This document shows, piece by piece, positions 1-64,000 of a stretch of DNA of 64,000 nt. The stretch is from Astrocystis sublimbata (lineage: Eukaryota > Ascomycota > Sordariomycetes > Xylariales > Xylariaceae): NCBI GenBank assembly GCA_022453515.1, contig JAJNNY010000019.1, forward strand, positions 620,001-684,000, in the 5' to 3' direction. A program made the position numbers and the translations under genes. Below the pieces are notes generated by a model. That model was not told the DNA's origin. It was given only the letters and a program-made list of their open reading frames with translations, and made no database searches. Numbering within the stretch: position 1 is the first letter of the stretch; each line of letters begins with the position of its first letter.

Positions 1-471
1 GCAGTATGTGGTCAAGTTGTTCAGATATTGAGCTGGATGCCGATTATATGTTGCTGCAAGGCCTGCAGGTAAAAGTGAGCTATCATGAGCTTGGCAGATA
101 CGCGAGCCCGTGGTGCCATCAACATCAGTCGATCGTGGCCTGTTCAGCATGGAATATCACGTATAATTGGAGCCAAATCCACCTCCGAATGGCCACATTC
201 GAGAAGAGGCATCATGTTGAGTTCGAATTGAATCACGTTGTCATTATGACCATACTAAAAGAGCGACACCCAACCCGCAAGCGTGGTAAGTATGTGAGTA
301 AGGGCCAAAGCAAAGCACGCAAACACAGAACCCTGCGCCGTCCCATCTCGGACTCCCTCAACATCCGATCGAGACCCCATTATGGCTCCAACGAACGCCC
401 GCGATAGCCCGAGTGTTGACCCACAGACCCCAGTCCCGTCCTCAATGCATCGTCACTCCCGACGCCGTCCG
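1..471. other. Left edge, no supported gene
   Basis: A 133-codon open frame on the plus strand (6-407) has no recognisable motif, no low-complexity signature like its neighbours and no clear splice structure. I treat it as chance. The stretch is probably the 3' flank of the small LEA-like gene that ends at 472. Confidence 0.5.
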
Positions 472-867
472 TTACTTCGTCTGCTGCTGCTGCCCTGAGC
501 CCGCCACGCCTTTCACCGTGTCGTCCACCAGCCCCGTGGTGCTCTTGACCGTGTTGCCGGCGCCAGTGGTCGCGGACCCGGCGATGTTGCTCACGCCCTC
601 GGTTGTCGACCGAACCGTGTTGCTGAGGCCCTCGGTCGTTGAGCCGGCGACGTTGCCCACGCCTTGGCCTGTTGTGTTGAGGGTGTCGCCAACACCCTCG
701 GTGGTCTTGCCCACGGTGCTGTTCAGACCACCCAGGAGTCCGCCTTGGCCATCGGCCTTGTCGCCACCGGACAAGACATTGCTGACACCGCCGACGAGGC
801 CCTGCAGGAGGCCATCTGGTCCTCCTTGCTGCTGACTCTTGTCCGATTTGCCGGGTGCGCCTGACAT
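472..867 (-). CDS. Small LEA-like repeat protein (131 aa)
   Basis: Single-exon protein of 131 residues starting MSGAPGKSDK. After a glycine-rich stretch (residues 15-45, GGPDGLLQGLVGGV) it is made of imperfect 11-residue units of the type STTEGVSNIAG and TTGQGVGNVAG (about residues 50-120), ending in a Gln run before a final TK. This period and the Gly/Thr/Ser/Val/Asn bias resemble fungal LEA-like proteins, which are usually disordered when hydrated and become helical on drying. There is no signal peptide or membrane helix. It lies at the edge of a cluster of DUF3659/LEA-like genes, and its first residues (MSG) match the start I chose for the large DUF3659 protein at 8900. A role in stress protection is inferred only from composition and neighbourhood. 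The ATG at 867 is the first in-frame start of the open stretch. Confidence 0.75.
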   Translation of the reverse strand: MSGAPGKSDKSQQQGGPDGLLQGLVGGVSNVLSGGDKADGQGGLLGGLNSTVGKTTEGVGDTLNTTGQGVGNVAGSTTEGLSNTVRSTTEGVSNIAGSATTGAGNTVKSTTGLVDDTVKGVAGSGQQQQTK

Positions 868-1719
868 GGTTGCGGTGATAGATGGAGTGTGATGGGGTAT
901 AGAGTTCTAGCTGTTCTTTTGAAGAGCGTGTCTGATTTGGCTTCTGGGTATTGATCTGCAAATTCTAGCGGGGTTTGACGGAGAATGTAGCAACCCAAGT
1001 CGAATCTCGCGGAGCGGTAGGCTGTTATACATGCCGTGTGGCTTTAGAGGGACAGTGACCAAGAAGGTGTTTGCCTCCTGCCGTTGGTATCCGCGCCTTC
1101 ACTTGTGTTGACGACGTACAGTGGTCGTCATGGACTCATTGGCTCATCACTATTAGCCACTGATGCTGGGGTGATGCTATCAAGCCATGGCACACTTCCA
1201 CGATTGGTATGTATAAAATGCGGAGAGCATCGACGCTACCCTGGTTCCAAACCTTATTGAGGTCAGGAGTTACACTTTACTCGGCTATGCAACGAGATGT
1301 TCCCTGCTCATTTTACTGGACATACTGCTAAGCAAGTTGAAGTGCCTCGAGGTCATTGTTGCTGTCATAGTGTCATACACGGGCCCATACTGAGCGCCAC
1401 GGTTGTGGCCGAGATGCTCTCATCAGGCGGTCTCCTGTCAGCAGGCGATCGGCTTGTGCAGTGCAACTCCCCTTTTTAGATGTCAAGCCAAGTTTACAAT
1501 CGCGATAGCAATAAAATTAGGAATTATCTGCCAGTTGAGCAATCTCAAAATACTATCTACGTTAAAACGATCCGATTCTCAGGTCGACTTTCTCTCTTTG
1601 CCGATGACCCTTAGCAACCAACCTCAAGACAACCATCAAAACACCCACTGAACTGATACCAGGACCAATGCATGGTAACCAACCTCTTCAACACAAAAAC
1701 ATGACTCATTATCATTATT
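868..1719. other. Intergenic, 852 bp
   Basis: Promoter of the minus-strand gene ending at 472 and 3' flank of the hydrolase ending at 1720. Short open frames at 1297-1651 have no coding character. No repeats or RNA genes seen. Confidence 0.5.
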
Positions 1720-3863
1720 TCATTGCGATGCGGCTACAGGCGGTGATTTCTCGTCGTTACGCTTCCCCTGTGCTTGATCTGAATGTGCCGCATCGGGGGT
1801 CTCGGCCTCCTTCGTGGTCGGATCCTCCTTCGCAGCTTCGTCAGTCTTGGCGTCCCCTTCCTGCTTTTTTCCGAAAATATTGACAGTTGGCATGGGCATG
1901 GACGGCATGGACGGCATCTGCGGCATTGACCTCGGCACGAACGAGCTGAAGCTTGGGCCCGACGGTATCTCGGGCATCTTTGTTGGCACGTAAGACCTGA
2001 CTCCAGTGCCAGCCTGCTGTGCAACTCCCATGAGGTAACGCATGTAGCTGCTCCTATTCGTGTCGCTGGTATCTGCGACATCGGGAGCTTCGTCATCGTC
2101 GTCAGGAAGCGGGACTGCTGCCGCCGCGGCCGTGATGTCAAGTGGGGACTCATCGGGCACCTCGATCCCATCGCCCTTATCGCCATCCGCTGTTGAATCA
2201 GAGGCGTCAACGATGCCCTCCGTCTTCGGAATCTCCTGGCCATCAGGCGTAGTTGTGACAGGTTCTTCAATCGGTTCAGGGTTCGCTGGCTCGCTGAATT
2301 TAGGGTCGTCTACGATGTCTGAGTCGTCCTGGAACCACTTGATTACAAGATCGCTCGCTTCGTATGTCATCTGCTCGTACTCGGCATTCTTGTCTCGAAT
2401 GAACATGCTCATATGCGCCTGGATTTCATCGTCGACGTTTGTGAGAATTCTGCGCGAGAAGAGAGAATGCGCGAGCTGCTCCTTGTCTGGGATGGCGCAA
2501 AAGGTGCGCTCGGGGACGAAGTAGCCCCCGCTCCAATAGCCATTCTCGCCGAGTGACGTGTAGTAGTCGTGGATTCCTACGCCCTGTAAGAGAGCCATGC
2601 GCTCCAGTCTCCGGGCTAGTTCCTGCTGCTTCATGAGTGCGCCGATGAAGGTGAAGTGGTCGGACAGGTACTCGAAGGAGCGGCCAACATTGCCACGGTT
2701 GATGTAAGCTAATCCTTGGCCTATGGTATCGACGCTCGATTGGTATCCTTCTACAGAAGAGTCAGTAACAGAATTATCTGATGGCTTTTGCCCTGGAAGA
2801 TTCCAGCATCGGATCTGTAGAAGAATACAAAGCGAGATACGCCAACGTACCCTTTATCGACTCCTTGTTGAGGTTGCGCATACTTCGCATTCCGTCCATG
2901 ATCTGCTGTCGATGCACATACGCTGCAACACCCCCGGCAGCGATTGCGCCCACGGTCCCAGTGCGCACGGCAACAAGCTGCCATCCCTGCCAAGCGGTGC
3001 TGGCAACTGTGCTGCGGGAAGCGCCGCGCGCGGCTGTAGAAGGGAGGCTCGCAGCCGTTTTTCGAAATGCCGTCTTTCCGAGGGCTGCAGGAGCGGCGGA
3101 TAATGCCGTCATGACATTGAAGACGCTGCTCACTTTCTGATAGTTCGAAAACGCGCCGTAGACGAACATGGGTCGCGCAAGCCCATTGAAAGGTGTATCG
3201 AAAGTTAGAATTCCTTGTATAAGGGGAAAGATGGGCGATGTTTCTGAGGGTTCTTGCGAGACGTCGGTTGTTGAGGCATTCTTCTTGTTCCCCTTCTCCG
3301 CGGCGAGCTTCTCGTTTAGGATCAGGAAAAGCGTGTCAGATGCTACGAAGCCACTGGTATTCTTTTCGTTAGATAACTGACCTCAGCCTCTCAAATTCGG
3401 TGAATGCCACTCACCCCATAGAATGCGCAACTAAGACCACCCCAACATCACGATCATTTGGCGGCCATGGCGTCTGGCATTGCGCCTTGCGCACGTCCAT
3501 TACTCTTTCCTTCAACCTATAATACCGTAACATGAGTACGGGAGCGAATTTCCATAGCTGATGCGCTCGTAAGGGAAGCGATTTCCGTGAGCAAACATAC
3601 CATGAAAGGAATGCGACAGAGCATTGTCCAAGCTCGCCTTTGGTCTCATACTTGGGGTAGACAACTGATTCTACATGATCGTCGGGTATCTGTTTCGCAA
3701 CCTGTATTCTGAGGTCTTCGGGGAAAGTGCGAAATGTATCATCGTTGCCCTGTATTTTTTCGGCGTTAGAGATGACGGGTCGTCGAATTCTGATCGGAAT
3801 GGATCAAGACAGTCACTTTACCTTGAAACCGTGCAAAAAGCACAGTAGGAGCGTTCGTGGCAT
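1720..3863 (-). CDS. Alpha/beta hydrolase (DUF676-like lipase/esterase), 5 exons, 608 aa
   Basis: Five exons: 3863-3822, 3749-3601, 3516-3415, 3353-2851 and 2750-1720, with GT-AG introns of 72, 84, 61 and 100 nt; the joined frame is exactly 609 codons. The N-terminus MPRTLLLCFLHGFKGNDDTF carries the HGFKG oxyanion-region motif, and exon 3/4 joins into AHSMGGF, placing the nucleophilic serine at residue 96 (GxSxG-type elbow). LTFDTPFNGLA follows, as in fungal DUF676-like serine hydrolases. Residues about 223-244 (LVAVRTGTVGAIAAGG region) could form a membrane segment, suggesting an anchored enzyme. The last 170 residues are Pro/Asp/Glu/Lys-rich with MPSMPSMPMP repeats and look disordered. Substrate is unknown. 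It sits between two LEA-like genes, but nothing in the sequence ties them functionally. The start was chosen because HGFKG needs the first exon. Confidence 0.85.
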
Positions 3864-4671
3864 CGTGCTTAGTTTCCGGGTCAACTGTGTTTGTGAAGAG
3901 CCCAATGTGGGTGGGTGGGTAGTATTGATCAGAATCTAGGTATAGGTATGCTATTAATATTCAGATGCGTGGCAATCTTGGTTCATGGACTTTTCACAAT
4001 CCCATTCTTCTTCAGTCGCGAATCATCCTTGTAGCTGTTGGGGGGTTGCACCTGGCCCTTCGCGATAGATATTAGGGTCGAGGATTGAGGCTTTATCTGC
4101 TAGGTTCGATACTGCATCATCAAGCGCCACCCTCCATTGTGACTGCTAAGTACGTCATCCGGCGTCATTAGGCTTTGTGCTATCAAGTTTCACAAGATCC
4201 CTGATTTGTGTCTAACCTCAACTTAGGCCTACCTAGGCTACCTAGATTTAACGTGGCTGCCAATTGTTTGAACATGTGATCGTGAGTGTTGTTGACAGCG
4301 TGACGCCCACTCGTAGACTGTTGCGGTCGACACCACCTCGAAAGACTTCCAACTTGTTGTTATTGCTGCGGTCAGTTTACACACTTCACATATATGGGAC
4401 ACTGCCAGGTAGTAATAAAATTGAAATATGGATTATTCATGATATCATGCAGAAGCTATTTTTCCAACCGCCAGTCGAGAAAATGGAAATACTATGTGAT
4501 ATGGAACAAGAGACCCGTTACATCGTTAAAACATTACAGCTTTCGTGTCCGACCCCAATAGACAGACCCGTACATATAAATCGTTAATACAGCATTACCT
4601 CCACCTAGTAGTAGTACAGTCATGATCGCTGATAAGAACTTTCGCCTCCTATCGTTTTGATGTGCAAGCGT
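3864..4671. other. Intergenic, 808 bp
   Basis: Region between the hydrolase start and the 3' end of the DUF3659 gene. It contains a CTACCTAGG-type tract near 4228-4246. The open frame at 4264-4587 shows no family features. Confidence 0.5.
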
Positions 4672-7600
4672 TTACTTTTTCTTGCCGCCACCGGTGAGGC
4701 CACCAAGGACACTTCCCAGTCCTAGGCCGTCGAGGACCTTGTTGAGTCCGAGGCCGCCAAGGAGGTTGTTGACAAGACCACCCAGACCGAGACCATTCAG
4801 CAGCTTGCCAACTAGACCGAGAACACCGCTGAGCAGGAGACCAACAGCAGCAATGATCTGGAACAGAGGCTCTGACAGGAGGCCCCATAGGGGGTTGATC
4901 TGCTTCTTCGCCTTAGGGAGGTTCTCGAGCTTGCGCTTGGCAGCCTCGATGGTCTCAGTAACTTCGCCAGTGAGTTCCTTAAGAAGTTCAGCGAGGTGGT
5001 ATTCCTCAGGTGTAGCCTCGCCACCGGCGGTGTGGTGCTTGGCCTGCGCCGAAATGCGTCCGTCGGGATCAAGTCCACGGATCACGCCGTTGGCTTCGGT
5101 GAGGATCTTGCCACCTTCCTCGATAAGAGGCCGGACTTGCTTGACAAGCTCCTCTTCGTCACGGTCCTCTTCAGATTTGGCCTCTTCCTGGTTGATGCGC
5201 TGTGAATAGATATATTAGCAATGATATCACAATATGCATTCAAGATTCAATGACTTACTTCCACAATCATTCTTAGAATTGGCCGAATCTTGTCAAGAGA
5301 TTGCTCGATGCAATACGAGATCTGCTGCGCAATCTTGGCGTCTTGTTCTTTCCGTAAGCGCTCCTCGCGCTCCTCGTCGGTCTCTCCCTCGGGCTCAGGC
5401 TCAGGCTCAGGCTCTTCCTCGGGCTCGGGGATGTCTTGGAGAAGGGAGCAGTGTCCCATGACGTTGCCCTTCTGGTCAATAACGTCACCATCATCGTCAA
5501 TCTTCTTGCCAGCGCATTGGCTAAGCTCACCTGTGGTGAGTTTGCCGATGATATCGCCGTTCTCGTCGACGACGTTGCCCTCGCGGTTGACCTTGCGTCC
5601 TGACATGGGATTGACATCTTTCTCGACTTCAGGCTCTTCCCAGCGTTCAGCGTGACCGAGAACGTTGCCGTTCTTGTCGCAGATGTCGCCATCATCATCA
5701 ACGGGACGGCCGGCCAAGACGTGCGGGTCACCAGAAGTCAGGCGACCGACGACATCACCACTGCCACTAATGACCTTACCCTCCTTGGTAACGACGCAAC
5801 CTGAGAGCTCGGTGAAGGGACCTTCCTTCATACCTTCACGCTCGGCTTCGGGGATGAGCTCGCACTTTCCGATAACATCTCCACCCTCGTTACGAATGAA
5901 GCCCTGCTTGTCGCACATCTTACCGATGAGACGTGACAGGTTGCCTTCGATGACGCGGCCGTAGATATCGCCACGAGAGTCGACAGCATTGCCAGCCTTG
6001 TTGATGCGCTTGCCAGCAAGCGATGACATGTCGACCTCCGGCTCAGGTTCCTCCTCTGGTTTCTCCCAGCGCTCGGCACGGCCTAGCAAGTTACCGGCAC
6101 GGTCGAGAATGTCGCCGTCAGCATCAACGGGCTTGCCCTTGAGCTTCTTGGCATCACCCTCAACAACCTCACCGATCTTCTCTCCGTTAAAGAGAACATC
6201 GCCGTTGTCGCCGACAACAGCGTCAGGGTAATCTTCGAAAGGTGCAGGCTCCTTGACGTCCGCACGCTCGCTCTCGGGAATGGGCTCAGCTTGTCCAATG
6301 ACTTTGCCGGCATCGTTGTAGATCTTTCCCTCGTCGCCGACTCTCTTGCCGGCAAGGTTCTTGACAATACCCTGCACGACATGGCCCCAGATTTCTCCTC
6401 TGTCATCGACGACGTTGCCGAGCTTGTTGACCTTCTTGTCTTTCAATGACGAGTAATCGATCGACTCCTCTTCAGGCTCCTCGGGCTCTTCCTCCTCTCG
6501 GCGCTCAGCATGTCCAATGACGTTGCCGTTCTTATCGAGGATGTCGCCATCGGCATCAACAGTCTTGCCGATCAAGTTTTGCCAGTCGTCGCCGACGACA
6601 ACACCAACTTGGCGGCCCTCGTAGATGACCTTGCCAAACTTGTCGACCTTGGCATCAGGGAAGTCTTCGAAGGGTGAGGACTCGTTCTTGATAGCTTCAG
6701 GTAGGACCTCGACTTCGCCCATGATGTTGCCGCGGTCGTCCCAGACTTTGCCGTTCTTGTCAGGCATCCGACCGGCCATCTTCTTCGGGTCACCGCTGAT
6801 GACTCTGCCGACGGGGTTACCATCTCGGTCGACGACATTGCCGGACTTGTTGATCTTCAGGCCTTCGAGGATGGATAGGTCGGGCCCTTGTTGTTCTTCA
6901 ACCTGCTGCTTGGCCGCTTCGATAGCGTCGAGGCGCTCGGCAGCTTCGGGGATCTCCTCTTTGATGCGCTCGACAACAGTACCCTCGGGTACCAGGTCAA
7001 CCTTTCCAAGTTCGGTGTCATTGTCACCGAGTAGGTTTCCGTGCGCGTCAATGCCTTTGATGTCCTTTCCGACTAGGCTCTTGAAGTCTTGACCCTCGGC
7101 GAGTTTGCCGACAATCTTGCCGTTCTGGTCCGTGATCTGACCGTCCTCGGCAACGTTGAAAGGAGCTTCAAACATGGCAATGACCTTGCCAGCGACGGAT
7201 GAAGTGAAAGAGGGGATCTTGATGGGAGCTTCCTTCTGAGCTGCCTCGAGGGCATTCAGTCGGTCAGCAGCCTCTGGAACCTGCTCCTTGACACGTTCGG
7301 CCATGGAGCCCTCAGGGGCGATGTCTACCTTGCCGATGACAGTGTCGTTCTCACCAAGCAGGTTGCCATTCTCATCAATGCCCTTGACTTCCTTGCCAAT
7401 GAGGGATTGGAAATCGGAGCCCTCGGCGAGCTTGCCGAGAACCTTGCCGGATTGGTCGGTTACCTTTCCGCCGTCGGCGATAGTGAAGGGACCGTCATAC
7501 AGAGCAACGATCTTGTTCGCTACAGAAGGGGATAGCTCAGGAATGTCGTCGAGGGCAACTGGAGCTTGCTCCTGGAGGCCCTGTGCTTGAGAGCCTTCGG

Positions 7601-8900
7601 CGAAGTCCTTGGCCTCTTGCGTGGCACCCTCAGCCGCCTCATCGGCAGCGCCTTCGGCACCCTCTACGGCGTCGTCAGCAGCGCCCTTCGCTCCTTCAGC
7701 GGCGTCTGTAGCGCCTTCGACTTTGTCGCCTGCATCTGTAGCGCCGGGAAGTTTGTCGCCGGCATCTGTAACGCCTTCGGCCTTCTCACCTACGTCTTCG
7801 GTAGCGCCTTCGACTTTATCACCAACATCTGAAGCGCCTGGGAATTTGTCGCCAGCTTCCGTAACGCCTTCGGTTTTGTCGCCAATATCTGTGGCGCCTT
7901 CAGCCTTCTCACCTACGTCTTCCGTAGCGCCTTCGGCTTTGTCGCCAACATCTGAAGCGCCGGGAAGTTTGTCGCCAGCTTCTGTAACACCTTCGGTTTT
8001 GTCGCCAATGTCTGTGGCGCCTTCGGCCTGCTCGCCTACGTCATCCGTAGCGCCTTTGACTTGGTCGCCGGCATCCTGGACGCCTTCTGTGACATCGCCT
8101 GTGGCGTCGCCGGCAGTATCCTTTACTCCTTCAGCAGTATCGCCAACGGTATCTTTAACACCTTCAGTGGCGCCTTCGACGTCGCCACTGGCGGCACCTT
8201 CAGCAGCACCGGCTACACCTTCAGTAGCCTGGCCGGCAGTGTCTGTGGCTCCTTTGGTAACATCACCAGCAGCGTCCGTGGCGCCTTTGGTGGTATCACC
8301 GACAGCGCCGGTGAGTTCCTGGGTGCCGGTGGCCTCTCCGACGGTAACGGTAGCGCCCTTGGCTGTGTCGCCGACGGCGCCTGTGGTATCTTTTGCGGCC
8401 TGTCCTACGCCACCAACAACAGAACCAGCAGTATTGGCGACACCGCTAAGAAGACCGCCAGCTCCACCGGCTTCTTCTTGTGCCTGATCCTTGGTGTTCT
8501 CTGTGGTGTAGTTGAGGTCAGAGGCCACATCATCGAGGGGTTCGGCTTTGCCGACAACTCCTCCGTCTTCGTCTAGGATGTCACCCTCTTGTGTCACGAC
8601 GAATCCGGCGAATTTTGATGCCTCGCCGTCTGTGACTTTGCCGATGGGGGTTCCGTCGTCGTCAATGACTTCGCCGTTGTCGTTGATACGGCCTGCTGCA
8701 GGTACCATTTCACCCTCATTGTCGCCGCTCGAGCTTCCTAGCTGCGAGTCATCGATGTCGGGCATGGACCTGGGTGCTGATGGGGCGTCTTTTTGTGTAG
8801 GGGTTCTGGGGGCGTTGTTTTCTGTCTGTTGCGTCTTTTGCGACGCAGCCTTGCCCGCCGGGCTCGTCAGGTCTTTGGCCGATTCTGCGATTCCTGACAT
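4672..8900 (-). CDS. Giant DUF3659-repeat LEA-like protein with DUF6987-like C-terminus (1389 aa)
   Basis: Two exons, 8900-5259 and 5199-4672, split by a 59-nt intron (GTAAGT...CACAG). I start at MSGIAESAKDL (8900); the frame stays open 43 codons further upstream, but that part reads like untranslated leader. Order: disordered head, one DUF3659-like unit (about residues 65-140), an Ala/Gly/Asp/Glu/Lys/Thr LEA-like region (about 150-450) with units such as GATDIGDKTEGV, then about nine more DUF3659-like units of 60-75 residues with signatures GNVVDxxG, VDADGDILD and GNVxGHAERWE. A Glu-rich linker leads to a charged helical region, and exon 2 ends in a glycine/leucine-rich hydrophobic tail (GLLLSGVLGLVGKLL, GLGLGSVLGGL) before GGKKK, as in DUF6987-type ends. 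Such proteins are fungal and poorly characterised. A protective or membrane-associated stress role is inferred. Confidence 0.85.
5430..7545 (-). repeat. Array of nine DUF3659-like units inside the 1389-aa protein
   Basis: Nine consecutive protein-level units can be lined up by GNVVD, GDILD, G(N/D)xxG and IGxAE motifs. After a first similar pair (VANKIVAL / VAGKVIAM), type A units (NKxGNVVDxRG, ending in LPEA/IPES) alternate with type B units (PFEDYPDA, VDADGDILD, GHAERWE), giving a roughly 130-residue super-repeat. DNA identity is modest, so the array is old rather than freshly expanded. Confidence 0.75.
7775..8020 (-). repeat. Two near-identical about 123-bp repeats coding for 41-residue LEA-like units
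   Basis: The protein unit GATDIGDKTEGVTEAGDK followed by LPGASDVGDKAEGATEDVGE is repeated almost perfectly, with a decayed third partial copy. The DNA copies differ at only a few positions, so this piece expanded more recently than the DUF3659 array next to it. Boundaries are approximate. Confidence 0.65.
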
Positions 8901-11068
8901 AGCTGCGGGATGAATAATAGTTACAGGGTTCTCGGTAGTAGTAAGTTCTTGGGTATGATCAGAGGTCTGTATTAGGTATGTTTTAGGGTAGTTTGTTCGT
9001 GGTCTAATGGGGTGGTTTGGATTAAACATGGGGGCATGAGTTACAATGAATTTTTGAGTTTGTTGGCGTGAGTTTGATATTTAACATATTGGTGAGGTCT
9101 CTCTGGACGAGGGAAGACGGACGACGGCCTTACTTACGTCACTCAATGATACTACTGACCTCTCCTCCCACACGTCCCCTATGGCTTGGACCCTTCGTAC
9201 ATCGAGCTCGACGTCATGTCTTTGGGGTTGGCGTGAGAGCTACATGTGTAGAACGTCATTCATGAAGGGCCGCCACAGGGCACCCATGCTGAGAAAATCT
9301 GCACCCCATCACTCAAGCCACGAACGAGGCTCCTTTGCATGAACACGGCCGTGTTGACTTGCACATCGAGTGGGTACAGTGGGCTATGATGGCGAGGATG
9401 GTATCAATAGCACACTGCCCGGCACGACTTAGCAGCGAGCTGCTGACTTGCTAGTCGTTGCTGGCAGACTGGCCCAGCACACCGGGCTACGGCAACGCAC
9501 ATGATATTGGGCCAACTGCCTACTCGACGTGCAACTGGCCGCTAGTATGCTGTTTGGATGGTCAGCGTACAATGTCATTGGCCAGGGGGTGAGAGCTTAG
9601 AGGGCCAAAAACAAGAATTTTGACACGAACGCCCACGTTTCACAACGACGCTACGGTACGTGCGAGCTTCCTCGGGATCTCGATCGCTGCGGCCAAACCA
9701 TGTCGAATACTCGAGTGTATGTAACGACGGGTGGGTGTGGGAGCTGAGATGATGTGCTTACAGCACACCAGGTAATTTCAATCGGTCGCCGGCCGTAACA
9801 CAGCATGGTCAGGACATGGTTACCGGCAGCCCAAAGTCGCCAGAAGTTGGCAGCATGTTGGCATGTAGTTCCGTTTCTCGTCGGATCCTCCTCAGCCACG
9901 CAAGCTATGACAGCCACACTTGGCCAGGGCTCGTTACGAGCTGCCCTTGTAGGGTCGAGCGCCGTTGGATCGTCGATCTTAGCACGTCCGCGGCGCCGTT
10001 TGGTCTGGGACCCGATAGGATAGCGTGCGCGGAATGGTGGGTTTCTGACGGGTACCATGGTCCTGGATATGGGTAACAAGCAAGACAAGTACTTCAAAAG
10101 CCGTGACAAGCTCGACAAGGTGAAGAAGGTGTCTCGGACGGCGCAGGTAGCCACATAAGCCCACGCTTCTGTAACATGACGAGCCGACAGTGGCGTTGGC
10201 TAGTACTTTGCAGTAGCATGGCAAGCGGATTGGAGCCGATCTCACCCCCACCCCCTTGCCTGATTTCCTGGTGATTCTCGCTATTGTTCGTCGAGTCTGG
10301 TGCATCCTGCCGGACTACATGCCCCAGCATGCGAGGGCATGATGGAGCAGTCGAGGGAGCGAGGAGTAAGATGAAGCCGGTGGGGTAGATGATTCGCAGC
10401 TAACGTCACCCTAGTCATGGTCCCACGGCCATCCAAGATCTCTCAACCGGTTTTCCGCTCTCTCTAAAGCCACACAGCAGCGGATCGGCATTGATTTAAA
10501 CGTCATAAGTAGCTTAGGGTAGGGAAAACCCTCGCGGCTGAGGTGACCTGCCGCGGTGAGCAGCGCCTAATGTGCCACACCTTTCATTGTGCTCTCGCAC
10601 AATTTGTCGAGGGGCGGGTGCTGTGACTAAAGCTGTGACATTCGGTTGTGTTCGTCGCCCGTCTTGGGCCAGTGAGTGATTTACTATGGTATATCGATAC
10701 CTACCTAGGTACCTAGAAATCTGGTCTATGCAGCAGTCCCTGTGTTGACGTATCTCGCACGTCGACTCACGGCGCCACCGACTGTGCAAAACTTACAAGC
10801 ATTATGCCAGCTCAGTATCGCATTCCCCGCAAAGACCCCGCGTAGAAGCGACGATAATGCCGGTATACATTGAAATAAGCATGTTGCTTATTTCGAAGAT
10901 GCATCAATGATGGCGAGGATGGTGGACTTTTCGTATTCTCATTACTCATCTCCTATCTGCAAATACATGTGGAAAATCATCCGTATAAAAATGGTGCCAA
11001 GCTTACGTTCCCCGTGAAATAACGAATATTCGACAAAAATAATTATACATGTGGCCTTTCTACGCGTG
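8901..11068. other. Intergenic, about 2.2 kb
   Basis: 5' region of the DUF3659 gene and 3' flank of the next one. Overlapping small frames at 9651-10330 on both strands lack family features and look random. An ACCTAGGT palindromic tract lies at 10698-10716. Confidence 0.5.
10698..10716. repeat. ACCTAGGT-type palindromic tract
   Basis: TACCTACCTAGGTACCTAG: overlapping copies of the self-complementary ACCTAGGT. Similar tracts recur in intergenic DNA of this window (22445, 24140, 24675, 36553, 51009). Confidence 0.7.
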
Positions 11069-13180
11069 CTATTCGCCCTGCGACACCGAGATTTGAGGCT
11101 GTTTTGAAAATGTAGTAGGAATCCGTATTGTCAGCTGTATGCCGTCGTTCGTAGACTTGACGTCCAGGAACAGATCCGAGGGGCTGCCTCCATTGGCTGC
11201 GTTAACCTTGGGTTTTTGCTCTCCCTGTGGCTTCTCGTCCTTGGAGGAAGAAGGTTTCGGCGGCTCGTTGAACTTGCCGATAATGTTGCCATCTGAGTCG
11301 AGGATGTTACCCTGATGGTCTACTCGGAGACTACCCAGGAGGTCACTGGGAATCTCGGTGGGCGATGGGGGGTTCACGAAGTTTTGCTGCACATAGCCTA
11401 GAATCTCCCCCTCATCTCCGTAGACTTCACCGTCGTCCGCTACCTTCTTTCCCACCATGGAAGGCAGATCTCCGGTAACGTGACCTAGAACCTCGCCTGA
11501 CTCATCAACGACATTTCCAACATCGTCGACTTCGTAGCCCGCAAGCCCCTTTGCCAACCTAGCAAGATTGGCAGGAGCTGTCGAGTCGATATCAGATATC
11601 TTTGGTATCTTGGGAATTGGCGTAATGCTAGCTGACGGTGCCGTATGGCTGGAAGGGTCGAGGACTTCTTCCAGCGGATCTTCCGAATCGTCCTCGGAAA
11701 TGTCGGGCAAGTCATCTGTACTTCGTAGATTGTCGACGCTGCGCAGGTCGCCCACTTCACCGAGACTGTTGGTGGGCTTGTCTTGCTTCTGGCTTGTCGG
11801 CACGGCATCTGCCTTAGGGGCCGACTTTTGCCTTTGAAGCGGGATGTCGATGCTCTTTTGCAAACGCGCCGGTCGGCCCATGTTGTCTACTGTGTGCGAG
11901 CCATCGTCGTTTTCAACCGCTCGAGGCGTTCCTTGTGACTTTTTCGAAGCGTCCGACCCTTTACTCGGCAATGTGGGGCGCGCGGACTTCGAAATATTGG
12001 AAACATCTGGTTCGCCCATTTTATTGTTTGGATGAGTCGCTGGCTCGCTCTTTTCTGTGTCTCTGAATGTGCCGTCGGCCGCCTTGGAGACATCAGCTGG
12101 TGCTGGCTTGTTGGATTTTTGGCCATCGTGCGATTGCTCTTGTGGGCCATTGCGATCTGACCCTTCTTTTTTCTGGTCCTCAGGATCCTGGTTGGCCCGA
12201 TCGCTGGGTCCTTGCGCATCATCTGCCGAGGACTTGGCAGGCCGGGGTGTATTGTCGCCAGAATCTTGAGACTCGTTGCTAGTCAACGAGGTCACGAAAC
12301 TACTCATCTCAGGAACGCCTTTGTCTTTGAAATAATTGGCGATGTCGGATGGGCCCTGAGACTCGTCGCTAGTCAACGAGGATACGAAGTTACTCATCTC
12401 AGGAACGCCTTTATCTTTGAAAAACTTGGCGGCGTCTGATGGGCCCTGAGACTCGTCGCTAGTCAACGAAGTCACGAAATTACTCATCTCGGGCACGCCT
12501 TTGTCTTTGAAATATTGAGCGGCGTCGGATGGTTCTTGTGACTCGGTGCTTGCCAAAGAATTAACGAAATGTCCCATCTCGGGCAGTCCTTGGTCGGTGA
12601 AGTACTTGGCTATGTCGGCAGGGGATTTCAGCTGATCCGCAGCATTGCTCGCGGTGTCGGAAAGACCGCTAGCAGCACCTTCGGCACCGTCTGCGAGCCC
12701 TCCTGCGATGCCCTTGACTAGGCCACCTGCAGAGTCTTTGGCTGAATCCCTGGCACGGGATACTTTGTCCTTGAAGCTCGGAGACGAGTCTTTTTCACTC
12801 TGCGAAGCATTTCTGGACAGGGGTGAGCGCTGGTCTGTGCTTCGGCTGATAGTGTCGGCGGGGGTGAAGTTGTCGCCCATGCCTGTAGTAGTATCAGAGC
12901 CCGCAGTTCCCAGCTCATCCGACGTAGTGGACAAGGGTTTCCTGAAAGGCGCGAGGTTTGATGACTTAGTGACGGAGTCTACAAACGGCGATTGCGATTT
13001 CGAAAGGTCGGGCGACTGGGATGCGACGGATCGCGGAGTATTGCTCGCGGTCTTCGGTCCAGAGTTTGTCGGTTGCGACGATTGAGGAGATGGCCGCGAT
13101 CGCGTTGGCGTCTTCGTTATGCTCGAAGGCTTGAACAGCTTCTTCGGCGGCGGCGTCTGAGGCACCATTGTGTCGGCCAT
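11069..13180 (-). CDS. LEA-like protein with four 30-aa repeats and DUF3659-like units (703 aa)
   Basis: Single exon. The frame is open to 13291, but I prefer the start MADTMVPQTPPPKKLFKPS at 13180, which begins the Pro/Ser/Thr-rich head. Residues about 160-185 are SGGLVKGIAGGLADGAEGAA, LEA-like and close in style to the 131-aa protein at 472. Four consecutive 30-residue units follow (PSDAAKFFKDKGVPEMSNFV and variants), then a long Ser/Asp/Lys-rich disordered region. Near the C-terminus are two DUF3659-like units (YEVDDVGNVVDESGEVLGHV; LRVDHQGNILDSDGNIIGKF). The protein ends with a compact, possibly folded segment, LFLDVKSTNDGIQLTIRIP. No signal peptide is evident in the chosen model. It is a relative of the 1389-aa protein at 4672-8900 and on the same strand. 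Function unknown; stress protection is inferred from family style. Confidence 0.8.
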   Translation of the reverse strand: MADTMVPQTPPPKKLFKPSSITKTPTRSRPSPQSSQPTNSGPKTASNTPRSVASQSPDLSKSQSPFVDSVTKSSNLAPFRKPLSTTSDELGTAGSDTTTGMGDNFTPADTISRSTDQRSPLSRNASQSEKDSSPSFKDKVSRARDSAKDSAGGLVKGIAGGLADGAEGAASGLSDTASNAADQLKSPADIAKYFTDQGLPEMGHFVNSLASTESQEPSDAAQYFKDKGVPEMSNFVTSLTSDESQGPSDAAKFFKDKGVPEMSNFVSSLTSDESQGPSDIANYFKDKGVPEMSSFVTSLTSNESQDSGDNTPRPAKSSADDAQGPSDRANQDPEDQKKEGSDRNGPQEQSHDGQKSNKPAPADVSKAADGTFRDTEKSEPATHPNNKMGEPDVSNISKSARPTLPSKGSDASKKSQGTPRAVENDDGSHTVDNMGRPARLQKSIDIPLQRQKSAPKADAVPTSQKQDKPTNSLGEVGDLRSVDNLRSTDDLPDISEDDSEDPLEEVLDPSSHTAPSASITPIPKIPKISDIDSTAPANLARLAKGLAGYEVDDVGNVVDESGEVLGHVTGDLPSMVGKKVADDGEVYGDEGEILGYVQQNFVNPPSPTEIPSDLLGSLRVDHQGNILDSDGNIIGKFNEPPKPSSSKDEKPQGEQKPKVNAANGGSPSDLFLDVKSTNDGIQLTIRIPTTFSKQPQISVSQGE
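12267..12626 (-). repeat. Four tandem 90-bp repeats within the 703-aa protein
   Basis: Units start at 12267, 12357, 12447 and 12537, each beginning TGAGACTCG or a close variant on the plus strand. They encode 30-residue units with KDKGVPEM; the fourth (plus-strand order) is most diverged (TDQGLPEM). Exact 90-bp spacing with high identity marks recent in-frame tandem duplication. Confidence 0.85.
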
Positions 13181-15238
13181 GACTTTCGCCACGTATCGGA
13201 TTTGGTTTGTTTGAGAGAACACGAATGAGACAAAATACACGCCGAGAAGAATATTATGTATGAGATCAATATGAGTCGCGGAGATGTTCATCTACAGTAT
13301 CGGATGGCGAAAACAAGTATTATTAGTGTTGTTATAGCGTTTCGCTGGGATCCATGGACACGATCTATACTAGGCGGGTAAGCTAGTGACAGGTAGGTAT
13401 GGGTTTCATCAACTGTATCATCGACTGTGTCCCCTTACGAGAGGCTGTCGACAGCTTGACCACGGCATGGCGTATGACGGCCGCGCTACGATGGCGTCAT
13501 AGAAAATGGTGATGGCTGGAGGAGGAGGAGAGCAGGGGGCGAAGGGGCAAGGGGCAAGGGGGGCGAGAGCGCGGCCCCCTCCAGCAGCACTGGTCGCACT
13601 AACTCTAGCTCAAAATGACACCTTACTCAGTATGGCCGTGAGCATCGACGGCTAATAGTGGGTGTTTCCGCATAAGACGGCGCATATACGTGTTGTAGCA
13701 CTCAATATTGGCCAATTGGCTAGATAGAACATCTGCTAGTACTAACATAGAATGCTCGAGATATCGTCTTCAAGAACAGATGAGTGAGTCGCCATCCAGC
13801 CATTATGCGTGACCCAGTCCTACTTAGTAACGTGTTCAATAACACTGGTCAAGCAATGGGAAGTCCGCGTAATGCTTGCTCTACCAGTCCCGAGGGATCG
13901 GCGATGCAATCACTTAAGGATTCAGCCTAGTACGCTGGCGCATACCGCTACATGCAACTTGCAAGGAACCCCAATGCTCACGGCTTGACTCCAAGCTCGC
14001 TCTAGCCACAGCATCGTCCGAAATCATGGCCATCTGCCCTATTGTGTGTGAAACCTGTATTATGTGAACAGGGGGCGTGAACTACAGTATTGTATGCCAC
14101 TACCCGGATGCATTGAACCTTAGGAGCACCTTGTATTGTCATGTCATGTATCGGTATCACAGCAGATATTGTGGTACTACTTACTGTATGTACCCAACTC
14201 CCCCTACTGTCCCAGCCTGCATAGAGGTGGGTAAACCACGTGTGTTGCTGCAATCCTTCCAGAACACCAATTCCTCGACGAAGCTCTTATATCTTTCGAA
14301 TTAAATGCCGGGCCATGAAAATAGTCTCATGCCTGTTGCAATGTTTCCTAAGAGGACCCCACCGTCGTCATTGGATCCATGCCTTTTATAGTTAAAAATA
14401 ACCATAACGGCTACCTGCATGGCAGGTTATGTACGACACAACCTTCAAGGTTCTCTCGGTATGCTAAATTACAGAATTAGTTCTACGAGTAACGTTGACG
14501 TGCTGCTTTTGATATGGCTTTGATCCTTCTGCGACACGGCCATATATCCGAACGGCGACACACCCGTTCAAGCAACAACGTTCTCTTCCATTACTGTCGA
14601 CTCGTGGCTAATATGGGCGACTGATGAGACCATAGCTAAATTCATTCTTCTACGGAAAACACCCTTTGAGAGGACATGCATCGGCCATTCACAGCGCACA
14701 CATACTCTCACGGTAACCCTGATGTACGTTGTGGGTAATTAATACTGTTTATTTGGTATATAGCGGTGCTTTTGGCAGTGAGCTGATTGAATAATAGCCC
14801 GGAATTTACCTCCCAAAACTCCTACGCTTGTGAGCACGATCCAACTCTCATATTTTTTCGAAAGCCAATACCTAGCGAACTGCTTCTGTTGGCAGAATCC
14901 CGATGCACCCAGAAATTGGATTGTTTATCGTTGGTGTTTTATGTTGGCCTTCGCTCACACGTCGTATTATAATGCGATCGAGTCGTCGCTACCGTCTCAT
15001 CTTCGACCATCTGATTTGGTGGCGAATTGAGGAGCACGGGCAAGTCGTCGTGACAATGCGAATCGCCCCGCGTCGGTTCGAGCGGTGCCATCTACACTTC
15101 CCTTAGGGAAGTGTCATTCACTGTCTGGACGGTCAGCTCGACAAATTAATCAATGTTGAAATCTTGCTGCGAGTATGTCGAGTGAGTCGATAAAGAAGGT
15201 ATTGGGTACTACCACTCTACCATACTTTCACGCCTTTT
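13181..15238. other. Intergenic, about 2.1 kb
   Basis: Promoter side of the 703-aa gene and 3' side of the Gln-rich gene. A G-rich tract (GGAGGAGGAG, GGGGCAAGGGGCAAGGGG) lies near 13520-13565. The small frames at 14002-14304 and 14787-15106 overlap each other on both strands without coding character. Confidence 0.5.
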
Positions 15239-15950
15239 CTACAGGCTACAAAAATATGCAATTTCCCAACGCGGCGACTAGTTGACTGTGACCATGGCGA
15301 GGGCGGGAGGAAGATACGTACAAGAGTGATAGCGTCAGATCTCCGTGAATCTTGGCTTTGAGTGTGACCTCGACCTCAAGGTTGAGATCGAGGTGCAACT
15401 TCAGTGAGGGCTTTGAGCCGCTGTCTTTCTGTGGCTGCTGCATCTGCCACTGTTGTTGTTGCTGCTGTTGCTGCTGCTGCATTTGCATCTGCTGTCGTTG
15501 GTAATCCTGCTGTTGTCGTTGTTGCTGCGGCCGGCGAGGAGGTGCTAGTTGCTTCGCTTGCCCGGTTTCTCTGTCAGAGTCACCCATCCACGATGGCTGG
15601 TGCTGATTGCGACGGCGACGCGCGCGGCGCGAACCGGCTTCAGACTCTGCTCTCGCTTCCTTCACGGGCTTGTTTTCCTTCTTGGGTGACGCCCGTTGCT
15701 CGTCGGGTTCTGATTTCTCATCGCCGTTTTGTTGTGGCCTTGTGTTCGTTTCTGCATTCTCCTCCTTATCACTCTCGTCGTCGGCATTGCCATTCCGCTG
15801 TCCTCCACTGTCCTCCTTTTCCTCGCTCACTTCGTCTTCCTGCGGTTGTTCTTCGCCGGCGACCGATTCGTTTGGCTCTGAATTGTCGTCGTCGCGATCC
15901 TGGTGTTCGCTGTTGGCGTTTTTAGCGTCTTCTTGGCTACTTGAGGACAT
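15239..15950 (-). CDS. Acidic/Gln-rich protein with conserved IHGDLTL C-terminal module (about 211 aa)
   Basis: The start MSSSSQEDAKN is at 15950. The first 100 residues are Glu/Asp/Ser/Asn-rich, a basic patch follows (RRARRRRNQ), then a Gln-rich stretch with ten consecutive Gln (15451-15480). The C-terminus is an ordered-looking strand-rich module, LHLDLNLEVEVTLKA then KIHGDLTLSL, also found at the end of the protein at 17958-18425. Directly after CTCTT there is a consensus 5' splice site (GTACGT); a 76-nt intron (15321-15246) ending TTTGTAG would join to CTGTAG and stop the protein as ...SLFL, which is the model given. Without splicing the frame runs 23 residues further. The alternating hydrophobic/charged pattern of the module suggests a beta hairpin or an assembly motif. 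Function unknown. Confidence 0.7.
15451..15480 (-). repeat. Polyglutamine CAG/CAA tract
   Basis: Ten consecutive glutamine codons of mixed CAA and CAG, flanked by MQM and WQMQQPQ. Such tracts vary in length between isolates. Confidence 0.8.
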
Positions 15951-16597
15951 ATTGACAGCACTATTATGGCGATCGAAGGATTACTAAGTTGTAGTTCAAT
16001 CGAAAAACGGCGCTTGGAGATCGGATTCCACCTACTAAGTAGATGGATCGGCAGGGACGTTAGTTTTATTCTCTGTCGTTCAGAACGTTCAGTGGTCAAC
16101 CCAAAACACCTCGCATGCATGCATGACGCGATTCTTGAGAAGTCCAAGCGCGAAGGTAATTTCCGTCCATTGAAGCATGTGAATCCTTGTTCTTTCGTGT
16201 ATGCGTGGACGGCCCTGGGCGGGCTAAAGACCCCTGCAAATGCAAGCGCTTCCCTAACCCCCTCGACCCCCAGCGTGCCCCAGCGCCGAGGTCTTACAGT
16301 GCTTTTCTCAGCTTGGATATCCCTGTCGTGCATGAGGTCATGTCATGACTAGAATCTTGGCGAGGTGCTGGAAGTAGTGCTCGCTCCGTCGTGATAGGAA
16401 GGCCGAAGAACGGGCTGTACTGACCAGGGTCTCGGCCAGTTCCCTCACACCTTCACAACACTAACGGGAAGCTGCCACATTTTCATCTCATCGAGTTCCG
16501 ACAGCTAGTCAGCAAAGTCACACTCAAGTTCCGGTGGAGTTGTTACCAGGTACCTGCCCAACTGTGCATATCGCACACGATTGTTCTGTGCGCCCTT
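15951..16597. other. Divergent promoter region, 647 bp
   Basis: Lies between the starts of the minus-strand Gln-rich gene (15950) and the plus-strand gene at 16598, so it must hold both promoters. Small antisense frames here are not supported. Confidence 0.5.
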
Positions 16598-17256
16598 ATG
16601 GCTCTTTCGACTCTGGGGCTGCTGACGATTGGGTCGATTCCAACTGTCATCGGGGTTGCTGAGGCGATAGATGCCCAGAAGAAGCAGAACGAACAAGCGA
16701 AAGAACGAATCAAATTTCATCTGACCGCCAAATTTTCCCACGACGGCGAAGCACCGCCACAAACCGCCTATGTCGTATTCAAGGACAATCAGGTAAAGTC
16801 AAGTAATGCCATCTCATTCACAGTGTTAGCCTAATCCCCTGCAAGCTCTACCTGGACCACCCAGCTAGTCCCGTAGAGGGTTTCCGCTTCAACGGTTTCT
16901 ATTTCGGTTATCCGTGTCCAGAAGAACATCAGGGTCTGGTCTCACCCATAGCAGCCGATCCACCAATGCTTCACTGGATCTACGCCGATAAGGATACGGG
17001 TTTGCTCCGTCACGGGGCAAGAAAGGACACAGTTGGTCATGTAATAGGGCCATGGAGCTGGACAGAGGATGAGGAGTACTTGATCTTGGAGGGCGAGAAA
17101 TACTTTGTTGCTGTTCAGAACGATGATGGTTCGTGGTGTGTCCATTATGACAAGAATGGTGACCTGGATGAGGTAATGGATCCTCGGGATGTTGTAGAAA
17201 TAGAGCTTCATCGAGAATTACAACTAGGGGTCTCCAGTCGGATGACCAGAGATTAG
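16598..17256 (+). CDS. Conserved-looking fungal hypothetical protein (201 aa, 2 exons)
   Basis: Exon 1 is 16598-16792 and exon 2 is 16846-17256. The 53-nt intron has a CAG|GTAAAG donor, a CTAAT branch site and a GCAAG acceptor, and joins in frame. The protein begins MALSTLGLLTIGSIPTVIGV, a hydrophobic stretch that could be a membrane anchor or signal segment, then a charged helix (AQKKQNEQAKERIKFHL). The rest is rich in aromatic and acidic residues, with FRFNGFYFGYPCPEEH, a WSWTEDEEYLILEGEKYFV core and a final VEIELHREL. I recognise no named domain; the globular, aromatic-rich composition and the clean splice make it a credible gene. It sits between the two genes that share the IHGDLTL module, which may mean a linked role. 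Confidence 0.75.
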
Positions 17257-17957
17257 AAATTACAAGTTGTTAACACAATGCAAAATTCGATCTACTGTAG
17301 ATTCGATACTTGCGAACGGCACTTCTTGCATTAGCACAGCCTGAGCAGAACCTAGGATTATTAAGGCTCAGTGGATATACTGGCTGGCGTATACATACAG
17401 GGTGTACGAGTACATGATCCTTAATAGCTCGACGTTTACGCAGCAAGTTCATCCGATTCTCCACCACTTCAATGGGAGATCGTCGTTCTTCGTGTGGCTC
17501 GGCATGGGGTCAGCCACCAAAGATAGTTTGACACCAGATGTGTAACAAGAGAACTCACGGCTCACGTCCCCTCGGTCCCCAATCAAATACGGAGTGATGG
17601 TACGACACAGATATGTAATGGTGTGTCAGGCATGGGGTTTCCTCAATTTTTTGGACATACCCCCGTCGAGTAATCCCTGTACCATCACTTATGACGTTAT
17701 TTGCAGCCCCGGGTAACAGGTTTTCCCCCCGCTCTCCAATACTTTGAATTATATCCCCTGACTCTAGCCCTGGCTGACGTAGATACCAAGAAGTGAATAA
17801 GCTAGGGCTGGACTCGAGCCGCTTCCCATAAAACGTATGGCCCATTTCCCTCTAGCTCGAATCCGTTCCTCAGTTATACTTTAACACTTTCTGCACTAGG
17901 GAACCTCTTTTGCTTCTTGCCATACGTACTCATTCAAAATAATCGCACTGCTTTACC
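17257..17957. other. Intergenic, 701 bp
   Basis: Promoter region for the gene starting at 17958. The 96-codon antisense frame at 17555-17845 shows no motif. Nothing else seen. Confidence 0.5.
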
Positions 17958-18425
17958 ATGTCTTCACGAAGTCCTAGCGAAAGTGGCGCGAGCAAGAGCA
18001 GAAGCCGAGGTGGTCGTCGCTCTCGCCGCAACCGCTCTCAAAACCCGGCGGCCCCTCAACCCGACGTTAAGGAAGAGTACGAGAGTGAAGAAGAAGAGGC
18101 ACCCAAGCCTCGTAGAAGGCGTCAACAGTCCCAGCAACAGCAGGGAGGTGGTGGCCCTCTGGGAGGCCTGCCCCTCGGCGGCGGCGGCGTTGGCGACGCG
18201 CTACCTATCGGCAATGCCGGCGAGACGGTGAACGGCCTCACAAATAGTGCGAAGGATACAGTTGGCAACCTAACTGGTGGTGCCCTTGGTGGCGCACTAG
18301 GCGGTGGCGGCGGAGGAGGTGACAGCAAGGGCGATACGCTCAAGCTGAGGCTGGACCTTAACCTCGAGGTAGAGGTCACACTCAAGGCGCGAATTCACGG
18401 TGATTTGACGCTAGCTTTACTGTGA
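17958..18425 (+). CDS. Basic/Gly-rich protein with the IHGDLTL C-terminal module (155 aa)
   Basis: Begins MSSRSPSESGASKSRSRGG, a Ser/Arg-rich head with RRRRQQ clusters. Residues about 60-130 are glycine-rich LEA-like (GGLPLGGGGVGDAL, NSAKDTVGNLTGGALGGALG), close in style to the 131-aa protein at 472. The C-terminus, LRLDLNLEVEVTLKA then RIHGDLTLALL, matches the end of the protein at 15239-15950 almost residue for residue, while the N-termini are unrelated. The stop codon overlaps a consensus donor (CT|GTGAGT) at the same codon and phase as the splice site in that other gene, so the true last residues may come from a second exon (for example after an 84-nt intron ending CTCCTAG at 18505). Role unknown; a structural or stress-protective part in the LEA-like cluster is inferred. 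Confidence 0.75.
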   Translation: MSSRSPSESGASKSRSRGGRRSRRNRSQNPAAPQPDVKEEYESEEEEAPKPRRRRQQSQQQQGGGGPLGGLPLGGGGVGDALPIGNAGETVNGLTNSAKDTVGNLTGGALGGALGGGGGGGDSKGDTLKLRLDLNLEVEVTLKARIHGDLTLALL

Positions 18426-21400
18426 GTTCTTACCCTTCTCCATCATACAGTGTCCCTTGCATCACTGGTATTGTCGTTCATCACTTCGTTGAATCTATCT
18501 CCTAGCTGTATTTCTCTATCCCATATATGGTTCTCGCGTTGTACTGCACCCGCCTGTTTTGAAGCCGTATTCTGATGTATGGAAAAGGGACGCGTGATCA
18601 AATCACTCTGCGAGCCTTGCGATATGGCACATAGCTTCATTCTAGAGGTAGAACTTGCCTCGTTCCTTGATTGGCTTCATATTACCCATACACATCTCCT
18701 TATGTTCGTCTGCTCATTCTAATATCCCCCATATAGAACGTCATGATACCTCAACTCAGTCAACCTCGAACGTCTCTAACATCATTAGGGAAACATAGAA
18801 CAATGGGTTGAATTGCTGTCACTGGGTTAGGCCGCATAAGTTGTTTGTTTCATGCATTTTTACGACGGCGTTATAGCTGGGTGGTCATACGACTTTGGGA
18901 CCTATATTCACCAGCAGGGGCATCCTTTACTTGCGGCTGTGCACGCATTATGATACCATTGGTGTTATTCCAAACTCGACTTGGAAAACATCTCTTCACA
19001 GTAACAAAATATAATCGAGCACTAGTAATACAATAAACCTCACTATCATTAATACACATACATCACAACAAAAGTAGTAAACAACCAGTTCTGAAACCGA
19101 CCGGCCTGTTGTGAATTGCACTGGAAATGCACCGTCAATACCTATGCTGTCATAAATGATCACCGTCGACTGTTACCGTACCCATTCATGCAAACAGAAG
19201 CTCACTTGCTGCCGAATCTCTTGTAGTAGTTCTTAACACATCTAAGCCACTCGCCCGTTATTTTGAAGGAGGCTCAGAAAGCTATAAATCCCTGTTGCGC
19301 TGTTGACTTTGTCGGGGATCCTTTAGAATCAAGTTGAGCAAAATAATAACAAAATCCATTACGACTACAAGTCGCATATGAGACAAGTGCTTCGAGGGTA
19401 CAAGCACCAATCGTCATACGAGCACGACTAACAAACACCCTTCTCCCGAGATGTACAAAGGTTGTGTGTGATTTTTTACCTTACAGAGGCCCAGTGTTTG
19501 TTTATTTAGATCAGCTAAGCCTCTGTATATGAAAGTGACAGTTACCATGTTCATTATTTGGCTTCAAAGTACCCCGGGGAACATTATTTTGCTTTTATAC
19601 CCTTGAAGATGTTCTTTCTCTTGCTTGTCGAGCTGCTCATAGCTGCTTCCTATACTCCAATCCTAGGTATAGTGCCTGCTTATATTAGTGAACATGTGGA
19701 ATCAATAGATTATATTACCTAGTGGGCAAAGCGTCCAACCGCCTGGTTTCATTACCACACCCGTCGATCTACCAGCCCTATGAAACCCCCCCTGTGGCGC
19801 TCACTAAGGCCAACTCAACATCTCCTCCTCCTCCTCCTCCCGAAATCTTTGGCACTGTCTGGAATAAAAGGAGCTTGGATTGGGCCATTTGTTCTTGATT
19901 CCTAAGGGAATCGCACTGGTGGGGATTCGGGAGACTTCATAGATTATACCGCCATCTTTATATTCATATTTCGGCTTGGTCTACCCGATAGTTCTCATGC
20001 CGAAGACGTAGATATGTCTTTGACAGTAGATAGCTTTTCATTCCCATGCTAGGTCTCGCTATTACTTAAATTTAGCTTGGGGTTTTATCATTTACCATTC
20101 TCCCCCATCTAGAGACTGATCCCTACCCTCCTTGTCGCACACGATGATGAACCCTTCACCACTTCTGGCTTTTTGACCTCTCATTTCCACTTAGAACTTG
20201 TTGACTGCCAACCACCACTGTTATGAAACACATTGCTAGGAAGTTAGTTGTTTATCCCGCTTCGCAGCGACACCCTTACTTTCCACTTCAATCCTGTCGA
20301 ACGTCATTGTATTCCAGCCTATTTGACTTTAAGTCATGGCTTCAACAGTAGCGTAGACTGCTCTAGAAGCGGATACATACAAGTTTTATATCCCTGCTTT
20401 TGACGCAAATGATTCTGATCTTAGCTTTGTGGGCATCGAGTTGATGTAAATTTGTTCAAACGGGCTGTGTGACACCATCTTGACTCTCGCGTGAGCGAAT
20501 GTTGTGTTAATTTATTAGGTAACGGGTTTCCTAGAATGGCCTTGGCAAGACTGGCTGTCGCCTGACGCTCGGTGCCAGATTTCGACGGTCAAGTGATAGC
20601 ATAGCCTCGCTCTTTTGTTTCACGTAGTATCAAGATATAGGCACTTGCCTTGAGACTATGTCAATGGAGATGATGCCTCCACGACAGTGGCACGAAAATA
20701 CGGTGTCCGTAAGGAAGTCGTGGTAATCGATGCTAAGATCTTCTTTTGCCTGTTTGCTTTGTTCTGCAGCGCAAGTATCATATGTGACAGAGGCCAGAAT
20801 ACTTACCAATCTCTGCAAATTTAGATGTTGACCGTATATTCATTCGAGCTGACCTGCTAAGGAGCCCGTTACGTGGAACATTTTCTGCTATTGGGGCGGT
20901 CATCATCGCATGTACCATGATCAACAGATTCCGCTGCATTACCGCGGGGGGAAATCTACATTTGCCATTCATTACTGCGTTGAGCACTACAACGAGATAA
21001 TTATAGGGGGACAACCCTGGTAATTCACACAAATGCTGCTTCTTGCCTTTAGAGGAACACCATTAATTGATTATATCACAACCTCAAAGCGTCAGCGAAC
21101 CGTGCGATGCGGGATCAATCACGCCATCGACAAGCTGAATGCACATTCATAGACCACTGGAGTCTTGAAGAGTCAATTGAGCTTCTTCTTCTTCTCCAAT
21201 GCCAGCCTCAAGTTAATCGGACAGACTTTTATCAAGCCAAAAAAGATCCATATCACATTACCATCTATCCCTGATATGATACGGTTGCCGTGCCCACGGC
21301 GTGCCTTTGGACCAGGGGCAGTCATGTTATTCGCAGACATGTAACGTCCTCGGCAAACGGGCTCTAGCATCCTGAGGTGCAAGGATCCATCGGGATGTCA

Positions 21401-22444
21401 AGTTGTCTGAAGTGAATCTCTTAAACCATCTCGTAGACGAGACTCGACAGTAGTATGACGAATAACTGAAGCTCGGCACATGCTGGTTTTCTGAAGCAGA
21501 TAAAGTGAGCGATGCACAACTGAGGAGCAAGAACCAAGGGGAGAAGGGTCCTCGATGCTCTGCTTGGTTGGCTAGCTTAACAGATACGGCGGAGTCCGTG
21601 GTCGCGGGTCCTTGCCGGCGTCGGGGCCAGGGAAAGAGCGAAAGACACGGTAGTCGGTAACCTCAGACATCGGGACGGCAGCGGTTCGTCATTGATGGAC
21701 ACTTAGACGGTGCCGAGAGTGCTGCCAATCCCGGGTCCGATATCGTCATGCAACATCTCTACGCCATGTCTCAACACAACAAGATTAATCAAAGACAGAC
21801 TTCATTAAGTGCAAGTTAGTGGACGGCGATCTACGGCTAGGTAAATGAAAGACCCATCTACACAATGTAGACAAGTAGCGGTGAACATTCACAGAACGTG
21901 TATCCTTAGACATAGCCTACGCTGATCAGCCAAGTTTGAGAGGCAAAAGATGCTTGATTGCCAGCCTCTATTTAGGACGCAGGCTGTAGTTGGCCCAAGT
22001 ATGACAGAAAAGATGCCGGGGAGCGGACTCGGGAACACTACATGGCTAGACACCGGGAGCGGCATTCGGAAAGACTTCGCAAGATGATCACCTTAGAATG
22101 TTGGGAGATATTTCAGATTGTCTTTGTGGCGCATGACAAATATCAGGGCCTGCCAAGATACGTTTGCTGCTTAGTCTTGGGCCGACTTGAGTCGTTAAAA
22201 CAGACTACCTAAGCTACTGAGTATCTAAGTCTTGGTGCTGTAGTAATTGGGCGAAGAAGTGGCGATGACAAAAGAGTCTTTGAATTGAATCTGGTGCCGA
22301 TGTGATGTCATGTTTTGACTTGACGGTGATGTTATTTTTGATGTTTGTACATATCAATAGGCATTCAATTTTGAGCGGCATATGAAGTGCACTGACCACG
22401 CGGTTGCAAGTAGGATTTGAGATCGCATGGCAAGACAACTGGAA

Positions 22445-22460
22445 CTACCTAGGTAGGTAG
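22445..22460. repeat. ACCTAGGT-type tract
   Basis: CTACCTAGGTAGGTAG, self-complementary core ACCTAGGT. Confidence 0.7.
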
Positions 22461-24139
22461 CACGGCAACCTCCGTCCTGAATGGCTGAGCAGCATACCTT
22501 GAGTACCTACTTTATTCCGCGGTAACCTCGATCCCGACATGCACCTGCACTGCATGTCTGAAAAGTTGGCTCTCCTCGCGATTATGTCCTATTGGGGAAC
22601 TGCAGCAAATGGGATGGGGTCGGTGTCGATTGGGGAATACCATCTGGCTCCCGTGACCTGATATGCCGTCGTCGAATTGAGAGAATACGCAGCCGTGGGA
22701 ACAGTGCCTGATTGGAGGCATGCTTCACAAGAGCAGCCAGTCGAAGCGGGCCCCTTGGTCGGCTATCTGCCGTGCTACAATGATCAAAGCAGCCGGAGTC
22801 GTATTACTCTGGCGCAACTCCGGTATACCTCGGGCAGAACACGGGCTCAGTCTGCTACGGGCATATTGCAATTGCATTATTCTCCGCTGGACCTGGTAAA
22901 ACCGAGCAGAACATGTGTTTGTTGGTGACTATGTGCTCGGCGACCGATGGATCGACATTTGGCAGGGAAACAAACCGCCAATCACGAGGGCGGAATCGAG
23001 GGCCCCCAAGCGCTTCGATAGGTGCTGTATGCCATGCCATGGCAGCAGCAGCAGCCCCAGCGCAGAAGTCCGAAGCCTGGCGCGAAGGCTCGATGCCGAA
23101 TTTTGCATTTAGTCAGCAGTAGGTCCCTCTGTAAGCCGGTGCCTAAGCGCGTCTGTGACTGAGAGAGTGTGAGGCATGTTCTTGCTCCTATTCCTAGTCC
23201 TAGGGGAAGTGGGAGGTTTTCGAGGGCCATGTCGGGTTTGGTCGTGCTTATATAACATGATGCCGTTTTGGATCACCAACAGCTTTCTTGGTACCGTTTA
23301 CGGGACCGTTGGGCCTACGACGACATGGTATGTCTGCCTGCCTCGCCTGCCATGCTGCATCCACATTCACGCAGCATCCACCCCGCACGCGCGCACATAT
23401 CGATTGTTTTAGTGTACGAGTGGCGCGTGAACTGCGGCAAGCAGGGAATATCAGGAGGCACGCATAGGCTGGTGGGTAGGCTCGCTTGGCGCATCGGCCG
23501 TGTCATCTTGCCGCATGGATGATTATCGTGCATATACAATGTGTCGTATTTTGATGGAAAACATCAACACAAAAAGCCCGTTCAGCATAACTGGTCGTCT
23601 CGCCTTCGCAGGCAGCCTTGCTCTGCGATACCACAACGGATTTCATCGTGTAATTTGACGTCCTGCTAGCCGACCTAGCACTTGGAAAGAGAAGTCCGTG
23701 GCTTGCAAAGGTCTGCGATGCCCACATGCGAAGGTACCCAGAGCATGGCAGAGTAATTGTCTGGATGATGTGAGATGGAGGTGGCACTGGCGTGCGACCC
23801 AAAAGACAGCCGGATCAGACATCATCGACACATGTGGTAAGCTCGTGGGCTAATCCAGAGCCCCGTGCTTTGCCCATGTCTTGCTTTTGGATCTCAAAAT
23901 TGACCATTATTAGTGTCAAGTATCGTAATAAATGGAAAAACCTATCTGGTGCCTATGTACCTGCTGTAGGTAGTATGGACAGGCAGAAGCGAGGTGCTTA
24001 CAGTTAGTTGCATGTGTTATGTTCCAAGGCTGCGATGCGATGTGCCGTCAGGGAGGGGACGGAAACAAGAATACCTACTTCCCTCTACAGGTACCCAACT
24101 GGACCCATATCAGTCTCCACGAACGAGTATTAGTAAACG

Positions 24140-24156
24140 ACCTAGGTACCTAGGTA
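24140..24156. repeat. ACCTAGGT-type tract, two copies
   Basis: ACCTAGGTACCTAGGTA: two ACCTAGGT palindromes joined end to end, themselves forming a larger palindrome. Confidence 0.75.
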
Positions 24157-24674
24157 TCATCATGTAGGTGCGTAAGCAGGTAAGTGCCTAGACGGACCAG
24201 CCGTCAAGTTCACCATTGTGGAAGTGACGGACGCTACGTTGCTGTTGCTGTTGCTATGCTATCGCTACTACTAAGCAAGCAGCAGGTGCAGATGCCTGCC
24301 TGCCTGCGAGACTGCCTCAACTGCAACTAACGCCTCAGGGCTAGTTGTGGGAGTGCTGACCATTTGGAAGGGGGCGGTACGGGAAGAGCGGTCCGACGCG
24401 CAGGTACCTCGCAGGTTTTGATAACGTTGGCCACACTGTGTGGCCATCTGTCATGCCACGATGCCCACGGGTCATTTGGAAGTATTTGCCTTCCGGCTCC
24501 CTTTGGATACATGGACTAATCCTAAGGAATATGTTGCTCACTGCACTTCTTTTATGAGGAGTGGCGATATATCGGCCTCTGATTCCCAGTCTCTTGATAA
24601 ACCCAACCCCAAGGTTGTTGTTAAGGTTGTACTTGAAGTTACAGGGATACACATTCAACATGAGAGACGTATCG

Positions 24675-24692
24675 TACCTAGTACCTAGGTAG
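24675..24692. repeat. ACCTAGGT-type tract
   Basis: TACCTAGTACCTAGGTAG, one perfect and one partial copy of the palindromic core. Confidence 0.7.
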
Positions 24693-25128
24693 TCTTATCG
24701 ATATTTCTGCATCTACCAAGGCACCTGGGCTTTGATGGAATTTAGTACTTTACTTCTTGCATGAATCGTATATGTAAAGCTAATAGTAGTATATGCTGCT
24801 GTTACCCTTGAACATATATACTTGGTTAGTTTAATGAAATGTATGGTTTCTGTTTCCCCATTTACTACGTAGGCACATATAAATAACTTGAAGAGTTGAG
24901 CTTTGCTATGCAAATATCAAGTCTGGCCCTATTAAGTATAAGCAACCTTAGCTCAAAGACCAGTAACCTTTCAAGATGCCCATTAAAAGAAGACGTTGAC
25001 AATGGACCATGACAATTCACAATGTGTGGTCCGTCGAGCAAAAGACAAATGGATCAGGTATTATGATGCAATGCCGACCTTTGTGTATGATGTCCTTAAA
25101 GTATCACCTGCACGACTTAACACTATAA

Positions 25129-25163
25129 TAAGGTTTCTATTCGAAGATCGAATAGAAACCTTA
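25129..25163. repeat. Perfect 16-bp inverted repeat with 3-nt loop
   Basis: The arm TAAGGTTTCTATTCGA (25129-25144) is followed by AGA and then its exact reverse complement (25148-25163). Pairing stops immediately outside. It would form a strong hairpin in RNA or a cruciform in DNA. It lies inside an unsupported 127-codon frame (24996-25379) in otherwise featureless DNA. Confidence 0.85.
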
Positions 25164-26453
25164 AAGGAACGAGTCCATAAACAAGGCCTACTTAGCCATC
25201 GACCATATTCTTATGCACCTAGGCGGACTCACGATGTTAACGTTGCAAATAATCTGAGGTCAACTAATTCCAAGAATTGCTTCACGTGTGCAGACCGAAC
25301 AGAGAAGCCGGGGGGCAATCAATCGCTCGAGTTGGTAAGATCGAACCCGATTCGGGCTATATGTTGGTCTTTTAGGTAGGCAGACCAGCCTTTGGGAACT
25401 GCAGCAGCAGTCTCAACCCACCCTGACCTTGGACCTATCTATCCCGAGGTCCACTAGAGAGGCACGTGTACCAAGGTTGGCAAACCTACGGAGTACACCA
25501 GCGGTGCACCAGCGTGCCTGAATATACCTATAAGTAGTGCCTGCCTCGGGCTTTGGCCACCTGCAGGTAGGAGGTCTACAGTTGAAGCTTACCTGTGAGA
25601 CAGTGCGCGTTCCCCGGCGCCGATTACTGTGATACCCGGAACCTCGCACCTCCTCGAGTCTCGTCTCCACAAATTCGACACGGCCTAAGCGTGCAGCCGA
25701 CTAATTGGAAGCAGAGGACGAGGCAAATCAGTGCACCTGGCCTCGCCAGATACAGTGAAGCAAGCAGTGACACTTGGGTACCAGCGGTTCCGCCAGCGGC
25801 AGCGGCACCAGCACCAGCCAAACTCATCTCACTCCAATTTTCTCACTCACGCTCACGCTCACATCTCGTCGTCGTTTGGTCATCTCCTCCCTCCCCCGAT
25901 TCTTGTTCCCCGTTTCTCGTTTCCTGCCCCCCTCGCATACGCCAACAACGCCATAGACCAGCCTGGAGGGCCATTACGTCCATTGCTGCCCTAACCCTCG
26001 ACCCGACCTATCCTCGACGGCCCACGGTCTTCTCGCGACGAGAGTCGGTATCTCCACGTACAACTAACTGCGTTGCGTTTTTGTGGACTCGCCAGCCTTG
26101 GGCTGGGTTGTGTTTCCTCCAAGTGGCGCTACATTGTCGACACCGAGTCTTAAAGCGTCCCAAGCCGAGAGGGAGTGCTTCTTGTACATATTGATTGCAT
26201 ACCGACATACTGCACAATCCCTTCACCCACCAGCCGAGTCCCTCGATAGCGTCGATCCACGACCCCTTCATTCCATCGCCCCCTTTGCTCCCAGCCTCGA
26301 CCGACACGGCTGCCACGCCCCCAACACCGATAACGACGACGGCAGTGCCGGCTGAGCCCTCCCCCTTTTCTCCTCGCCATTTCCGCCCTGCCGGCCTATA
26401 TGGTTTCGTCGCAGTCGCCGTGTCTTGTTCAATAGGGGACTCCAGCAGCCGGC
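25164..26453. promoter_or_regulatory. Upstream region and probable 5' leader of the F-box/WD40 gene
   Basis: About 1.3 kb before the ATG at 26454. From about 25840 it becomes strongly pyrimidine-rich (CTCACGCTCACGCTCAC, CTCCTCCCTCCCCC), as is common in filamentous-fungal promoters and leaders. Several short upstream frames begin in it (for example 26195), so the mRNA may carry upstream ORFs. The promoter and transcript start themselves are not defined. Confidence 0.4.
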
Positions 26454-29400
26454 ATGGATCCCAAACCTCGTCGTTCGAGTCAGACCACCGTCGAGGTCAA
26501 CTACATGGAGCCCAGCGCCAGCAAGCCCCATTCGCGCATAAAGCTGCAAGTCGCCGAGTGCATCGAGACAAAGACCGTCACCACCACCACCACCACAAAA
26601 CGTTCTTATCCGCCCATGAATATCCGCTCCAGGCCACTCCGCTCCCTCGACGCTAGAGAGTTCCCCCTCGCCCGCAAGGCCACGCCACCTGAACTCGCCC
26701 ATCTCGCCTTCAGCATCGACCGCTCTGGTGACGATGCCTGGTCTGCTGATCAGGACGATTCGAACCTACTCGCTGTATGTTCATCCACCTTTCCTCCCTC
26801 CCTTTAATTCTCTCGCCCGCCCTCGTCTCATAACTATTGTCTTACTAATTGTGCCACATTCCAGTCCCAGGTGTCATCTAGCGATGGCACTCTCCACGCT
26901 GACGAGGACTCCGTCACGGACATTAATGCAGGTGGCGCGCTAGATAGCTCGTTCACTGACTCTCACGCATCATCCAAACCACCCTCGCCGTCGTATCAGG
27001 CCTCGTCCCGGAAGGCTCTCAAAATGGCTTCCATGTCAGGCGCGCACCCAGCGACAGGTGCAGCCAAGAGCGTGGTTCGACACAATTCTCGATCGCAAGC
27101 GGCATCATTTCCCAACGCGGTGGCCGATCGACTTCGGAGTAATCAAAACTATCATCTTCGCCTCGATCGCTTACTCGATAATGAGAGTGACACCACGAGG
27201 AGATTGAGCGGCGGCTTCCCCGTAACACCTGATACTACTGATCAACCACCCAAGCTTGCCAAACAGTCCAATACACTTCGACGCTCAAACCTGGACTCGT
27301 TTGAAACCCCCCAGTCTGAGTCCAGCCAGCAGCAGCAATCCTTCTTCGATATTTCGAGTCCTACCGGTAGTGATTCTCACACCGCCTTCAGTAATGTGGC
27401 TACTCCCCCCATCACCGATGCCGATGTCGAGGCCGAATCATTTGTCGATGCCGACGAATCCCTCCAACAGTCCATCCGAGCTGTACAACATCCCCGCCCT
27501 ATCAACACTCTCGTAGCTCAGGACGCTAGTCTACCCAGTCCGCGGCTGTCACCCACTTTACAGGCGTCACAACTGCACACCGCAACAGACAACGAAGTTG
27601 CACTCATTGAAGATGATCCTTCAGACTTGGCCTGCGAACTAAGTCGTAACCAGAATATAGACGAGGATGAAGACCTTGCCGTCGGCCTCCAGGCCCTCGC
27701 ACGTTATCGAGCCTCGCAAGCAAGCCAACAAACACTGATGGATAGCTGTGCCATGCTCGAGTCCTTTGACGCGATGCCTTCGAAGATGAAGTCCCTCATG
27801 ATGTTCCAATTCCTTCGACGCTGTCCCAGGGAAACTTTACAGATTGTTGCTGGAGTTGTCGACCCTGCGTTGAAATACGACATCTTACAGTATCTTCCCG
27901 TTGAACTCACCCTCCATATTCTCTCCTTCCTGGATCATCGCGACCTCTGTCGTGCAGCTCAGGTGTCCAAATATTGGCGAGGTATCATCGATTGCAATGA
28001 AACAGGCTGGAAGGAGTTGTTCCACCGTGATGGATTTGTGTTGGCCTCGGGTGAGCTCCAGCGAGCCATCAGCGAAGGTTGGGGCTGGCAAGACCCCGTG
28101 GGACCTGAGGGCTGTGAGCTAGACTTAAGCACTCAGAAACGGCTGACCTCGATGGAGAATGAGCTCCATCCCAAATCTGAGTTGCCGCTCCAGAAACTCC
28201 GCTCTTCGAAGCGGAAGAGGGGTTTGAATGCATTCAACTCCGACCGATCGAAACGTCGGGCTAGCAATATAGACAACGTCAAAGACGACAGGAAGTGCAT
28301 GGGGAGTATAATGACTTCAGTGTCGGAAGGTCCGATTACCGCCGCCCTTGCCGCCGCCCTCGCCGTACCCGACCCTCAAATTGGCCTTCCGAGCCTGAAA
28401 AATCTTCATTTGTTCAAGTCAATATACAGACGCCACTATATGATCCGCAAAAGTTGGACAAGCGGCAAGGTGAGGCCAAGTCACGTTGCCTTCGCAGCAC
28501 ACCCCCGACACGTCATCACCTGCCTGCAATTTGACGACGACAAGATCATAACCGGCAGCGACGACATGCTCATACACGTATACGACACGAAAACCGGACA
28601 CGAACGAAAGAGCCTGGAAGGTCATGAAGGCGGGGTTTGGGCCCTACAGTACGAGGGAAATGTACTGGTCTCGGGTTCCACTGACCGTTCGGTCCGCGTC
28701 TGGGATATAGAGAAGGGCGTCTGCACCCAGATTTTCTATGGCCATACCAGCACTGTTCGATGCCTGCAAATTTTGATGCCCACCACGGTTCGGAAGGACG
28801 GCCGCGACGTGACGATGCCTGCGAAGCCCTTGATAATCACCGGTTCTCGCGATAGCCAATTGCGTGTATGGCGTCTTCCCGAACCTGGGTCGAGACGATA
28901 CATACAGACTGGCCCACCTGCCAACGACAGTGACTGCCCATACTTCATTCGCACGCTGCAAGGTCATACACATTCTGTTCGTGCTATTGCCGCCCACGCC
29001 GACACCTTGGTGAGTGGAAGCTACGACAATACCGTGCGTGTGTGGCGCATCAGCACAGGCCAGACTCTCCATGTTCTACAAGGTCACAGTCAAAAAGTCT
29101 ACAGTGTTGTGCTGGACATTGAACGCAACCGTTGCATATCGGGCAGTATGGATAGCTTTGTCAAAATCTGGGATTTGGAGACCGGTGCGTGCCTCCATAC
29201 CCTTGAAGGCCATTCTGTGCTTGTCGGTCTTCTGGATCTACGAGACCAGCGTCTTGTATCCGCTGCCGCTGACAGCACGCTCCGCATCTGGGACCCGGAA
29301 ACTGGGCGTTGTCAGTCGACATTGACGGCACACACGGGTGCTATCACATGTTTCCAACATGACGGTCGCAAAGTTATCAGCGGCAGCGATCGAAATTTAA

Positions 29401-29702
29401 AGATGTGGGATACGCGCACCGGCGAATGTCTGCAAGACCTGCTCACAGATCTTAGTGGGGTCTGGCAGGTCAGGTTTGATGAGCGACGCTGTGTTGCTGC
29501 TGTCCAGCGAGACAGCTTGACATACGTCGAGGTGAGTAACCCGTACCCCTGATGACGTTGTTGGAACAGTATCACTAACCAGGCTTGACACTAGATTCTC
29601 GATTTCGGTGCCGTCCGAGATGGCAAAAACCCCGAGGACCTTGGTAAACGCATCCTTCTCAATCCGGATGACGTGCAGCGTATAATGGAGGAGGACGCCT
29701 AG
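26454..29702 (+). CDS. cdc4: F-box/WD40-repeat protein, Cdc4/Pop1/Fbw7 type (1031 aa, 3 exons)
   Basis: Exons 26454-26774, 26865-29531 and 29595-29702; introns of 90 nt (TACTAAT branch) and 63 nt (CTAAC branch) keep the frame. This is a substrate-recognition subunit of an SCF ubiquitin ligase: the F-box binds Skp1 and the WD40 propeller binds phosphodegrons. The head contains KTVTTTTTTKRSYPP, which I associate with fungal Cdc4 proteins, then a long Ser/Thr-rich disordered region. The F-box is at about residues 444-490 (YLPVELTLHILSFLDHRDLC...WRGII). From about residue 654 to 990 run seven to eight WD40 blades with VSGSYDNTVRVW, ISGSMDSFVKIWD and VSAAADSTLRIWDPETG signatures; arginines in these blades are expected to hold phosphate. 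The last exon gives the ILDFGAVRDGKNPEDLGKRI tail. Likely clients are cell-cycle and transcription factors, by family. A Met30/Scon2-type assignment fits less well. Confidence 0.9.
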
Positions 29703-30791
29703 AAAACAACAAAAACTACATGTTTTTTGAGCGCTCTCCAAATCGAAGGTGCTTTGAAAATAATTATGATTGAATTATAATCGTAATAGGCGGCAACCAT
29801 TGCTAAGGAGATCATCGACTGATCACTAGTGGAGGCTTGGAGGCTGTGGTGCAGTTCGGCCATTCATGTCGACCCATTCTATTCCGCAATATTCGCCGAC
29901 ACGTACAAGGCTCAAAACACGCGAATTTGCGCCGCGCTTACGATGAAGTGCCAAACAGTACTTTGTCGAAACAAAATCAAGAGGCTGTACAGCCTGTCAT
30001 TTCTCACCTGGCTACTACGGACTCCATCGACTTCACTTTCCTCAACACAGTCACATAACAGGCACAGGCTAGCGTTGGAGCACCGGGCTCAGTAGCATTG
30101 CAGCGGTTAATTCCATCATTGAAAGCATGCTTGCATCTCGTCGGTCTGGCGTCATTCATTCAAAGGCGAGCATTTTGTGTGTGACCACACATAATTGGCG
30201 TTTGGGCGGGTTATGTTTGTTTTATATGTTATGTTCTCGAAACAGAAAAAAGCATCACACGGTTGGCGTTTGCTTGATATTTGTAGAAGAAGTATACTAC
30301 GGCAAAGGAATTTGCTGCGTCGACAGGAGCAGGAGGGATGTCGTTATATTGTACGTATGCGGTTGCCCACATACATATATATTCTGTGGCTTGCTGGTAG
30401 TTTATATGCTATCTTATATTTCCGTCATGAATAGTAGCCATGAGCTTGCTTGCCTGTAGAGACAGGTACAATTCCATTTGTCTAAATATGTCAACTTGCT
30501 GATCTTTTATTATCGTGACGTGTTACTTGATCATGACTTCGGCTTTTGAAGCTGCGCTATATTCCTGTGCTTAGTCTGTACTATCAAAAGTTGCTGCCAC
30601 AACCATATCAGGCACCAGGCATTCCTTGATGTATTGCGAGCCAGTCCGGCTCTCTGTGCAGGTCGGCGCCAGCGTCATGGCCGAGAATTGGTTGATTGTT
30701 ATACTAGGTAGGACGTGATTTGAATTAGTGTGGCTCTCTCAATTCCCCCACTGTGTTCTCCCTTTTTCCATCGATTTACTGATGGATATTT
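29703..30791. other. Intergenic, about 1.1 kb
   Basis: Lies between two convergent genes (plus gene ending 29702, minus gene ending 30792). It should contain both 3' UTRs and terminators. Small frames at 29829-30459 lack features. Confidence 0.5.
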
Positions 30792-31322
30792 TCAACAGTT
30801 TACGTGGTCGCGTTGATTAATAAACGACAACAAAATGGGACGTTTCTCCCTATCATACCTTTCTTCGCAAACCCACGTCTGCTTGACGCTAAGCCGCCAC
30901 ACGTCCCAGTCGACATGTGCGCTCGTCTTCACCGGATACGACTTCTCGTCCGAGGTCGTTCGCTCGAGACAGGTGAACCAGTCCTGTTCCTCGTCGTCGT
31001 CATCTCCCGTCTCTACATCATCTCCTTTTTCTGGTCTCGGCACGATCTGCAAAGCACAGCCTGTCGAGATGCCCGTGTGCGAGTTCGTGACTTCGAAGAC
31101 GAGCTGCGTGGTGTTTGGCTGTGGGGTGGGCGTGTTGGGGGCTGTTTCGTAGTGCAGGTAGGTGATGTCGCGCAGAGAAAAGGATTGGGGGCTTGTGCGC
31201 GAGGGGCAGGTTTGGAGTTGCGAGGAGGGCGAAAACGAGGATGGCAGGACGTGAGGCTGGGCTGGGCCGAGGAGGTGTGCGAGGGTTAGGAGCGCTGCGC
31301 TTGTGATGGGGTTTGCGTGCAT
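30792..31322 (-). CDS. Small secreted protein, AA1-like/But2-like style (176 aa)
   Basis: Single exon. It starts MHANPITSAALLTLAHLLGP, a plausible but weak signal peptide with cleavage around residue 22. The mature part has CPSRTSPQSFSLRDITYLHY, TQLVFEVTNSHTG and STGCALQIVP, then an acidic Asp/Glu loop, WFTCLERT, and a C-terminal WRLSVKQTWVCEERYD. The order (short Cys-containing head, FSLxDxxY strand, VxFxVTN strand, Cys, late Cys) recalls the beta-sandwich AA1-like/But2 secreted proteins of ascomycetes, some of which act at the host surface. Five cysteines are visible, the last at the C-terminus. No function can be assigned. A downstream exon is possible, since the end INQRDHVNC is not distinctive. 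Confidence 0.65.
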   Translation of the reverse strand: MHANPITSAALLTLAHLLGPAQPHVLPSSFSPSSQLQTCPSRTSPQSFSLRDITYLHYETAPNTPTPQPNTTQLVFEVTNSHTGISTGCALQIVPRPEKGDDVETGDDDDEEQDWFTCLERTTSDEKSYPVKTSAHVDWDVWRLSVKQTWVCEERYDREKRPILLSFINQRDHVNC

Positions 31323-31965
31323 CTCTACCTAGTTATGATTCTCCTTGGATATGGGTATTAGACTTTCCTTTGTGAAGCCAGGATTCATTTCTTGCGTATA
31401 GCTAACAGACGGCCAAGAAGATTATATCAAGCAAGCCAGATAAACGAAGGGGGATGCACACAGTACCCACCTCGCTTTTTACATTCATATCCAGGTAGTC
31501 GGGACGATGATGTCCTCTGCCGGCTAAAGTCCAGAAGCTCACCATCCATTAATGTTTAAATTGAACTTCCCTAGCCTAGTATTTCATACGTTCACTTGGG
31601 GAGGAATCGTATTATCTGACAAACCCTTTTGGGTAGCATCCGTTACTTTATCCGTACCGGCATACCCATTAGCTACCTACGTATGGCCATGAACACAAAC
31701 CTTTGGAGTGCATGCAATATGAGTAAGTGTGACAACATGATGCACCCTCTCGTCAGAACAAAAGTCCCAGTCACTCCGCGCACTTCCAAAGGGGGTCTTT
31801 TGCCCCCAATGGTGCTTTGACAAAAAGAACTCCGGTTACAGATAGCTGGTCAGTCGTTCCAGGCCACTGTACCAATTCTATGCTCTGACATGCTTATGAA
31901 GAGAGCATAGCTACTTTGCTAATCCGACACAACTGTTATGCTGAGACATGCACGCGTGTGGTAGC
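31323..31965. other. Intergenic, 643 bp
   Basis: Promoter of the small secreted protein gene and 3' flank of the RecQ gene. Nothing else supported. Confidence 0.5.
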
Positions 31966-34714
31966 TCAGCTGAATTTCTCGTCAGGATCGAAACCCTCCT
32001 TTTTGCAGGCCATGGTAAACTCTGCCAAAAGTGACTATGACGACAGCATGAGTCAGTAAGCTATCAATTATATCGAAGTGTAGTGATGAAGGCAACAAAC
32101 CTGAAAGTCATGATCCTCTAGTGACCCAAACGCCTTACTCTTTTCCAGCTTGAGCTGGCCGACCCTAGGGCTCTTGATACCGAAGGCGACGCGCGCGAGG
32201 AACCGCGGGTCGTCCCTGACTTCGCAAGCCTTTAGAATCTCGCAAATACCCGCCTTGTCAACAGGTGGGGTTTTCTTCGGGGGTAGCTTGACAGGCTTTC
32301 CTGTCAGGCAATACGTGCAGTGTCCACACTTCGACTTTCCGTCTGGAAGCTCCATCCCGAAGTACCTCGTGAGCGCGGCCGCGAAGCACTTATTGTCAGT
32401 CAACAGGTCGATGACTGCAACCGCTGGAGTCAGTAATTGCCTTTTACAGTCAAATAATTGCTCATGAAACAGTGGTTTGCAGGTGTCTCGGGAGTAAATA
32501 TATCCCGAGACTTGCCAGAAGGGGGAATAAATGACTTTGGGAGTTTGCATACCGGCCTGGAAGCGGCCCATGGCATCCGTCTCTCGGCTTTCCATCTCGG
32601 CGTGCAGCTTTTCCGTAATCTTGCCGACTTCCTTCCGTGTGCTGGGCAGGGTCTTGAGAATCTTATATCTGTTCACTATGCCTGAGACCTTGAGTTTGAT
32701 CACACCGGTATCGTTGAAATTGTTAAGTTTCCTAACAAGGTCGTTGCGCAATAGCCCGGCTTCCTTTGCGACGGCATGGACATCGATGGTGTACCATTTT
32801 TTCGCCTTCTTGGATCTAGAGCCGATGGCTCGTGCCTCGGGAGACTTGTCTTGCGCCACGCGACGATCGTAACCGTTCCCGGCCTCGAATTGGTAGGAGC
32901 TGTATTCGGGGGTGATCGCTCGGATTAGACCAAACCGCAGCTCGATGGTTGCGAGGATGATACCGAGAGGGTTCGCTCGCACATCATGTTCCTTCCCCAA
33001 TGCTAGCTGACTGAGCTTGATGACCTTGTTACCACCCGGCTCTACTATCGGCTGCTGGTCGATAAAGATGTCCTCTAGTAATTTCTGCAGCGACTGTCGT
33101 GAGGGTAGGTCACCTCGGACGAAGTTCTCCCGTAACCAGAAATCATCTCTGCAGATAAAGAGCATGCATGAACTGGGTTTTCCATCCCGCCCAGCTCTGC
33201 CGACTTGTTGCGAGTACTCCTCAATTGTGCTCGATATGTCGTAATGAAGGATGTTTCTAATATCTGCCTTGTCGATGCCCATACCAAAGGCGATAGTAGC
33301 CACCACGATGCGGATGCGGCCCGCCATGAAAGCGTCCTGAGTTTGGGTTTTCACATCGGTGGGAAGGCCAGCGTGAAAAGCAGCGGTGCTATGCCCGGCC
33401 TTGGCTATTTGCGCTGCAAGATCCTCAGCTTGTTTCTGGGCGGTCACGTAGACCAGAGTGGGGCCGTTGTGTTCTTTGAGGAATTTCAGCAGCCGAGGGA
33501 ACTTGTCCCCTTTCTTGTCGATAGCTTCTGCGTGTAGTTGAAGGTTGGGTCTATATGGCGAGGTGAGAAAGACATTGGATTTTTTTATGTCAAAGGCCTT
33601 ACGAACGTCCTCGGCGACGCGAGGCGTAGCTGTGGCCGTCAGACAGATGACACGTTCGGCGTTAATCTCAGTCGCGAAACGGGCTACTTTGAGGTAGTCT
33701 GGGCGGAACGAGTGGCCCCATTCCGAGATACAGTGGGCTTCGTCGACGGCGAGGAGACGGATGCCGCCCGGCACGAATTTGATACTTTCTACAAAGCCTT
33801 CATTGTTGAGTCTTTCGGGTGCACAGTACAGTATTCTCAGCTGACCTGAGTTCATTAGTTTCCACTTGGTCATCTATGGGGGGGGCACTGGAAACGGCCC
33901 CGGTAGGGGTGACTACCTTGCTGCATAGAAGCGTTGATGGATTGAACTTCCTCGTAGGTTTTGGTCGAGTCCAAGCAGGCTGCAGCAATGCCACGGCGTT
34001 TCAGAGCATCAACCTGATCCTTCATCAAGGCAATTAAAGGTGACACAACAATGGTGATCCCGGCACCTATTGACGCCGTTTTGGAATCTCTTACTGTCAA
34101 CTCGGCAGCATCGAGCTCGGGGAAGGCAATGGCTGGTATCTACTTTGCAATCAGCGGCAGTCTGGAAAATTCACATCATCTGAGCCCGTTGTCTAACCCA
34201 TAGTCTAAGAACGAAAGGAAAACACATATTTCACTTGCGATATGACGCGACCAAGTACATTTGAGTCGAATTGACGATTCTAAGCAAAAGGTGGTGGCTT
34301 TGTATCGCCCGATTCGAGCAGTGAGGTGTGCATCTAACGACGACATACCTGATGGCAAAGTGATTTACCAGCTCCAGTAGGGAACACGACAAGAGCACTG
34401 TCACCCTGTAAAATAGCTCGAATGGCAGCGGCCTGGAGCAGAGAATGGTCTCAGTACGGGCTATTCCGAAGGGGTTGGATACCGTGGTTGCACACTTGTT
34501 CATGGCGAAAGTCTTGATAGCCAAATTGCTTGCTCAAGATCGACCGCGCAATTTCATCGTACTGCTCGTGTGACGACGCGTGCTTTACGCGCTTGTTTGG
34601 AGGCTGGCCATTGTCCTCGTCGTGGGCTACGCTGACGCGCTTCGGCCCAGCTGCGAGCAGCGCGTCTGCATCGACGTCATCGAGCAGGTCATCGTCTGAG
34701 CCGTAGTCAGACAT
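31966..34714 (-). CDS. RecQ-family DNA helicase (779 aa, 5 exons)
   Basis: Exons 34714-34496, 34432-34349, 34139-33917, 33845-32101 and 32034-31966; introns of 63, 209, 71 and 66 nt. It unwinds DNA 3'-5' with ATP in recombination and replication repair in the nucleus (by family). Visible motifs: [10 protein letters not shown] (Walker A, K96/S97), [12 protein letters not shown] (Ia), [20 protein letters not shown] (DEAH 210-213), LTATATP (III), [10 protein letters not shown] (IV), [16 protein letters not shown] (V) and [12 protein letters not shown] (VI). A CxxC pair (CGHCTYC) comes late, reminiscent of the RecQ zinc region, but I see no clear HRDC domain. At about 780 residues it is shorter than Sgs1/BLM. 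The Met at 33873 lies inside intron 3; the correct acceptor is at 33846/33845, giving [17 protein letters not shown]. The last intron uses a weak GTTTGT donor. The acidic N-terminus [15 protein letters not shown] looks disordered. Confidence 0.9.
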
Positions 34715-35334
34715 CCTGAAGCAGACCTTTGTCCAAACTAACCCCGAAGATACGTTTCCGAGAAACTAGTTCCAAGTTAGCAGGAGTGATGTATTTGGAT
34801 TGAGTGTGATGATGGTGTACAGGCGGCTGCTGGGGGGTTGGCTGAGGCGATAGGAATTAGGTATCTACAATTAGCTCTTTGGAAGGTAAACCTCACTCAA
34901 CCTTGTGCCACCCAATTACCGTAGTATTCTAGCCGTCACGTAAATTGCAACGATGAAGGTCTGAATACTGTGGTGAAGGTGGGCTCAGCCGCATGAAGTA
35001 GAAGGACAGGCAGGTCTGAGGCAACAGATGGTGGTACCTCCTTCAATCCATGGATGTTAGTAGCCCTACATGCTGGAGGAAGGCAGCTCGGGCAGGTGCC
35101 TGCAGGCGGGATCTTGCAGCGCTAACCTTTGGCCTTTTCAGGGTACCCCAGCCCCGCATAGTCACCTCTGCACCTCCCGGGGCCGGGAGTGATAGGCGAC
35201 TTTGAATTTTACAGTGGTGATCCGTACTAGAAAATACCTAGTAACAAGGAGTGGAATAGGTTCTTCATTAATGCTCGTAGGTACTTAGGTACTTAGTGAA
35301 AGACCCATGCCACCCACAAACCCCAGCAAAAAAG
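34715..35334. other. Intergenic, 620 bp
   Basis: Promoter side of the RecQ gene. It contains GTAGGTACTTAGGTACTTAG at 35278-35297, a degenerate relative of the ACCTAGGT tracts. No gene seen. Confidence 0.5.
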
Positions 35335-35682
35335 TCAACAATCTTCCAAAGTAGCGTGGAGTTGATCTAACTTGTCATCTATCTCTGCGATGAGCTCCTC
35401 CCTCAGTGTTTCCAAACAGCGTGAACAGCGACAATTGCCCATTTGTCTACGCCTTTCCTCTGGCGGCGCAAGCAAGTCGGTATTGCAACTCTCCAGATAT
35501 ATGGGTGCAACCAAATTGGACCTTTCATTATCAAGGTCTTGACATGTATCGGAAACATCCCGCTCCAAGAGATATTCTGTGTCCTTTGGTGACGGCGCGG
35601 CACGCGTAAGTTTGCCCGAAATGCCGAAGCTGTCTCCATTTTCTTGGCTTGGGGATGATCCGCGTTGATTACATCGTCCCAT
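35335..35682 (-). CDS. Possible small gene or terminal exon (115 aa from ATG)
   Basis: From the ATG at 35682 the frame gives MGRCNQRGSSPSQENGD, a polar middle, a cysteine pair (NCRCSRC) and a charged helical end (LETLREELIAEIDDKLDQL). The same frame stays open upstream to about 35775 (SQRTIEAIEDDDQRTNASSS), where a CTCGACTAG acceptor stands. A second protein-like stretch on the same strand at about 36070-35938 (VPHFIQDWWATMTCSPRGSR) ends at a GTATGA donor, but I could not join the two in a single consistent frame. It may be a multi-exon gene with a wrongly read junction, a pseudogene or chance. Confidence 0.3.
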   Translation of the reverse strand: MGRCNQRGSSPSQENGDSFGISGKLTRAAPSPKDTEYLLERDVSDTCQDLDNERSNLVAPIYLESCNTDLLAPPEERRRQMGNCRCSRCLETLREELIAEIDDKLDQLHATLEDC

Positions 35683-37643
35683 GGTCACACTAGACAGATG
35701 GCTGGACGAGGCATTTGTCCGTTGGTCATCATCTTCTATTGCCTCGATCGTTCGTTGGCTTCTGGTGTTATTTCTAGTCGAGAAGAGGTCAGCTCGGTAT
35801 CAAATCACCTGAGTTGACCAGGCGGTGATCCACTCAGTGCCTCTCCGCTGCTTCAAGATCCTCGACATCAGCTATAGTTAATTACTGGAGTATCTCGTCA
35901 GCATGTCGCTATCCTTTTCGTACCTGATGGATTCATACCCTGCTGTATGCTTCATCGTTGCCCTTCACATGGCTTCTCACAATGCTTGGCTGAAGCGGAG
36001 CTCTACTACCACGAGGAGAGCACGTCATCGTCGCCCACCAATCCTGTATGAAATGCGGAACGAACACATCTAGGCACTATGCATACATACAGGTCATTAG
36101 TCTAGGCGATTCAATACCCGTGACATCGTGTAACATGATGAAGGGGTATGCGAGTGATGAGAATAGATGTTCCTCACACTGGTCAAAAGATAGTGTGCCC
36201 ATTTGAAGGCTCCTCGTGGACCTGTTTCTCCGTAAGGATCGATAACGGGGGCGTTATTTACATCACCCATTCTTGCTGCGGGTTGGTGTTGCCTCTCGGG
36301 TTTGCAAAGTCGTGCCTTTTGTGCAAGTGTTCCTTGATGTCGACTATCGCGGTTGTGGGCATGGACGATGACCTGAGCTAGGATGTGTGAGATCGGTAGA
36401 TAGTTGTTTGAAGTCGGAGTATGTTGGTCTGGGGGAGTACATATAGTTCATCTTAAGATACCCCGGGGCATCTGAGAGAACCCGTCTTCCTAACAAACGA
36501 CACAGGATGGAAATAAACTTCGTCCAGTGGTTCTATGACACTTTCATCTCTATACCTAGGTAGGTAACATCAGACTCATGGCTTTTAGATTAGTGTCAAA
36601 GCATGGGCACAAGAAGCAACATGTTGAACAGATCAAGATGGGAGAAAGGGTGTAGTAGTTCGTGGCAGGAACTAATTACCTAAGAATCACTGGCTTCTCT
36701 TATTTCAACGAGGAAGCTTGAGGATTCACGTAGAGATATATACTTATGCAATTAATCATTCTTTGTATATCGTATTTGCTCCTTCACAGCCAGTTTTGTT
36801 GTATTCTTTAAGTCAGACATCAAGGCTATGAGATGACCATTTATAAAAGGTTTGAATGGTTGTCTACCTGATTGTTAGTCGCAAGTTTCAAGTAATGTAA
36901 AGCTGTAGATAATTACACCTACAGGTAACTGGAGATGAAAAAATGTTTCTATCAAAGTTAAGGAGACAGCGATATCTGTACGACTGAAGACAAAGGACCA
37001 AGCAAATAAATTAACACCGGGCGAATATTGATTTAACCGGGGTGTTGCCTACACTCGCGCCGACATCTACAAATACACCCCAAGATTTGCAGATCTTGTC
37101 GTAAAGTATTGCAGCTCTGGAAATGTTTCAAAAGCTGGATAGTAGTTCTCTTAGCAATCGATCGAATTGACGATTGGGCCGCTAGGGAGGTGCTGGTAAA
37201 AGGCCACAATTCCGATTCTTTGTTTGCAACTGGAACAATTTGAATGTGAAACTCGGTGAAAACAGGTTTCCAATATGATCAAAGTACGCTGCTTCGAGCT
37301 GTTTTGCTTCGGTCTTCTATTGGCCACAACAGGATCAAAGACCATCCTGTGCCAAAATCGCAACACAGGACATGATCAAACATGCCAACACCTCGATCTC
37401 TCTACACATCAAGTCAGGGGTCCCGATGTAGCCATCGTGTTACTTCCCCGCTAGATTTCAAGCTTACGAACAATCTCGGCCCGCAGATTATATGGACATC
37501 GTCGAGCGAGGAACAGACATCTGCAAGGCTATATCGCCAACCTATTGGATAGGCTCAGACTCTTCTCCCAATTTCATTTGCTGTACGTTCGCATCATCCA
37601 GTTATGGTTTCTGTAACTGTGTAACCACTCAGAGCGCGCCGCA
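35683..37643. other. Region with no firm gene, about 2 kb
   Basis: Includes the doubtful fragment at 35938-36070 (minus) and an ACCTAGGT tract at 36553-36566. AT-rich DNA follows from 36700 to 37000. From 37276 a plus-strand frame reads MIKVRCFELFCFGLLLATTG, signal-peptide-like, and could be the first exon of the surface protein starting at 37644, but the intervening splices could not be resolved. Confidence 0.4.
36553..36566. repeat. ACCTAGGT-type tract
   Basis: TACCTAGGTAGGTA, same palindromic core as the other tracts. Confidence 0.65.
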
Positions 37644-38526
37644 ATGACGAATCTGGGACCACTCACAACGATATTCACTCCTGTTGGTCCTGATTGTAAA
37701 TCCACCTTTATGGGCGAGAATGAAGCAGCGACATGGCTCCAATATGGTGTCGGTGGTGCGGCCTCGCTAGCTTGTTTACCAAGTAGCTTCGTCCCAGTCG
37801 ATCCGTTCTACTACTCGCCTGGTCTATGTCCGTCAGGCTATACTTTTGCTTGTTTCGCCCAGATCGCAATCTCAGACGGGGTCAAGTCAGAGATTCAAGC
37901 GACATGTTGCCCAAGGTAGCCTTCTCACATCCCCAGAGTCTCAGACTCGCTTGCTGCCAGTATGGCTCGCTGACCGCGTGCGGTGCTGTAGTGGCTATGA
38001 ATGTATTCCATCACGCGACACAATGCTTGTTGCATGCCAGTCGTGTTTCGCTGATACCCAAACCATGGCCGTTAGCCATTTTCAGTTCCTCCACGATTCG
38101 GAGGGTAGGACGACACGTATTAATGCGGGGACTACAACAAAGGTCTGGGTCAATGACTGTGTTTGGGCGTACGGCCCCGTCGTGCATATAATAGATGGCG
38201 ATATACAAAGTGCTACTTCGCCTCCTTCTATTTCAGAGACTGCTCGTCCCATCACCAGTGCCACGATCACAACCGTCGCGACGCCGACGCCCACCGGGGA
38301 TGACAACGATAAAAACACCCCGGAAAGCTTGGGGACTGGCACTGTGGCGGTGATTGGAGTTGTGTTAGGATTCGCTTTCATGCTATTGGTTTTTGTCATG
38401 TTTTATATGTTCAAGTATCGTCGCAAACGTTTGAAGCAGCACGAAGCAGCGAAACCTCCAGCACAACAGGAGCCAAAGGTACATTTCGCGGAGCTAAGTA
38501 ATGAGCAACGATATGAATTAATGTAA
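37644..38526 (+). CDS. Single-pass fungal surface protein, Cys-rich ectodomain (at least 268 aa)
   Basis: Exons 37644-37915 and 37992-38526; the 76-nt intron has an AAG|GTAGCC donor and a GCTGTAG acceptor. Splicing restores ATCCPSGYECIPS across the junction, which is why I chose it over reading through. The ectodomain starts TNLGPLTTIFTPVGPDC and has CPSGYTFACF, CCPSGYEC, CQSCF and VWAYGPVVHI, an arrangement seen in many fungal single-pass proteins of unknown function. A Thr/Pro-rich stalk is followed by one membrane helix (VAVIGVVLGFAFMLLVFVMF) and a basic cytoplasmic tail (KYRRKRLKQH). The model lacks a signal peptide; the true N-terminus is probably encoded upstream, from about 37276, but the exact joins fail in my reading. 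It may act as a cell-wall or surface sensor (inference). Confidence 0.65.
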
Positions 38527-38839
38527 TTTAGACACATGGCGCTACAGAAGATGGGACTGTTCACAAACTCCTTGTAGCAAGGAAGTAATATCATAATCAA
38601 TAATTAATTAATTAAAGCACCACCGCTGAGCGTGGCTGACAAGTCGAGCAGCTGACAGTGATCATAAAATCCAATGAATTTCTACTCACTTGCATAGCAG
38701 GGTTGTTCATTGGGCATATTGAGAATTTAGTATATTTTCCTAATTCCAGGACACCTCTTCCTAGCCATGTACGCGATATCTCAATCTTGGTTGCAATAGG
38801 GCCAAGGCAAACATAGCTCTTTTCGCACAGGACTTTACC
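38527..38839. other. Intergenic between convergent genes, 313 bp
   Basis: AT-rich (AATAATTAATTAATTAA near 38600) and consistent with the 3' ends of both genes. Nothing else seen. Confidence 0.5.
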
Positions 38840-40541
38840 CTAAGCTGAGGGTCTCCTCTGATCAAACCTTAGTACGCTCTGCATGAGCACTTCGGCACCA
38901 ATTGCGCAATCCTCTGGGCTCGTGTACTCTTCAGGGTTGTGACTAATACCATTCCTCGATGGAACAAAGATCATGCTAGTGGGGCAGTGTCGGCTGGCGT
39001 AAACACTGTCGTGGCCAGCGCCACTCTCCATGTCGCGGATCAGGTTGCTGTCTCCCGTCACAGCCTCTGCCGACGCGCGCACGGCGGCGATGCAGTCGGG
39101 GTGGAAATGCGTTGCGGGCGAGATACTGTCGGTTTGCCAGGAGACATCAAGTGGCTTTCCTGGCGTAGCACAATCCAGGAGACCCCCGATATTATTGCCG
39201 GCGGCGAGAGCGGCAAAGTCCTGTTTTAGATCGGTTTCCACTGTTGGGTTTGAGATTAGCTATCTGTTTATGAACGTAGGGATCGAGACTGAGAGGTAAT
39301 GAGCGCCTCTGAGGAACTGTTCGTGATAAGATTGGCGAAGCGTAATATGAGTACATACTATCACAGACCGTCTTGTCGGCGGGTGCACGCACATCCAGAC
39401 TAAATCTGACAATTCCGGGTATCGTGTTGGTGCTGCCGGGGGTAAGGGTCAGAATGCCTGTCGATGCGAGGGCTGAATGTTTAGTTGCGAGACGATGGGA
39501 GTGTGTGATCAACCGGGCGGCAAGAAGCATAGCGTCAGCGCGATTGGCGAAGGGGGTTGTGCCAGTATGTGCGTCTGCTCCCGACACGGTTATCGTGAAC
39601 CATCGATACGCTTGGACACCTCTGACGACGCCGACCTTCTGCTTACTAGCCTCCAAGAGAGGTCCCTGTTCAATGTGTAGCTCGAAATGCGCCGCCATTG
39701 GTATGCTCTTATAGCTGGAGGGAGTAGAGCCAAGGTAGCCTATCCGCTCTAGCTCAGACCTCATCGTCGCGGTGCCGCCACCAACTTCACGGAGGTTGTG
39801 TGCTGTTTTGAGAGGAATATCCTCGGCCCAAACGCCAGAAGAGACCATGCTGATAGGGAAACGTGCTCCTTCTTCACTATTAGAATGATTGATAATGTTA
39901 GTTGGGGCTTGTCGTAACAAGGGCTTATCTCTCACTTGGTCCAATTTACGACCCCCACGGGATACTTGGTTTGAACCTTGTGATCTTTCAGCACTTTCAG
40001 CATCTCGATGCCGGCCTGAATCCCCAAGATTCCGTCATATCTACCGCCGCTGGGCTGGGTGTCAAGATGAGAACCTGCAAATGTAGCCGGTCCGTCCGCC
40101 TGTCCCGGTCGGATTGCGAAGATATTCCCCATCGCATCGACCTTGACGTCGCAGCCAAGCGACTTGGTGGTGTCGCAAAACCAGTCTCGCGCTTGCTTGT
40201 CTGCGTCGCTCAGAGCTAGGCGGGACATGCCGGTATCATTCGAACCACTAGGAACCGCATCTTTATATCAGCGGCCTGAAGTAAGTAGCTTGATCGCAAG
40301 GTTAGGATGTAGATTACCTCCCCCATCGTTTCCCCGTGCCCCATAAACAGGTCTCATGCAATGTCTCCATGAGCCTCAATTGGTCTACTTTCAATCCCTT
40401 GATATCATTTTCGTGTAGGCCCTGACTGAACGCGCGCTTCGGAATGCGTGCCGTGCATCTTCCCCGCAGCCAGGCTCTGGATGAGGGACTCGAGACGAGT
40501 CTCCTCGTGGCCGTGACGAAACTGCTCGATATGCGGGTCAT
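38840..40541 (-). CDS. M20-family amidohydrolase, N-carbamoyl-L-amino-acid hydrolase/beta-alanine synthase type (484 aa)
   Basis: Exons 40541-40318, 40247-39936, 39876-39359 and 39240-38840; introns of 70, 59 and 118 nt; the sum is exactly 485 codons. Family members cleave N-carbamoyl groups (hydantoin or pyrimidine breakdown, ureidopropionate, allantoate) using a two-metal site. Metal-ligand motifs are intact: AGSHLDTQPSGGRYDG (H135, second ligand D146), NEEGARF (E180/E181), HIEQGP (H246) and SGAGHDSVYA (H428), followed by GISHNPEEYT. The dimerisation-domain signature GADAHTGTTPF is present. The first 45 residues are Arg/Ser-rich without acids (MTRISSSFVTATRRLVSSP), like a mitochondrial presequence; a shorter protein starting nearer LKVDQL cannot be excluded. 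The exact substrate cannot be read from sequence; fungal Pyd3 (beta-alanine synthase) is one candidate. Confidence 0.88.
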
Positions 40542-40932
40542 TGGGCTGTAATGAATTCGCGATCAACAAGATTTCGACGTATCGTGACTAAGTTTTGCTT
40601 ACCTAGATTTTGGGAAGTTTTGGTACTGGTTGAGTAAGGTTTGGTTTCCAGCAACGACAAGCAAGATGCATAGACGAGGGTCGACCACCCCGCACCCTGA
40701 ATTGGAGCTTCTATCTCATTGCCCATATCCGTCGCCCACATTCTGTTTTTCGTAGTCTCACAACTGAATGTTACACTTTGCATATGATGAGATGACATAT
40801 ACTCAATATTGTCTATTTCGCCAAATGATGAAGTTCTCGGATACATATGACATCAATGCCTTGTATCCCCTGTATGATTTCCAATGGGCACATCAAATGT
40901 TAACCATAAAAGCATCGAGACCTGCCCTGGAC
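40542..40932. other. Intergenic, 391 bp
   Basis: Promoter of the M20 gene, immediately after the stop codon of the upstream esterase on the same strand. The short antisense-style frame at 40538-40846 is not supported. Confidence 0.5.
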
Positions 40933-41769
40933 TCACATCATTGACAAAACTTCGATCACTCTTTGGGGTTGAGTGATGAACGGGCTGTGCCCTGCAGAAC
41001 ACCTTTCAACTTTTAACGTCGGAGTCTTGGCGATGAGCATCTCCTGGAACGGAAGTAGCATCGCTTGGTCATTCTCACAGACCAAAAATGTATGCGGTAT
41101 CCCGCAATTTGATGCAACACGATCGACGGGCACTTCATATGCGTCCTGAGATTGCCGTTCGATGAGATAAAAATATCTGTCGGCATCCTCCTGGGGGACA
41201 TCACTGTAGAAGGCGTATTTTGCAGTCGGATGGACGAAGCACGAAAGATTCTGTTTGAGAGTAGGCGACGTTAGTATGATGTTTGCCTATTTTAATTGAC
41301 ACTTGATCATCTTGATATGATCACATACCCCGGTGTACGGAACCCCGTGTGCCATCCATGGTGGGAAAGTACCCCCGAAAGCAGTCAGGAGATCGAGACC
41401 CGGTTCAGGAATGACGAAAGCCGCAATGAACAGTATCGCTCGAAAGCCGCCTTTCTTGCCGGCCGCAGCTCGGTCATGAATAGTAAAAGCCTTCGTCGCA
41501 CCGCATCCCGGGATGCCCCCGTACGAGTGTGCGGCGATAATGAATTCTTTACCCTCGTCCATGCGCTTCTCGACGGCTTGCTGAACGGCAAGAGCATCAT
41601 CCTTCCATGTCAGACCGGTTGCTCCAAGAGTAGGCAGCCTTGGAACACAGGTCTCGTATCCTTGCGCCTCCAGGGCGACTCGGAGTGCCTCGAAGTGAGT
41701 CGGTGTATGCCATGCCCCAGTCACAAGCACGATACCGGGCTTAGGATTGTCAATCGGGACAATGGTCAT
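40933..41769 (-). CDS. Small alpha/beta hydrolase (esterase-like, 252 aa, 2 exons)
   Basis: Exons 41769-41329 and 41250-40933 with a 78-nt intron (GTATGT...AAACAG), in frame. It starts MTIVPIDNPKPGIVLVTGAW with the first strand and the GAWHTP oxyanion-loop motif. The nucleophile elbow is AAHSYGG (S82). The second exon ends with CSAGHSPFITQPQRVIEVL, which supplies the catalytic histidine; an acidic residue in LVCENDQAML probably completes the triad. Length and layout match the EstC/methylesterase-like group of compact alpha/beta hydrolases, common in fungi and plants. Substrate unknown. It lies upstream of, and on the same strand as, the M20 amidohydrolase, 391 bp apart, but there is no further evidence of a joint pathway. 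Confidence 0.88.
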
Positions 41770-42852
41770 GGTGGTGATGTATAATCGTTACGGCCACGCT
41801 TGGAGATTTCAAGCGACAGAAGAAGAAGATAGAGTCTTATTTTCTTCTAACGATATATCATCTTTGGCTGGGGCTAGTCACCCTTTTGCGTGAGCTCCTG
41901 TTTCTATATAAACTGGTGTTATACTCGCGCCATGAGTACTTAATTAGGTAAATAGTGCATCTTCGTTAGAGCCGGCGTTAGCCCACAGCCTGCTGCGTAT
42001 AAGTGGCTCAAGGAGTTGGCTACTGCATGGCAAGAGCGAGCTTCGCTTTGATTGCTGATTGGTTTTGTGCAACCGATGGGTGTGCAGATGATCTTCGGAG
42101 AGATTAACGAATCTTTTAGTTCGACGCCGAGAGGATGCTGTAACCAACACACCGGGAATCCTCAATATAAGTCTAATATGAGTGCGGTGTAGTGTTGCAC
42201 GAATTTCCGCTGGGTGGCATTTGATTACTACTTGTAGATCGTAGATGATAGGAACCTTCTCGTTTAAATAGCCCTAATAAATCCTGTGATCCTGTTATCC
42301 AGCCATTATGCTGCCAGATAATCTTGCGAAATTCATGATTTGCTTGACATTTTGCACTGGTGACGACCATTGAGATTTGGACGAATGGTGGCTTTCTGAG
42401 ATGCTATACTGTGTGACACAGCTGGAAATCCCCTCGAATAAGAATCGAGGAAGTGTACCATCCATCGCAATGCTGTCAGCCACACCCACCAAGTCAGATT
42501 CTAAGCGTCATCGGGAGCGGCACAGTCGCCAATCTGGACCGTTCTGGATCATCATGAGTGTATTGAAACTACCTAGGCCCGTGGGAGTAATAAAAGATGG
42601 CTGCGCCCACATACATTCGGCCGCCTAGAATAGTCATTAAATCCTGCTCCCGCATGCTAAGTAGTGTGTTGAAATGATTTTTGGACAAGGATGCAGAGCG
42701 AGCTAGAAAAGAATTGTGACAACTCGACGAGAAAAAACGACGGACTCGAAATTTGGGTATCTGACACTTAGGACCCCTATTGGATTAGTAAGGGTTATGA
42801 GATGAGGATTCGTCATACTCAATGTAAAGTAAAGCGATCATAAAGCTGGACT
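41770..42852. other. Intergenic, about 1.1 kb
   Basis: Promoter of the esterase gene and 3' flank of the RNase H-like gene. Frames at 41940-42628 are short and overlapping on both strands; none is supported. A partial motif CTACCTAGG occurs near 42569. Confidence 0.5.
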
Positions 42853-43513
42853 TCATGCTATAGGCGCGTCTTTGGCTAGTCCTTCAGCTTCTCGGTTTTC
42901 GTCTATTGGCACCTGCCAAAAGTCATTTGTGACTCCCGTTTCGTCGTGTAGCATTGAACACGATCGTACAGTGAGGTCCATAAGTCGTCGTTGCGGTCGG
43001 TCCCCCCTTACTCCGACGCGGGGGCGGTGTCCGCCACCCGTTTTCTCGCCATCGATCAACCCATTCAGTGATTCCTCTGACCAGATACCCAGAGTCCGAT
43101 TTGATCACAATATGTCGAACAGGGCAAGGTCCGACAGGAGAGTCCCATTGTCCGCTATCAAAGATGAACTGTTGACTTGCTATCAGTCCAGCACAAGCGA
43201 CGGACAGATATGCGCGGAAGATCGAGGGCTCGTTGGGTATCCGGGCAGCCCTATTCTGCTCGTTGGGACCGAAAAAGACACCGTGAGCGGTCCGGACGCC
43301 ATTCGGAAAGCCTTTGCCCACAAAAGCGCCATCCATGGCAACAATGAGCGAGTCGATGTGGACGGGTTGACGGGCGTACGGGCATCGCATGGTCGAGACG
43401 GATGGGCAGACAACGTGCATTAAACCAGATGGCCCGACACTCTCGAATATGGCTACTGATGTCCATTCTGCCACAACGTACCATTGCACTGCACATTGCC
43501 ATGTGGATGACAC
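42853..43513 (-). pseudogene. RNase H-like gene with a frameshift
   Basis: The frame from 43513 reads MSSTWQCAVQ, then a clear RNase H core: SLIVAMDGAFVGKG (first catalytic Asp), AHGVFFGPNEQN, VIKSDSGYLVRGITEWVDRW and RENGWRT. After GWRT it drifts into PPPRRSKGGP and loses similarity. The adjacent frame, open from 43059 to 42853, supplies the missing C-terminus: RRLMDLTVRS, HDETGVTNDF and FWQVPIDENREAEGLAKDA, the usual RNase H ending. The shift falls near homopolymers (CCCCC at about 43019-43024 or GGGGGG at about 43005-43010 on the coding strand). In addition, the position where RNase H has its catalytic Glu (RAEL) reads RAYL. The gene is therefore either decaying or carries a sequencing error plus a real active-site change. 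It may derive from a transposon or a host RNase H-like family; I cannot tell. Confidence 0.65.
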
Positions 43514-44722
43514 CCAACTTCCTCCTCTGCTAACTGGCAGCTTGTCCCATGGGCCATGCTGGGCAAGTGATGTCTGAGGCGTTTGTTACAGGATGGACTG
43601 CGCGTGGTATTATGTGTATTTTTTTAGAGTGTCTTCTTAGCAACAGGGTATCAAGATATGCCACTTTGATGAGCGGTAAATCGTCAAGCCATTGAGCCAT
43701 TGGGCTCAGGCGCCTGCCCGTGGCTGTGTCAAGTACGATGAGACTTTCGAAAGCAGTGAGGAAGGCGCGCGAGTTCCTGCTATCTTGCTGGTGAATAATG
43801 GCACCTACCTTGGTATCATTTTTGCTTTTCCATCTGTTGGCAGGACGAGGATGGTTTTCATTCTGCGCACTTGGAAAGGCACTGATAAATGAACCGACCT
43901 CACATTAGCAGGCCGCACATGCTCACTAGCCGCTCCCGCGGTGTTGACTTCCTAGGTGCCTGGTGGTTCGGCATTCCCGATTGTCACGGTACCCGGCATG
44001 GATTGCATCGGCCAGCGACAATCCCATCAGTTTTTTCCAAGTGACGGGATCGACATGCTATTTTCCGTAAAGGGGTAGAGTAGGATCCACCGCGCCTTTT
44101 CAGCTCATGAAAGCTGAGACTTCTGTAACAGAGAGGCGTTCTAAAAGAACACCCAAGATGCTCACAGTTTTTGCCTACAGGGAGATCGTGACTTGGCACA
44201 TCTTAGAAGTGTTGAGTGAATGGTTCTGGGGTGAAGTTCGCATCAAACTTATGTACTCGTACTACAGTTGGATGAACTTCAAGAAACGATTTATTATTAG
44301 GTTCCCAGACGATTATAGTGCCAATCTGGATTGTTAATTTGTTATGATAGGTCGCTAAACCTTTCCCCAATTAGGCCAAGCAGTCAATCCCCAGCTCAAA
44401 GTCGTGTTCAGCTGCCAAGGATTTAGGCCGGCAATGGGATAGCACTTGCATCAGAACCCACGATAAGGCGCTTTTCGCGATGTCCTAGGCGCTCTAGCTA
44501 TGCAGGACTCTCGGCAAGAGAAATTGGAAAGTCGAATGGCCTGGGGAATGTCGCGAAGGGGCATGGGCGCGCGCCAGCCCTACTGGGCTACTCTCTCCCC
44601 TCTCTTCCTGTCGCTGATTTCAATCCTTTCTTTCTTGAAGATATCCCACTAATAGCGTTTCCGTCACTTATTGTTTTTGTCGCTCCTTCTTGGGTCGCAA
44701 GTTGCGACCTCATACCGCAATT
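43514..44722. other. Intergenic, about 1.2 kb
   Basis: A divergent promoter region between the RNase H-like gene and the cysteine-repeat surface protein. The frame at 44107-44337 is aromatic-rich (WHILEVLSEWFWGEV) but short and unplaced. Nothing else seen. Confidence 0.45.
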
Positions 44723-46977
44723 ATGCTTCGTTCTCACTCATTATTGGCTCTAGCTGCGTTGGGAGTATCCGTATTTGCCGATACGAATGTTGTCTACGTG
44801 ACGGATCTGTCAATATTCACGGTTTTGGTAGGTCCATCCCTTATGGTGGGACGTTGAGCTGGCTATAGCCATAGGGTCATGTCAGCGTATTGGATAATGT
44901 CCAAGTCACATTTCCTTGAGAGGTCCATTCGATGCGGGCATGGTCTGCTGCGATAGCCTTCGTTTTGTCTCCTATATCTCGATGGTCGAAGTTCAGCAAG
45001 GGGTCTAACCATTACGCTATAGGCACCTTGCGCACAGGCAGCCGTATCGGGGGTCATCAACTACGAGACCGTCTCAAATTGCCCATCGGGGGCAGCTGGG
45101 TTACAGTCGTGTATCTGCTCAAAGAACGCCGGAGCTCACCTGAGATCTGTGTCGAGTAGCATCTTGAGTTCATTAGACTACAGGTGCGTACCAACATGAA
45201 CTGTGTCATCTGCTTGTCCAACCCCCATTGCGTGGGTGAGCCACCCGAAATTATTAACGCTGATCTGTTGTTTAGTGAGTGACTCTACCGCGTGCCGAGT
45301 TGGCACCATAAATGTTCAGCGATCATGACCTAGAACGAATCCTCCGTACGACCGTGTTCGGATCGTTAACATGGCGCAACAGCATGTGGCTCGACAGCAA
45401 CCGATGATCAGGCCAGTGCCGCCACTGTACTTTCGGGATATTGCAACCAAGCACAGATTACCCCTTTCGCGTCGCCAAGTCATATCGTCTCGCAATATGT
45501 TGTCGATCTACCCGCATACCACAACCTTGCGCCCTGCGCACAAAGTGGTCTCGGGGGCATTGTTCTGTGAGTACTCCCCACTCGATCGCTTTGATGACAT
45601 ATTTCTGATGGTCCCAGGGGCATGGTGAGTTTTTGTGTTCGCCATTCTGAGCAGGAAGAGTGTGACTAACAGTACAACGAGACCTGGGATCGATGCAATG
45701 AAGATGCCAGCCTACTGGCAACCTGCGCGTGTCAGAAGAATCAGAATTCCGCATGGGCCACCGACCAGATCAGCTCCTCGGTGAAATATAACTGCGACAG
45801 TCACGCAGCGGATGCATCTTCAGCTCTAGAAATATTCGCTGGCTATTGTGGCTTGGCGGATGGGACAACTTCATTCCCAGAGACTACCAACCCGCCAGGA
45901 GATAGTGGGTAATTTCACTCTAATAAGTACGCCAGATGACTAACGGGTCATCCGCTCCCAGTGACTTATTATATCACGGCCTTGAAAGAGTTCAAAGCGT
46001 TGCCCTCTTGTGCCCAGAGCGCCGTCTCCTACAACGTTCAGCACCAAACCGATGGACTGTGTCCCTCCGGACCCCAGGCTTTGGCCTCGTGTGCATGCCT
46101 TCGAAGTGAGATGACAGCCAGCATCAGTAGCTCGATCACCTCGGACGCACGTTATTACTGCAGCTCGCAAGCCGACGATATCGCATCAGCGCTCAACGTG
46201 TGGGATACATACTGCAGCGCCGCGAAGGGTTTGAAGCAACCTGCGGGAGTCACAGAATCGAGTATGTCCATGACTAGTGTTCGTCCTTTCGCTTGGAATC
46301 GTTTTGGAAGCTGATAGCTCCCAGTTTCGCAGCCACAACAGACCTCTACCCAATCCCGTTCGGGCGCCGCAAAGGAAACAGGCAAAGGAAGCTCTGGGGT
46401 TAATGGCAACAATAACGCCGATACAGACGGCAAGACGCCGAACGCCGAAACACCCATGTCGAATACCGCTGTGATAGCTGGGGCTGTCGTGGGTGCAGTA
46501 GTAGGCACGGCACTCATTGCAGTGGTCGCATTCCTCTTCTACCGCCGCTCGAAGAAGGCGCAACATGCAGCAGCCACCACGCCGGTTGTTTCAGACAACG
46601 GAAAACCCGAACTTGACAGCACTGCCATCGTGCCTCCGTCAACTGGAAGCCCCAGTCCCAGCATTATGAAGAGTCGCATGGACAACGCCTCTCCCGTCTC
46701 CACGATGGCAAGCCCCCACAGCCCTCCGCCAATGCCAGAATTGCACAACCAGGCTCCACGGACACCAGAGCTTCACGGGCAAGAAGCAGTGTCACCACAA
46801 ACACCTCATGAGGCACAAAGCCAACAATTGTATGAGGCACACGGGCAATCCCGACCGCAGGTTTTCGAAGCACACGGTCAGCCAAGGTCTGAACTGGGTC
46901 TGGGATGGCAGTCAGGACCAGTGGCACACGCATATGAGATGGATGCTAGCCACCCGCCCCCACCACATGCTCAGTAG
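44723..46977 (+). CDS. Surface membrane protein with three tandem six-Cys (CFEM-like) repeats
   Basis: Signal peptide MLRSHSLLALAALGVSVFA; then a 195-nt intron (44828-45022, CTAAC branch). Three repeats follow: APCAQAAVSGVINYE...CPSGAAGLQSCIC; LAPCAQSGLGGIVL...WDRCNEDASLLATCAC; PSCAQSAVSYNVQ...CPSGPQALASCAC, each ending C-S-x-A-x-D...YC. After a Ser/Gly stalk there is one membrane helix (VIAGAVVGAVVGTALIAVVA) and a His/Gln/Pro-rich tail with EAHGQ repeats. Exon pieces I support: 44723-44827, 45023-45183, about 45383-45566, 45618-45624 (7-nt micro-exon), 45673-45904, 45962-46261 and 46325-46977. The join between 45183 and 45383 is off by one base in frame, so either that junction is different or there is an indel. 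Six cysteines per repeat is fewer than the eight of classical CFEM. It is probably a cell-surface sensor or adhesin; function unknown. Confidence 0.75.
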
Positions 46978-47645
46978 ATAGGAGGCGAGGGTCGGACCAT
47001 ATCAGTAATGAAATTCATATTCATCTTTCACGGAATTTGGCATGCTTTTCTACTTGATAAGTTGCATGGCTGATGGATGAACAGCCAATAGATTATCACA
47101 TGCTAGGTTTGCAAAGGAGTATATTGAGTGACATAAAGGACGCGAACGCGTCGTGTACTGCGACAGTCAATCGCGAAACCATCGGTATGAAGTCCAATGC
47201 TCATGCTATTCCATGATGGATGGCATGGCTCAATCGAGCGTAGCATACCTATTGTTCCCTTCGTTTTCGGAATGGCTCGTGCACGTGATGTCGCGTTGAC
47301 TGGACAGTGGACACAGAATAGGACTGACGTCATGTGGCTGGATGGACATAGCTCTCAACTCAAAACATGCCTCAACTCACACCTGGGCACATAAACAACC
47401 CAAGGACCCTAGTGAGTGGGCTCTCAAGTTTTGATGAGAAGTGTCATTGCGCGACCCCTTATTTGTGATAACTCTTATTCTTACATGATTCTTGGATTTA
47501 CAATACTCGGGCACAGCTTTGATTAGATTTGGGGACAGACCACTTTCCCGTCTGCCGGCTCTGGGCATCGGCCTTGGTATCCTGGCAGAGCCGTTATGTT
47601 ATATCTCCATTGTCAACAATCAACACATATTACGACAAATATACG
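46978..47645. other. Intergenic, 668 bp
   Basis: 3' flank of the cysteine-repeat gene and promoter of the channel gene. No supported frame. Confidence 0.5.
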
Positions 47646-50600
47646 ATGGACGTGGTGATGCTCGAGGTGGTGGGTACCAACTCAACCGGTAACCCGAAGG
47701 TATCCATTGATCTTGCTTATCTCGAATCTGGTCACACTGCATAGCTTCATTCAGATTGCTGACGCTAAGGTTTATGTAGCCAAAAGGGTCTGCCTCTCTA
47801 GCAGCCATTGCGTCTGCTTTTGTTCCATCCTGGGTAAGCGCGATCTCCCCTTGTCCTAGGACTGCGTCTTGACTGACACAATCAAGATCGTTGGTCTGGT
47901 ATTTGTTGTAGTCTTCGTCCTGGTCCGCCAGAAGTTCCCCATCATTTTTGCTCCTCGTACCTTCCTAGGGACAATCCCCGAAAAGTGAGTCTTTCTTTCA
48001 CTGGGCATGATCTGACCTGACCAGACCAGAGACCACACACCTTCGCCAGGTTACCGATACTTTGACTGGCTGCGGACATTGCGAAAACTGCCTGACAAAT
48101 ACTTATTGTATCATGAATCCTTGGATGCGTATCTCTTTCTTCGCTTCTTACGCACGACTGTCTTCATCTGCGTTGTAGGAAGCCTTCTGACATGGCCTAT
48201 TCTAATGCCGGTGAATGCTGCGGGAGGCGGAACTTCTACTCAACTCGACAGAATTACTATCAGCAATGTCGCCACGACAAGCCATCTATATGCCCACGCA
48301 GTAATGGCCTGGGTTTTCCTTGGGTTTGTCATGTTCACAGTCACGAGAGAGCGACTGTGGCTCATTGGTCTCCGTCAGGCTTGGAACCTCTCCACGCCGA
48401 ACGCCCGACGCCTCTCCTCAAGAACTGTACTTTTCCTGTCAGCTCCCAAAGAGGCCCTAGAACGGAGCAGCATGAGCCGCTTTTTTGGCGAGGGTGCTAT
48501 ACGCATATGGCCCATAACTAAGCAGGAAACACTGCAAGCGCTAGTCTCACAGCGAAATGGGCTGATCGAAAAGCTCGAATCCGCGGAAGCTGTTCTGATC
48601 CACAAGGCCAATTCGAAGAAGGTTCGCAGGACTATTGATGGTCGCGATAGGTTTAGGTTCAGCTATCCAGACATCCCAGAATTGGTGAGGACGTTAATAC
48701 GTTTACGGTCCAAGCCCAAGATGTTCCTATTCGGTTCTCTCCTCAATTTCCGATACAGCAAGAAGGAGGATACCATCCAGTCTCTTCGGGATGAAATAAA
48801 AGAGAAGGAGGAGCTTATCAGGGAGAAGAGGAGTAATCATGACATCGCAGAACCACGCGGTGCGGCAGCTGTCTTTGTCGAGTTCAAAACCCAAGCCGAA
48901 GCTCAGCGAGCTTCTCAGCAAATCGCCTCATCAAATCCCTTGGCCTTGATGCCCAGGTACATTGGCGTGAAACCCAATGAAGTCATATGGGACAATCTCA
49001 CTATTCAACCCCTGAGACGTGTCTCGCAGGAAGGCATTGCAACATCCCTGATCATCTTGACAATTGTATTCTGGTCGATTCCTAGTGGGCTTGTCGGTAC
49101 ATTGTCCAACATCAGCTACCTTGCAGAAAACTTTCAATGGTTAAGCTTCCTCAATAATCTGCCCAATTCCGTTATCGGTCTCTTGTCGGGTCTCCTACCA
49201 CCACTCTTGACAAGTTTACTTGCCAAAGATGTCCCTCTCATATTCAGAAGTAAGTATGAATTCGACCTCAACTGCCAACGGTAAACTGACATTGTCCCTC
49301 CAAGAGGTGTTCAAGGCTTTCGGCGGGCCTACGAATACAGCCAATGAATTGAAAGTTCAGAAATGGGCTTACGCTTTTCAAGTCATACAGGTATAGACAG
49401 TCCCCATCACCAAAGCAACCGTCTCGTTGGCTCACATGGCCTGCCTAGGTTTTCTTGGTGACTGCGGTTTTCTCCGGAGCGGCGACAGTAGCTTCACAAC
49501 TGGCCGAGCACCTACAAGACCCCACCTCTATACCAACGTTGCTAGCGAAGCAACTTCCCAAGTCATCTAACTACTACCTCACCTACTTCATCATACAAGG
49601 TGTTACGACTGCGTCAGATAACATCCTGAATTATACGAATGTGCTCAGTTACGTATTTTACAACCACTTTGTTGATGAGACGCCGCGTCAAAAGTTCCAG
49701 CGATACACGGACATGAAAGGGATCGCTTGGGGAAAAGTGTTTCCGAAGGTAGGAATTCTATACTTGCGCAATGAGCCCCCGGAACTAACGCAAGCTGACC
49801 TGTCGATAGTTCACCAACTTCGCCATTATCGGTAAGGCCCTTGTGCCGCCTAGAAAGCATCAGAAGCATACTTACTTTATCTTTTTCTAGCTATCGCCTA
49901 TTCATGCATCGCGCCCCTCGTTCTTGGATTCGCCGCAGCGGGGCTTTTCCTCTACTATCTGTCTTATAGATACAACCTATTCTTCGTCATACAACCGAAG
50001 ATCGACACGAAAGGGCAGGCCTACACGCTGGCCCTGCAACACCTCTTGACGGGCGTTTACATCGCCGAGTTGGCATTGATTGGCTTCTTTGGCCTACGGA
50101 AAGCCACTGGGCCGAGTATCATGACCGGGATCCTACTCATTGCCACAGTTGTGTATCATGTGCTTATGGACAGGTACATGTCACCGTTAGAGAAGTTCCT
50201 GCCAGCCGAATTGGTATTACCATCAGAAGAAACACATAGCGAGACGACGCCGCTTCTATCTGGTGCGGAGGAGGGACGCGTTCAGTCTTCGTTGGTTCCC
50301 GCGCCTGTTGCGGAGCATGTAATCAAGCCCACGGCCCAATTCTTCGACCCGAAAGCATTCACCTCGTACAAGTACATGAAGTCATGGGTACGAGATGAGG
50401 AGTACTACGACATGGAGGAGACCGAGGTCCCAGAGTATACAGAAGAGGAGATAGAGAGAGCGTACAAGCACCCGGCGCTGACGTCAAAGACACCGGTCAT
50501 ATGGATGCCCCATGATCCAATGGATGCGAGCAAGAACGAGATCCGGGAGAGCGAGGAGTGCGGACTGAAGGCGACGGATGAGGGCGCCTGGCTTGATGAG

Positions 50601-50672
50601 AAGCGGATCGTTCACTGGGACGTGCACGATTTCGAGAAAGTGCCTATTTGGAAGAGGGCAGTCAAGTACTAA
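47646..50672 (+). CDS. CSC1/OSCA/TMEM63-type cation channel (DUF221), 8 exons, 871 aa
   Basis: Exons 47646-47699, 47780-47833, 47887-47984, 48030-49249, 49305-49390, 49449-49748, 49810-49831 (22 nt) and 49891-50672; all frames join, total 872 codons. Family members are hyperosmolality- or stretch-gated cation channels of the plasma membrane or organelles, with an N-terminal membrane helix, a cytosolic RNA-binding-like loop and a pore bundle. Seen here: first helix (IVGLVFVVVFVLVRQKFP), GYRYFDWLRTLRKLPDKYLL, TM pair (FICVVGSLLTWPILMPVNA; AVMAWVFLGFVMFTVTRERL), a cytosolic loop with AAAVFVEFKTQAEAQRA and PNEVIWDNLTI, then the C-terminal helices (ATSLIILTIVFWSIPSGLVG, QVFLVTAVFSGAATVASQL, APLVLGFAAAGLFLYYLSYR). 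The C-terminal 180 residues are cytosolic with TTPLLSGAEE and WMPHDP motifs. The first intron uses a weak GTATCC donor, so the first 18 residues are least certain. Confidence 0.88.
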
Positions 50673-51628
50673 ATCTCCTATTTATTCGCGGAATGTTGTG
50701 TGATCAATGTTTCGCCGAGACTGCTTGCTGGCACCTTGGCCTCAATAGAAGATACTGGGTACCTATGAGCTTCAGGCTACGCAGGTAGCTGCTAGCTAGC
50801 TCATGTTTTTAGACTGTATAATGGCATTTGCGAAAAATAATAAATAAAGGGCTGCAGCCTATGCAGAGTCCTGGATATACCTAACTTGCGCAACCTTTTA
50901 ACTAGTATACGCCCCCAAAATGTTACAATGGAGTCGACCTTTGCAACAGGCACGATAGAATGTTTATGGCCCCACATGCAAGAATCAGGATACAAGCTTC
51001 ACAGTTGGGTACCTAGGTACGTACCTACCGAGGCGAGCGAGGGTATCCGCCTGGAGGTGGAGTCGACGTAGCATTGGATGGTCCAAGCTCCTCCCGTTTA
51101 GTGCTGGTCGCAGTTGCACTTGGGTATAGAGGTACCCACCTAGGGAACCAGCCTTGTCGCGCCTTCTGCTTACCTACCGGAAGCAGAGCAGGCAACTGCT
51201 ACCTACACTTTGAAGTTTTCGACATTTTAGTGAAAGAGCCCAAGCAGCCAGACCAAGCCGCAGTTTTCGCGGCCTCCTGCACCCTTAGGCTGCAAGCTCC
51301 AAGCTCCCACTTCCACTCATCTACATCATTTATTGCTTGACTGCCACCAGCTATCATCGACTTTCCTTCACCCTTCACCGCTGCCGATGCGCGGTGTCTG
51401 TCATCACCTAAGGGAGCGCGGTGCGACCAACCACAACAAAGACGCCATCACGACAGTTCGACTGCGCAACGCAACGCTCCGCAACGCAACGCAGCACATC
51501 ACCACACAGCGATAGACTGCACCAGTCCCAGCGCTCATGTGCATCTGAGTCCCCGACAACAATCTAGCTGGCCGTGCATCGACTGCAGACACTCATGAGG
51601 CATCGGGTTCCCACGTTCATATGACACC
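50673..51628. other. Intergenic and probable 5' leader of the nucleoporin gene, 956 bp
   Basis: Contains GTACCTAGGTACGTACCTAC at 51009-51028 and CGCAACGCAACGC repeats near 51465-51490, just before the ATG at 51629. No supported frame. Confidence 0.5.
51009..51028. repeat. ACCTAGGT-type tract
   Basis: GTACCTAGGTACGTACCTAC, one perfect palindromic core plus a half copy, about 600 bp upstream of the nucleoporin start codon. Confidence 0.65.
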
Positions 51629-54600
51629 ATGGCAGCTGCCGGCGTAGACGTAGGCTACCTGGCTACCCATCTGGGCATACCGGAGGACAACCTGTCCATC
51701 GCCGCATCCGAACCCACTGTCGATCTCGTGAACGCCATCCTCGCTGCCGTGGCCACCAAGGCCCATGATTTTGATTCCCTGTTCTCTCAGAAGCTCGAAC
51801 TCGAAGTTGAGCTTGAGACTTCCGTCCGTGGCGCCGAGGCACAACGCGATGCCAGCAACAAAACCGCCAAGAGAGCTCTCAAGGACGTCGAGGACGTTCG
51901 CCAGAAGCTTACTGAAGAAGGTACCGCCAGCTCCTGCTATTCCACCTCCATCCCCTTTTCTCTCCTCGCTGCTTACACAGAATCAGAAACGAAGCGCCAA
52001 GCTCTCGAGAATGAACTGCAATCCCTTAAGACATCCAGCTCGACCTCGTCATCCGACATTGAAAGCCTGCGCTCGCGAATCACTTCTCTCGAGACCTCGA
52101 ACCGCGAATCCCTAGCCATCATCGATACGAAAAACTCCACCAATGAGTCGCTCTCCCAGGAACTACAAGCTCAGCACCAGAAAAACCTGAAGCTCAACCA
52201 AGAAGTGACCAACCTCCAGCAAACCGTGCAAAATACCAACGCTGCAGCCAGCTCGGCCAAGATACGAGAGCAGGGCATTCAGCGCCAGCTGGAAGCGGCC
52301 AAGCGCGATGTCGAGTGGACAGACCAGGAGCTGAAGAAGAAGACCGCCGAGGCCCTCAGTTACCGGAAGGAGAAGGGTGCCCGCATTGCTGAGCTCCAAC
52401 GCCAGAATGACGACGCCGCATCTACAGTTGACTCGTTAAAGCGTGGCGAACAACATCTTCGCCAACGCCTGCAAGATGCTCAGAGAAAGGCGGATGATGC
52501 TCTGGCCAAGATTCAGCAGCTCGAGGAGGCTGCTGCGCGCCGTGAGGAGGATTTCCAGCAACAGGTCGACCGCCTCCAACGGCTTCACGAATTGACAGAG
52601 CAACAGAACACAACCCAGAAGAACCGACTGCATGCCATGGAGGAGCGCGAAGCCCAAGTTAAACGGGAATGCGAAGAGAAGGTGCAGCAGATCAGCAAGG
52701 AACTAGCCGCGATCACCATGGATAAGGAAGAACTGACGCAGTCAAATGAATCACTGCAAGCCGAAGTCGGCCGCCTCGAGGCCATGATCGCCAGTGGCTC
52801 GGGCGGATCACCCGCACAGCCTGGCTCGGCCCCTCAGACCCCTCGACCTTTGAACGGTTCGGTGTACCGCGCCGGCTCTCCATTTGCAACCCCGGCCTCT
52901 ATGCGTAAATCTGTTTCGGCCACCCAAGCGTTGGACGAGTACTACAAGGTGAAGGGGCAATTGAGTGTTGAGAAGAAGCGAAGCAACAGTCTGGCCAAGG
53001 ATCTTGAGGATGTTCTCGAGCAGCTGCAGGCCAAGGCACCCGAGCTTGAGGAGCTCTATGCGGAAAACGAGCGTCTTCAGTTGGAGATCAAGAACATGTC
53101 CCACCTGTCGGACGAGAGTTTCCGTGAGCGCGATGTAGCTAAAAAGGCAGCGCGAAAAGCAGAGGGTGCCGCCTCTCAAGCCCATGCCGAGATTGCCATC
53201 TTGCGGAATCAACTCCGAGATCTTGGTGCTCAAGTTCAAATGCTGCTCTTTAACTTGCACTGTCGGGAGAAGGGTCTCGACGAAATGACAATTGAGGAGA
53301 CATTACATTTCCAGAAGCTTGAACGAGGCCAGGTTGAGGGTAATGCGGATAATATCAACAGTATGATTCTTCAACGGCTCGTCGTATTCAAGGATTATCA
53401 AGATGTGCAAGAGATGAACCAGAAGCTTCTTGAGGTCACACACGAACTCGGCCAAAAAATGGAGAGCGATGAGGCTGTTGCTGCCAAGAACCAAGCTGTC
53501 GAGGATCATAATGAGCGTATCCGACTCCAGCAAGAGTTGGAAGTGTTCAAAGATACCCTAAGGGGATTCCAGGTTAAGACAGAAAGTATCACCAAGGAGC
53601 GGGACATGTTCCGTCGTATAGTCGAATCTCGGGCATCGGGCGATGAGCTAGCCTCCGCGCTGGGACGTACTTCACAAAATGGTGTCCTTGCAAGCATTGA
53701 ACCCAACCCGCCTCTCGATGGCGACGGTTCTGATTACGCCACTCTGCTTGAGGATATCCGGAAAGAATTTGACGATTACCGAAAAGAGCAATCATTTGAT
53801 CGAAGGAGCTTGAAGGAGCAGATTGAGAAATTGTCCGCCGAGCGAAACAAGCTACAAAGCGAAGTCTCCAGAATTAATAGCCAGCTCTCGCTAGCTTCTG
53901 AGCGGTTTGAGATGCTCAAGTCCAACTATGCTGCCCAAGAGAACGAAAACAAAGAGTTGCAGAGAAGAAACCAGACCATGTCTGAGTCTGCGGCCAAGCA
54001 GGACATCAGAACTCAGAATGTGGCCGAGGAACTTGTTGAGGCTAGGGCAGTGGTGGAGAGCATGCGCAGCGAGAACGCAAATCTCAAAGCTGAGAAGAAT
54101 CTTTGGCAGGATATTCAAGATCGACTTAGCCGCGACAATGAGAATCTCATACAAGAGAAGTCTCGACTCAATAGTCTGTTAGCCACACAGCAGACTCTTC
54201 AGAATGAGCGTGACCACGGCGACGCCGAGACAAAGCGTCGTCTTCAGGGCACAATTGATTCTCTGGAAGCCGAACTGACAACCACGAAGCGCAAACTTGC
54301 CGAGGAGGTCGAGGAATCAAAGAAGGCACAAGTGCGAAAAGAATTTGATGCCCAGCAGTTGCAAAAACGAATCGACGTCCTCACTGCCGACCTAGGACGA
54401 ATCCGCGAAGAATCCGTAGCAGTGAAAACCAGCAGGGACCACCTACAGAGCAGAGTTGACGAACTAACAATACAGCTGCGCAGCGCAGAGGAACGTTCTG
54501 AACGATTGCAGCCGAGACCAACTCCACGACCAGGCTCGATGGTACCTGGATTCGATGAAAATGCAGCTCAGCAGGACAGCGACGAGCGAATCCAGGAGCT

Positions 54601-57600
54601 AATCCACGAGGTCACGGATCTTAAGAGAGATTTAGAGATTACCAAGTCTCAGCTGGAGAATGCCCAAGAACAGGTTGAGCAGTACAAGGAGCTGAGCCAG
54701 GCTTCTGAAGAGGAGCTCGAAAGGTTGAACTCTGCCCAGGAACAATACACCCAACAAATGGAAAATGAGCTATCTGCCAAGGATACGGCTATCAAGGACC
54801 TAGAGTCACGACTAGAAGAGCTGTCGTCCGAGTTAAAGAAATCGAATGACGAGCTCTCTAGTCTCCATGATTCCCAAGCAGAGGTTCAACGTCGCTTCGA
54901 AGACGAGAAGCATATCCTCGAAGGAGAGATCAAACGACTGAAAGAGACAGAAGATCACTACCTATCCTCCTCTCAATTCCACCAACAGGATATTCGAGCC
55001 CAAGCTGAAATTGCGACCGCTGCCCAACAGTCCTATGAAAACGAGGTTATGAAGCATGGAGAGACTGCCAAAGCGTTGTCCAATGTGCGAACCGACTACA
55101 ACGAGCTTAAGACTTCGGTCGCGAAATTCAAAGCTGAAGCCGAGTCCGCCAAGGCTACTCTTATGCAGAGCGAAAGCTCTTGGGATGACCGCCGTCAAAG
55201 GTTCGAGCAAGAGATTTCCGAGATCCGCAATCGTTGGGAAGATGCGAACGCACAGAACAAGTTGTTGCATCAGCAGCTAGAGAATGTCAACTCCCAGATC
55301 ACGGCGCTGCAGCAGAATCGCCCGCAAAGCGATGAATCCCTGGAGATGATATCTGCGCAGCCGAGTGATGGAGATGCCGACAAATACCGCGAACTGAGCA
55401 ACTACCTTCGCCGCGAGAAAGAGATTCTCGAAGTTCAGCTTGACCTCAAGGCACAAGACGCCAAGAGACTACAACAGCAACTAGATCATACACAATCTCA
55501 ATTAGATGAAGCTAGACTGAAGCTCGAGCAAGAGCGCCACTCACAAAGCGACAATGATCGGAATACCATGGCCCACAAGGATCTCATGAGCAAGTTGGAA
55601 GAGCTCAACCTTTTCCGCGAAAGCAGTGCAGCTTTGCGGACCGAAGCTCGTCAGGCACAGGCTCAATTGACGGAGAAAATTGCTAAGATCACCGAGCTAG
55701 AGTCCACAATCCAACCTCTTGAAGCTCAGATTGAGGAGCTCCATAGCCAGCAACAATTCAAAGAGGCGGAAATGGTCCAACTTCAAGAGGACCGTGACCG
55801 CTGGCAAAAGCGTACGGAGGACATCCTTTCCAAGCACGGCCGAACAGACCCGGCGAAAGTGGAGGAATTGAAGCAGAAGGTGGCCACCCTCGAGACCGAA
55901 CGAGACTCATTGCGTCAAGCTGAAGCTCCACTCCGGGAAAAGGTTCAAGAATTGGAGGCGTCAATCGCGACAAGGGAAGCCGATTGGGCTACGAGTCGAG
56001 AAAGATTGATTAACAGTGCTAAGGAACGATCTCGACAACAGACACAACTCAAGAACACAATTGTCGCTGAGAAGGAGGAACTCCAGAAGAATTTTGAGGA
56101 GGTTACTGGTGAACTCGCCAGTACCAAGGAAGAGCTAGAAACCTTCAAGAAGGCCAAGTCCGAATTGAAGGAGCAAGTGCTAGAATTCCAGAAGCAGGTC
56201 AGCTCCCTACAGGCTACGGCAGAAAACAATGCTTCTTCTGCGGCGCCATCCGACCCATCTGAAACAGAGGCCGCCGTGTCTTTGCTACGTGCCCAGCTCG
56301 ATGAGGCACTTGGCCAGATCTCCACTATCGCCTCAGAAAGAGTTGATATCGAGCAAGAGCTTCGTACCACACGCGAACAACTCGACTCTGCCCTTGCAGG
56401 CAAAGAGAGTAGCGCTGCTGAAGCTCAAACCCAAACTAATGGTGATGCAACGATGGAGAATAGTGCAGATGCTAGTCAGACTGTACCAACTGAGACTATA
56501 GCAACATCCCAGCCGTTGTCGGACGACGAGCGCAAGAATCTCGAGGAGAAAATTGCTGTATCCGAAGCTCGAGCAGCTGAATGGGAAGCTAAGGCTAAAG
56601 ACCTCGAACAAAACCAAGATCTCATTGTCAAGCACCGAAGCGACAAAATGAAGGAAGCACTCAATAAACGCCTGGCAGAATTCAAAGCCTCCATGGAAAA
56701 TGAACGAGCTCAACAGCAGCAAGACAAGGAAAGGCTCGAAGCTGACTTCAAACTACGCATGGAGCAAGAGAGAAAAATATGGGAGACCGAGCAGGCGACT
56801 GGCCAGAGCGAGACCAAAGTTCCAAGCACACCCCAGCCAAAAGCAGAGGCTCCAGCAACAACTACCAGCACACCAGTCAAAGATCTCAGCAACCTCAACG
56901 ATCAAGAAATCCGCGAGTTCGTTTCCAAAAACTCGACTGTTCGCAGCATTCTGCAAAATAACATTAAGAAACAGATCCAGATCGAGACCAAGAAGTTCAA
57001 GGATGAACATGAAGCTTCCATGAAGGTAGAATGGGAACAGAAGCTTGCTCAAGCTAAGGAATCGGCCACTCAGCTCGCCACATCCAAAATGAACCTTAAG
57101 TTGAACATGACGGAAAATCGCGCTCGGGGGGCGAACGCCAAGATCGAAGTAGTCCAAACTGCAGCGAAGGATACGCCTCAACGTCCAGTTGGAGAGGTCT
57201 GGGAAATTGCCAAAGACGCAAAACCCCCACCAGCAGTCAAACAGCCGGCACCTGCGGCTACGCCAGCGACACCCGCTACACCAGCTACGCCGGCAGCTCC
57301 TGTCGTCTCCACTGCCAATCCAGGTATGAAAACACACCCAAATCCAAGTTCCCCTAGATCTCTTGCTAATCCGGGACAACAGCACTCAGTACAACGCCCT
57401 CCAAACCACCAATTTCGCAGGAAGCGAAGCCTACTCCATCCAGCATCCCACCTAAACCGGTGGCTACTAATGCTTCACAGCAAGCCAGTAACAGTAACCC
57501 CTTCGCTTCTAGTCAACAGAACCAAACGCTGCCAAAGGCAGTGGCAGCGAACCCATTCGCACAATCCAGTGGACCAACACTCCAATCAGTGCCCTCGGGA

Positions 57601-57873
57601 ATCCCACAGCCTGCGCAGACGGCCGGATCCCAGATCCCGAAGGCATCCAATCTCCCGCTTCCAGGCGGAGCACGGAAACCAAGCGGCATACAACCGCCAC
57701 GAGGGGGCGCACGAGGCGGAGGTGCACAACGCGGACGAGGTGCACACCAAGGGCGTGGCAGTCTCAACCCTGGAGCGGACAACTTCCAGCCTGGAGCGAA
57801 ACGGCCTAGAGGTGACTCGGAAGTTGGCAATGGCTCCAAGAGGGCTCGTGGTGGCGGCGGCCCTGGCGCATAG
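51629..57873 (+). CDS. mlp1: Nuclear-basket nucleoporin Mlp1/Tpr homologue (2041 aa, 3 exons)
   Basis: Exons 51629-51920, 51981-57323 and 57383-57873; total 2042 codons. The first intron is exactly 60 nt with no stop, so the frame stays open through it, but its donor (GGTACCG), pyrimidine tract and ACACAG acceptor mark it as an intron. The second intron (59 nt, TGCTAAT branch) shifts the frame and gives the true C-terminus. The protein is almost wholly coiled coil (heptads rich in Glu/Lys/Gln/Leu) from about residue 45 to 1750, with the Mlp1/Tpr-like segment around residues 1000-1200. A Pro/Ala region (ATPATPATPAAP), NPFA motifs and an RGG/RG-rich basic tail (GGARGGGAQRGRGAHQGRG, KRPRGDSE) follow; KRPRG may be part of a nuclear import signal. 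It forms the basket filaments and takes part in mRNA export and checkpoint functions (by family). The last part (57145-57873) lies inside the palindrome. Confidence 0.9.
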
Positions 57874-58639
57874 ATCGGAGGGAGCACCTGCTGTTTGTTC
57901 AATCCCTTGCTACGGATTGACTCATGACCTGTGCTGTGTCTCATCTCTTGTACATTATCTGCTTATCTGGCTATGTATTATTGAAGAAGAAAAAATCTTG
58001 ATGGCTTTGAGGTAGTAGTAGGGATGGAATGGAGCTGAAGAGGGTTGCTAAGACGGAGTGCATGTGGGCGAGAGCGTCTCATCAAGCGAACGGCATCCAG
58101 GGCGTTCAGGCCACAAAATGAGATATACATATTTGCTTTGTTTAATGAAATAATTTTATAGCTTTCAGTTGCATAATCCGGAAGCCAGTCTGATGGCACT
58201 CCAACTAACGTTTTGAAATTGCTAAAATAGCCATTGCCAAGTTTCGGACATGAGTGAGAACCAACGCAGCATTGATTTCTATCGTTCTACCTTTGTAGAT
58301 AGCCGCGAGTAGTATTATAGAGTACAGTCCATGTGAAAAGTAATTCCTATCGCAAGAGGTCCTCGATGGCCACAATTTTGTAAGATCGGCTCTGAAGCAT
58401 GATCGTAATCTTCGCGTAGCCTCTATTCACTCCTGTCGCCTATCTTCTGCACATCCGAGCCACTACTACTGCTGATTGTGATTTTCACTTCCTAACGTCA
58501 CTCTTGTAACACCTTAAACAATCTTTTTATCAGTCCCAGCCCCAATTCTCTTCCTTGCTCCCTGCGTATCGTCAAGGCCGACAAGCAAAGCCCTTACGGA
58601 ACTATCCAGCCCCCTACTCACAAACTCGACCCTCCCTTC
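57874..58639. other. Intergenic between convergent genes, 766 bp (left arm)
   Basis: Holds the 3' flanks of mlp1 and of the membrane/coiled-coil gene. A 73-codon frame (57978-58199) has no motif. Its exact mirror is at 62506-63271. Confidence 0.5.
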
Positions 58640-59623
58640 TCAAGTGAACATTCCCTTAGTCACTGTCCGCCGCTGTCTCTCACTTTGCCTTTGATTTTCC
58701 TTCATCTTCTCCTCCCTCTCCACCTCGGCACGAATCCTTCCCTCTCTTTCCCCGCTCGCCTTGCGTTCCAACCGCACATTCTCCTCCCGCATCTTCGCTA
58801 ACGCCCGATCGAGCTCCTGCCGCTCGTGCGTGGAACGCCGGACCCTGTCCGCCAGGACATCCGCGTCCCTCTCGGCGCGCAAGGCACGCTGTTTCTGCTG
58901 TAGACTGTGGAACATGTGCTGGACACTACTGGTTGCGAGGCGCTTGTTCTGCCACTGCAGACGCGCGAGGTCCTGCGCGTGCTTTTCGATGGCCGCGGCC
59001 GCGGTGCTGTCTTTGTCGCGGCGCAGCATCTCCACCTCTTCTCGGAGAGAGCTGATCTCGCGCCGCTGCGTCGTCGTTTGCCCCTCGGCGCGCCGCAGGA
59101 AGTGGGCTGAGCGCGAGACTTGGCGGTGTAACGAGTCGAGCTCGCTGCTCTGCTCGCTGATGATGGTTCGCGAGTGGGCGGCGATGTCGGCTTTTGTGGA
59201 CGCGGTCGAGAGGAGGGAGGTTATGCGGTCGCGGAGCGAGGTGCAGGATGGGCAGTCGGGTGTTTGCGTGGATTTGTTTTGGTGTTGGGGGGGTTGGGGA
59301 TATGAATAATCGAAGTGTGTTTGGATCCAGGTATTGAAGCGGTGAAGCCCGGATTGGACTGTTTGTATGAACCGTGCGCAGATGTAGTACAGGAAGCTGA
59401 GAGCGTCACATATGAAGCTGAGGATGATACTTGAGATGCGGTAGAGGAAATTGATGAGAGATTTGGAGAAGTCGATTAGAAGTCTGGCGATGGCGATGTT
59501 ACTGACATAGCTGAAGATCACGCGGCAACGTTGGACCACAGCAGGGGGCAAGACTGTCACTTGGAAATACCAGAATATCAGGAGGAGAGTGATTGAATCC
59601 AGAATCACGAGATTGAAAGCCAT
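58640..59623 (-). CDS. Membrane-anchored coiled-coil protein (327 aa), left-arm copy
   Basis: Single exon starting MAFNLVILDSITLLLIFWYF. Residues 5-25 form one membrane helix; a second hydrophobic region (about 41-85, SNIAIARLLIDF, FLYRISSIILSFICDALSFL) could span once or twice. A short Pro/Gln/Thr linker with DCPSC leads to a charged coiled coil from about residue 150 to the end (SSLREEVEMLRRDKDS, LDRALAKMREENVRLE). It recalls fungal membrane-tethered coiled-coil proteins, but I recognise no named family. It converges on mlp1. An upstream Met in another frame (59684) overlaps and is not preferred. Start chosen because the helix begins right after it. Confidence 0.7.
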   Translation of the reverse strand: MAFNLVILDSITLLLIFWYFQVTVLPPAVVQRCRVIFSYVSNIAIARLLIDFSKSLINFLYRISSIILSFICDALSFLYYICARFIQTVQSGLHRFNTWIQTHFDYSYPQPPQHQNKSTQTPDCPSCTSLRDRITSLLSTASTKADIAAHSRTIISEQSSELDSLHRQVSRSAHFLRRAEGQTTTQRREISSLREEVEMLRRDKDSTAAAAIEKHAQDLARLQWQNKRLATSSVQHMFHSLQQKQRALRAERDADVLADRVRRSTHERQELDRALAKMREENVRLERKASGEREGRIRAEVEREEKMKENQRQSERQRRTVTKGMFT

Positions 59624-61521
59624 CTTGTACCAGGGCTATACGCCTATTATCCACGAGACTTGAGTAGGTAGACTTACTTTCCAAGATGTCCCTGGAGGTA
59701 TTAGTCGTCTTATCTATTAAGTTGATGCAGGTCTTTCAATTCACTTAGTCTATCTCTGTGATTCTATCAAAAGGCAATGTGCACCCCAAACAGTCCCCTG
59801 ACATAAAATTCTTGAGACAAAGTCTATCGAACCTCCAGCCTGCTCCACAAAGACTTTTCTTCAGATAGCCACAAGTTTCTCGTCACTGGTTTCATGATTA
59901 AAGGCGCGATGTCTCTTTTAAGGTACCTTGAGGGGGGGTTATGCAGTTACCTATATTTCTGAACTATAATATTCTTTCTGCGTCAAGCACTGGAGGCTGT
60001 CGTCAGCCTGATGTATGTTCAAAACTGGATTGACTATATCTCAGTCTATGTTGATTGGCTTTGTCATATGGAGCATTACCCTCCATTGGGAGTTTTTCTG
60101 TAGATATGATTGATAAATTTGTTTTATAAGGTTAGTAGATAGTACTAAAGACCTCTAAGGGTTAATATGTGCTATCTGTATCAAAGACTATTGCCCCCTT
60201 TGAAACAAAATCAAAAGCATCTATAGTCCATACTGCCCTATAGCAAAGCGAACGTGTATTTATTTCGGCTTCTGAGACCATTGTAAAAGCAGTGCGTCGA
60301 ATGTGTATTATAGGCAGATCAGTCGTGTCAATTTTATCCAAAATGGTGGGCAAGTATCGCCCGCGAACGGCCTATACAATCGAGTACTAGTTCTTATATT
60401 TCGATAATAAATCCCAAAATGCAACCGTTAACACATTTACAAAAATATTATGCTTAACAAGGGAGTACGGAGTTTGAAAGGGGCAACTGTCCAAATATCG
60501 ATTTTTTGTTCTAAGTATACCCTTTTATTCTATTAGCTAATTAAACTAAACTTAAAAAAAACAAATATAATATATTATATTTGTTTTTTTTAAGTTTAGT
60601 TTAATTAGCTAATAGAATAAAAGGGTATACTTAGAACAAAAAATCGATATTTGGACAGTTGCCCCTTTCAAACTCCGTACTCCCTTGTTAAGCATAATAT
60701 TTTTGTAAATGTGTTAACGGTTGCATTTTGGGATTTATTATCGAAATATAAGAACTAGTACTCGATTGTATAGGCCGTTCGCGGGCGATACTTGCCCACC
60801 ATTTTGGATAAAATTGACACGACTGATCTGCCTATAATACACATTCGACGCACTGCTTTTACAATGGTCTCAGAAGCCGAAATAAATACACGTTCGCTTT
60901 GCTATAGGGCAGTATGGACTATAGATGCTTTTGATTTTGTTTCAAAGGGGGCAATAGTCTTTGATACAGATAGCACATATTAACCCTTAGAGGTCTTTAG
61001 TACTATCTACTAACCTTATAAAACAAATTTATCAATCATATCTACAGAAAAACTCCCAATGGAGGGTAATGCTCCATATGACAAAGCCAATCAACATAGA
61101 CTGAGATATAGTCAATCCAGTTTTGAACATACATCAGGCTGACGACAGCCTCCAGTGCTTGACGCAGAAAGAATATTATAGTTCAGAAATATAGGTAACT
61201 GCATAACCCCCCCTCAAGGTACCTTAAAAGAGACATCGCGCCTTTAATCATGAAACCAGTGACGAGAAACTTGTGGCTATCTGAAGAAAAGTCTTTGTGG
61301 AGCAGGCTGGAGGTTCGATAGACTTTGTCTCAAGAATTTTATGTCAGGGGACTGTTTGGGGTGCACATTGCCTTTTGATAGAATCACAGAGATAGACTAA
61401 GTGAATTGAAAGACCTGCATCAACTTAATAGATAAGACGACTAATACCTCCAGGGACATCTTGGAAAGTAAGTCTACCTACTCAAGTCTCGTGGATAATA
61501 GGCGTATAGCCCTGGTACAAG
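59624..61521. other. AT-rich core between the two gene copies, including the palindrome axis
   Basis: Two mirror halves of 949 bp meeting at 60572/60573. Composition shifts sharply to A/T from about 60100 inward, with long A and T runs at the axis. Each half carries one 63-codon frame (60162-60353 minus; 60792-60983 plus) without motifs. Since both membrane-protein copies point outward, this would act as their shared promoter region if the structure is real. The AT-rich part may be a decayed mobile element, possibly RIP-affected, but no ends or coding domain are visible. Confidence 0.6.
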
Positions 61522-62505
61522 ATGGCTTTCAATCTCGTGATTCTGGATTCAATCACTCTCCTCCTGATATTCTGGTATTTCCAAGTGACAGTCTTGCCCC
61601 CTGCTGTGGTCCAACGTTGCCGCGTGATCTTCAGCTATGTCAGTAACATCGCCATCGCCAGACTTCTAATCGACTTCTCCAAATCTCTCATCAATTTCCT
61701 CTACCGCATCTCAAGTATCATCCTCAGCTTCATATGTGACGCTCTCAGCTTCCTGTACTACATCTGCGCACGGTTCATACAAACAGTCCAATCCGGGCTT
61801 CACCGCTTCAATACCTGGATCCAAACACACTTCGATTATTCATATCCCCAACCCCCCCAACACCAAAACAAATCCACGCAAACACCCGACTGCCCATCCT
61901 GCACCTCGCTCCGCGACCGCATAACCTCCCTCCTCTCGACCGCGTCCACAAAAGCCGACATCGCCGCCCACTCGCGAACCATCATCAGCGAGCAGAGCAG
62001 CGAGCTCGACTCGTTACACCGCCAAGTCTCGCGCTCAGCCCACTTCCTGCGGCGCGCCGAGGGGCAAACGACGACGCAGCGGCGCGAGATCAGCTCTCTC
62101 CGAGAAGAGGTGGAGATGCTGCGCCGCGACAAAGACAGCACCGCGGCCGCGGCCATCGAAAAGCACGCGCAGGACCTCGCGCGTCTGCAGTGGCAGAACA
62201 AGCGCCTCGCAACCAGTAGTGTCCAGCACATGTTCCACAGTCTACAGCAGAAACAGCGTGCCTTGCGCGCCGAGAGGGACGCGGATGTCCTGGCGGACAG
62301 GGTCCGGCGTTCCACGCACGAGCGGCAGGAGCTCGATCGGGCGTTAGCGAAGATGCGGGAGGAGAATGTGCGGTTGGAACGCAAGGCGAGCGGGGAAAGA
62401 GAGGGAAGGATTCGTGCCGAGGTGGAGAGGGAGGAGAAGATGAAGGAAAATCAAAGGCAAAGTGAGAGACAGCGGCGGACAGTGACTAAGGGAATGTTCA
62501 CTTGA
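61522..62505 (+). CDS. Membrane-anchored coiled-coil protein (327 aa), right-arm copy
   Basis: Exact mirror of 58640-59623: same 327 residues, same start context, opposite strand. The two copies are head-to-head, 1898 bp apart. If the palindrome is an assembly artefact this copy does not exist in the genome; if real it is a perfect recent duplicate with an untouched open frame. Confidence 0.55.
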   Translation: MAFNLVILDSITLLLIFWYFQVTVLPPAVVQRCRVIFSYVSNIAIARLLIDFSKSLINFLYRISSIILSFICDALSFLYYICARFIQTVQSGLHRFNTWIQTHFDYSYPQPPQHQNKSTQTPDCPSCTSLRDRITSLLSTASTKADIAAHSRTIISEQSSELDSLHRQVSRSAHFLRRAEGQTTTQRREISSLREEVEMLRRDKDSTAAAAIEKHAQDLARLQWQNKRLATSSVQHMFHSLQQKQRALRAERDADVLADRVRRSTHERQELDRALAKMREENVRLERKASGEREGRIRAEVEREEKMKENQRQSERQRRTVTKGMFT

Positions 62506-63271
62506 GAAGGGAGGGTCGAGTTTGTGAGTAGGGGGCTGGATAGTTCCGTAAGGGCTTTGCTTGTCGGCCTTGACGATACGCAGGGAGCAAGGAAGAGAAT
62601 TGGGGCTGGGACTGATAAAAAGATTGTTTAAGGTGTTACAAGAGTGACGTTAGGAAGTGAAAATCACAATCAGCAGTAGTAGTGGCTCGGATGTGCAGAA
62701 GATAGGCGACAGGAGTGAATAGAGGCTACGCGAAGATTACGATCATGCTTCAGAGCCGATCTTACAAAATTGTGGCCATCGAGGACCTCTTGCGATAGGA
62801 ATTACTTTTCACATGGACTGTACTCTATAATACTACTCGCGGCTATCTACAAAGGTAGAACGATAGAAATCAATGCTGCGTTGGTTCTCACTCATGTCCG
62901 AAACTTGGCAATGGCTATTTTAGCAATTTCAAAACGTTAGTTGGAGTGCCATCAGACTGGCTTCCGGATTATGCAACTGAAAGCTATAAAATTATTTCAT
63001 TAAACAAAGCAAATATGTATATCTCATTTTGTGGCCTGAACGCCCTGGATGCCGTTCGCTTGATGAGACGCTCTCGCCCACATGCACTCCGTCTTAGCAA
63101 CCCTCTTCAGCTCCATTCCATCCCTACTACTACCTCAAAGCCATCAAGATTTTTTCTTCTTCAATAATACATAGCCAGATAAGCAGATAATGTACAAGAG
63201 ATGAGACACAGCACAGGTCATGAGTCAATCCGTAGCAAGGGATTGAACAAACAGCAGGTGCTCCCTCCGAT
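62506..63271. other. Intergenic, mirror of 57874-58639 (right arm)
   Basis: Reverse complement of the left-arm segment. Nothing beyond what is described there. Confidence 0.5.
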
Positions 63272-64000
63272 CTATGCGCCAGGGCCGCCGCCACCACGAG
63301 CCCTCTTGGAGCCATTGCCAACTTCCGAGTCACCTCTAGGCCGTTTCGCTCCAGGCTGGAAGTTGTCCGCTCCAGGGTTGAGACTGCCACGCCCTTGGTG
63401 TGCACCTCGTCCGCGTTGTGCACCTCCGCCTCGTGCGCCCCCTCGTGGCGGTTGTATGCCGCTTGGTTTCCGTGCTCCGCCTGGAAGCGGGAGATTGGAT
63501 GCCTTCGGGATCTGGGATCCGGCCGTCTGCGCAGGCTGTGGGATTCCCGAGGGCACTGATTGGAGTGTTGGTCCACTGGATTGTGCGAATGGGTTCGCTG
63601 CCACTGCCTTTGGCAGCGTTTGGTTCTGTTGACTAGAAGCGAAGGGGTTACTGTTACTGGCTTGCTGTGAAGCATTAGTAGCCACCGGTTTAGGTGGGAT
63701 GCTGGATGGAGTAGGCTTCGCTTCCTGCGAAATTGGTGGTTTGGAGGGCGTTGTACTGAGTGCTGTTGTCCCGGATTAGCAAGAGATCTAGGGGAACTTG
63801 GATTTGGGTGTGTTTTCATACCTGGATTGGCAGTGGAGACGACAGGAGCTGCCGGCGTAGCTGGTGTAGCGGGTGTCGCTGGCGTAGCCGCAGGTGCCGG
63901 CTGTTTGACTGCTGGTGGGGGTTTTGCGTCTTTGGCAATTTCCCAGACCTCTCCAACTGGACGTTGAGGCGTATCCTTCGCTGCAGTTTGGACTACTTCG
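63272..64000 (-). CDS. 3' end of a second mlp1 copy, cut by the window edge
   Basis: Mirror of 57145-57873: last exon 63762-63272, 59-nt intron 63821-63763, and the end of the big exon from 64000 to 63822. About 223 C-terminal residues are visible, including the ATPATPATPAAP, NPFA and RGG/RG tail. Whether a complete second gene or only a truncated fragment follows depends on how far the palindrome extends past 64000. A truncated copy would lack the promoter and most of the coiled coil. Confidence 0.6.

Follow-up and report, generated by a model that had tools for sequence, protein, structure and literature searches.

The palindrome that closes contig C99 is very probably a snap-back artefact of sequencing and assembly, which has been preserved at the end of the contig. 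The window, that is, the whole stretch of 64,000 nucleotides that was analysed, spans positions 620001–684000 of this contig (G000:C99), in an assembly of 42.59 Mb distributed over 189 contigs. According to the initial annotation, a palindrome with neither mismatch nor spacer runs from 57145 to 64000 of the window. This is borne out by the sequence, since 3428 of 3428 pairs of x with 121145−x match from the axis to the window edge, and the spacer is zero. It had also been proposed to follow the symmetry beyond 64000 and to look for a contig end; the symmetry does persist past the window, up to the final base of C99, where the contig stops. Each arm measures 9218 bp, and the end of the right arm mirrors position 51355. 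The arms and the axis are placed as follows.

51355..60572, forward strand: left arm, read as genuine, 9218 bp, mirrored by the remainder of the contig (mirror comparison)
60573..64000, reverse strand: right arm, read as fold-back, the part inside the window, with 5790 bp more up to C99:689790 (mirror comparison)
60572..60573, no strand: axis without spacer, centre AATATATT (pair check)

An artefact of this kind should leave a locus followed by its own inverted copy, with the spacer absent or very short, and this is what is found at C99. The differences between the arms are also informative. The inner 8367 bp match perfectly, and the outermost ~850 bp carry 11 single-base indels (8 bases extra and 3 missing in the right arm) with 0 substitutions. 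We read these outer indels as an error type that comes from thin long-read coverage rather than as evolutionary divergence, and their pattern would point to older PacBio reads.

The arms bear directly on the annotation of genes. It had been noted that the palindrome duplicates a whole gene and the 3' end of mlp1. The whole neighbouring gene is indeed duplicated, but the copying of mlp1 is not restricted to its 3' end, as the entire mlp1 frame from 51629 on is present twice. The reading frames concerned are the following.

51629..58015, forward strand: mlp1/TPR reading frame, ORF of 2128 aa, entirely in the left arm (ORF and protein search)
58640..59623, reverse strand: ORF of 327 aa, left-arm copy (ORF list)
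61522..62505, forward strand: ORF of 327 aa, second copy, read as false (ORF list)
63130..64000, reverse strand: second mlp1 copy, read as false, its 3' end, with the rest past the window (ORF list and mirror comparison)

The top protein matches of the mlp1 ORF are Xylaria proteins with 81–82% identity (among the best 120 of 470 matches), which makes the host Xylaria-like, and an intron near 57325 is probably included in the tail of the ORF. The protein search with the 327-aa ORF returned its match to itself and no other.

An old inverted repeat can be compared with C99 in the same genome. Contig C132 contains a near-spacer-free inverted repeat with 154 substitutions over the 3745 bp compared, 153 of them transitions, for which the CpA context is the commonest; parts of this repeat recur on other contigs, and one of them adjoins a telomere array. 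Transition-biased changes in CpA context within repeats are the signature of repeat-induced point mutation (RIP). In the present genome, C132 illustrates the appearance of an old inverted duplication. A stable inverted duplication fixed in the strain, either a dicentric-derived isochromosome or a segmental inverted repeat, would fit the exact symmetry of C99 and the clean consensus across 8.4 kb of its right arm, and C132 is an example of such a near-spacer-free repeat that bears RIP scars. RIP-type differences between the arms would be expected in that case after passage through a sexual cycle, yet C99 has no transitions, against 153/154 in C132. This absence weakens the interpretation of a real event, although a duplication that arose after the last cross would be equally free of scars. 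In addition, several such chromosomes would be required, because fold-backs are present at multiple contig ends.

Kilobase fold-backs were found at the ends of three other large contigs, namely the end of C1, the start of C2 and the end of C13. The last 1000 bp of C1 are C1:1523760-1524765 reversed, with the axis at ~1540578 and an arm of ~16.8 kb that reaches the contig end, and the last 1000 bp of C13 are C13:798438-799444 inverted, with an arm of ~19.4 kb. The axis of C13 is formed by (TTA)n/(TAA)n with one central base, and it is 99.9% symmetric in the 1 kb compared around it. An artefactual inverted copy should end at the contig end and stay within the range of a long read, as is the case for the arms of C99, C1 and C13. 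When inverted repeats were searched (E 1e-20) in the first 10 kb of 16 contig starts (C1–C15 and C99), C2 gave its kilobase fold-back, C13 one of 83 bp and the other 14 none, including the starts of C3–C12, C14 and C15 (n = 12). For four more ends (the starts of C1 and C99 and the ends of C13 and C2) the outermost kilobase was searched against the genome, and no nearby inverted copy was obtained for the C1 start, the C99 start or the C2 end. Kilobase fold-backs are present at 4 of the 8 ends of C1, C2, C13 and C99, where the C13 start is counted from its first 10 kb only, or at 2 of 6 if the ends of C1 and C99, which were selected by the question itself, are excluded. The C99 start and the C2 end lie inside a dispersed repeat, and TTAGGG arrays are located at some contig ends among the matches listed.

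The sequence that leads into the axis of C99 is a very AT-rich tract, present in the window on both sides of the axis.

60476..60572, forward strand: AT tract with AGGGGCAACnnTCnAAATATCGATTTTTTGTT head (genome search)
60573..60669, reverse strand: AT tract, mirror copy (genome search)

This tract, which runs ~100 bp into the axis, is ~77% identical to one other locus, carried by contigs C1 and C56. It is the only other locus with the AGGGGCAACnnTCnAAATATCGATTTTTTGTT head in our searches, and a fold-back is found there too. The position of the C99 axis corresponds to that of the palindrome ATTATATATATAAT in the related C1 tract, an indirect match. We discarded the possibility that the tract belongs to a transposon with many copies: when 3 mismatches at most were allowed, its head pattern matched C1, C56 and C99 only, and a search with 362 bp of tract yielded nothing further except weaker matches at the ends of contigs C71 and C21, these genome-search counts being lower bounds. 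No inverted repeat was detected in the 1.1–1.2 kb examined at the C71 and C21 ends. Another contig sharing the 1475 bp that precede the AT tract of C99, which would represent the true continuation, was not found.

An artefact would be expected not only to recur at unrelated loci, as it does here, but also to turn at different points within one locus; the pairs C1/C56 and C2/C48 show such differing turns, which were not seen for C99 itself. In C1, a direct comparison of 5079 bp to the left and right of the axis (the left arm being read from 1535500 on) places all differences within a loop of 99 nt by strict inward matching, or of 79 nt if measured between arms at 99%. Contig C56 represents this locus again and shares its terminal base with C1, but, counted from the tract head, its turn comes ~195 bp sooner, with almost no loop at its axis. 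Along 16.5 kb, C56 differs from the right arm of C1 by 42 insertions, 20 deletions and 1 substitution, which are errors of the long-read type. The turn of C56 sits within TATTTTTAAAAAATA, a short inverted repeat, and this sequence is present in C1.

The second locus is formed by the start of C2, where a fold-back has arms of 3.5 kb and a loop of 29 nt, and by C48, which carries the locus at ~99% with another turning point and an asymmetric centre of 223 nt (read over 3001–4200 of C48). The unfolded sequence of C48 contains ATAATATG, 30 nt and CATATTAT, a native inverted repeat of 8 bp at the C2 turn, and these 30 nt, taken as their reverse complement and shortened by one base, give the 29-nt loop of C2. 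A paralogue of the C2 axis in contig C129 (82–85%) has kept the pair of ATAATATG and CATATTAT, 31 nt apart, and no inverted repeat was found in the 601 bp of it that were read. Such a loop is what would be left by a strand end that pairs with its own 8-nt complement and is then copied back. Unfolded copies thus reveal native short inverted repeats at two of the six turning points, those of C2 and C56, and for C99 the evidence of such a repeat is indirect. Judged from these copies, a molecule can turn at a short native inverted repeat, and the repeat used may differ from one molecule to the next.

A single junction was found at the C99 locus and two at each of the C1 and C2 loci. One junction per locus is expected of a clonal rearrangement, whereas snap-back molecules need not comply with this. 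The stable duplication discussed above has in its favour that the differing junctions are those of C1 and C2 while C99 itself shows just one; nevertheless, at two other fold-back loci the base of the turn is not shared between sister contigs, and on the whole we think that such a duplication is very unlikely. A site-specific end resembling a hairpin telomere was also considered and rejected, because the turning points vary at one locus.

The composition of the turning points is similar at most of the loci. The 100 bp around the axis have 12% GC in C99, 8% in C1, 4% in C56 and 20% in C2, and the axis of C13 has 10–16% per 50 bp, so that AT-rich DNA is found at five of the six turns; the sixth, that of C48, is mixed, with 18–68% GC per 50 bp around its asymmetric centre. 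None of the overlapping 100-bp windows used as control has 12% GC or less, neither in positions 1–51354 of the window (0/5126) nor in 15 contig starts (0/14865), a control that is drawn from gene-rich DNA and contig starts and not from AT-rich islands. The ends of C2 and C21, with 24–28% GC, have no fold-back.

This composition is relevant for another possible origin, plain missed-adapter reads, in which an unsplit read turns at an ordinary fragment end with an unrecognised adapter. The zero spacer of C99, the centre of one nucleotide in C13 and the position at contig ends would all agree with it. Turns at random fragment ends, of random composition, or at adapter sequence would then be expected; instead, AT-rich DNA surrounds five of the six turns, one rare tract is common to two loci, and the C2 loop of 29 nt derives from the genome and not from an adapter. 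We therefore rejected a missed adapter at a random end as the main cause, given that most axes lie in AT-rich DNA, and we find this origin scarcely credible. The initial annotation had mentioned fold-back reads with a missed adapter as a source in sequencing; the fold-back part of that proposal stands, and the plain missed adapter does not, as the turns are mostly AT-rich and not random fragment ends.

The folding of the left half of each axis was compared with that of shuffled sequences. It is not better than the shuffles at C99 (z 1.69), C1 (z −0.43 and 2.09) and C56 (z 0.45), and a strong left-half hairpin as the cause is unsupported at these three by the shuffle test. Only the left half of C2 leans to better folding than its shuffles (z −1.89).

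Fold-backs formed in the living fungus are an alternative. In that case, fragile AT tracts would break in some nuclei, and the broken ends would be capped by hairpins and replicated to palindromic chromosome ends, which the sequencing would have sampled. The turns at short native inverted repeats, the pair of junctions found at two of the loci, the AT axes and the presence of the same rare tract at two loci would follow from it, and hairpin-capped ends have been described to give palindromic duplications, with AT-rich palindromes as break sites (PMC7999016). However, snap-back of ends in the tube predicts an identical anatomy, the arms stop where the contig stops, and several loci in one culture would imply several dicentric or broken chromosomes. 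For these reasons, we consider heterogeneous fold-backs in vivo unlikely. We are similarly doubtful about a related idea, that the AGGGGCAAC-headed AT tracts of C99 and C1 and the other tracts of C2 and C13 are natural fragile sites that would break in the mycelium and, through hairpin caps formed on short inverted repeats, give recurrent palindromic chromosome ends, whose survivors become scarred by RIP, C132 being perhaps one of them.

The initial annotation had left open whether the palindrome was a genome rearrangement or a fold-back artefact. In our opinion, the evidence favours the artefact, because fold-backs recur at contig ends, the turns differ within a locus, native inverted repeats are present at turns, RIP differences are absent and indels are restricted to the edge of the arms. 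The snap-back artefact could have been produced as follows. The end of a single strand in a very AT-rich tract would snap back on a short native inverted repeat, presumably during the preparation of the DNA or of the library. The snapped-back strand would next be copied, or become joined to its complement, and the resulting molecule would run outward along one strand and return along the other. If few or no ordinary reads cross the AT tract, and true reads were probably scarce at that of C99, the assembler would take the fold-back molecules as the last step of the contig, would write the left arm again in reverse for part of the length of one long read, and would then stop. Some observations count against this proposal: the C99 and C1 loci have in common one rare tract and both turned there, which is more specific than a generic artefact of AT-rich DNA; the left halves of the C99, C1 and C56 axes fold no better than shuffles; the turn of C48 is partly GC-rich; some contig ends with 24–28% GC have no fold-back; 14 of the 16 contig starts searched have no inverted repeat; and PacBio HiFi data in a published survey had virtually no fold-backs (PMC12870357).

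We recommend regarding the final 9218 bp of C99 as a false duplicate. It brings in an extra mlp1 and an extra 327-aa gene, and studies of gene copy number, synteny and structural variants would be misled by it. The same caution applies to the ends of C1, C2 and C13 and to the small contigs C56 and C48. Since the turns of fold-backs can coincide with short native inverted repeats, for the most part where the DNA is AT-rich, self-alignment of contig ends combined with inspection of the axis suggests itself as a check.

Related phenomena have been reported for sequencing reads and for cells. Fold-back reads, which can recur at the same places, were ascribed to library preparation and amount to ~0.55–0.6% of ONT genomic reads (PMC12870357). 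In that study, PacBio HiFi data had virtually no fold-backs, from a set of three PacBio samples of any kind, and recent ONT genomic DNA had few recurrent fold-back places. The fold-back reads detected with Breakinator resemble C99 in that one place is read on both strands with no or only short sequence between the halves (PMC12870357). The 21-mers in their gaps are rich in simple repeats, poly-A and AC being the most frequent, and the Background, Results and Discussion of that article describe no AT-tract hot spot. The present case differs from those reads in being at the level of the assembly, where fold-backs form the last step of contigs and turn mostly in extreme AT tracts. Artificial inverted duplications that enter assemblies, as here, are also known from chimeras of whole-genome amplification: one assembly had numerous inverted duplications, and none was detected after palindrome correction of the reads with Pacasus (PMC6218980). 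Amplification of that kind is unlikely in our case, as the longest contigs reach 1.56 Mb or more and just a part of the tested ends are folded back. Palindromic reads are likewise known to disturb long-read assembly (PMC13265396). Among cellular events, hairpin-capped breaks and PATRRs share with our loci the turns at AT-rich inverted repeats and the palindromic product; they take place in yeast and human cells, whereas C99 is known here from its assembly sequence alone (PMC7999016). Human fold-back inverted duplications also have short inverted homology at the turn (PMC3907307). Nevertheless, all 21 of the 21 sequenced junctions of that kind keep a spacer of 766–70466 bp, whereas the centres of the fold-backs described here measure 0–223 nt.

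Two small contigs of the A. sublimbata assembly are alternative fold-backs of loci on large contigs and are candidates for removal in assembly clean-up: C56 (22505 bp), of the C1 locus, whose last base coincides with that of C1, and C48 (25126 bp), of the C2 locus. As regards other contig ends, genome search placed the start of C99, the contig of the window (C99:1-1000), within a dispersed repeat with at least eight more full-length places (86–90% identity), and the end of C2 likewise within a dispersed repeat, with about a dozen or more near-full-length places (80–84%). The start of C13 is perhaps the stub of another fold-back:

C13:1-83, palindrome of 83 bp, beginning at the first base of the contig

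In the C99 palindrome, the sequence indicates that the long mlp1 ORF probably reads across an intron near window position 57325, and the true C-terminus looks like the frame ending at 57873, which is rich in RGR/RARGGGG. A further reading frame is present:

Window 58640-59623, ORF of 327 aa

By eye, its N-terminal part is hydrophobic and the remainder coiled-coil-like; a protein search (E ≤ 0.001) returned no match except itself.

Inverted repeats were also found on two other contigs:

C132:274001-281490, near-spacer-free inverted repeat, axis at about 277747
C172:118242-118693 and 119601-120052, inverted pair of repeats of about 450 bp, spaced by about 0.9 kb

The C172 repeats also match the left arm of the C132 structure. 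Arm-to-arm comparison of the latter gave about 96% identity over at least 3.7 kb each, and transitions account for 153 of the 154 substitutions, the signature of repeat-induced point mutation (RIP). Each arm also carries two (TTAGGG)5 tracts oriented toward the axis. This inverted repeat may be a real structure of some age, either a fold-back in a subtelomeric region or an end fusion.
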